DNA from: Nitrospirota bacterium | GTDB taxonomy: Bacteria > Nitrospirota > Nitrospiria > Nitrospirales > UBA8639 | NCBI GenBank assembly: GCA_027623995.1 | Contig: JAQBUF010000032.1 | Coordinates: forward strand, 1-36,161 | Length of the DNA stretch: 36,161 nucleotides | Direction of reading: 5' to 3' | Part shown: piece by piece, positions 1 through 36,161 of the stretch | Layout: the number at the start of each line of letters is the position of its first letter | How positions within the stretch are numbered: position 1 is the first letter of the stretch | Made by a program: the position numbers and the translations under genes | Notes under the pieces: model-generated | Told to the model about the DNA's origin: nothing | What the model saw: only the letters and a program-made list of their open reading frames with translations | Database searches by the model: none

Positions 1-17
1 AGCTTTACTCCGAAAAA

Positions 18-515
18 TCAAGAGCCACTACATTTAGTAGGCGGGTGTGACAACCGGATAAGCACGGATCGTTCTTGCTCAGCGGCGAGTTCTTCTTCAG
101 CATGGGCGAGGCGGTGTTCTTGCTCCAATTGCTGAATATTGTGCAGGACAATGGAGGGTAAAAGTTCCAGCGCTCGCTCGTCTTTCGTGATGTAATCGCG
201 TGCTCCGCTTTTGAGCATTTTGACAGCCAGCAGCTCATCCCCCAATCCCGTGACTACAATAAAGGGAATAGTGGGATGTTGTGTTTTGATCGCGCGGATT
301 AACTCCTCCCCTTGCATGTCCGGGAGGTGAAGGTCGAGCAGCATTAAGGTGATTGGCTGGCTGGACAATTGCTCAAGCGCCTCTTCTCCAGTGGTCGCGA
401 CAATGGAGTCAATGCTCTCACGATGTAAGAGGCGCTGAATGAGATAGCACAAGTCAGGATCATCATCGAGGATGAGGATGGTATGGGGGGAGCCTGATGC
501 CTTCATGGCAAACAT
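18..515 (-). CDS. Response regulator receiver-domain protein
   Basis: This 165-residue protein is essentially one CheY-like receiver domain, residues about 12-125. The acidic pocket D17-D18-D19, the phospho-acceptor D61 (in LLDLHLPD), T89 (VVTG) and K111 (YITKD) are all present, so phosphorylation should be functional. After the receiver there is a short charged helix (about 130-155, rich in E, A and Q) and no DNA-binding or enzymatic output domain. It probably relays phosphate to, or is read by, a partner protein outside the window. It lies 32 bases downstream of another receiver gene on the same strand, so the two are likely co-transcribed. The ATG at 515 has no clear ribosome binding site; the ATG at 506 is an alternative. 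The helical tail ends abruptly, so a longer ancestral protein (receiver plus kinase or PAS) cannot be excluded. Confidence 0.85.
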   Translation of the reverse strand: MFAMKASGSPHTILILDDDPDLCYLIQRLLHRESIDSIVATTGEEALEQLSSQPITLMLLDLHLPDMQGEELIRAIKTQHPTIPFIVVTGLGDELLAVKMLKSGARDYITKDERALELLPSIVLHNIQQLEQEHRLAHAEEELAAEQERSVLIRLSHPPTKCSGS

Positions 516-547
516 GCAAACAGCTTGTGAAGAGAAAAATCGGTTCC

Positions 548-1000
548 TTAGGTCGTTGATGAATTGTCAGGCTGTATTTGCGTGAAGATTTGGCGTAAGG
601 CCTGGATTTCCACGGGTTTCTTCAGGTGGTATGTGCATCCCAAGGCTTGAAAGGATTCAAGTTCATGGGCATCATCAGTGGTCGTCACAATGGTCAAGGG
701 AATAGCTTGTAATGCATGACTGGCGTGAACGTGCTTGAGAACTTCCTGTCCGGTCATTTTTGGCATGCACCCATCTAAAAATAAAATATACGGATCTAAC
801 GGTGCTAGACCAGTACTCTTACTGACTTTCACTAAAAAGTCCAGGACTTCCTGCCCATCGATAAATCTGAGGCATGTTTTGGTATGCCCGCATCGTTTGA
901 GGTTCCGTTCAATAAGGGAGGCATGCCCATCGTCGTCTTCCGCAATGAGTATGATGGCCGCGTTGAAAATCTGCATGGTTTGAATTGGATTAGAGGTCAT
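548..1000 (-). CDS. Response regulator, single receiver domain (Rcp1-like)
   Basis: A 150-residue stand-alone receiver. The acidic triad E21-D22-D23, phospho-acceptor D76 (in LFLDGCMPKMTG), the Thr around 106 (IVTTTDD) and K127/K128 (HLKKP) are visible. The longer loop between helix 2 and the phospho-Asp strand (about 57-72) is typical of the Rcp1-like regulators that receive phosphate from phytochrome-type or other hybrid histidine kinases. There is no output domain, so it presumably acts by protein contact. It is the upstream gene of a two-gene unit with the receiver at 18-515. The ATG at 1000 is preceded by a weak GGGACGG ribosome binding site. No kinase is seen in the window. Confidence 0.85.
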   Translation of the reverse strand: MTSNPIQTMQIFNAAIILIAEDDDGHASLIERNLKRCGHTKTCLRFIDGQEVLDFLVKVSKSTGLAPLDPYILFLDGCMPKMTGQEVLKHVHASHALQAIPLTIVTTTDDAHELESFQALGCTYHLKKPVEIQALRQIFTQIQPDNSSTT

Positions 1001-1320
1001 CGCCGTCCCGCATTGCTCTTCTTGAGCAAGAAGGCCAGAGCTGACAGTGAGAAATCTTACAGTTAGGCAATTATCACCCTAAGATTGTGGATTGGAATTG
1101 TAGGAAGGGGAGCGAAAAATACCCTTAATGGTTTATGCTTTTCGGAACCGTAGCAAAGAGTTTTGAAATTGTAAATCGGTATATTTAACCCTTTGGTGGT
1201 GAACTTTGTCTTTCTGGCTCTTTGGACCAAGAGATTGACCATCTTACTGATTCGTTTTCGTACCGAAATCCTTCCTGCCTTGACTGGTCTTGTGGATCGT
1301 TCAACCCTTTTGCATAATGG

Positions 1321-1515
1321 GAATGTTGAAAAAAGCCGCCAGCGGCGTTCCCTGGCTTTGCCGGGGCGGCTCGCACAGACCTGGGGTCGCCATTTTGCCT
1401 GACCTTCGGGCTCACAGGCTTGCCGCTCTTCGCGGCGTTCGCGCTCACGTACTGAGAGTACGCTCCGCGCGTCAAAAGGGCTGCGGCCTTGCTGGACGAA
1501 CTTTTTTGAACATTC
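1321..1515. repeat. Fold-back (MITE-like) intergenic repeat, 195 bp
   Basis: The ends are imperfect inverted repeats: GAATGTTGAAAAAAGCC at the left and the complement of a matching GAATGTTCAAAAAAG end at the right, both followed by GCCAGC/TCCAGC. The interior is GC-rich with nested stems. It contains a GTACT-GAG-AGTAC hairpin near 1449-1461 and a core at 1403-1471 related to the core of the element at 35734-35917. It carries no gene; apparent reading frames through it are artefacts of its GC-rich palindromes. I recall very similar repeats in Nitrospira intergenic regions (memory, not checked). I see nothing else convincing in 1001-1320 or 1516-1642. Confidence 0.75.
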
Positions 1516-1648
1516 CCTCGCTACTGATGCTGCTTGTCTTATCTGGAGCATCTATGGGGCCCGGATATGAAATATTCAACATTTGCATAATGCCAGGGAG
1601 TGAGTCATGCCGCTGATGCCACATGTGATCTAACCAAGGATATTGACT

Positions 1649-2563
1649 GTGAATTTGGTTTCTATTGAGACATTGAAAAATCGCGAACACCAAGATGCTC
1701 CTCAGAGCCCTCGAACCCGTTTGCCGTCCTGGTTTAAGGTGAACATTCAGAGAGGCGCGCATTATCAGGAAATGCGTCGGTTGGTGAATGCTCAAGGGCT
1801 TCATACCATTTGTGAGGAGGCACGATGTCCGAACATTTGGGAATGTTGGAATAATCGGACGGCGACCTTTCTCTTGTTGGGCGATGTGTGTACTCGACGG
1901 TGCCATTATTGTTCGGTGGAAACTGGAAAACCTGGTGCGGTGGATACCGAAGAGCCAAGTCGCGTAGCCGAAGCCGTACAATCCTTGCAATTACGTCATG
2001 CGGTGCTCACGTCTGTGAACCGCGATGACTTGAAGGATGGCGGGGCTTCAATCTTTGTCGAAACCATTCAACACATTCGCCGCAACATTCCTTCCTGTAA
2101 GGTCGAAGTGTTAATTCCTGATTTTCAGGGGAGTGAGTCTGCCTTGAGGCAGGTAATGGAGGCGGTGCCAGATATTTTGAACCATAACGTGGAAACCGTG
2201 CCTCGTCTCTTTCCCACGGTTCGCGCACAAGGCAAATACCCGCGTTCCTTAGAATTGCTTGATCGCGCCAAGCGCTTGGGTGGCAAAACGAAATCCGGCT
2301 TGATGGTGGGTATGGGGGAAACGTTTGAGGAGGTGCTTGGTGTCCTCAAGGATTTGCGAGCAGCGCAATGTGATATTGTGTCTATTGGCCAGTACCTTCA
2401 GCCAACGAAAGAGCATCGAGAGGTCGATCGCTATTACACACCTCAAGAGTTCGAGGAATTGAAACGTGTTGGTCTTGACCTCGGATTCCAGCATGTTGAA
2501 TCCGGTCCGCTCGTTCGCAGCTCGTATCATGCCGAGCAGCAGGTCGAAGGATTGGGTTTATGA
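1649..2563 (+). CDS. lipA: Lipoyl synthase
   Basis: LipA inserts two sulfur atoms into protein-bound octanoyl groups to make lipoyl cofactors for 2-oxoacid dehydrogenases and the glycine cleavage system. It is a radical SAM enzyme with two [4Fe-4S] clusters. Both cluster motifs are intact: the auxiliary CX4CX5C (C55, C60, C66) and the radical-SAM CX3CX2C (C81, C85, C88). The C-terminal RSSY (about 290-293) supplies the Ser ligand of the auxiliary cluster. At 304 residues the length is normal. The GTG at 1649 is chosen because AAGGA at 1636-1640 sits 8 bases upstream; the in-frame TTG at 1643 is too close to it. No lipB, gcv or dehydrogenase gene is adjacent, so the gene appears to stand alone upstream of the peptide transporter operon. 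Confidence 0.96.
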   Translation: MNLVSIETLKNREHQDAPQSPRTRLPSWFKVNIQRGAHYQEMRRLVNAQGLHTICEEARCPNIWECWNNRTATFLLLGDVCTRRCHYCSVETGKPGAVDTEEPSRVAEAVQSLQLRHAVLTSVNRDDLKDGGASIFVETIQHIRRNIPSCKVEVLIPDFQGSESALRQVMEAVPDILNHNVETVPRLFPTVRAQGKYPRSLELLDRAKRLGGKTKSGLMVGMGETFEEVLGVLKDLRAAQCDIVSIGQYLQPTKEHREVDRYYTPQEFEELKRVGLDLGFQHVESGPLVRSSYHAEQQVEGLGL

Positions 2564-2577
2564 GCTGCAATCAATCT

Positions 2578-2606
2578 TCGACATAATTTTAGACATGCCC
2601 TATAAT
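2578..2606 (+). promoter_or_regulatory. Predicted sigma-70 promoter of the peptide transporter operon
   Basis: TCGACA at 2578-2583 (one mismatch to the -35 consensus) lies exactly 17 bases before a perfect TATAAT at 2601-2606. Transcription should start near 2613, giving a leader of about 42 bases before the ATG at 2655. It lies between lipA and the five-gene transporter cluster, whose only plausible upstream promoter this is. Confidence 0.65.
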
Positions 2607-2654
2607 GAGCGAGAAAATTTTGTTTAAAAACAAAGGCTTTTTCCTTCTGTCCTC

Positions 2655-4787
2655 ATGCGCCTCAAACGTTGGCTTCTTTTTGCCCCACTCCTGTTAACGG
2701 TATTTCTTCTCCAGTCCTATTTCTGGGTTCCCACGTACGAACACCAAGCCACCGGTAATCCCAAACGCCTGGTCACCTACATTCAAGGGTCTTCTGGTGA
2801 TGCGAAGGTGCTCAATCCGATCCTCAATGCGGATTCCGCCAGCTCGAATATTGTCGGTCATGTGTTTGAAGGGTTGTTGGATTTGGATGCAGACCTTAAC
2901 CTTCGTGGACGTTTGGCCACAGAGTGGGCCATTTCTGAAAAAGCCTATTTATTTGTGAGTGCATCGAATCGATTTCCGGATGGTACAGAGGTCACAGGAA
3001 CTCAGCTCATCAATCGAATCCGAGCTGCGCTCAAAGAAAAATCATTTTCCACGCTTGCCAAAAATATCAAAGATATCCAAGTCTTGCCTCCTGAAAAGTT
3101 GACTCAAAAAATCTCAATGACAGAAAAAGGGGAAGATGGCAAACCCAAACGCGGGGAGGTTGAAATTTCATTCAACATGCCGGCGCGCGTGGTATTTTCC
3201 TTACACCAGGTGGATCAAGATTTTTTTACGCAGTTGATGCCGGTGATTGGTGATCGGTATCTGGAAAATTTTCCCTACGATCAGCACCTTAATTTACCCG
3301 AGGGCATACAGCCAGAAATTGAAACCCAAATCCACGCTCAATTGGCAGATCTTTTTCCTGTGGCGGAGCACAATCCCATTATCGATTTTCAATTACGAAA
3401 AGGCGTTCGGTTTCATGATGGGCATGAATTTGATGTGGGTGATGTGAAGTTTACCTACGAAGCGATTATGAATCCGAAGAATCTTTCACCTCGTACGTCT
3501 GACTTTGAACCGATTAAATTCGTCAAAGTGTTAGACACGCATCGTGTGCGAGTTGTCTATAAGCGATTGTTTTCCCCTGCGATTAATGCCTGGATGATGG
3601 GGATTTTGCCTGAGCACTTACTGAATGCTGAGGCGATGCAACAAGAAATGGAGAAACGGGAGTTATCGGACGCTGCACGTGCGGCCTTTGGAATGCGGGA
3701 CAGCCAATTTAATCGCGCTCCGGTCGGCAGTGGAAGTTATCAATTTGTTGAATGGCAGAGTGATGAGTTTATTCACTTGACTCGATTCGAACAATATTGG
3801 GAAGGCCCAGCCGAATATCACGAATTTTTTATGCGCATCATTCCGGATCTATTCACCCAAGAAGTGGAGTTCCATGCCGGGGCGTTAGATGACTATGGTG
3901 CGCAGCCGCATCAGGTGTCTCGCTATAGAGAAGATGCGCAATATCAAAATTTTTCAAGTTTGGGATTTGGGTATAGCTATATCGGCTACAATAATCGTCG
4001 TCCCTTGTTTGCGGACCCTGAAGTAAGAAAAGCCTTAGGCATGGCGATCAATGTCGGGGATTTCATTAAGTACCTCTTGTATGGCGAGGGGGAACGTATT
4101 ACCGGTCCCTATCCAAAGAATACCCAATGGTATGATCCGAGCGTCCCTCCGTTACCCTATGACCCCGAGGGAGCCAAAGCGATATTGATGAGCCTAGGCT
4201 GGACGCTTAATGCCGATGGGTGGTTAGAAAAAGATGGAAAAGTTTTCGAATTTAATCTGATTACGAATAACGGAAATCCAATTCGAAAAAACATTATGAC
4301 GATCGCGCAAAATGCGTGGAAAAAAATTGGGGTGAAATGTAATACGCAGGTCTTTGAATGGGCCGTGTTTCTTAAGGACTTTGTGAATACAGCACAGTTT
4401 GATGCCGTCGTGTTGGGCTGGAGCATGGGGGTGGATCCTGATTTATTTCAATTGTGGCATTCGAGTGAGGCGGGTCCGCAACAATTAAATTTTGTGGGAT
4501 ATAACAATCCCAAGTCAGACGATCTGATCGTGAGAATTCGACAGGAATATGACGTAAAAAGACAGCGCGAAATGACGCACCAATTGCACCAACAAATACA
4601 TGAAGACCAACCCTATACCTTTTTGTATGCCCCGTTAGGCACCAAGGTGTTGGATAAAAAAATTGTGCTCGTTCAGCGTGATGAAGACGGGAATGAAACC
4701 TATGAAAAAATTTATCCCACCAAATCAGGGAACATTGAATTTTATTTTAATAAGTGGCGAAAGCTCGAAATGACGCCAGACTTTTAA
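2655..4787 (+). CDS. Peptide ABC transporter, periplasmic substrate-binding protein (SBP_bac_5)
   Basis: Binds peptides (or another family-5 ligand) in the periplasm and delivers them to the permease encoded just downstream. The N-terminus has an Arg/Lys start and a hydrophobic stretch (about 6-25) acting as a signal peptide or anchor. There is no lipobox cysteine, unlike many lipoprotein family members. The family signature LRKGVRFHDGHEFDVGDVKF is at about residues 243-262, and the C-terminal lobe contains the usual VLGWSMGVDPD segment. At 710 residues it is longer than the usual 500-600. The extra length is mostly N-terminal: residues about 75-240 include a second, diverged signature-like stretch (NRFPDGTEVTG at about 104) and a glycine/lysine-rich loop. 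First gene of a five-gene operon. No strong ribosome binding site is visible before the ATG. The exact ligand is not predictable. Confidence 0.92.
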   Translation: MRLKRWLLFAPLLLTVFLLQSYFWVPTYEHQATGNPKRLVTYIQGSSGDAKVLNPILNADSASSNIVGHVFEGLLDLDADLNLRGRLATEWAISEKAYLFVSASNRFPDGTEVTGTQLINRIRAALKEKSFSTLAKNIKDIQVLPPEKLTQKISMTEKGEDGKPKRGEVEISFNMPARVVFSLHQVDQDFFTQLMPVIGDRYLENFPYDQHLNLPEGIQPEIETQIHAQLADLFPVAEHNPIIDFQLRKGVRFHDGHEFDVGDVKFTYEAIMNPKNLSPRTSDFEPIKFVKVLDTHRVRVVYKRLFSPAINAWMMGILPEHLLNAEAMQQEMEKRELSDAARAAFGMRDSQFNRAPVGSGSYQFVEWQSDEFIHLTRFEQYWEGPAEYHEFFMRIIPDLFTQEVEFHAGALDDYGAQPHQVSRYREDAQYQNFSSLGFGYSYIGYNNRRPLFADPEVRKALGMAINVGDFIKYLLYGEGERITGPYPKNTQWYDPSVPPLPYDPEGAKAILMSLGWTLNADGWLEKDGKVFEFNLITNNGNPIRKNIMTIAQNAWKKIGVKCNTQVFEWAVFLKDFVNTAQFDAVVLGWSMGVDPDLFQLWHSSEAGPQQLNFVGYNNPKSDDLIVRIRQEYDVKRQREMTHQLHQQIHEDQPYTFLYAPLGTKVLDKKIVLVQRDEDGNETYEKIYPTKSGNIEFYFNKWRKLEMTPDF

Positions 4788-4870
4788 GTCGAATCGGCAC
4801 TCAACAACCGGCAGGATGAATCGTTCTTGCCCTTGGCATTATCCTTACACGACACGAAACGTAACAACAT

Positions 4871-5833
4871 ATGCTGGCCTATATTGGTCGAAATCTTTTG
4901 CTCCGAGTCGTCCTGCTTTTTATTGTCTCGGTGCTCATTCATGGCTTAATTCATCTTGCGCCTGGAGAGCCGAGTGCGGTGGATCCATCGAATCCTCGAA
5001 TGAAACCCGAGGATATCGCGAAAATTCGCGCTGCGTTTCATTTAGATGACCCGTTATATCTTCAATATGGCTATTGGGTCAGAGATCTCGTGCAGGGCGA
5101 GCTAAAGTCGTTTAAAGATAATCAACCCGTGCTTGGCAAGATTTGGCGACGGTTTCTTAATTCTCTCCCCTTGTTTATCTGTTCCACTTTGATCGTGTGG
5201 ACTCTAGCCTTTCCTGTCGGAATTCAAGCCGCGATTCGGAGAGGTGCGGTGTTTGATCGATCGAGTACATTTGTCGCGTATGCGCTGATTTCTTTTCCAG
5301 GATTCTTTTTGTCCTATATTGCAATCTTGGGGGTGGTGGAAATATTTCAAGTGCCGGTTATCGGGATGAGAACCTTCGGGATGGAAGGCGCGGCAGGTTC
5401 CTTCCGATTTATGGATCGAGTGTGGCATTTGGTGATTCCTTCGTTATTAGCAGCCTTAGGCGGGATTGCCGTGCTTTCGCGTTATGTTCGTTCGCAAATG
5501 CTTGAGGTGGTAAGTCAAGATTATGTTCGAACTGCTCGGGCCAAAGGCTTACCCAATGACACGGTCATCTATCGTCACGCCTTGAGAAATGCGTTGATCC
5601 CCTTTATCACGATGTTTGGGCTGCTTATCCCGGGATTAGTGGGAGGCTCAGTTATTTTTGAAACCATCTTTGCCTGGCCTGGACTCGGGCTTCTTGGCTA
5701 TGAAGCTATTTTGTCCAGAGACTTTCCAGTCATCCTGACCTTGAACGTGTTTGGTGCGATGTTAACCTTGATTGGCACGCTGGTCTCCGATGTGTTGTAT
5801 GGGATCGCTGATCCAAGGATTCGCTTAGAATAA
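4871..5833 (+). CDS. Peptide ABC transporter permease (OppB/DppB type)
   Basis: First inner-membrane permease subunit of the importer, 320 residues. It has an N-terminal membrane helix (about 8-30), a periplasmic segment rich in charged residues (about 35-95), then five more helices. The cytoplasmic EAA loop that docks onto the ATPases is clear at about 217-244 (AKGLPNDTVIYRHALRNALIP). The GSVIFETIFAWPGLG segment after it is diagnostic of the DppB/OppB family. The stop codon and the ATG of the next gene overlap by one base (TAATG at 5831-5835), indicating translational coupling. The ATG at 4871 has no obvious ribosome binding site and follows the binding-protein gene by 83 bases. Confidence 0.94.
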   Translation: MLAYIGRNLLLRVVLLFIVSVLIHGLIHLAPGEPSAVDPSNPRMKPEDIAKIRAAFHLDDPLYLQYGYWVRDLVQGELKSFKDNQPVLGKIWRRFLNSLPLFICSTLIVWTLAFPVGIQAAIRRGAVFDRSSTFVAYALISFPGFFLSYIAILGVVEIFQVPVIGMRTFGMEGAAGSFRFMDRVWHLVIPSLLAALGGIAVLSRYVRSQMLEVVSQDYVRTARAKGLPNDTVIYRHALRNALIPFITMFGLLIPGLVGGSVIFETIFAWPGLGLLGYEAILSRDFPVILTLNVFGAMLTLIGTLVSDVLYGIADPRIRLE

Positions 5834-6819
5834 TGAACATGAATGCCGTGAATAGTCTTAGTCCACAGCTTGATGCTGAAAAGCTTCCGCCACCGGAGAC
5901 CCCATGGCAGGAGTTTGTCCGGGTCTATAAAAAAGATCGAATGGCGATCGTGAGTTCCATCGTTCTGGCTATTTTAGTCGTCGTGGGAATTAGCGGAAAA
6001 GTGTTCACTGAATGGGTGGTGGTGTTTGATTCGGAAGTTGTTCGCCTTCCCGATAAGTTTCTGCCCCCGCTGTCGGCACCTTCTGTCGACGTGGTTCCTG
6101 AAGAAGACCTTCCCATCTTAAGCCTGTATGTCTTTGGGACTGATGAGTTGGGTCGTGACGTATTTGCTCGAATGCTTCAAGGGTCGTTTGTCTCGCTGTC
6201 TATCGGGTTTGTGGCGGTAGGGATTTCTCTAGTCGTTGGATTGTTTTTGGGGGGGCTTGCTGGATTTTTTGGCAATATTAAATTACTGAAAATTATGACC
6301 GTAGATACGCTGATCATGCGGTTTACGGATGTCATGCTCTGCATCCCAACGTTTTTTCTGATATTAACGGTCGTCGCGCTGCTCCCTCCAAGTATTTATA
6401 ACATCATGATCGTGATTGGGTTGTTTGGATGGATGGGAACCTGTCGTTTTGTTCGTGCAGAAATCTTGGCACTTCGTCAACAAGATTTTGTCGTGGCGGC
6501 GGAAGCACTTGGCCTACCTAAATCCAGAATAATTTTCCGCCATTTGATTCCCAATGCAATTGCCCCGGTATTGGTCTCGACGACGATTGGCGTGGCCACC
6601 GCGATCTTGACCGAATCTGCATTGAGTTTTTTAGGGTTCGGCGTTCAACCGCCGTACGCGACGTGGGGAAATATATTAAATGATGGAAGAGGATTTATCT
6701 TTGATGCCCCCTGGTTGTTCGTCATTCCTGGCATGGCCATTTTTGTGGTGGTGCTGGCATTTAACCTTGTGGGAGAAGGGCTTCGTGAGGCCCTTAACCC
6801 AAAGTTACGGAGACGATAA
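5833..6819 (+). CDS. Peptide ABC transporter permease (OppC/DppC type)
   Basis: Second permease subunit, 328 residues. It shows the N-terminal OppC domain (DRMAIVSSIVLAILVVVG, about 36-54), a long periplasmic loop, then the permease core beginning at the FGTDELGRDVFAR motif (about 98-110). The EAA loop is at about 218-245 (AEALGLPKSRIIFRHLIPNAIAP), followed by ESALSFLGFGVQPP, a strong OppC signature. Together with the preceding gene it forms the heterodimeric membrane channel. It overlaps the upstream stop by one base; the next gene begins three bases after its stop. An ATG two codons in (5839) is an alternative start. Confidence 0.94.
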   Translation: MNMNAVNSLSPQLDAEKLPPPETPWQEFVRVYKKDRMAIVSSIVLAILVVVGISGKVFTEWVVVFDSEVVRLPDKFLPPLSAPSVDVVPEEDLPILSLYVFGTDELGRDVFARMLQGSFVSLSIGFVAVGISLVVGLFLGGLAGFFGNIKLLKIMTVDTLIMRFTDVMLCIPTFFLILTVVALLPPSIYNIMIVIGLFGWMGTCRFVRAEILALRQQDFVVAAEALGLPKSRIIFRHLIPNAIAPVLVSTTIGVATAILTESALSFLGFGVQPPYATWGNILNDGRGFIFDAPWLFVIPGMAIFVVVLAFNLVGEGLREALNPKLRRR

Positions 6820-6822
6820 CAC

Positions 6823-7821
6823 TTGAATCCTTCAGACCAACCACTTCTCGAAGTGTCCCAACTGTATACGTCCTTCTTTTCAGACAAGGGGGAAATTCGT
6901 GCGGTGGAAGATGTGAGTTTTGGCATCCACCCTGGGCAAACGCTGGCGCTCGTTGGCGAATCAGGATGCGGGAAATCTGTTACGGCACTCTCCATCATGC
7001 AGTTGCTGGACTATCCTGGAAAGGTGGTGAGTGGGGAAATCGTCTTTAAGGGACGCGACTTATTGACCTTGTCCAATGAGGAAATACGAAAAATACGTGG
7101 AAAACACATTAGCATGGTCTTTCAAGAGCCCATGACCTCACTCAATCCGGTGTTTACGATTGGAGACCAAATCGGCGAAGTATTGGAGATCCATACAACG
7201 TTGTCCAAACAAGATGTCCGTAAAGAAGTGATTCGCTTGCTGGAGAAAGTACACATTCCTTCGGCGGAACAACGCATTGATCAATACCCGCATGAGATGT
7301 CCGGTGGGATGAAACAGCGCGTGATGATTGCCATGGCCTTGGCCTGCAAGCCAGATCTCCTGATTGCCGATGAGCCGACGACTGCGTTGGATGTGACCAT
7401 TCAAGCACAGATCCTAGAGTTGCTCAAAGAACTGCAACAAGAAATGGGTATGGCGATTTTGCTTATCACGCATAACCTTGGCGTGGTCGCACAATTTGCT
7501 CAAGAAGTCATTGTGATGTACGCCAGCCGAATCGTGGAACGGGCGAATGTGGAAACGTTATTTGCCAATCCGTCCCATCCCTATACGCGGGCGTTATTAC
7601 GGTCGTTGCCAAAGCCTGGGTTGCGCGAAAACCGCCTTGAGTCGATTCTCGGGACGGTACCTTCCCCATTGGTCTATCCCAAGGGCTGTCACTTTTGGAC
7701 ACGATGCCCAGAAGTCTTGGAGTGCTGTGCCAATGAAGAGCCGCCCCTCATTGAAATCGAACCAGGGCATGAATCGGTCTGTTGGTTGCATCAGCCTGAA
7801 CGGGCAGGAAAAACCTCGTGA
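6823..7821 (+). CDS. Peptide ABC transporter ATP-binding protein (OppD/DppD type)
   Basis: ATPase subunit of the importer, 332 residues. Walker A GESGCGKS (about 45-52), Q-loop [10 protein letters not shown] (about 100), ABC signature SGGMKQR (about 160), Walker [13 protein letters not shown] (about 179-190) and the switch His in LLITHN are intact. The C-terminal oligopeptide-transporter domain has cysteines at about 289, 295, 301/302 and 323. This layout resembles the motif reported to hold a [4Fe-4S] cluster in Opp/Dpp ATPases. The start is a TTG at 6823 with GGAG about ten bases upstream; no better ATG exists before the nucleotide-binding domain. Its stop overlaps the next ATG (TGATG). Confidence 0.94.
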
Positions 7822-8816
7822 TGGATTCTAGAGTCACCAAGGGCACACCTCTCCTTGAGGTGAACAATCTCCAAAAATATTTTCCCGTGCGGAGCGGCAT
7901 TTTATCCAAAGTGACCGCCTCGGTCAAAGCCGTGGATGATGTCACCTTCGATATCATGCCTGGGGAAACCTTTGGCCTGGTGGGCGAATCGGGCTGTGGG
8001 AAAACCACGGTGGGTCGGACCATCCTCAGACTGATGGAGCCTTCTGGCGGTGAAGCCATTTTCGAAGGCGAGAATATCTTCGCGATGAATTCGAAGACGC
8101 TACGCGCTACGCGCCGTCGGATGCAGATTGTATTTCAAGATCCGTATAGCTCGTTGAATCCTCGGATGACCGTGGGCTCAATCGTGGGCGAGCCGTTGTT
8201 GGTGCATAAATTAGCGAAGGGCCAAGACCTCACGGACCGAGTGTATCAGTTGTTAGAGCGCGTAGGATTAAGCCCTGATCATTACTCGCGCTATCCGCAT
8301 GAATTTTCCGGAGGACAGCGCCAGCGCATTGGCATCGCCAGAGCGTTGGCCCTGAATCCAAAATTTATCGTGTGCGATGAAGCCGTATCAGCCTTGGATG
8401 TATCGATTCAAGCCCAGATCATTAATCTCCTCAAAGATCTCCAAGAAGAATTTCACCTCTCCTATTTGTTCATTACCCACGACTTGAATGTCGTGCAATA
8501 CATCGCCAAGCGAATTGCCGTGATGTATTTAGGAAAGTTGGCAGAAGTCGCGCCGTCTGAGACCTTGTTTGAGAATGCCAAGCATCCATACACCCGAGCC
8601 TTGTTGTCGGCAAATCCTTTGCCAGATCCCACGATGAAGCACGAACGTATTTTGCTTACTGGTGATGTGCCAAGCCCACTCAATCCTCCCTCTGGCTGCC
8701 GCTTCCATACCCGCTGTCCCGAAGTCATGGAACATTGCAAAACCACTGAACCCCCGCTCATTCAAATTGGAGAATCCGGCACTGAGCATAAGGTATGGTG
8801 TCATCTTTACTCGTAA
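7821..8816 (+). CDS. Peptide ABC transporter ATP-binding protein (OppF/DppF type)
   Basis: Second ATPase subunit, 331 residues, last gene of the operon. Walker [11 protein letters not shown]-loop [10 protein letters not shown], signature FSGGQRQR, Walker [13 protein letters not shown] and switch His FITHDL are all present. The C-terminal domain again shows [15 protein letters not shown] plus a later Cys near the end, like its partner. The ATG at 7821 overlaps the upstream stop (TGATG) and has CAGGAA ten bases before it. The GTG one codon earlier (7818) is possible but less likely. The operon order binding protein-permease-permease-ATPase-ATPase is the standard Dpp/Opp arrangement. Confidence 0.94.
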
Positions 8817-8818
8817 GG

Positions 8819-8941
8819 CGTGAAGCGTGAAGCGTGATCCGTGAAGCGTGAGGAAATGAGTGGAAATACTTAGTTTTTTGTCCGGTCCTATTTAATTTAC
8901 TTTTCGTCTTCACCCATTACGCATTACCCATCACGCTTCAC
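8819..8941. repeat. Pair of inverted heptamer arrays
   Basis: Five tandem heptamers occupy 8819-8853 (CGTGAAG, CGTGAAG, CGTGATC, CGTGAAG, CGTGAGG). About 50 bases later a second set of five lies on the other strand, read as GTGAAGC, GTGATGG, GTAATGC, GTAATGG, GTGAAGA from 8941 back to 8907. The arrays face each other, so the transcript could form a long imperfect stem just after the transporter operon. They resemble the short tandemly repeated heptamers described in cyanobacteria and other bacteria. A third array in related phase is at 16250-16291. Confidence 0.75.
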
Positions 8942-9051
8942 GTCCCCGACCCCCGTCCTTGCAGCCCCAAAGCCGCGATTCGTATAATCACGCATTCAAA
9001 CACAGAGACCGTAGTTTCTACTTATTCGATCCATTAGGAGCAGGAGTTCCC

Positions 9052-10302
9052 ATGTCCGAACAAGTCAAAGACCCCAAAACATATCCATCCCTTCGCAATA
9101 TTCAATATTCACCGATGCAACAGGGCGAAGAACAATACATTGTGCTGTGGGACCCATCAGGGCTGAGTGCCGAAAAACTCATCATCCCGCTCAATTTCTT
9201 TTTTCTCTTTCAATTCTTGGATGGCGAACATTCCTTAGAACAAGTGGGTGTGGAATATTTGAAAAAATACGGCGAATTTTTGATGCCTGATAAGTTGGAT
9301 AAATTGATTGCCGATCTCGATCAAAAACTCTTTCTCGAAGGAGATCGGTACGAAACCGCGAAAGTGGCTGCGCTCAAAGCCTATCATGAAGCGCCAACAC
9401 GAAAACCACAGTTCGCTGGCAAGAGTTATGAGGAAGACCCTGAAAAACTTCGCGAGCAGATTGCGGGATTTTTTACCTCCAAAGAAGGTCCAACGCCTGC
9501 CGCATCAGCGAATAAAGATAAACTCATCAAAGGACTGATTGCGCCAAATTATGAAGTGAAAGATGCAGGGCCGATCTATGCGTGGGGCTATAAAGAACTG
9601 CGAGATGCGGAGACACCAGATGTCTATATTGTCATCGGAATTGGCCATGCTGGGCTAGACGAACCCGTAGCCGTCACCGATAAAGATTTTGAAACTCCCT
9701 TGGGCGTGGTGCCAGTGAATCGTCCAATTATGGATTATTTAAAAGCCAATGGCGGGGCTGAAATTTTCGCCGATGAAATACGACACCAAAAAGAACAAAG
9801 CATTGAATTTCAATTGCCGTTTCTTCAGGAAACTGTGGGAACTAAAAAGCCGATTTCGATTGTGCCGATCCTCTCTTCATTTCCACCCATCAGTTTTATC
9901 GATCCAGAGCTCAAAGACTTTGCCAACCAGATTGAAAAATTTGTGACTCTCCTCAAAGACGCCATTGCCGCATCAGGCCAAAAGGTCTGTGTCATCGCCA
10001 GCGCAAACCTGGCGCATATTGGCTTGCGCTTCGGGGACAACACCGCCCCCACAGATTTCTCCTTCCATCGTTGCATGCAAACCGATCTCGAAATGCTCAA
10101 GCATGTCGAAAACATGGATGCCCAAAGCTTTGCCCAATTCCTCATCACCGAGCAAGACAAGCGCCACCTCTTAGGTTTCTCCGCCATTTACCTACTGCTA
10201 AAACTCATCGAAGCCGAAAAAGGCGAAGTCCTCCGCTACGATCGCGAAATCGTAGATCAATTTAACTCCACCATCACCTACGCCAGTGCCGCGTTCTTTT
10301 AA
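9052..10302 (+). CDS. MEMO / AmmeMemoRadiSam system protein B-like protein with N-terminal extension
   Basis: Residues about 115-416 align with the MEMO fold by motif: a diverged FYP..DPEELR-like start (KSYEEDPEKLREQIAGFF), GLIAP (about 161), GIGHAG (about 198), EQSIEFQLPFL (about 248) and ANLAHIG (about 318). The usual PHAGY has become PNYEV and the usual EHS has become EQS, so two histidine positions are lost. The protein may not hold the normal metal site. Residues about 1-105 form an extra domain with a LDGEHSLEQVGVEYLKKYGE stretch that looks like a small winged-helix or PqqD-like fold. The ATG at 9052 is chosen for AGGAG at 9042-9046 five bases upstream; upstream in-frame codons lack one. 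The AMMECR1 and radical SAM partners are not in the window. Function unknown. Confidence 0.75.
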   Translation: MSEQVKDPKTYPSLRNIQYSPMQQGEEQYIVLWDPSGLSAEKLIIPLNFFFLFQFLDGEHSLEQVGVEYLKKYGEFLMPDKLDKLIADLDQKLFLEGDRYETAKVAALKAYHEAPTRKPQFAGKSYEEDPEKLREQIAGFFTSKEGPTPAASANKDKLIKGLIAPNYEVKDAGPIYAWGYKELRDAETPDVYIVIGIGHAGLDEPVAVTDKDFETPLGVVPVNRPIMDYLKANGGAEIFADEIRHQKEQSIEFQLPFLQETVGTKKPISIVPILSSFPPISFIDPELKDFANQIEKFVTLLKDAIAASGQKVCVIASANLAHIGLRFGDNTAPTDFSFHRCMQTDLEMLKHVENMDAQSFAQFLITEQDKRHLLGFSAIYLLLKLIEAEKGEVLRYDREIVDQFNSTITYASAAFF

Positions 10303-10370
10303 GTGGCAGGGTGTGAGAAAACTGATCGTTTGTGGTAACATCGAAAACGGTTTTTCTAGAAGGAGGAAAT

Positions 10371-10556
10371 ATGACGGTCTCTCGATCAGAAATACTCAGC
10401 CTAGTCAATGAGCTTCCAGACGAAATCGAAGTTGAAGAATTGATTTACCGGTTATATCTTCGTGAGAAGCTCGCTGCAGCAGAAACTGATATTGCCGCCG
10501 GACGAACCATTTCCACGGAAGAACTCAAGGCTCAAGCTGGATCGTGGCAGCGATAA
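10371..10556 (+). CDS. Antitoxin of a ParE/RelE-type module
   Basis: Small acidic protein of 61 residues. Its N-terminal helix pair (SLVNELPDEIEVEELIYRLY) and C-terminal extended tail (GRTISTEELKAQAGSW) are typical of antitoxins paired with ParE-like toxins. An excellent AGGAGG at 10361-10366 lies four bases before the ATG at 10371 and decides the start over an upstream in-frame GTG at 10332. Its last 13 bases overlap the toxin gene. It should neutralise the toxin and probably autoregulates the cassette, which continues into the KAP NTPase gene. The family name of this antitoxin is not certain. Confidence 0.75.
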   Translation: MTVSRSEILSLVNELPDEIEVEELIYRLYLREKLAAAETDIAAGRTISTEELKAQAGSWQR

Positions 10557-10837
10557 GGTGGACCCAGCGATCACGAGACGACTTGCAAGAAGTCTATGAT
10601 TTTATTTCCCGCGACTCCCCTCGTTCTGCTGAAATTTTTATAGATCGAATCATTTCCTCCACTGAGCGACTTTCCGCCTTTCCCCAAAGTGGCAGGGCAT
10701 TGCCTGAATTTCCTGACCTTCCCTACAGAGAAATAATCGTGTCCAGCTATCGAGTGATCTATCGGCATGATGTCGAAGGAGATCATGTTTTGATTGCCGC
10801 AGTGATGCACGGGCGAAGAGACCTTCAAAACCTATGA
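10544..10837 (+). CDS. ParE/RelE superfamily toxin
   Basis: A 97-residue toxin of the ParE/RelE fold. It has the N-terminal strand AAIRWTQRSRDDL, two long helices (DDLQEVYDFISRDSP and AEIFIDRIISSTERL), then FPQSGRALPEFPDLPYREIIVSSYRVIYRH and the closing VMHGRRD strand. ParE-type members poison DNA gyrase and RelE-type members cleave mRNA on the ribosome; the family alone does not tell which. It starts at a GTG inside the antitoxin gene and its stop overlaps the ATG of the KAP NTPase gene (ATGA at 10834-10837). The overlap ties toxin production to the downstream protein, an unusual partner for a toxin-antitoxin pair. Confidence 0.85.
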   Translation: MAAIRWTQRSRDDLQEVYDFISRDSPRSAEIFIDRIISSTERLSAFPQSGRALPEFPDLPYREIIVSSYRVIYRHDVEGDHVLIAAVMHGRRDLQNL

Positions 10838-11916
10838 TCGACAAAAAATCAAAACCGTTGCCACATATCATCAGTGATGATCCAGAATCCACGGCCCCGC
10901 AGTTTCGGTTCGCCGAATATGCGCAATCGATTGCGGATGTAATTGGCAATCCAGAGAACCAGACGCCATTGGTGCTTGGGCTCTATGGCGCATGGGGGTC
11001 AGGGAAGACCACATTGATGAAGCGCGTGGAGCATTATTTACAGCCAGCGCAAAAGAAACCTGAGTATCGCACCTGTAAAACCGTGTGGTTTCAGGCGTGG
11101 AAATATGCCGATGAAGACGCGATTCTTGCCGCGTTGATCGAAGAGATTTTTAAAGCTATACACCGGGACACCTTCGAGGATTCTGTGAAGGCATCGATCG
11201 AAGCCGTGATTGGAAAGTTTCAATTGACGGGAGCATTGGGCGATGTGGTCAAAGGTCTGACAGGAGGGGTGATTGATCCAGGGAAATGGTTTGCCTCATT
11301 GCCCTACAAAGATAAACTGGGTTTTTATGACGTGTTTCAAGAATGTTTCGATCGGCTCGTGTGGGCCTATGTGACGCCCACTGGATTGAAGGTCGACGAG
11401 GCTTTTAATGACCGCGAAGGCGCCTTGGTCATTTTTATCGATGACCTAGATCGCTGTCCACACCCTCGAGTGGTGAAGGTTTTAGAAACTATCAAACTCT
11501 TCATGGATAAATCCGGCTGCGTGTTTGTCATTGGCGCGGACCGTGAGGTGATTGAAACAGCCATTAAAGAAACCTATCCCGATGGCGCGCAGCAGTTTAT
11601 GGATAAAATCGTGCAGGTGACGTTTGCCCTGCCGCCGGTGCCTACGCCGGACATCCAAAAGTTTTTGATCAAACACGCGCCGGAGCAACAGGCCATGATG
11701 GAGAAATTCGCGCCGTTGATTGCACGGGTGTTGGGTCATAACATCCGCGCAGTGAAACGCTTTTTGAACAACATGCGGCTTGCCGAAAGCCTGGTGGCGT
11801 CTGTAGGGGGGGATTTATCCCGCAATCCTCATGCCCTGATGCGGTGGAGTATTGTGGAGTATGTCTATCCTGACTTGGCGAAAGTGATTCGGGCAATGTG
11901 CAAGCTGTTTCCGTGA
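10834..11916 (+). CDS. KAP-family P-loop NTPase (N-terminal part of a frameshifted protein)
   Basis: KAP NTPases are STAND-like P-loop proteins that include the phage-exclusion protein PifA. Here Walker A GAWGSGKTT (about 52-60), the KAP-specific VWFQAWKYADED (about 86-97), Walker B VIFIDDLDRCP (about 200-210) and the downstream VIGADREVI and VKRFLNNMRLA (sensor/arginine-finger region) are clear. The membrane-helix insertion seen in many KAP proteins is absent, so it is probably cytosolic. The frame ends early at 11914-11916. The sequence continues seamlessly in the +1 frame from about 11898, so one missing base near 11890-11898 explains the split. Its ATG overlaps the toxin stop by four bases. 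Signalling or defence is an inference from the family. Confidence 0.88.
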   Translation: MIDKKSKPLPHIISDDPESTAPQFRFAEYAQSIADVIGNPENQTPLVLGLYGAWGSGKTTLMKRVEHYLQPAQKKPEYRTCKTVWFQAWKYADEDAILAALIEEIFKAIHRDTFEDSVKASIEAVIGKFQLTGALGDVVKGLTGGVIDPGKWFASLPYKDKLGFYDVFQECFDRLVWAYVTPTGLKVDEAFNDREGALVIFIDDLDRCPHPRVVKVLETIKLFMDKSGCVFVIGADREVIETAIKETYPDGAQQFMDKIVQVTFALPPVPTPDIQKFLIKHAPEQQAMMEKFAPLIARVLGHNIRAVKRFLNNMRLAESLVASVGGDLSRNPHALMRWSIVEYVYPDLAKVIRAMCKLFP

Positions 11917-12842
11917 TGATTGAAAAGATTACAGGGTTGGAGGGAAAACAGACTGGCGGCGAATGGACATTGACGAAAGAGATGGCCAAGGATCTGGTCA
12001 TCCCTGATTCGTTGGTGGCATGGTTGCAGGACAAGCAAGTGGTCGAGTTGGTGAAGGGGTTTCCAACGGAACCTCGCGTGTTGGAAGCCCTGATCAGTTT
12101 TTTAGCGGCAACCGAATCTTCGGAAGAATCGCCCGAGCAAGAAAAGGTCAGAAGGGAGTCTCGGGTTGGGCCAGTAGATGACAAAATGGTGATGGTCTCA
12201 AGCGGCTCATTTCTTTATGGCGATGAAAAGGCGGAGAAGGATATTGCCTATGACTTTGAGATCGACATTTATCCTGTCACAAATGAGCAATTCCGTGAAT
12301 TCATCGAAATTGGGGGATACGAGGGAAAAGAAGAGTGCTGGGACCCAAAGGGATGGGAATGGAAAAATATGGAAAAACTGACTCAGCCACGATTGTGGGA
12401 TGATTCCCAATGGAATCAACCAGATCATCCAGTCGTGGGAATCTCATGGTACGAGGCTGATGCTTTTTCCCGATGGGCAGGTAAGCGGTTGCCCACTGAA
12501 GAGGAATGGGAAAAAGCCGCACGGGGAACAGAGGGGCGTGTCTATCCTTGGGGGGATGAATTTGATTCAGAAAAATGTAACAACCAGGAATCTGGAAGTG
12601 ATGGCACGACGCCTGTGACCAAATACGTCAATGGCCTAAGTCCCTATGGGTGTTATGATATGGCGGGTAACGTGTGGGAATGGACGAATAGCTGGTATGA
12701 AGAAAGGAATAGAAATCGCGTGGTGCGCGGGGGCTCCTGGGTCAATGGTGCCGGCTACCTGCGTTCTTCCAACCGTTTCAGGGACACGCCAACAAGCAGG
12801 GGCAACTATGTTGGGTTTCGGTGTACCAGGACGCCCGGTTAA
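11898..12842 (+). CDS. Formylglycine-generating-enzyme-like (FGE-sulfatase/C-lectin fold) domain, C-terminal part of the KAP protein
   Basis: The first about 75 residues (QAVSVMIEKITG... to EALISFLAAT) read as the missing C-terminal helical region of the KAP NTPase; a protein-protein segment (acidic linker about 75-95) follows. From about residue 98 an FGE-sulfatase domain runs to the end, with VSSGSFLYGD, DIYPVTNEQFREFI, HPVVGISWYEADAFSRWAGKRLPTEEEWE, YPWGDEFD, YGCYDMAGNVWEW and RVVRGGSW...GFRC. The paired cysteines of true formylglycine-generating enzymes (CxxxxC in the region after RGGSW) are absent, so it is probably a ligand-binding C-lectin fold rather than an enzyme. If it is an independent gene, the ATG at 11916 overlaps the KAP stop (TGATG) without a ribosome binding site. 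A single-base deletion in one long gene is more likely. Confidence 0.82.
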   Translation: MQAVSVMIEKITGLEGKQTGGEWTLTKEMAKDLVIPDSLVAWLQDKQVVELVKGFPTEPRVLEALISFLAATESSEESPEQEKVRRESRVGPVDDKMVMVSSGSFLYGDEKAEKDIAYDFEIDIYPVTNEQFREFIEIGGYEGKEECWDPKGWEWKNMEKLTQPRLWDDSQWNQPDHPVVGISWYEADAFSRWAGKRLPTEEEWEKAARGTEGRVYPWGDEFDSEKCNNQESGSDGTTPVTKYVNGLSPYGCYDMAGNVWEWTNSWYEERNRNRVVRGGSWVNGAGYLRSSNRFRDTPTSRGNYVGFRCTRTPG

Positions 12843-12952
12843 CCCTTTACACTTTTTCCTTTTCTCTTTGATTTTTTCTTAAATCGATGACCAAGAAACT
12901 ATAAGGAGCGGAAGGCGATGCTCACCCTAGAAGAGAGAAATATTTTGAAAAC

Positions 12953-13483
12953 CTACTCCTCTGTGACTTTGACGGTCATGGGAATGGGTTCGAGGGGATT
13001 ATCCTTTTCATCCCGGTCCACCGCTACGATTTTGTCTACCACATCCATCCCCTTCACGACCTTGGCGAAGGCTGAATAGGTTCGGTCAAGGCTACTGTTA
13101 TCCTGCACGCAAATAAAGAACTGCGAGCCATTGTCTGATACGTCGCGGGTGCGGTCTTCGTTGCGTGGCATCTTGGCCATGGAGACCGTGCCTCGTCGGT
13201 GCGGTTGGTCGCTGGGCTCGGGGTTCAGGCTAAAGCCAGGGTCCCCTTGGCCGTGTGAGCTTCGATCCGACTCTTTGCTGAGGGGATCTCCACCTTGAAT
13301 GATGAATTCTGGTATGACCCGGTGAAAGGTCGTGCCGTCATACAGCCCAATTTTGGCAAGGTTCAAAAAGTTGTCGACATGGCGAGGGGCCACGTCCGTG
13401 TAAAAGCGAATCGTGATGTCTCCAAATTTGGTGGAGATGACGACTTTGGGATTTTTTTTCTTAAATGGAATGTTTGTGCTCAT
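12953..13483 (-). CDS. Peptidyl-prolyl cis-trans isomerase, cyclophilin type
   Basis: A 176-residue cyclophilin without signal peptide, presumably cytoplasmic. It catalyses proline isomerisation during protein folding. Core residues match: R55, F60 and Q63 in TFHRVIPEFIIQGGDP, the conserved GTVSMA (about 98-103), and GSQFFI (about 119-124). The tryptophan that makes eukaryotic cyclophilins cyclosporin-sensitive is replaced (LDRTYSAFAKV), as in many bacterial forms. The N-terminus is lysine-rich (FKKKNPKV). It is transcribed towards the KAP/FGE gene, with 110 bases between the converging ends. No clear ribosome binding site precedes the ATG. Confidence 0.94.
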   Translation of the reverse strand: MSTNIPFKKKNPKVVISTKFGDITIRFYTDVAPRHVDNFLNLAKIGLYDGTTFHRVIPEFIIQGGDPLSKESDRSSHGQGDPGFSLNPEPSDQPHRRGTVSMAKMPRNEDRTRDVSDNGSQFFICVQDNSSLDRTYSAFAKVVKGMDVVDKIVAVDRDEKDNPLEPIPMTVKVTEE

Positions 13484-13602
13484 CCGCGCAATGTATCAAG
13501 GGAAGCATGAGGCCATCAACCACTACAACAAATCCTATCCAATTTGTGTTCTGGAAAGGTTTGAACCTATTTAAGATGAACCCCCAGGCAAAGAGAACCT
13601 GG

Positions 13603-13627
13603 ATCCCCGATAAAGGATATCGGGGAT
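13603..13627. repeat. Perfect 10-bp-arm palindrome
   Basis: ATCCCCGATA, loop AAGGA, then TATCGGGGAT. It sits upstream of the cyclophilin gene in a gene-free stretch. It has no T-run, so it is not a normal terminator; the motif looks like a dispersed palindromic unit. Apart from this and the larger repeat starting at 13706, nothing is seen in 13484-13901. Confidence 0.6.
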
Positions 13628-13705
13628 GACGAGATACGCTTCGATGGGCCACACATTTACCAAATGTCTTTCTCTCATTCGAAAGGTTGTCTAGATAAAT
13701 TTTCT

Positions 13706-13904
13706 CCGCTGCGTTGGGCGCGACTGGGTCATCACCCCGAATCCAACTTCTTTGGCGAGGACTGTCTGAGCGTAGCGAGTTTCCGAGCCATCCTGATTCG
13801 GGGTGATGGCCCAGGGACCCATAGGGTCGCGCACAGGCAGAAGATGGTTTTGGGTCCTTTTGCCGAAACAAAAGGACCTCGTCTACAGGGGCGAAACCCT
13901 GCTA
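13706..13904 (+). repeat. Dispersed palindromic repeat, copy A
   Basis: About 200 bp. It contains landmarks shared with the copies at 23641, 24811, 25131, 26065 and 26937: CCCCGAATC, a TTGGCGAGG..TGTCTGAGC block, GAGCCATC.TGATTCGGGG, and a terminal hairpin GGTCCTTTTG-CCGAAA-CAAAAGGACC (13853-13878) followed by GGGGCGAAACCC. Its right end abuts the stop codon of the transporter gene on the opposite strand. Reading frames inside it are not genes. Confidence 0.8.
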
Positions 13905-15221
13905 AATTTTTACAATATTTCCCCTCAGCCCATCGCCAGGTCTAATTTTCAGCCAGGCCAAGGCTCCCAGGAGGGCCATGGACGCCGCCACGCCGAGTGA
14001 CACGGACCAGCCAAATTCATTGGCTAACCAGGGTGTTAGAGTGGGGGAGAGGGTACCGCCCAGGTTGGCCCCGGTGTTCATGAGGCCCGAAAGGGTCCCG
14101 GCGTGAGGCTTTGAAAGATCGACTGGGATACTCCAGAAGGCTCCAACCGTAAAGTATAGCCAGCCCGCGCCTAAAGACAAAAAACCAATGGCCACAAAGG
14201 GAGCATCGATGATCGCTCCGAGAATGATTGAGAATGCGGCCAGGGTCATTCCAGCCAAGCCAATCCATGACCGTCCTTTGTTTAATCCCAGTCGTTTGGA
14301 TAATTGATCGGTCAGCCACCCGCCTAGGGGACAAAAGATAGTCATGGCAATGAAGGGGCTTGAAGCAAACACCGCGCCCCGGAGGATGCTAAAGCCTCGT
14401 TCCTCAACCAGGTAGAGGTAAAACCACGACATATACACATAGGCGACGTACCCAAAACAGGTGTAGCTTAGCACCAACCACCACACCGTAGGGGTGCGCG
14501 CAAAGGCTTTCCATGGGACGGAGATCGGTCGGTCGTCAGCCGTAGGAGTGGGTGTGTCCCCACGAATGAGCGCGGCTTCCTGAGCATTGACCCGAGGATG
14601 GTCTTCTGGCCGGTCGGTGGCAAACCAATACCAAATCAAGGCGATGACGACTCCAAGTAACCCTGCGAAGTAAAACGCTATCTGCCAGCCGTAGTTCACC
14701 ATGATCCATGCGGTGATGGGGGGTGTCAGTGCCGACCCTATTCCAATACCGCTGATCGTCATGGCTATGCCGAATCCTCGCTCATGCGGTCCACACCAAT
14801 TGGCCACGGCTCTGTTGAAGTTAGGTAGGGCTGCTGCCTCGCCCACTCCAATTAAAAATCTCACGACTATTAATGAGCCCCAAATCCCAAATGCGCTTGC
14901 GAGAAAAGACGTTGGGGCTAAGGCGGTCATCGCGGTAAACATCGACCACCAGATGACTGCCAAGGTCAGAACTTTTCTGGCTCCCCATCGGTCGCCTAAC
15001 CATCCACCGGGAATTTGAAACAAAGCATAGCCGAGGACAAAGGCTGAAAAGATTTGGCCCATCTCCACATTGGTCAGGCCTAATGCTGGCATCATGTGCC
15101 TAGCGGTGATTGAAATATTGACCCTGTCGATATACGTAATAATGCTAATTCCAAGGAGCAAAACGAGAATGGTCAAACGGGTTTTTGTGGGTTGTGTGGA
15201 TGTCTGAATTGGGGGCAACAT
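13902..15221 (-). CDS. MFS transporter, anion:cation symporter (ACS) family
   Basis: A 439-residue protein with twelve predicted membrane helices in two six-helix halves and a central cytoplasmic loop (about 190-215, rich in charged residues). Hallmarks are YIDRVNIS in helix 1 and the MFS motif A GGWLGDRWGARKV between helices 2 and 3. The ACS-like FLIGVGEAAALPNFNRAVANW and a second motif GGWLTDQLSKRLG are also present. The ACS family imports organic anions such as hexuronates, galactonate, phthalate or sialate with a cation; the substrate here cannot be read from sequence. It is transcribed divergently from the Lys-rich protein gene. Its C-terminal codons touch dispersed repeat copy A. The ATG at 15221 lacks a clear ribosome binding site. 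Confidence 0.9.
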   Translation of the reverse strand: MLPPIQTSTQPTKTRLTILVLLLGISIITYIDRVNISITARHMMPALGLTNVEMGQIFSAFVLGYALFQIPGGWLGDRWGARKVLTLAVIWWSMFTAMTALAPTSFLASAFGIWGSLIVVRFLIGVGEAAALPNFNRAVANWCGPHERGFGIAMTISGIGIGSALTPPITAWIMVNYGWQIAFYFAGLLGVVIALIWYWFATDRPEDHPRVNAQEAALIRGDTPTPTADDRPISVPWKAFARTPTVWWLVLSYTCFGYVAYVYMSWFYLYLVEERGFSILRGAVFASSPFIAMTIFCPLGGWLTDQLSKRLGLNKGRSWIGLAGMTLAAFSIILGAIIDAPFVAIGFLSLGAGWLYFTVGAFWSIPVDLSKPHAGTLSGLMNTGANLGGTLSPTLTPWLANEFGWSVSLGVAASMALLGALAWLKIRPGDGLRGNIVKI

Positions 15222-15398
15222 TGGTGTTCGAGGACTCTAAACAGGTTCATGGGCAATAGCCAAGTTTCTCGACTCTCATCACAAGAAAAGCAACTACCTG
15301 TTGCAACTCTAGTGCAGTCCATGATAGATGGGGACCACTCGCCAACAGGTTTGTAGGTGATTTTTCTTAAGAAAAATACTATTGGAGGAGGGAGAGCA

Positions 15399-16244
15399 AT
15401 GGCCGCGACCGCCAAGAAGAAACCGAAAGCCAAGGTCAAAAAAGTCGTGAAGTCGGTTTCCAAGTCATCCAAAGCTAAGGCAGCCAAGGTGAAGTCGAAA
15501 TCAACGAAGACCACACTAAAGCCAAGGGCCAAACCTAAGTCCAAACCGCAGGCTGCGAAACCAAAAGCCAAGGCCAAGTCTAAGGCTACGGCTAGCAAGG
15601 TCAAACCAAAGAAAAAAAAGGCGGCGGTGAAGGTCAGTTTCGGTAAAGGTCAGATCGTTAAGCCAAAAGCCAAAAGTGTAAAAAAGTCAGCCGTGACTAA
15701 AAAGTCATCAAAAAAAACAACGGCTGTTGGGAAATCCATGGCGGCGAAGAAAACGACCAAGGCCAAACCGTCAATAAAGAAAAAGAAATCCTCGCCGGTG
15801 GCCGTTGATAAAGCGAAAAAGGTTGCCACAAAAAACACGACAAAAAATAAGTCGGTATCCAAGCCCCAAAAGGGGCTTAATCCGAAAACGGCGGCCAAGG
15901 TCGCGAAGCCTTCCAAAAAACAGGTTCCTCCAGTGAAGCCGGAGTTAAAGAACAGGAAGGGTGCACAAGTATCTGTATCTCCTGTGGCGCCTGGAACCCT
16001 TGACGAAGATTTAGCGGGTGGCGAAGATGAGGGGCTCGAAGTCTTTGTCCCTGAGGCGGATGTGCTAGCCGAAGATTTGATTGTCGATTTTGATGAGGAT
16101 GAGGATGAGGATGAATTGTCTGGTGTCGCTGATGATTTGGATGATCTGACCGAAGATTTATCTGAAGAATTGGGGGCCGATAAATTTTTTCGTGATGCTG
16201 ACGTGGGGATTGATGAGGATGATCGCATCCCACGCGGGTGGTGA
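15399..16244 (+). CDS. Histone-H1-like Lys/Ala-rich protein with acidic C-terminus
   Basis: A 281-residue low-complexity protein. Residues 1 to about 200 are almost entirely Lys, Ala, Ser, Thr, Pro and Val with KPKAK and KKKAAVK blocks, like histone H1 tails and the AlgP-type bacterial proteins, so DNA or RNA binding is likely. From about 212 the charge flips: an Asp/Glu-rich tail (VDFDEDEDEDELSG and following) ends in a better-conserved-looking segment GADKFFRDADVG...IPRGW. The start ATG at 15399 is set by GGAGGAGGGAG at 15384-15394. The mixed polarity suggests self-masking or binding of a basic partner. Function is inferred from composition only. Confidence 0.7.
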   Translation: MAATAKKKPKAKVKKVVKSVSKSSKAKAAKVKSKSTKTTLKPRAKPKSKPQAAKPKAKAKSKATASKVKPKKKKAAVKVSFGKGQIVKPKAKSVKKSAVTKKSSKKTTAVGKSMAAKKTTKAKPSIKKKKSSPVAVDKAKKVATKNTTKNKSVSKPQKGLNPKTAAKVAKPSKKQVPPVKPELKNRKGAQVSVSPVAPGTLDEDLAGGEDEGLEVFVPEADVLAEDLIVDFDEDEDEDELSGVADDLDDLTEDLSEELGADKFFRDADVGIDEDDRIPRGW

Positions 16245-16249
16245 GTGGG

Positions 16250-16291
16250 CGAAGGACGTGGAGCGTATCTCGTCGTTCGTCTCTCGTGAAA
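16250..16291. repeat. Heptamer array
   Basis: Six consecutive heptamers in CGnnnnn phase directly after the preceding stop codon: CGAAGGA, CGTGGAG, CGTATCT, CGTCGTT, CGTCTCT, CGTGAAA. Same period and CGT phase as the arrays at 8819-8853, but weaker sequence identity. Confidence 0.5.
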
Positions 16292-16390
16292 ACGAAATAC
16301 CTCCAAGGCCCTCGGCTCCCAGGTTCTCCTGTAGAATTGTACTGAATGTGATTTTTGTTTGATTTGATGAGTGTTGTGAAGGAGAAATGA

Positions 16391-17044
16391 ATGTCTGAAC
16401 CAGTCAGTTTGCCCCGTATTGGTGATCCCGCTCCAGATTTTCAAGCGGCGACCACCTTGGACAATGACTTTAATTTTAGTGTCTGGCAAGAGCAACATTG
16501 GGTTGTGCTGTTTTCTCATCCCGCAGACTTTACCCCAGTCTGTACCACGGAGTTAGTGGAATTCGCACTGCGGCATGAGGAGTTCAAGAATAAAGGCATA
16601 AAATTAATTGGGATTAGCGTGGACAGTATCCATTCCCATTTGGCCTGGCTGGAAAATATGAAACACAAAATGGGGGTAACGATTCCCTACCATTTGGTGG
16701 CGGATGTCGATATGCGGATTGCGAATCAGTATGGAATGATTCATTCCGGAGCCAGTACGACCGCCACGGTGCGGGCGCTGTTTGTCATTGACCCCAAGCG
16801 CATCATTCGGGCGTTGATTTACTACCCAATGAATGTCGGTCGCAATGTTGATGAAGTGTTGCGACTCGTCACGGCACTGCAAACCGCCGAGCAATATTCC
16901 TGCGCAACCCCGGTGAATTGGAAAGAAGGAGAGAAGGTCGTGGTCCCTCCGCCAAAAACCGTCGAGGAAGTCGCCGAACGGCTGAGCCATCCTGAGCGAG
17001 AAATCAAAGACTTCTACCTGACCTTGAAGGACCCCAAGGCCTGA
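16391..17044 (+). CDS. Peroxiredoxin, Prx6 (1-Cys) type
   Basis: Thiol peroxidase of 217 residues reducing H2O2 and organic hydroperoxides in the cytoplasm. The peroxidatic site HPADFTPVCTTEL places T48 and C51 correctly, with the catalytic Arg at R128 in TATVRALFVID. The long C-terminal domain (ATPVNWKEGEKVVVPPP, about 172-188) is specific to the Prx6 group. A second cysteine at C171, just before ATPVNW, could act as a resolving cysteine; most 1-Cys relatives lack it. GGAG at 16381-16384, six bases before the ATG, supports the start. Gene stands alone. Confidence 0.93.
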   Translation: MSEPVSLPRIGDPAPDFQAATTLDNDFNFSVWQEQHWVVLFSHPADFTPVCTTELVEFALRHEEFKNKGIKLIGISVDSIHSHLAWLENMKHKMGVTIPYHLVADVDMRIANQYGMIHSGASTTATVRALFVIDPKRIIRALIYYPMNVGRNVDEVLRLVTALQTAEQYSCATPVNWKEGEKVVVPPPKTVEEVAERLSHPEREIKDFYLTLKDPKA

Positions 17045-17194
17045 TTAAGGTTTGGGGCATCCTTTGGCTGTATAGTGGGCATGCTTCTTTTTCCATTTCT
17101 GCAGCTTCTTCTTTCGCAACTCGGCGACTTCTGACGTCGGGTTGCACTTCCTGTATTCATGTTCCCTAAGACAATCAAATGTTGCTGGTGAGTC
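17045..17194 (-). pseudogene. Possible remnant of a small basic protein gene
   Basis: On the minus strand 49 codons are open before TAA at 17045. They read like real protein: REHEYRKCNPTSEVAELRKK followed by LQKWKKKHAHYTAKGCPKP. No ATG or GTG lies in the frame and a stop at 17195-17197 cuts it off upstream. Another frame continues with an ATG-initiated stretch, so a frameshifted or truncated gene is possible. It converges on the peroxiredoxin gene and ends next to its stop. Chance is not excluded. Confidence 0.25.
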
Positions 17195-17230
17195 CTAAAG
17201 AGCATTGATGGCCATGCCTCCGCGTAAACC

Positions 17231-18349
17231 ATGAACCGAACATTTTCGAGTAAGCCTACTTGGGGTGATAACCGTGTGATGGCTCTTTGCCTGCTATGGT
17301 TGTTGAGCACGGCGATGAGCAGTGGCCCCTGTCGGCTCGAACAGCCTTCGCAGCCTTCATCTCACATGATGGTGCGAATATTAGTGGGTGACTGTTCCGA
17401 GGAAGACCGAACGTTGCTGGCCGTATCAGCAAAGGAAGTCTTAGCGGCACTTCAGTCAGGACAAGGCGTGGAGCTCGATGGCGTGAGGCTCCACGGTGAT
17501 CTCATGTTGGACGCGTTGCCTCTTGAGGCCATTCCCAAGACAGAACAGCTACCAGCATTGGTGAAAGAGCGCTTCGATCATGAACAGGTGACAGAGGTGC
17601 GCATCATCAAAGGACCTCTGATCTTTCGTCATGTTGATATCCCGGGAAATCTTGCGACGAATTTAGTGCGTAGCGGGTATGTCATATTTCAAGGGCCTGT
17701 CTCGATCATCAAGAGCACCTTTCGCAAGTCAGTTGATTTCTCTCGTGCCATATTTCAGGATCAGGTCGATATGGCAGAAACCACCATTGGTTTCGAAGGG
17801 TTTTTTATCAAAGCGGTCTTTCTGAATCATGTAAACTTTGCTCACACATTATTTGGGACGCATTCCCGGTTTCATAAAGCCGTCTTTGCCGAAACGGCGT
17901 CATTTCAAGAAGCTCAGTTTCAGGGGCTCGCGGAATTATTGGAAGTCGAATTTCACCAAAAAGCCAATTTTTCACAGATCAGGTTTGCCCTGGGAACCGG
18001 GTTTTCCGGCAGCCAGTTTCTCGAAGTGCCGAACTTTTCGGAAGCCGTCTTTGAAGGGGAAACCTTCTTTCGATTCACACAATTCGACAAGGGCGGAAAT
18101 TTCCGAGGTAGTGCCTTCCGAAAGACCGCAGACTTTACCGAAGCCACATTTGGAGGGAATTCCGACTTTTCTCGAGTAGACTTTGAAGAAGCCCCCCAAT
18201 TTACCGATGAGGCCGTAAAAGATGGGTTGCGTCGCAACCCTGGCCTCTTGGATCCTCAAAATCTTGCCGGTCTATTTGTTCTGGCTGGTCTAATCCTGGT
18301 ATTTTTCTACTTCCTGTTCCGAAAGCGGGAACGTCAGGGTTCTCAGTAA
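17231..18349 (+). CDS. Pentapeptide-repeat protein with signal sequence and C-terminal membrane anchor
   Basis: A 372-residue protein. A hydrophobic stretch at about 17-30 (MALCLLWLLSTAM) is a probable signal peptide or helix. Residues about 40-130 form a charged globular region. About 130-330 are pentapeptide-like repeats with Phe every fifth position (VDFSRAIF, ASFQEAQF, PNFSEAVF, ADFTEATF), predicting a right-handed quadrilateral beta-helix. A single helix at about 343-362 (LAGLFVLAGLILVFFYFLF) followed by RKRER anchors the C-terminus with a cytoplasmic tail. The repeat domain therefore probably lies in the periplasm. The ATG at 17231 has no ribosome binding site. The ATG at 17279, which puts the hydrophobic segment at the very start and has GGGGTG 11 bases upstream, is a credible alternative. 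Function unknown. Confidence 0.78.
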   Translation: MNRTFSSKPTWGDNRVMALCLLWLLSTAMSSGPCRLEQPSQPSSHMMVRILVGDCSEEDRTLLAVSAKEVLAALQSGQGVELDGVRLHGDLMLDALPLEAIPKTEQLPALVKERFDHEQVTEVRIIKGPLIFRHVDIPGNLATNLVRSGYVIFQGPVSIIKSTFRKSVDFSRAIFQDQVDMAETTIGFEGFFIKAVFLNHVNFAHTLFGTHSRFHKAVFAETASFQEAQFQGLAELLEVEFHQKANFSQIRFALGTGFSGSQFLEVPNFSEAVFEGETFFRFTQFDKGGNFRGSAFRKTADFTEATFGGNSDFSRVDFEEAPQFTDEAVKDGLRRNPGLLDPQNLAGLFVLAGLILVFFYFLFRKRERQGSQ

Positions 18350-18465
18350 CCTTGTAGCCACAATATATAGAAGCTCAGGTTGCCAGTATCCACTAAAAGT
18401 GGTATATCAACGGTCATATTGATGAAATTCCTGCCTGCAGATTTTCTATAGGAAACAGCCTATTT

Positions 18466-19317
18466 ATGGAACAAATTGAAATACCCTATGAGGTAAAGCT
18501 CGAGGCCTTTACCGGGCCTCTCGATCTCTTGCTGCACCTCATTCGCAAGCATGAAATCGATATCTACGACATACCCGTTTCATTGATCACCCAACAATAT
18601 ATTGAGTACCTCCAGCTCATGAAGGAGCTAAACTTGTCCTTTGCGGGAGATTTTTTGGTGATGGCCGCCACGCTGATCCAAATCAAGTCCCGAATGTTAC
18701 TGCCCCAAGAGGTAGAAGCTATTTCTGAGGAGGAAGAGGGCGAGGATCCCCGGAGTGAACTCGTTCGGCGGTTGGTGGAATACCAGCAGTTCAAAGAGGT
18801 GGCAGGGCAATTATCAGATCGGGAAAAATTCTGGCGAGATATGTTTCAACGTGAATCCATTCATGTTCCTCAGGTCAAGGAAGTCCTGATGGACGAAGTC
18901 AGCATGTTTGATTTGCTGGAAGCCTTGCAAGAGGTCGTCCTTCGCACCGAAACCCAAGTGGTCGTGGACATTACTCCCGATACCGTGACGGTACAGGATC
19001 GGATCAATGGGATTGTCGAGCGATTGGAAGTGCATCCCGATCTCACCTTCACAGAATTGTTTGATGATGCATCGACGCGATTGGATGTGATTGTCACGTT
19101 CTTAGCGTTACTCGAACTTGTGCGCATGAAGTTGGTTCGTATTTTTCAGGGCGACCTTTTTGGTCCTATCCGTATCTCTCGAACATTTTTGCCAGAGACT
19201 GGGGTAGACGACGCCGAACGTTCAACGGAATCTGACGGACCAGATACCATGAATCATGGAGGATTGAATGGAAACGGAAACGGAAATGGAAACGGGAATG
19301 GAAACGGACACCACTGA
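18466..19317 (+). CDS. scpA: Segregation and condensation protein A
   Basis: ScpA is the kleisin that, with ScpB, bridges SMC dimers in chromosome condensation. The N-terminal SMC-neck-binding signature is clear: EAFTGPLDLLLHLIRKHEIDIYDIPVSLITQQYIEYL (residues about 13-49, quoted as the family block), then the helix around ATLIQIKSRMLLP. The C-terminal winged helix (TFTELFDDASTRLDVIVTFLALLELVRMKLV, about 197-227) binds the SMC head. The protein ends in an unusual Gly-Asn run coded by a GGAAAC repeat and overlaps scpB by 50 bases. AGGA at 18450 is a distant ribosome binding site for the ATG at 18466. Length 283 is slightly above the family average because of the tail. Confidence 0.95.
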   Translation: MEQIEIPYEVKLEAFTGPLDLLLHLIRKHEIDIYDIPVSLITQQYIEYLQLMKELNLSFAGDFLVMAATLIQIKSRMLLPQEVEAISEEEEGEDPRSELVRRLVEYQQFKEVAGQLSDREKFWRDMFQRESIHVPQVKEVLMDEVSMFDLLEALQEVVLRTETQVVVDITPDTVTVQDRINGIVERLEVHPDLTFTELFDDASTRLDVIVTFLALLELVRMKLVRIFQGDLFGPIRISRTFLPETGVDDAERSTESDGPDTMNHGGLNGNGNGNGNGNGNGHH

Positions 19318-20284
19318 AAAAGAATTCACGATTGAATCGGTGCCAGAAGATATGGTGGTGACGGAAGCTATGGGTTTGATGCCCAATCATCCCTCTTCCA
19401 TTGAGGAGGCTTCTATCGAGGAAGCCGATCCGGTCACTGATTCGTTAGATGAGCAGGAGTTGAAGAGTATTATCGAATCCTTACTCTATGTGTCGCAGGA
19501 ACCATTGACGGTGGAAAAAGTGACCTCGATTTTGGCCGGTCCACCCAAAGTGGTCGTTCACAATGCGATGCGCGCCCTGCAACACGATTACGATCAAGAC
19601 GGGCGCGGTTTACACATCGTCGAAGTGGCCGGAGGATTTTCTATGGTCACGCGTCCTGACTGTGCTCCATGGATTACCCGACTACACAAAGTGAAAGCGT
19701 CCGCCAAAGTCTCGCGTTCTGCGTTGGAAACCTTGGCGATTATTGCCTATAAGCAGCCGATGGTTCGAGCGGACATCGAGCAAATTCGTGGCGTGGAAAC
19801 GTCAGGCGTGTTGCGCACCTTGTTGGATCAAAAACTCATCCGCATGGTAGGACGAAAAGATATTCCTGGCCGTCCAATCATGTACGGAACGAGTAAGGTG
19901 TTTCTCCAGCGGTTTGGCTTACGCGATCTTCGAGACTTGCCCCCACTGCGTGAGTTTAAGGATTTGGGAGCAGGGGAACCGCAAGATTTATTCAGCGACG
20001 ATACGATGGCGATGTTCGAAGAGAGCAATGCCCCTGAGCCTGAAGTGGTTCTCTCCGAAGACATGATTTCTGAAGCGGCGCTTTCTGAAGAAGATCTTTC
20101 TGAGGAAGTCATGTCTGATGAAGTCATGTCTGATGAAGTCCTTACCACTGAAGGTCTTTCAGCCGAAATGGATTCAGTCGAGTTGGATTCAGGCGAAATA
20201 AATTTAGTTGAAATGAATTCAGAAGAAATACATTCAGAAGAAATGCTTTCAGAAGAGACAACGTCCGAAGATCCTATTGAATAG
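19268..20284 (+). CDS. scpB: Segregation and condensation protein B with extended acidic termini
   Basis: ScpB dimers bind the ScpA linker in the SMC complex. The two winged-helix domains occupy about residues 63-220: ELKSIIESLLYVSQEPLTVEKV, then the family signature VSRSALETLAIIAYKQPMVRADIEQIRG and GRPIMYGTSKVFLQRFGL. The gene starts inside scpA at the ATG at 19268, with GGAGG at 19258-19262 five bases upstream. The first 60 residues and the last about 95 are extra. The tail is a run of acidic pentad-like repeats (SEED, SEEV, MSDEV, NSEE, HSEE), partly from a tandem 15-bp DNA repeat near 20110-20138. ScpB proteins are normally under 250 residues; this one has 338. Confidence 0.94.
   Translation: METETEMETGMETDTTEKEFTIESVPEDMVVTEAMGLMPNHPSSIEEASIEEADPVTDSLDEQELKSIIESLLYVSQEPLTVEKVTSILAGPPKVVVHNAMRALQHDYDQDGRGLHIVEVAGGFSMVTRPDCAPWITRLHKVKASAKVSRSALETLAIIAYKQPMVRADIEQIRGVETSGVLRTLLDQKLIRMVGRKDIPGRPIMYGTSKVFLQRFGLRDLRDLPPLREFKDLGAGEPQDLFSDDTMAMFEESNAPEPEVVLSEDMISEAALSEEDLSEEVMSDEVMSDEVLTTEGLSAEMDSVELDSGEINLVEMNSEEIHSEEMLSEETTSEDPIE
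19270..19305 (+). repeat. Hexanucleotide microsatellite in the scpA-scpB overlap
   Basis: Six GGAAAC-like units (GGAAAC, GGAAAC, GGAAAT, GGAAAC, GGGAAT, GGAAAC). The run encodes Gly-Asn dipeptides at the end of ScpA and Glu-Thr/Glu-Met dipeptides at the start of ScpB. Gain or loss of whole units keeps both frames. Confidence 0.85.
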
Positions 20285-20479
20285 GAAGACTTCGACGAGC
20301 AGCCGGTTGTGGCCCAGGAACACGTATAGCGATCTTGGTGCTTTCTCCACATTCAATCTCTAGCCGTCTCGCGGTTTTCATCTCTGAATGAGCCCGCCGT
20401 TCGTTTAAGTGAGAAAGTCGCTCCCTCCTTTTCCTTTCCGGTTGCCCTTTTCCGGTTCCCTTTCTAGAATGTAGATCCC

Positions 20480-23299
20480 ATGGCACTCGTGCATCCAACC
20501 AAAAAAAATCCAGTGGGCGCTGATCTTCGACGTCTGCTTGGGCAGGTCAAAGTTAAGGACGATTCTTCGACGCTTCGTGCCTATGCCGTCGATGCCAGTA
20601 TTTATCGTATGACCCCACAAGTCGTGGTCCTACCTGACAGCGAAGCGGACATTGAACGGGTAATGGAATATGCCGTACAGAAGGGCATCCCCCTCACCAC
20701 ACGCGCTGCCGGGACAAACCTCACGGGGTCTGCCGTTGGTTCAGGCATTATTCTTGATGTCTCTCACCTCAACCGCATCTTGGAACTCAATCAAGAAGAA
20801 CAATGGGCGCGTATTCAGCCAGGCATCATTCTCAATGAGTTAAATAAGCAGTTAGCTTCCACAGGCCTCATGTTTGGCCCGGATCCTTCGAGTGGCGATA
20901 TGTGTAAGCTCGGCGGCATGTTGGCCAATAATTCGTCAGGTCCTCACACTCTGCGTTATGGGTCGGTGAAGGACAATGTCTTGTCCATGCGTGTGTGCCT
21001 CGAATCTGGCGGATGGCTCAATGCTGGTGTTGAACAACTGGACAGCCGTCAATGTCGTCAGACCTTTGATCAGTTCGCGGCGCTCGAAACTATTGTCAAT
21101 TTAGTGCGTGATCATCGTGAGTTGATTCACTCCAAGCGCCCGCGCGTCAGTAAAAATAGCGCCGGCTATAATCTCTTCGATGTGGCGGCTGGTATTGATA
21201 GAGGCATCGTCGATTTCCCAAAATTGTTTGTGGGAAGCGAAGGCACGTTGGGGGTGTTCAGTGAGGCGACCATTCAATTAGTTGATCGGCCTCGCGCCAC
21301 CGTGACCGGCATGATTCACTTTCAGCATTTGGAAGAAATGGGTGAATCGGTGCATCATTTATTGAAGCTCGATCCGTTGGCCTTGGAAGTCATGGATGGG
21401 AATACCCTCAATATGATTGGCCGATCGCAGCACCACATTCCCGAAGATGCGGCAGCAACGTTGCTCATTGAATTTGATCAAGACGGGGACCATGGCGGCA
21501 TCGCGCAATTGAAGGAGGCTTGCCAGAAATATCGCTTGGCTTCTGATCCCGTCATCGCGACCGACCCTGAGCAACAACAGAATTTATGGAAAGCTCGCAA
21601 GGCCCTCTATCCCACTTTGTATCGGTATGATGCGAAGAAAAAGCCGATTAACTATGTCGATGATGTGGTCGTAGCATCCGATCGGATTGGCGAACTCATT
21701 CGCTATTTGGATGGCACGTTTGGGAAGGCGAAGGTGCCGTTGGCCATCTTTGGCCATATCGGCAATGGCAATGCGCATATCGTTCCGTTGTTGGATGTCA
21801 ATGACGAGAGTGATTTTCAACGCATGGTCGACACGTATTACGAAGTGCATCAAACCGTGTTAGATCAATTCGGTGGGTCGATTTGTGGCGAACATGGGGA
21901 TGGACGAATACGAGCCGAAATGGTCAAGCGCATGTTTGGTGAAGAATTGTATGGGCTATTTGTGCAGGTGAAGCAGACCCTGGATCCTGCCGGTGTGTTA
22001 AACCCTGGCGTGAAAATTAGCGAGACCTCTTTCACAGAAAATATTGACTTTGAACGGTTGGGCAAAGCTTGTGCGACTTGTGCCAAGTGCAATTCAGTCT
22101 GTCCGGTGTACGATGTGTTTCAATCCGAAGATATGAGTTCGCGTGGATGGTTTGAAATAGTCACGGACCCGAACTACAGCTATTTGGATTCCAAGCGCGT
22201 GGTGGAAGCCTGCTTGAATTGCAAGTCGTGTCGAACCATTTGTCCGGCGGATGTGGATGTGTCAGAACTCATTTTGCAACGACGGGCCGAGCATCCGAAT
22301 AAATTAGCCGGAAAGATTTTTGGTCTGCATGCGCAATCGGCGAAGTTCGAAAAGTTGATTAAATTGGCGGCCAGGACTCAAAGCCTGTGGGATCGTCCGC
22401 TGGTTCGTCGGATACTGGATACGGTCACTAGGCCTCTTCTTAAGCAACTGGCCGAAAACGCACGATTTCCCTGGGATATGAAATTACCTCGCTTGGCAAA
22501 AACCTTATTGCGCGAGCGACATCAAGAGCTATGCTTGTTGCCTAATCCCTTGCCTTTACAGGAAGAGAAAAAGGTTGCCTACTTCCACGGCTGTGCCGCG
22601 AACTATTTTGACGATGGCGTGGGTGATGCCGTCATCCAAGTCATGAAGCGATACGGGGTGACGCCAGATTTGCCACCACAGCGATGTTCAGGTACACCGA
22701 TCGAAACTTACGGACATCGAGCCTTGGCCAAAGAAGGTGCCCGTGAGAATCTCAAAAACTTCGATGGGTATGAGACGGTCGTGACGGGTTGTGCCTCATG
22801 TACGTTGGCGCTAAAAGATTATGAGAAGTGGTTCAAAGGCGAACCTGAAGAGAAAACCGCCGCAAGGTTGGCCAAGAGGGTTAAACATATCTCGGAATTT
22901 GCGTTGGAGCGAGAGTCGGCTCAGCCAAGTCAAAAGAAAAACCAAGATGCGAAAAAAGTCACGTATCATTCGTCCTGCCATCTTCGTGCGGCAGGTGTCA
23001 CGAAGCAACCGAGGCAACTGTTAGCGAATTTACCTGGCGTGGACTATGTGGAAATGCAAGATGCTGATCGATGTGCCGGTGGTGCTGGGACGTATATTGT
23101 GAAAGATTACGAGACGTCTCAAAAAATATTTCAACGAAAAAAGGCCGCCATTCAAAATAGCCAGGCTGAAGTCGTGGCCACGAGTTGCCCCGCCTGCATG
23201 ATCCAATTGAAGAATGGCTTGCCTGAGAAGACGTCCGTAAAGCATATTGCTCAGGTGCTATTGGAAAACATGGAAGACGAAAAGGCCGACTCAGCGTAA
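20480..23299 (+). CDS. FAD-linked oxidase / Fe-S (GlcD-GlcF-like) fusion oxidoreductase
   Basis: A 939-residue fusion related to D-lactate, D-2-hydroxyglutarate and glycolate dehydrogenases. Residues about 45-270 are the FAD-binding PCMH domain (LTTRAAGTNLTGSAVG, GPDPSSGDMCKLGGMLANNSSG). Residues about 275-515 are the FAD-oxidase C domain (GHIGNGNAHIVPLLD, GEHGDGRIRAEM, LDPAGVLNPGVK). Two ferredoxin-type motifs follow: CATCAKCNSVCP at about 531 and CLNCKSCRTICP at about 577. Two CCG domains end the protein, FHGCAANY to GCASC (about 700-775) and HSSCHLR to SCPACMIQL (about 835-910). It probably oxidises a 2-hydroxyacid and passes electrons to the quinone pool from the cytoplasmic face. The substrate is not determined. 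The ATG at 20480 has only a pyrimidine-rich leader before it. A neighbouring ThiS-like gene follows closely. Confidence 0.92.
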   Translation: MALVHPTKKNPVGADLRRLLGQVKVKDDSSTLRAYAVDASIYRMTPQVVVLPDSEADIERVMEYAVQKGIPLTTRAAGTNLTGSAVGSGIILDVSHLNRILELNQEEQWARIQPGIILNELNKQLASTGLMFGPDPSSGDMCKLGGMLANNSSGPHTLRYGSVKDNVLSMRVCLESGGWLNAGVEQLDSRQCRQTFDQFAALETIVNLVRDHRELIHSKRPRVSKNSAGYNLFDVAAGIDRGIVDFPKLFVGSEGTLGVFSEATIQLVDRPRATVTGMIHFQHLEEMGESVHHLLKLDPLALEVMDGNTLNMIGRSQHHIPEDAAATLLIEFDQDGDHGGIAQLKEACQKYRLASDPVIATDPEQQQNLWKARKALYPTLYRYDAKKKPINYVDDVVVASDRIGELIRYLDGTFGKAKVPLAIFGHIGNGNAHIVPLLDVNDESDFQRMVDTYYEVHQTVLDQFGGSICGEHGDGRIRAEMVKRMFGEELYGLFVQVKQTLDPAGVLNPGVKISETSFTENIDFERLGKACATCAKCNSVCPVYDVFQSEDMSSRGWFEIVTDPNYSYLDSKRVVEACLNCKSCRTICPADVDVSELILQRRAEHPNKLAGKIFGLHAQSAKFEKLIKLAARTQSLWDRPLVRRILDTVTRPLLKQLAENARFPWDMKLPRLAKTLLRERHQELCLLPNPLPLQEEKKVAYFHGCAANYFDDGVGDAVIQVMKRYGVTPDLPPQRCSGTPIETYGHRALAKEGARENLKNFDGYETVVTGCASCTLALKDYEKWFKGEPEEKTAARLAKRVKHISEFALERESAQPSQKKNQDAKKVTYHSSCHLRAAGVTKQPRQLLANLPGVDYVEMQDADRCAGGAGTYIVKDYETSQKIFQRKKAAIQNSQAEVVATSCPACMIQLKNGLPEKTSVKHIAQVLLENMEDEKADSA

Positions 23300-23360
23300 T
23301 TCGATCTGAATAGAAAATGTTGCGTTTCAAGAATTTTGTGAACGAATAAGGAGTTTGATA

Positions 23361-23639
23361 ATGGTCATCGTAAGAGTGTTCGGGCAAAACTTGCTGCCTT
23401 GTGTAGAAGATGAAGAAATGGAATGTGAAGTGACGGGGACACCAACTGTTCGGGGGTTCTTGGAAGGTGATACTGAAAAATTTGGAGGCTTATTGGAGTT
23501 TCTGAATAAAGGCGAGTTGATGGTGACCATTAATCAAAAAATTTCCACTCAAGAAGCCACGATTAAAGATGGAGATACACTGAAGTTTACGCATCAGTTT
23601 AATCCCACGATGGAAGGGGCGATGTGGCATAACCCATAA
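23361..23639 (+). CDS. MoaD/ThiS-like beta-grasp protein lacking the GG tail
   Basis: A 92-residue protein. The strand pattern (VIVRVFGQNLLPCVED, a helix around FGGLLEFLNKGE, VTINQKIS, IKDGDTLKFTHQF) fits the ThiS/MoaD ubiquitin-like fold. ThiS and MoaD end in Gly-Gly, which is activated to a thiocarboxylate. Here the tail instead runs on to NPTMEGAMWHNP and has no Gly-Gly, so it is unlikely to be a sulfur carrier. AAGGAG at 23348-23353 fixes the ATG at 23361 (a TTG two codons upstream is too close). It follows the FAD/Fe-S oxidoreductase by 61 bases and may be co-expressed with it. Confidence 0.65.
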   Translation: MVIVRVFGQNLLPCVEDEEMECEVTGTPTVRGFLEGDTEKFGGLLEFLNKGELMVTINQKISTQEATIKDGDTLKFTHQFNPTMEGAMWHNP

Positions 23640-23640
23640 T

Positions 23641-23875
23641 ATGCGGGGTTTCGCCCCCGCCGACGAGGTCCTTTTGTTTCGGCAAAAGGACCCAAAACCA
23701 TTCTCGCCTGTGCGCGGCCCCTCCGACCTTGCTCAGAAGCAAGTTCTCCAGGGTGCCTGGTCCACCACCCCGAATCATAATGGCTCGGAAACTCGCTCCG
23801 CTCAAACAGTCCTCGCCAGAGAGGTGTGATTCGGGGCACCGGCCCAGCCGCGCCCAACGCGTCAGATTCTAATTT
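23641..23875 (-). repeat. Dispersed palindromic repeat, copy B
   Basis: Inverted relative to copy A. It starts with GGGTTTCGCCCCCG and the perfect hairpin GGTCCTTTTG-TTTCGG-CAAAAGGACC, then runs through CCCCGAATC, ATGGCTCGGAAACTCGC and GATTCGGGG blocks. It fills the space between the ThiS-like gene and the Sel1 gene. Frames inside it would be annotated as short hypothetical proteins, wrongly. The hairpin may also end transcription of the ThiS-like gene. Confidence 0.8.
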
Positions 23876-23894
23876 TAGCTAGGGTTTTTGGTGA

Positions 23895-24725
23895 ATGATC
23901 AGTCGAAAGCAACTAATTCAGAGGGCTAGTTCAGGTGACCAGCTCGCACAGTTTAACTTGGCGTGTCAATATGATTTCGAGCGCTCTAAGGATCGAAACC
24001 TGGCAGTTTATTGGTATCGCAAGGCGGCGGAACAAGGGCACGCCGAGGCTCAGAACCTTTTAGGAGAGTGCTTGAGGGAGGGTGCTGGAACCCGAAAGTC
24101 TCCAAAAGAAGCCGTGAGGTGGTTCAGGCGTTCGGGCGAACAAGGGAATGCAGATGCTCAGCTGTCCTTGGGATACGCTCTTTTTTATGGCAAGGGAATC
24201 GCGAAAGATTGGGTTAGTGCATTCGTCTGGTACCAAAAGGCTGCCAGGCAAGGTCAGAACTCAGCACAGCTGAATCTAGGGCACATCAATCGAGGAGGTG
24301 AAGGCGTTGAGCAGAACTGGAGTCGCGCGATCCTTTGGTATCGCAAGGCGGCCGACAATGGCAATGTGGCGGCGATGCATTGGCTTGGGCGGATCTATGG
24401 TGGCCAAGAGGATTACCGTGGACACAAGATAAAAGCAATTGAGTGGCTGACACGGGCTGCTCAGAAAGGTGACGCACAGTCTCAGTGTTCTCTTGGAGTA
24501 CATTATTTTAATGGAGATGGGGTTCGCCGGAACCGAAGTCGGGGAGCTGAGCTCTATAGAGCGGCTGCTGAGCAAGGGGACGAATGGGCCTGTTATTTAT
24601 TGGGACTCTGCTACGCTGATGGTGCTGGTGTGAAGGAGAATAAACGCTGGGCAAAGTACTGGTGGACGAAAGCGTCAGAAGGTGGAGTGAATGATGCAAA
24701 AAAGTGCCTGAAACAATTGGGGTAG
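23895..24725 (+). CDS. Sel1-repeat protein, cytoplasmic
   Basis: A 276-residue all-alpha solenoid of about seven Sel1 (TPR-like) repeats, each with the pattern A..WYRKAAEQG...AQ..LG..Y..G.G. Examples are AVYWYRKAAEQGHAEAQNLL, AFVWYQKAARQGQNSAQLNL and GAELYRAAAEQGDEWACYLL. There is no signal peptide. Sel1 proteins act as scaffolds for protein complexes; no partner is evident. The gene starts about 20 bases after dispersed repeat copy B, at an ATG with a weak ribosome binding site. It is flanked on both sides by copies of that repeat, suggesting an accessory, possibly acquired, gene. Confidence 0.88.
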   Translation: MISRKQLIQRASSGDQLAQFNLACQYDFERSKDRNLAVYWYRKAAEQGHAEAQNLLGECLREGAGTRKSPKEAVRWFRRSGEQGNADAQLSLGYALFYGKGIAKDWVSAFVWYQKAARQGQNSAQLNLGHINRGGEGVEQNWSRAILWYRKAADNGNVAAMHWLGRIYGGQEDYRGHKIKAIEWLTRAAQKGDAQSQCSLGVHYFNGDGVRRNRSRGAELYRAAAEQGDEWACYLLGLCYADGAGVKENKRWAKYWWTKASEGGVNDAKKCLKQLG

Positions 24726-24810
24726 TATGGATGGATTGTTGTCTAAAAGGATTTGGGGCCAAAGCTTTTGTTGAGAGCTTTAGAGAGCAAAAAAAATAAA
24801 AGCTCATCTC

Positions 24811-24994
24811 AGCCTGCGTTGGGTGCGGCGGAGCCGCAGCCCCGAATCGGATTTTTTGGCGAAGGCTGTTTGAGCAGAGCGAGTTCCTGAGCCATCATGA
24901 TTCGGGGCGGAGGCGGAGGGGCCCCCTTGGGGCCGCACACGGGCGGAAATGGTTTTGGTTCCTTTTGCCGAAACAAAAGGGACTCGTCTGGGAA
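24811..24994 (+). repeat. Dispersed palindromic repeat, copy C
   Basis: Same landmarks as copy A: GCGTTGGGTGCGG, CCCCGAATCGG, TTTTTTGGCGAAGGCTG, GAGCCATCATGATTCGGGG, GGGCGGAAATGG and the CCTTTTGCCGAAACAAAAGG hairpin. The GGGGCCCCCTTGGGGCC block is shared with copy E. It is the most complete member in this accessory patch. Outside this and copy D nothing is seen in 24726-25297. Confidence 0.8.
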
Positions 24995-25130
24995 AAGAGG
25001 ACGCTTCCCTTTTTATGGGAGAAATCAAGGTATGCTCGAATTAATTTTGAATGATTAAGGTGCGAGGAGGGTTAAACAGAAATAAATTGATGTTAGGCCT
25101 GAGGATTGAGTTTTAGGGGAACTTGCCTTT

Positions 25131-25221
25131 CCCAATTTTTCGATGGCCGCTAATGGGTGAACATGGTTTCAGTCCTTTTTGCGGAAACAAATGGGACTCG
25201 TCGAACAGGGGCGAAACTCTT
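25131..25221 (+). repeat. Dispersed palindromic repeat, copy D (decayed fragment)
   Basis: Only the right end survives: GGTTTCAGTCCTTTTTGCGG, AAACAAATGGGACTCGTCG and AGGGGCGAAACTC. The hairpin has mismatches and the left half is missing. It lies just beyond the 3' end of the parE gene. Confidence 0.6.
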
Positions 25222-25297
25222 CCTCAAATAATACTTGAAGTAACAGTCTCTCTATCGAGAGCCTTGAGTCTGGTCGTAGAGCAGAGGGAAGGGAGGC

Positions 25298-25591
25298 TCA
25301 CATTATATTTTTGATGGGATCTTGTCCTGGACCTAAAATTCTTGAAATCAGAACACCGGTCTTGGTGATTTTGTAATAGACGGAATGCCGTTCATATTCA
25401 TACCGGCGATAGTCCTCCTTCAGGTGGTAATAATCGCGACCCATTTTCGGATTGTCAGCCAATGTGGCAAAGCTAGTGTGAAGGCCTTGGATGTAGATCC
25501 GAGCTTTGTCCAATCCAAAATTGAGAATGGAATATTCATAAATTCCCTCTAACTCTAGTTGAGCCTTTTTAGTGAGCTGGTAATTGGGCAT
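25298..25591 (-). CDS. parE: ParE-type toxin
   Basis: A 97-residue RelE/ParE superfamily toxin. It has the N-terminal strand NYQLTKKAQLELEGIYEYS, a second helix pair, NPKMGRDYYHLKEDYRRYEYERHSVYYKI, and the final ISRILGPGQDP strand (the RILH-type motif of ParE). ParE toxins inhibit DNA gyrase. The start ATG at 25591 lies within the antitoxin gene, a 23-base overlap that couples the two. It is the second gene of the operon transcribed from the operator-bearing promoter at 25859-25888. Confidence 0.88.
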   Translation of the reverse strand: MPNYQLTKKAQLELEGIYEYSILNFGLDKARIYIQGLHTSFATLADNPKMGRDYYHLKEDYRRYEYERHSVYYKITKTGVLISRILGPGQDPIKNIM

Positions 25592-25829
25592 TTTTGCGTA
25601 GGCGTTTTTCCACGTCCTTCATAATGTCGGGAACCTTTTTTGTGCTGATACCACTGGACTCACCTTCTTCAAGCATCTGGCGAAGTTGAAGCGTGGCTTC
25701 CTGCCGTTCCTGATCACGCCGAACTAAATCACGGAAATATTCACTGTCATTATTGTATTGGCCTGATTGAATACGGTGGTCAATCCATGTTCCCATTTCG
25801 TCTGGCATGGCGATTGTTTTTCGGATCAT
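25569..25829 (-). CDS. parD: ParD-type ribbon-helix-helix antitoxin (CC2985 family)
   Basis: An 86-residue antitoxin. The N-terminal ribbon-helix-helix (RKTIAMPDEMGTWIDHRIQSG followed by NNDSEYFRDLVRRDQER) dimerises and binds DNA. The C-terminal half (about 45-86) would wrap the ParE toxin. GGGAG seven bases before the ATG at 25829 gives a good start. The promoter just upstream carries a perfect 7-bp inverted repeat fitting autorepression by this protein. Confidence 0.9.
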   Translation of the reverse strand: MIRKTIAMPDEMGTWIDHRIQSGQYNNDSEYFRDLVRRDQERQEATLQLRQMLEEGESSGISTKKVPDIMKDVEKRLRKNAQLPAH

Positions 25830-25858
25830 AGTCGTATCTCCCTCTATGTGAAAAGGAT

Positions 25859-25888
25859 AGCATAATGTATGAACTATTCATACGTAAA
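25859..25888 (-). promoter_or_regulatory. Predicted promoter and ParD operator
   Basis: On the minus strand, TTTACG (25883-25888) and TTATGC/TATGCT (25859-25865) sit 17-18 bases apart as -35 and -10 boxes. Between them is the perfect inverted repeat GTATGAA-TAG-TTCATAC (25867-25883). It lies about 40 bases before the antitoxin start. An operator placed between the promoter boxes would allow direct repression. Nothing else is seen in 25889-26064. Confidence 0.65.
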
Positions 25889-26064
25889 GGGATTAAAGAA
25901 GATGCCATGGAAAAATTCGAAAATCAAAGGGTGGTACATATTGCCTGGTTTTGCGGGTGTTCTATAAGAAGGGGAGCAGGCTTGAGTATTGAGGGTTTAG
26001 AGGGGTTGCCACATTATTTCCTTGTTTGAAAACCAATGTGTTTTCTGGAGTGTTTTTCCGCTTT

Positions 26065-26290
26065 TGAATGCGGCGGAGCTTCTGTCCCGAATCGACTTTT
26101 TTGGTGAGGGCTGTTTGAGTCCTTCGGGAAGGACCCAGGATAAACTCCGCGAGTTCGTGAGCCATCTTATTCGGGGCGAAGGTGGAGGGACCCCCTTGGG
26201 GCCGCACACGGGCGGAAATGGTTTTGGGTCCTTTTGCCGAAACAAAAGGGACTCGTCGGCAGGGGCGAAACCCGGCATCTAATCATTCCC
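26065..26290 (+). repeat. Dispersed palindromic repeat, copy E
   Basis: Near-complete member: CCCGAATCGACTTTTTTGG, GTTTGAG, GAGCCATCTTATTCGGGG, ACCCCCTTGGGGCCGCACAC, GGGCGGAAATGG, hairpin CCTTTTGCCGAAACAAAAGG, then GGGGCGAAACCCGGCATCTAA. An extra ~36 bp, with the hairpin GTCCTTC-GG-GAAGGAC, is inserted relative to copy C after GTTTGAG. The right end abuts the brnTA promoter region. Confidence 0.8.
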
Positions 26291-26332
26291 CCGAAAAACC
26301 TTTCAATCAAACGGATGGATTCCAAACCCATC

Positions 26333-26361
26333 TTGACCTGCGCCATAACCATACATACAAT
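26333..26361 (+). promoter_or_regulatory. Predicted sigma-70 promoter of brnTA (leaderless)
   Basis: TTGACC at 26333-26338 and TACAAT at 26356-26361 are exactly 17 bases apart. The brnT ATG begins only six bases after the -10 box, so the transcript is predicted to start at or next to the ATG. No ribosome binding site exists. An ATGTACAT palindrome (26360-26367) overlapping the start is a candidate operator for the BrnA repressor. Confidence 0.65.
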
Positions 26362-26367
26362 GTACAT

Positions 26368-26661
26368 ATGGATGAGCTGCGTTTCGAGTGGGACAGCCGC
26401 AAAGAAAAGTCCAATATTAAAAAACATGGTGTGTCCTTCGAAGAGGCCCGCACAATTTTTTATGATGAGAAAGCCCTACAATTTTCCGACCCAGACCACT
26501 CAGTAGATGAAGAGCGGTTCATCCTACTCGGAATGAGTTTTAAATTGCGCACCCTCGTGGTGTGTCACTGTGTCCGTGACCATGAACATGTGATTCGAAT
26601 TATTTCAGCCAGGAAAGCGGACTCAAATGAACAACAGGAGTATTGGAGGTCAACATCATGA
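26368..26661 (+). CDS. brnT: BrnT-type ribonuclease toxin
   Basis: A 97-residue toxin of the BrnT family (RelE-like fold, ribosome-independent RNase in characterised members). The diagnostic N-terminus RFEWDSRKEKSNIKKHGVSF and EEARTIFYDEKAL are complete. So are ERFILLGMS and the C-terminal RIISARKADSNEQQEYW. The start ATG at 26368 matches the family's usual N-terminus even though there is no ribosome binding site. Its stop overlaps the ATG of the antitoxin gene (ATGA). Toxin-before-antitoxin order is normal for brnTA. Confidence 0.93.
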   Translation: MDELRFEWDSRKEKSNIKKHGVSFEEARTIFYDEKALQFSDPDHSVDEERFILLGMSFKLRTLVVCHCVRDHEHVIRIISARKADSNEQQEYWRSTS

Positions 26662-26876
26662 GAGACCACTATGATTTTTCTCAAATGAAAGGGCGGCGGA
26701 ACCCCTACACTAAACAATTGAAGCAATCGGTCACGATGCGGCTTGACCGGGATACCATTGCGTATTTCAAGGCTATGGCAGAAGAATCTGGCATTCCCTA
26801 TCAGAGCCTGATCAACCTGTATCTTCGAGATTGCGCCGTTCATTTTCGTAAATTGGACATGAAATGGGCTTCTTGA
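26658..26876 (+). CDS. brnA: BrnA-type antitoxin
   Basis: A 72-residue antitoxin. It has an N-terminal toxin-binding segment (DFSQMKGRRNPYTKQLKQ) and a C-terminal ribbon-helix-helix (VTMRLDRDTIAYFKAMAEES followed by IPYQSLINLYLRDCA) that would bind the operator. GGAGG at 26645-26649 is eight bases before the ATG at 26658, so the antitoxin has a strong translation start whereas the toxin has none. It overlaps brnT by four bases. Confidence 0.92.
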   Translation: MRDHYDFSQMKGRRNPYTKQLKQSVTMRLDRDTIAYFKAMAEESGIPYQSLINLYLRDCAVHFRKLDMKWAS

Positions 26877-26936
26877 AAGCGGCGGAATCTTTCGCTCAGC
26901 GTAGTAATTGAAAAATTGATTGGCTTATTTTTTGCC

Positions 26937-27075
26937 TCCCGCCTCCGTGCGCGGCGGAGTTCACCCGTAGTGCCGTGCATGGGCGGAAATGGTTTTGGGC
27001 CCTTTTGCCGAAACAAAAGGGGCTCGTCGTGCAGGGGCGAAACCCTGCATCTAATTATTCCCTAAAAGACCAATC
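26937..27075 (+). repeat. Dispersed palindromic repeat, copy F (right half)
   Basis: Contains GTGCGCGGCGGAG, GGGCGGAAATGGTTTTGGG, the hairpin CCCTTTTGCCGAAACAAAAG, and GGGGCGAAACCCTGCATCTAA. Similarity to copy E continues about 30 bp further right (CATCTAATTATTCCC). The left half is missing. The rest of 26877-27236 holds a predicted promoter and no convincing gene. Confidence 0.75.
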
Positions 27076-27157
27076 CATTAAATTGCCTTTCGTCAATAGA
27101 GCCAATCTGGATTCCCTATTAAAAATGCAAGGAATGACGGCATTGAATATTACCCCG

Positions 27158-27185
27158 TTGACGGGAGTGGTTGGTCTTTTCTAAT
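27158..27185 (+). promoter_or_regulatory. Predicted sigma-70 promoter
   Basis: TTGACG at 27158-27163 and TCTAAT at 27180-27185 with a 16-base spacer, giving a leader of about 45 bases for the small gene at 27237. Each box has one mismatch to consensus. Confidence 0.5.
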
Positions 27186-27236
27186 GTGTTTTACCATTTG
27201 AATATCGGCTGAGTTTTTCTAGAGGAGTGATCTCGC

Positions 27237-27506
27237 ATGAAAGTGACAGATTCTGAACGGCTGGAAATGTTATATGATCGGTTTTGTGAAGTGTGTATGG
27301 TTGAGAAGGAAGTGTGGTTGGAGATTTATATGCCTCCGCAGGTGGAGAAGGGGCTTATCATGACCAATGTTATGGAGAAGTATGATGTCGTCATTGATGA
27401 CGAACAAATTGAAGAAACCTTGGATGCCAATATTCCACATGGGAAGGCTGCCTTTAAGGCTGCCGTCCAAGAGTATAAGGGCCATATTAGTTTCATTAAA
27501 AAGTAA
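27237..27506 (+). CDS. Conserved-looking small protein of unknown function
   Basis: 89 residues, mostly helical by eye, acidic, with a distinctive middle EKYDVVIDDEQIEETLDANI and the ending YKGHISFIKK. No signal peptide, membrane helix or catalytic motif is seen. AGGAG at 27223-27227 is nine bases before the ATG. A strong intrinsic terminator follows 30 bases after the stop and a promoter candidate lies upstream, so it appears to be a complete single-gene transcription unit. This makes it likely real even though the family is not recognised. Confidence 0.75.
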   Translation: MKVTDSERLEMLYDRFCEVCMVEKEVWLEIYMPPQVEKGLIMTNVMEKYDVVIDDEQIEETLDANIPHGKAAFKAAVQEYKGHISFIKK

Positions 27507-27535
27507 ATCGAAGTCCCCATAGGTCCTCTGCTTTT

Positions 27536-27567
27536 AAAGCCTCTACCTTCTGGTAGAGGCTTTTTTT
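27536..27567 (+). terminator. Intrinsic terminator
   Basis: Perfect 12-bp stem AAAGCCTCTACC / GGTAGAGGCTTT with a TTCT loop, followed by a run of seven Ts. It ends the single-gene unit at 27237-27506. Confidence 0.93.
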
Positions 27568-27707
27568 ATTTGGTGTTCATCTCAGATGTTTAGGGTTCGT
27601 TATTCAAGGCTTTATTTATGAAGTCCGAAAGTATGTATAAGGAGAACCATTTTCCCCTGAAAATGAGGAAATGTTCTTTGTGAGATTTTATGATGAGATG
27701 ACCTGAC

Positions 27708-28328
27708 ATGAAAACGCAGCGACAGTATTCACGAGCATGGCCAGCGATTGAGCCTCCTGAACTCAAGGGAGCCTATGTTGGATTTTGGGCCAGGTTTTTG
27801 GCTTCTCTTTTAGATACGATTCTCATCGCCATCGTCACCTACCCGTTTCTCATTGCCGCCTATGGATGGGCCTATCTGGAATCCTGGATATTCGTCGAAG
27901 GCCCTCTTGATTTTATTCTTTCGTGGATGTTTCCTGCCGCAGGGATTATCGGGTTTTGGGTGTATTACTCAGCGACACCAGGGAAAATGGCCATCGGTGC
28001 CAAGATTGTGGATGCGGCGACAGGCCAACAGCCGACTCAGTGGCAGCTCGCGAAACGGTATATGGGATATTTCTTTTCTTCGATCTTTTTGTGTTGGGGA
28101 TTTATTCATGTCGCGTTTAATCCCAGAAAGCAGGGCTGGCACGATAAGTTTGCAAAGACGGTTGTGGTGTATAGCAACAGGGTTCATCAACCCGAGATGC
28201 CTATAAAACCCAAAGCCCTATTCCCATCGGCGAAACAATCCTTGCCTTTGCATGGCTCACTTCCTGTCGCGGTCAAGAGACCGCGTAAAGAGGAAGTCTT
28301 CATCGGAACTTCACAAGAAGGTGTCTGA
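27708..28328 (+). CDS. RDD-family membrane protein
   Basis: A 206-residue inner-membrane protein. The RDD signature is present as GFWARFLASLLDTILIAIV (Arg and Asp in the first helix, about 27-45). It is followed by a second helix, FPAAGIIGFWVYYSATPGKMAIGAKIVDAATG, and a third around YFFSSIFLCWGFIHVAF. The QGWHDKFAKTVVV end of the domain is also there. The last 50 residues are a basic cytoplasmic tail. RDD proteins are of varied or unknown function, some linked to ion transport. The ATG at 27708 has no strong ribosome binding site. A secreted Sel1 protein gene starts 52 bases downstream and may share the transcript. Confidence 0.88.
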   Translation: MKTQRQYSRAWPAIEPPELKGAYVGFWARFLASLLDTILIAIVTYPFLIAAYGWAYLESWIFVEGPLDFILSWMFPAAGIIGFWVYYSATPGKMAIGAKIVDAATGQQPTQWQLAKRYMGYFFSSIFLCWGFIHVAFNPRKQGWHDKFAKTVVVYSNRVHQPEMPIKPKALFPSAKQSLPLHGSLPVAVKRPRKEEVFIGTSQEGV

Positions 28329-28380
28329 CTCTGGACTTTTCCCTATTTATATTCGAATGAAATTTAAAGGCCTTCTGCGC

Positions 28381-29769
28381 ATGACCATGCAAAATCTATT
28401 TCCAACCATACTACCTAGAGGCCTTCAACAGGCCATGCTCTCGTTGGCCATGGTTTTTGTGGTGGGGGCGTGCGTGATAAGCCCTTCTCTGGCCTTGGCT
28501 GAGAATAACACGTCGGCTTTAGCCGATGAGTTTTTTGCCAAAGGGCTTGAGTATTTTTGGGCGGAAGACATTCCCCAACATTACGAAGAAGCGTTTGTCT
28601 GGCTATCAAAAGCCGCTGAATATGGGCATCCACGGGCACAAGCGATGCAGGCGGATATGTTGGCGAATGGGTTGGGGACTGTGATTGATCGTGAAAAGGC
28701 CTTTGCTTTGGCCAATGCTGCCGCTGAAAGTGGTGATGTATTCGGAAGATTTCTTCTTGGGAAATATTTCTATTGGGGAATTGGAACAGCCTCGAATGAA
28801 GAACAAGCCAAACATATATTTTCTCAGATGTTTTTTGAATTAGAACAACAAGCTGAGTCTGGTGATGGTTTAGCCCAACATGGCTTAGGATGGATGTATG
28901 CCACTCTAAGTACGGTAACGAAGGATTATCAGAAAGCACATCATTGGTATGAAAAAGCTGCGATTCAAGGATATGCTGTCGCGCAAAATAATTTAGCCAT
29001 CATGTTTTGCAATGGTGAAGGTGTGAGACAGAATGCAAGAATTAAAAACCTTTGGTACCGCCGAGCCGCAAAACAAGGCTATCCAATTGCTCAATATAAC
29101 CTTGCCCTTTCTCTAGGCGCAGAAGGAGATCTTGAGGGAAAGTATCGTCTGCTTTTGGAGTCCGCTGATCGGAATTATAAATCAGCTCAGGCCAAACTCG
29201 GTTGGATTTTTGAAGAGGGGAAGGGGCAACCTGTTGATTTGAAAAGCGCGGTGGCTTTGTATCGAAAAGCGGCTGCCCAGGGCCATCAATGGGCGCAACA
29301 TCATTTGGGCCGGTTGTATCAAAAGGGAAAAGGCGTTCCCCAAGATTATCATGAGGCTATGAAATGGTACCGAGTGGCTGCGGAGAACGGGTATGCCAGT
29401 GGTATGGCCAATGTTGGTCACCTTTTTGAAGCTGGTCTCGGCGTAGAAAAAAACTATGTCGAAGCCCGCTCGTGGTACGAACGAGGTGCTGAACAGGGCA
29501 ACACGTATTCGGAGGCCCGCCTAGGGTATTTATATATGAACGGGTTTGGCGTGGACCAAGATTATGACAAAGCCACGGAGTGGTTACAGAAGGCTTCTCG
29601 GGGAGGAAATGAGTGGGCTCGGTATGGAATGGGGCTCGTTCATGAAAAACAGCGGCAATATTCCCAGGCGATTCGTTGGTATCTTTGGGCGGCAATTAAG
29701 GGGTATGATTTTGGTTTCAGGCGAGCGGTGTATTTGGTGGTGATGTACCCTGTTTCCTTTTGGACCTAG
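28381..29769 (+). CDS. Secreted Sel1-repeat protein
   Basis: 462 residues. A signal peptide (QQAMLSLAMVFVVGACVISP then SLALAEN, cleavage after ALA around residue 40) directs it to the periplasm. Then come about ten Sel1 repeats of the form A..WY.KAA.QG...AQ..LG..Y..G.GV. Clear ones are HWYEKAAIQGYAVAQNNLAI, ALYRKAAAQGHQWAQHHLGR and SWYERGAEQGNTYSEARLGY. The ATG at 28381 is preferred because AAAGG lies ten bases upstream and it gives a proper signal peptide; in-frame starts further upstream overlap the RDD gene or lack a ribosome binding site. Probable scaffold or adaptor in the envelope. It is much longer than the Sel1 protein at 23895 and is not an obvious recent copy of it. Confidence 0.88.
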   Translation: MTMQNLFPTILPRGLQQAMLSLAMVFVVGACVISPSLALAENNTSALADEFFAKGLEYFWAEDIPQHYEEAFVWLSKAAEYGHPRAQAMQADMLANGLGTVIDREKAFALANAAAESGDVFGRFLLGKYFYWGIGTASNEEQAKHIFSQMFFELEQQAESGDGLAQHGLGWMYATLSTVTKDYQKAHHWYEKAAIQGYAVAQNNLAIMFCNGEGVRQNARIKNLWYRRAAKQGYPIAQYNLALSLGAEGDLEGKYRLLLESADRNYKSAQAKLGWIFEEGKGQPVDLKSAVALYRKAAAQGHQWAQHHLGRLYQKGKGVPQDYHEAMKWYRVAAENGYASGMANVGHLFEAGLGVEKNYVEARSWYERGAEQGNTYSEARLGYLYMNGFGVDQDYDKATEWLQKASRGGNEWARYGMGLVHEKQRQYSQAIRWYLWAAIKGYDFGFRRAVYLVVMYPVSFWT

Positions 29770-29797
29770 TGTTTGGTTCTAACAAGAGTTTCCTGCC

Positions 29798-30937
29798 TTA
29801 TTCAATCTTTCCATTTTTCCCATCGTCTCCATGGCAACGATGAGTGATCTGTTGCCAGTCGTCTAGCGGGAACAAGCTATGACTTGGTTGCTCTGTGGCG
29901 TGAGCTTGTTTTCGAAGGATGTCCACTCGATCGCCTGCCGTGGGATGTGTCGAGAGATACCGCCACATGGGATCGAAATTTTTCTCGCCATGCTGCTCCT
30001 TAAGGTATTCAAAAAAACTCAGCATGCCCTCAGGGTTAATCTTGGCTGCCAGTAACAGACCCATCCCTTCACGATCAGCCTCTTCTTCAGCGGACCGACT
30101 ATACGATAATGTTTGGAGCACATGTGCGCCTTCGAGCACAAAGGTCATGATGCCACTGATATCTCCAGTCAGCGCTCCGATGATCAACCCAAGCGTCATA
30201 TTTTGTACGAGTAATCGCATTCCATGTCGTTGGAGGACATGCTGAATTTCATGGGCCAGCACGCCAGTGAGTTCTTCGGGAGTCTCCGTGTTTTCGAGCA
30301 GCCCTCGAAAAATGATGATGTGTCCCCCAGGGAGCGCCATGGCATTAAGAATGGGCTGATCAACGATGGCCAGGCGAAAGGTGTATGGGACCGTTTCTAC
30401 GGTGGACACCAAGGCTTGGATTAAAGAATTGGCTTTCTCTAGGAGCTGTGGGTCTAAACACCGTGCCTCGGATGGGGCAATCTCTTCGACCAAAGCATCG
30501 CCGAGGTGTGTTTCCCAAGAGTAGGGAATGAGAGTGGTGAGCGGGCCAGAAAGAGCAGGGACGCCTTTGGCATACACGATCCAAATGAGGGGGATGGCGA
30601 AGACTCCAGCGGCGATGGTGAGCCAGAGGCGACGAGTGCGAGTGCGCGGGTTATGAAGATGCCTGACGTCGTTGGGAGCCAAACCATGAAGTGCTGTTAA
30701 AAATTTGGCATCCTGTACTACTAACAGATCGTGGTGAGCATTCTTTCGTTCGAGCCGAACTTCCTCGCCTGCATAGTTCCCTTGAGTTTGGTGAATGTCT
30801 GCATATGCCCAAAGAAGAGGCTGTTCGGAGATACCATGAATGGTGAGTCCTACTGGGGCCATGACGATGAAGACCTGATGCGCAATAGGGCTGTGGCCAT
30901 CGAAGTATTGCCCATGCCACGTGGAAGACGCTGTCAT
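29798..30937 (-). CDS. M48-family zinc metalloprotease with N-terminal extra domain and membrane anchor
   Basis: 379 residues. Residues about 1-80 form a small beta-rich domain (RYFDG-like start, then LTIHGISEQPLLWAYADI and VRLERKNAHHDLLVVQD). One membrane helix follows at about 104-124. The M48 catalytic domain has the zinc motif HEIQH at 229-233, the third-ligand motif EEEAD at 284-288, and LATHP-like LSTHPTAGDRVDIL near the end. The protease domain is therefore likely periplasmic, acting on envelope proteins as a quality-control enzyme. It lies 79 bases downstream of the DUF898 gene on the same strand, so the two may form an operon. This pairing of DUF898 with M48 is, as I recall, common. 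Confidence 0.92.
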   Translation of the reverse strand: MTASSTWHGQYFDGHSPIAHQVFIVMAPVGLTIHGISEQPLLWAYADIHQTQGNYAGEEVRLERKNAHHDLLVVQDAKFLTALHGLAPNDVRHLHNPRTRTRRLWLTIAAGVFAIPLIWIVYAKGVPALSGPLTTLIPYSWETHLGDALVEEIAPSEARCLDPQLLEKANSLIQALVSTVETVPYTFRLAIVDQPILNAMALPGGHIIIFRGLLENTETPEELTGVLAHEIQHVLQRHGMRLLVQNMTLGLIIGALTGDISGIMTFVLEGAHVLQTLSYSRSAEEEADREGMGLLLAAKINPEGMLSFFEYLKEQHGEKNFDPMWRYLSTHPTAGDRVDILRKQAHATEQPSHSLFPLDDWQQITHRCHGDDGKNGKIE

Positions 30938-31016
30938 GTGGGTCCATGATTTCGTGGTGAAAGGTAGAGTCGATCAGGTCGGTGAATTTTTCGGTCCATC
31001 TAAAAGAACGAGAGAA

Positions 31017-33632
31017 TTATCCCAGATCAAATCCCGTGTCAAAGAACCCAGCGAGTTCTTCTCCCATGGGTGAGGCCGTGTTGGCTTCTTGAACGACTTG
31101 CTTGAGGTCCAATGGACCTTGGAGTCCCACATAAAAATACAAGAACTGCAAATTCCTGGTCTGAACCCACGGCCATGCCAAGCCTAATGTGAAGACCAAG
31201 AGGAACAGGTTCGTCAATCTCAATTCACACAAGTCTCTGCCTGTCATCGTCGCTTGAAAACGCGCATAGCCAAAGGTGGTGTGGCTCCACATGTAGCGTT
31301 GCCGAGCGGCTTGGAACCAAAACCACAAGCCAAACACAAAGGGAACTACCATCGTGATAATCCCGACGGTCGTCCAAAACACCACGTCGATGACTTGAGT
31401 CGGATCGATTTTTCCGGAGAGGAACGAGGTAGCCAACAGTACAGCCTCTGCGGTGACCAGACCAAGAATGAGCACGCGGAATGCCTTGAAATAAATATTC
31501 CCTAATTCTTTCCCTTCTCCGGTAAAGCCAAAGACGCGGCTTCCAAAATGAGTCCCTGACGAGAGAAAGGCTCGTTTTGCGTTATCGAAGATCGGGTAAT
31601 AGATCCCCAAGGTCAGAATGGAAAAGAGGGTACCCTTGAGGTAGAGGGTTATAAAGTCTTTCGCAGAATGACGGAATGAAAAGTAAATGCCCCGCCATGA
31701 AGTGCGGCTCATGCGATAGCGATGCGAGCCTACGATCGCAATTGGAAGAAAGCATAAGAGGAGCAGACCGGCGACGATGTTCACACCCCATTGAAGGGCG
31801 GCATTGGATTGAAGCGCGCCCGCATAGTTGAGGGCGGTATAAGGAATACCAAAGATCGCCATGGCCTTCATCCATCCTTTGAACAACTCCCCACCCGTTC
31901 CATGGAAGGCTAAGCGAGCCCCAGCAAACCGTGTTTGACTGTGAAGGTAGCGACGAATTTTGACCCGACCCCAAAAGGAATACACCCCAAAGGTGAGCAA
32001 CGTCAGCAAGCTATTCATCGTGAACATGCCAAACAACGAACCCCCCGTGCCTGAGAAGAAGGGGCGTCTGAAGCGATCGGGCGCCTCTCCAGAATGTGGC
32101 GATGTGGCATCAGGAGTAGGAGGTTGAGGCTCGGGTGGTGCGGGATCCAAGTCCTGAGTCTCTGAAGCCGTTGGTGCTTCAGCGGTACCTGTCGAAACTT
32201 CGGAAGGGGGTGGACTGTCATTACCACCTTTGGCTTCAGTGGCTGACCGGCGTTGTTCTTCAATGGCCTGTTCGTCTTGAAGGATCGCAGCGACGTCATC
32301 AGCAATTTCCATGACTGCGTCTATAGAACTCTGGGCGGCGATGGCCGCCAAGGGAAGTTCAGGTGGTGGTGCCTTGGCAGCGGATGACGCCATTGATGCC
32401 GCGAGCATTTCTTCTGGTGACGGTGCCGCAGCTTCTGGATCTTCACCGATTCGTGTGGGTTTCCATTCAGTCGGTGGTGGGTCTGCCTGAGGTGGCGCCG
32501 CCGCCGCCGTGTCGCTCGGCCAGTTCATCGTAACCGAATCTTGAGACGTGGTTTCGATGTCTGCCGAAGGAGTCTCCTCGGTGGATTGAGCTTCGATAGG
32601 CGATGACTCAGGCTCCCCTTGTGTGGTCACGTTTGCAGCAGCGGTCTCAATGTGTTCAGGCTGCGTATCGGATGAACGTGGTTGCGTTTCTTCACCAAGA
32701 ACGTCGGCCCAATCATTTTCCATATCCTCATCAGAGTCGAGATTGGAATCTGATGTTTCAGTGAACGCTGATGGAGACGCGCCGGCTTGGGGTTCGATGT
32801 GTTCATCTGAGGCAACAGTGGTGGCAGGATTCGGCGTGCTCTCTATCTGTTCCTGTTCTTCGAGGGCGGCGGCCCATTCATCAGCGAGGTCGGCTTCAGA
32901 CGCGGGTGGCTCTTCCTCCACAATGGCTTGTATGGGGGGCGCGGCGGTGTCGGTGGCTTCGGGCGCATTGGCGGCTATCGCGGTCGCGGCGGAATCTTCC
33001 TGCGTTTGTTCGGCCATAGCGGCAGCCCAGTCATTGTCCAGGTCATAAGCTTCAGTCGTGGGCGGCTCTTCCGTGACCGCGGCTTCGGAGGCATTGGCGA
33101 CCGTTTCAGTGACGGCGGCTTCTTCCTCGGTTTGTTCAGCCAGCGCGGCGGCCCATTCATCTTCCAAGGAGGCTTCAGTCGCGGGTGGTTCTTCTGTGAC
33201 GGTGGCTGGTGCTGCTATTGGTGCAGCAGCTTCGGTTTCAGGGGGATCTTCATTTGCTCCGGCGGCATCTGCCTCGTCTTGTTCAGCTAAGGCGGCTGCC
33301 CATTCATCGGCCAAGGCAGCTTCAGTTGTGGGTGGCTCTTCTGTGATATCGGCTGGCGCTGGTGCTGGCGCTGCAGCTTCTGCCACACCAGCGGATTCTT
33401 CTTGATCTTGTTCGGCCAAGGCAGCGGCCCATTCATCGTCCAAGGAGGCTTCGGATGCGGGAGGCGCTTCAGTGACCACGGCGGTGTCAGCCTCATCTTG
33501 CTCAGCCAAGGCAGCGGCCCATTCATCGTCCAGGGAGACTTCACTCGAAGTGGATAATTGTTCTTCAGGTGGATCTTCGGTCTGCTGTTTGGTGGAAGAT
33601 GGGCGATCGATATTTTCGGTGTTGGTGCTCAT
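31017..33632 (-). CDS. DUF898 (YjgN-family) membrane protein with a seven-fold DEWAAALAEQ repeat region
   Basis: 871 residues. About 1-530 is a disordered acidic, Ala/Glu/Pro/Thr-rich region. In it a unit EEPP.TEA..L.DEWAAALAEQ recurs seven times between about residues 30 and 310, the last two copies diverged. The C-terminal about 330 residues are the DUF898 domain: RFRRPFFSGTGGSLFGMF, TFGVYSFWGRVKIRRYLHSQ, FHGTGGELFKGW, then repeated helices and FTGEGKELGNIYFKAFRV, with six or more membrane spans. The start ATG at 33632 is chosen over an upstream TTG at 33647 because AGGA lies about 12 bases before it. Function unknown; the repeat region is probably a cytoplasmic multivalent binding tail. 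Confidence 0.88.
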   Translation of the reverse strand: MSTNTENIDRPSSTKQQTEDPPEEQLSTSSEVSLDDEWAAALAEQDEADTAVVTEAPPASEASLDDEWAAALAEQDQEESAGVAEAAAPAPAPADITEEPPTTEAALADEWAAALAEQDEADAAGANEDPPETEAAAPIAAPATVTEEPPATEASLEDEWAAALAEQTEEEAAVTETVANASEAAVTEEPPTTEAYDLDNDWAAAMAEQTQEDSAATAIAANAPEATDTAAPPIQAIVEEEPPASEADLADEWAAALEEQEQIESTPNPATTVASDEHIEPQAGASPSAFTETSDSNLDSDEDMENDWADVLGEETQPRSSDTQPEHIETAAANVTTQGEPESSPIEAQSTEETPSADIETTSQDSVTMNWPSDTAAAAPPQADPPPTEWKPTRIGEDPEAAAPSPEEMLAASMASSAAKAPPPELPLAAIAAQSSIDAVMEIADDVAAILQDEQAIEEQRRSATEAKGGNDSPPPSEVSTGTAEAPTASETQDLDPAPPEPQPPTPDATSPHSGEAPDRFRRPFFSGTGGSLFGMFTMNSLLTLLTFGVYSFWGRVKIRRYLHSQTRFAGARLAFHGTGGELFKGWMKAMAIFGIPYTALNYAGALQSNAALQWGVNIVAGLLLLCFLPIAIVGSHRYRMSRTSWRGIYFSFRHSAKDFITLYLKGTLFSILTLGIYYPIFDNAKRAFLSSGTHFGSRVFGFTGEGKELGNIYFKAFRVLILGLVTAEAVLLATSFLSGKIDPTQVIDVVFWTTVGIITMVVPFVFGLWFWFQAARQRYMWSHTTFGYARFQATMTGRDLCELRLTNLFLLVFTLGLAWPWVQTRNLQFLYFYVGLQGPLDLKQVVQEANTASPMGEELAGFFDTGFDLG

Positions 33633-34341
33633 GTCTCTCATCCTCAAGCTAGCCGCAAGTCAATTGGTGAAGAGAAGGTCTCCGAATGGGAAGTCCAATT
33701 ACTTCTTGGGCATTCGAAGTGTCGTCTAGTCGTTCTCTTCCCTGAAATTTGTCGGTGTTTAGACAGCAAAGCTTAAAGGGAACTGCGTAAGTGTGGAGGC
33801 GATTGATGGTTGGAGATCGAATGGGTCGTGGCTTCTTCGGTGGTAACCCTGTGATGGCATGGTGTCAAAATTTTTTACGTTGTCCATGGGTGCCAGCAGC
33901 GTACGTCCTATGACGTATCCTCCATCAGTTGAATACAACGTCGAATATTCTTCCCCTCCGGAAGGGATTCTCTCAAAACCCGCTCTAGGTCAAGGGATAC
34001 GAGCCATTTGCCTGTTCGCTTCTTTCAATTTGTTCGGTTCAGGCTCAACAGAAAAGTGCTCAGCGAAGTCTTTGTCTCCGTAATGAGAGACAACGCGAAA
34101 GATCTGGCTGTTGGAAAATTTGCCGGGTTGAATATGTCACAGTTCCTGGCCATTACCGTGACATACATTTTATTCCTTCATGATGTCGTTCTTTATGGTG
34201 ATGGCCCTGTAAAGTTTTTTTACACTTTTGAAAAATGCGTGTGAATATCTTGACGGGAAATTGCCGGATAATTTTAGCACGTTTTGTCGACTTCTTTTCC
34301 TATCCTTTCGGTCTTTAACTCTTGCTGCACCTCATTTCTTT
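33633..34341. other. Gene-free region
   Basis: About 700 bases between the divergently transcribed DUF898 gene and the PEP-CTERM gene. Short open frames (for example 33859-34083 and 34008-34244) have no ribosome binding site, no recognisable motif and protein-atypical composition. I see no RNA gene or long repeat. It ends at the sigma-54 promoter. Confidence 0.5.
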
Positions 34342-34357
34342 TGGCACGGCCCTTGCT
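34342..34357 (+). promoter_or_regulatory. Predicted sigma-54 (RpoN) promoter of the PEP-CTERM gene
   Basis: TGGCACGGCCCTTGCT matches the -24/-12 consensus TGGCACG-N4-TTGCW exactly, with GG and GC separated by ten bases. Transcription should start near 34367, about 100 bases before the ATG. In PEP-CTERM/exosortase bacteria such genes are known to be under RpoN and PrsK/PrsR-type control, which fits. Confidence 0.85.
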
Positions 34358-34466
34358 CAATGTGTTCAGTATCAAAAGTAATAAGTCGGCAGTAAAGGTT
34401 CAGAGGATTAGGGCAACAAGCAATGTTTTACAAATTTAACTTTCACGTTTTCAAGGAGGTTCTATT

Positions 34467-35270
34467 ATGATGCGGACAACGAAAAATCTGGTGCTCAGCG
34501 GCTTACTCTTGATGGGCGTCGCCCTAGCGGGTGTGCCCCAAGCGGGTGCGACCTCGAATGCAATGGCTATCATCGAAGCAGACTTAACCATTACAGGGCC
34601 CGGAATTGTCCCAGGGTCTACTGACTATTCCTTTGTTGTCCCCTATGCGGAGGGGAGTGGCGTGGTTGCCTCCCTCAGTTCTGGAGCGAGTAGTTCCGGG
34701 CCGGGGAATGTTGGTGCGGGAGCTCTATCATCGGTTTCCTCGGGACCACTCCCTGGTGTGGGCTTTGGGCTAGGGGTGGGAATAGGTTCCATTTCCCTGG
34801 CCAATGGAACTGATGCTTCAATGAACTTCTCCTATGAACTCTCCTTTGCGTATTTATTCGGGGGAACGGCGACGGGCAGTGGTGACTGGGCCGCATCTGG
34901 GGTCGGCTTGTTTGTGGTGATTAGTCCCTATGACTATGTCTTTGACATGAATGGCATCGCTGATAGTCTTGGGGCCGATGGCCGTGATCTTGGTCTCGTG
35001 AACTTAGACATTAATGGTGTGGAGATCATTCCCGTCTTGTTCGATTGGGACTGGACGCCAGGGCCTGGCAACTACGATTATGGGGATGATGATACGATCA
35101 ACGGAGTTTTTACTCTCGACGCGTATGAAGCCAAAGACGTGACTCTGATCGTTGGCGCGGCCGCGGAAGCCGGTACCGCTCCTGTACCAGAACCCGCCAG
35201 TGTGGTGTTGATGGGTACTGGGTTGATGGGCTTAGTGGCCTGGCGCATGAAAAAGAAGCCCACCGTGTAA
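34467..35270 (+). CDS. PEP-CTERM sorting-domain protein
   Basis: A 267-residue exported protein. The signal peptide (KNLVLSGLLLMGVALAGVPQ then AGAT, about 6-29) leads into a Gly/Ser-rich beta-type body. The C-terminus is a textbook PEP-CTERM signal: VPEPASVVLMGTGLMGLVAW followed by RMKKK, i.e. PEP, one helix and a basic tail. Exosortase should cleave at PEP, releasing it to the surface or biofilm matrix. AAGGAGG at 34453-34459 sets the ATG at 34467. A sigma-54 promoter lies upstream and a perfect terminator downstream, so it is a complete monocistronic unit. No exosortase is in the window; the biological role of the body is unknown. Confidence 0.95.
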   Translation: MMRTTKNLVLSGLLLMGVALAGVPQAGATSNAMAIIEADLTITGPGIVPGSTDYSFVVPYAEGSGVVASLSSGASSSGPGNVGAGALSSVSSGPLPGVGFGLGVGIGSISLANGTDASMNFSYELSFAYLFGGTATGSGDWAASGVGLFVVISPYDYVFDMNGIADSLGADGRDLGLVNLDINGVEIIPVLFDWDWTPGPGNYDYGDDDTINGVFTLDAYEAKDVTLIVGAAAEAGTAPVPEPASVVLMGTGLMGLVAWRMKKKPTV

Positions 35271-35304
35271 GTGGCGAGAGCCGCAGACATCTGGGTTGTT
35301 GTTC

Positions 35305-35342
35305 AACACGCCCCTCCTACACAGGAGGGGCGTGTTTTTTTG
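35305..35342 (+). terminator. Intrinsic terminator
   Basis: Perfect 14-bp stem AACACGCCCCTCCT / AGGAGGGGCGTGTT with an ACAC loop and a following T-run, 34 bases after the PEP-CTERM stop. Confidence 0.95.
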
Positions 35343-35733
35343 TGAATAAACCACTTCAGGAAGGTTAAGCTCCAGGCTTGATCAATCACAGTGTATTCAA
35401 ATCCTCCATGCCGTAGTGTCGAGTTTTTAGACATATTGTGGTCGAACGCGAGCACTATGTGGATCGTGTTGCCTTTATCTCGCCCTGCATTCATTCTTCT
35501 TCGCCAACTGTGAAGAAACCTCAACAGACTTCAAGGAATCTACGCCTCAAGGTCCTTTGTCTCTCATTCGGGAGGCCATTGGAATTCATTTTTGCGAGGG
35601 TGCGTGTGAGGGATAAGCGAAGCCTGTCCTGTCCTCAAACGAATGGTGTCGAGGGATTTAACACTGTTGCGTTGGTGTCATCTGATCGTGTCTTGGCCAT
35701 ATTATCTAGGGAATCTACGGGTCAACTCTTTTT
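35343..35733. other. Gene-free region
   Basis: About 390 bases with one 102-codon frame on the plus strand (35438-35746) that starts without a ribosome binding site, runs into the repeat element and has no recognisable motif. I do not regard it as a gene. Nothing else is seen. Confidence 0.45.
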
Positions 35734-35917
35734 AGGGCGCCTCTAAAAACCGTCCTTTTCCGCGATGGCGGCGTCAGCCGCGTGCTCACAGCCTTCGGCG
35801 CGCACAGACTTGGCGCTCTTCGCGCCGTGCGCCCTCATGTATTCGCCCATACACTCCGGTTTTCCGCGCGCGGCTTCCTTGCCCTCACGAAAAATTCCTG
35901 GTTTTTAGAGGTGCCCT
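35734..35917. repeat. MITE-like element with 18-bp terminal inverted repeats
   Basis: 184 bp. The ends are AGGGCGCCTCTAAAAACC at 35734-35751 and its complement (as AGGGCACCTCTAAAAACC) at 35900-35917, a 17/18 match. The interior is GC-rich with GCGCTCTTCGCGCC arms and a GTAT...ATAC stem. The core at 35792-35870 is related to 1403-1471 of the other fold-back element. No transposase is encoded. Confidence 0.8.
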
Positions 35918-36161
35918 TTATAAGCTTCTGTTGTAGCGATGGTGTGTCGTAAAATTTTACACGGACTAGAACCGTTCCAACTTGTTGAAAAAATTCGCTA
36001 AAAATCATTTTTCTCTGAAATTTTCCAAGCATCTGTCAGATTACTTTACGATTGGTCACTTCTGTGGTTTGGCCACTCGGTCTGATTTGCGTTTTTCGTC
36101 GTAGTTGATCTGTGCTTCTGATTCCCATTCGGTTGAGTTTTTATTGGTTGGTGCTCTCGTG
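35918..36161. other. Non-coding end of window
   Basis: A 65-codon minus-strand frame (35835-36032) runs through the MITE and is not convincing. A perfect GTAAAATTTTAC palindrome lies at 35949-35960 and could be an operator for a gene beyond the window edge. No gene is seen. Confidence 0.4.

Follow-up and report, generated by a model that had tools for sequence, protein, structure and literature searches.

A tandem tryptophan-motif array resembling the FliN N-terminal segment in the acidic tail of a Nitrospirota DUF898 membrane protein

The window (the whole 36,161 nt stretch of DNA that was analysed) belongs to a Nitrospirota genome (G000) of 3.13 Mb that is 99.7% complete. Its reverse strand carries the gene of a DUF898 membrane protein with a long N-terminal tail, in which a ten-residue peptide with a tryptophan (the W-motif) recurs, and downstream of it a gene for an M48 metallopeptidase. 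The features are listed below, with tryptophans numbered from the ATG at 33632.

31017..33632, reverse strand: DUF898 membrane protein gene, 872 aa from the ATG at 33632
32079..33632, reverse strand: acidic, low-complexity N-terminal tail, mostly disordered (518 aa; 124 D+E, 9 K+R)
33498..33527, reverse strand: W-motif copy 1, DEWAAALAEQ (W38)
33408..33437, reverse strand: W-motif copy 2, DEWAAALAEQ (W68)
33279..33308, reverse strand: W-motif copy 3, DEWAAALAEQ (W111)
33132..33161, reverse strand: W-motif copy 4, DEWAAALAEQ (W160)
33006..33035, reverse strand: W-motif copy 5, NDWAAAMAEQ (W202)
32853..32882, reverse strand: W-motif copy 6, DEWAAALEEQ (W253)
32688..32717, reverse strand: W-motif copy 7, diverged, NDWADVLGEE (W308)
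32220..32351, reverse strand: predicted helix, tail residues 428–471 (AlphaFold, pLDDT to about 90)
31050..32057, reverse strand: DUF898 (PF05987) membrane domain (Pfam, E 3e-75)
29798..30937, reverse strand: M48 metallopeptidase with a DUF7092-like N-terminus, conserved downstream neighbour (Pfam and family loci)

The open reading frame (31017–33647, reverse strand) would encode 876 aa from a TTG at 33647, but direct reading of the sequence shows a GAGG about 9 nt upstream of the ATG at 33632, making this ATG (872 aa) the likelier start. Residues 531–866 of the 876-aa product match DUF898 at 253.8 bits (curated cut-off 28), and Pfam finds no other domain in the full product: there is no FliMN_C domain, and neither the full-length protein nor the tail alone matches LysM or FimV. 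The tail is rich in alanine (22%), glutamate (16%), proline (11%) and threonine. Its acidic stretch of 518 residues, the lack of a signal peptide and the zinc-ribbon-like N-termini of relatives place it, by inference, on the cytoplasmic side. A search of genome contigs with the full-length protein found no related locus, and the papers found on DUF898 and YjgN report no function.

The DUF898–M48 pair is kept together across the family, and both the domain and the M48 neighbour are common to DUF898/YjgN proteins encoded beside M48 peptidases. Beyond the M48 gene, and convergent with the pair, lie genes on the forward strand (27708–29769) for an RDD membrane protein and a secreted Sel1-repeat protein (28252–29769), which are present there in G000 and G001 and absent from this position in the other family loci read. 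The Sel1-repeat protein begins with a signal-peptide-like segment and is probably periplasmic; it was set aside as a receptor for the repeated peptide, as the tail is expected to be cytoplasmic. A conserved protein of ~89 aa (27231–27503, forward strand; 59–81% identity), with no Pfam match, is encoded near DUF898–M48 in most family loci. The window also carries a BrnT-type toxin gene (26182–26661, forward strand; PF04365, E 1.6e-27), and tandem repeats of 15 bp and 30 bp (20084–20256) within an ORF at 19268–20284.

The preliminary description reported DEWAAALAEQ repeats on a DUF898 membrane protein, and these proved to be real. There are six canonical copies (five DEWAAAL[AE]EQ and one NDWAAAMAEQ) and one diverged copy, and together they hold seven of the nine tryptophans of the tail. 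The period of 32–46 residues given there was too narrow, the distance from one tryptophan to the next being 30, 43, 49, 42, 51 and 55 residues, a wider and less regular spacing, and the longer unit EEPP.TEA..L is evident before copies 3–6 but not before the others. The consensus [DEN][DE]WA.[AV][LM].E[QE] matches the tail seven times, compared with a mean of 0.0001 matches in 20,000 composition-preserving shuffles, none of which reached two.

A single-sequence AlphaFold model of the tail, made with no alignment (mean pLDDT 49.6), places a helix on each of the six canonical motifs and none on the diverged copy. When the helix pattern was shifted circularly along the tail, only 5 of 518 shifts covered all six as well. 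The separate helix predicted at residues 428–471 falls in a stretch that all three congeners conserve (PPEL.LAA.AA..SI...). The DUF898 domain, also modelled without an alignment, has a mean pLDDT of 45.8.

Three genomes of the genus were compared (G000, G001 and G002), one of them poor. A count of the motif across relatives, as the preliminary description had proposed, gave 7, 6 and 3 copies in these congeners and none in DUF898 proteins from the family's other genera, whose N-termini are either barely extended or form a low-complexity tail resembling a zinc ribbon. The array is therefore, on sequence comparison, a property of this genus and not of DUF898 proteins in general. A search of 396 genomes of the phylum with the motif pattern matched G000 only (G001 and G002 were outside the draw). 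The G001 orthologue, an open frame of 788 aa, has five copies of canonical form besides a diverged one; the G002 tail has two canonical copies and one diverged. Around 10660 of the G002 locus (L066), the tail ORF ends at the first DUF898 residues and is followed by unrelated polysaccharide-type genes; this break is perhaps an assembly chimera or a real truncation. The last copy has the form [ML]ENDWA.VL in all three species (ENDWAEVLEEQ in G001, ENDWAAVLEDQ in G002), suggesting that it is orthologous across them. The repeated unit is 114 bp long in G001 and 162 bp in G002, which suggests that the copies ahead of the last one were amplified separately in each lineage.

Comparison between the G000 copies gave a pS of 0.62 and a pN of 0.07 for the motif, against 0.63–0.67 and 0.36–0.46 for the flanks, i.e., a pN/pS of 0.12 compared with 0.56–0.68, and a motif pN that is 5–6 times below that of the linkers at equal pS. 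The G001 motif shows a pS of 0.40 and a pN of 0.00 (over the pairs of copies, synonymous differences add up to 26 and non-synonymous ones to none). Between G000 and G001, the motif has a pN of 0.03 and the downstream linker 0.50. The linkers cannot be aligned across the three congeners, whereas the motif is kept in all of them. Sequence correction between duplicated copies could reduce pS and pN together but would not reduce pN alone. With equal pS and low motif pN, these comparisons indicate that the peptide is under purifying selection while the linkers are little constrained, and a conserved peptide between drifting linkers is the pattern of an array of docking motifs (SLiMs).

The FliN N-terminal segment is a Pfam family of its own (FliN_N, PF16973) with a conserved tryptophan peptide. 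The N-tail of FliN (E. coli K-12 FliN, MDDLWAEALSEQ) has the same core, [DE][DE]WA.A[LM].EQ, that is found within the disordered DUF898 tail in six of the seven copies, and both tails are disordered, acidic and N-terminal to a folded domain. Many Pseudomonadota and Desulfovibrio-group species have two or three tandem copies in the FliN tail. The DUF898 protein differs in having six or seven copies on a multi-pass membrane protein that lacks FliMN_C, in a genome without FliM/FliN. Isolated W-motifs score 14.0–14.6 bits against FliN_N (E 0.03–0.05; curated cut-off 24), their leading Pfam matches being DUF802 (E 0.03) and FliN_N (E 0.05), and FliN_N is the sole Pfam match of the first 62 residues (E 0.03). 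A DUF802 similarity with E 0.0024 was below the DUF802 cut-off. At E ≤ 10, FliN_N is reported for pieces cut out of the G000 tail but not for the whole tail, and the G002 tail gives no match; the G001 orthologue reaches 24.2 bits (E 3e-5), above the cut-off. For reference, FliN of E. coli K-12 scores 74.6 bits and an Oceanospirillum FliN with three motifs 14.2 bits, so that the fit to the family of an isolated motif, or of the G001 orthologue, is comparable to that of certain genuine FliN sequences. A position-specific matrix trained on FliN scored 24.5–28.8 bits, compared with a shuffle maximum of 24.1, although this is partly circular, as the training sequences were collected with a related pattern.

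When ~85,000 species were scanned for a tandem pair of motifs, with a pattern derived from the DUF898 protein and hence not forcing FliN as the answer, 40 loci were obtained: 36 FliN (2–3 N-terminal copies each), two HubP/FimV-like proteins and two Lysobacter proteins. In 21 genomes from these loci the single-motif pattern matched one gene per genome, and among 200 Pseudomonadota genomes it gave 14 matches besides the centre (nine FliN, two FliM and three by chance). The motif is thus rare outside C-ring and hub proteins. Two Pseudomonadota proteins (L137, 343–1668, reverse strand; L138, 1456–2682, forward strand) are FliM by Pfam, unmatched by FliN_N, and carry three tandem N-terminal W-motifs right before the EIDA.L segment. 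This segment of FliM binds CheY. The ~300-aa Lysobacter proteins (L090, 4535–5452, forward strand; L103, about 4400–4600, reverse strand) have two DWAAALEEQ sequences near the C-terminus; the L090 protein has no Pfam match, and FliN of both Lysobacter genomes lacks the motif. Acidic proteins on two haloarchaeal-virus-like contigs (L178, 4148–5929, and L179) carry two APEWAKALKEQQE repeats near the C-terminus; the peptide is a different one (PEWAKALKEQQ) and these matches were rejected, the repeats being similar in shape but probably unrelated.

The closest parallels in architecture are the HubP/FimV-like proteins of Succinivibrio (L155, 10961–13798, forward strand; five motifs) and Succinimonas (L154, 6610–9102, forward strand; at least five motifs, probably seven or more, part being masked). 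Like the DUF898 protein, they are membrane-anchored and bear five or more copies on a long, acidic cytoplasmic tail, and FliN in the same two genomes has one copy, compared with at least five on the hub protein. They differ in that their tail follows one TM helix and a periplasmic part of LysM type, whereas the DUF898 tail comes before its membrane domain. The landmarks of HubP/FimV, a LysM-type periplasmic domain and a C-terminal FimV TPR, are missing from the DUF898 protein. HubP partners are reported to bind mainly to the acidic cytosolic repeats of HubP (PMC8789113).

No FliM/FliN C-terminal domain (FliMN_C) was found in the 99.7% complete G000 genome, and no protein reaches the cut-off for FlhF, only Ffh/FtsY-level matches being seen; this species seems to be without a flagellum. 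FliMN_C and FlhF are present in G001 and G002, but FliN of these motile congeners has an N-tail that lacks the W-motif and does not match FliN_N. In this genus the motif therefore sits on DUF898, not on FliN, and persists after loss of the flagellum. FliM, FliN and FlhF were rejected as partners of the tail in G000. Two family relatives (L047 and L059) have FliN N-termini with a motif look-alike, DAEKEMMEALAQE, in which Met replaces Trp.

The preliminary description proposed a multivalent docking tail sharing the partner of the FliN segment. Conservation of the motif in congeners, purifying selection, the likeness to FliN_N and the membrane-anchored, by inference cytoplasmic, tail agree with this proposal; a partner in the flagellar C ring, or FlhF, does not, given their absence from G000 and the motif-less FliN of motile congeners. 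We consider it slightly better than an even chance that the tail is a selected, multivalent array of docking motifs using the code of the FliN tail, with a partner other than FliM, FliN or FlhF. The DUF898 domain would anchor at the inner membrane a chain ~518 residues long, disordered and acidic, that lies in the cytoplasm and displays six or seven 10-residue elements, each able to fold into a short helix whose one face carries W, A and L/M. Each motif might be a weak helical ligand, repetition would provide avidity, and the array may concentrate around DUF898 a soluble partner that is expected whether or not a species has flagella. A copy number (seven) far beyond chance, the selection on the copies, orthologous arrays of other number and period, the predominance of FliN and FliM among matches elsewhere, the parallel arrays of the Succinivibrionaceae hubs, with HubP partners reported to bind its acidic repeats (PMC8789113), and the helices predicted on all canonical motifs favour docking. 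Against it stand the whole G000 and G002 tails unmatched by FliN_N, the ready convergence of Ala/Glu-rich helical peptides, the low confidence of the single-sequence model, the motif-less FliN of the motile congeners, and the reported dispensability of the FliN tail in enterics (PMC6700473).

It is unlikely that the tail is an Ala/Glu/Pro-rich spacer grown by tandem duplication, without docking and with a chance likeness to FliN. Tandem amplification is plain, the composition is extremely biased and the motif is missing from DUF898 of other genera, as such a spacer would have it, but the low motif pN at equal pS and the retention of the motif in three species despite unalignable linkers argue for constraint on the peptide, and elsewhere the matches are C-ring and hub proteins rather than random spacers. 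There is a small chance that the W-helices bind each other, clustering DUF898 through a sticker-and-spacer tail with no need of an outside partner; the same self-association could aid the tails of highly multimeric C rings and polar hubs. This would explain the survival of the array in a genome without flagella, and fits the freely varying copy number and the ring or cluster proteins that are the other carriers. However, the motif is short and strongly acidic, with a low hydrophobic moment (0.16–0.18), all unfavourable for packing of like with like, and a generic sticker would not need selection as specific as that acting on the exact EQ end.

The disordered N-tail of FliN seems to tune affinity for CheY-P and is dispensable in enterics (PMC6700473), which raises the improbable alternative that the motif is a ligand of a CheY-like response regulator within the CheY-P control of the C ring, and in this genus ties a receiver protein to DUF898. 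Receiver domains occur without flagella, and in the two FliM proteins the motif directly precedes EIDA.L, but the published CheY-P site is the globular domain of FliN, with the tail merely modulating, and no receiver protein was found beside the DUF898 gene among the neighbours examined. A membrane-surface amphipathic helix was rejected as unlikely because the hydrophobic moment of the motif helix is too low.

Returning to the docking array, the amplification of the peptide on DUF898, where the genome lacks FliN, and its independent amplification on polar hubs suggest that its partner is not a C-ring component. In monotrichous species FlhG touches FliM and not FliN (PMC12826062), and none of the papers found names a binding partner for the disordered FliN segment or its tryptophan peptide. 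More tentatively, the FliN-tail peptide could be a portable code for docking, recognised by a non-flagellar protein, which FliN, some FliM, the Succinivibrionaceae hubs and DUF898 compete for or recruit, and which DUF898 keeps after the flagellum is lost. If so, a species without flagella offers a clean route to the partner of the FliN tail, and motif arrays are high-avidity natural baits for seeking it. For the DUF898/YjgN proteins, a docking array would provide, in one lineage, a first mechanism that can be put to the test.
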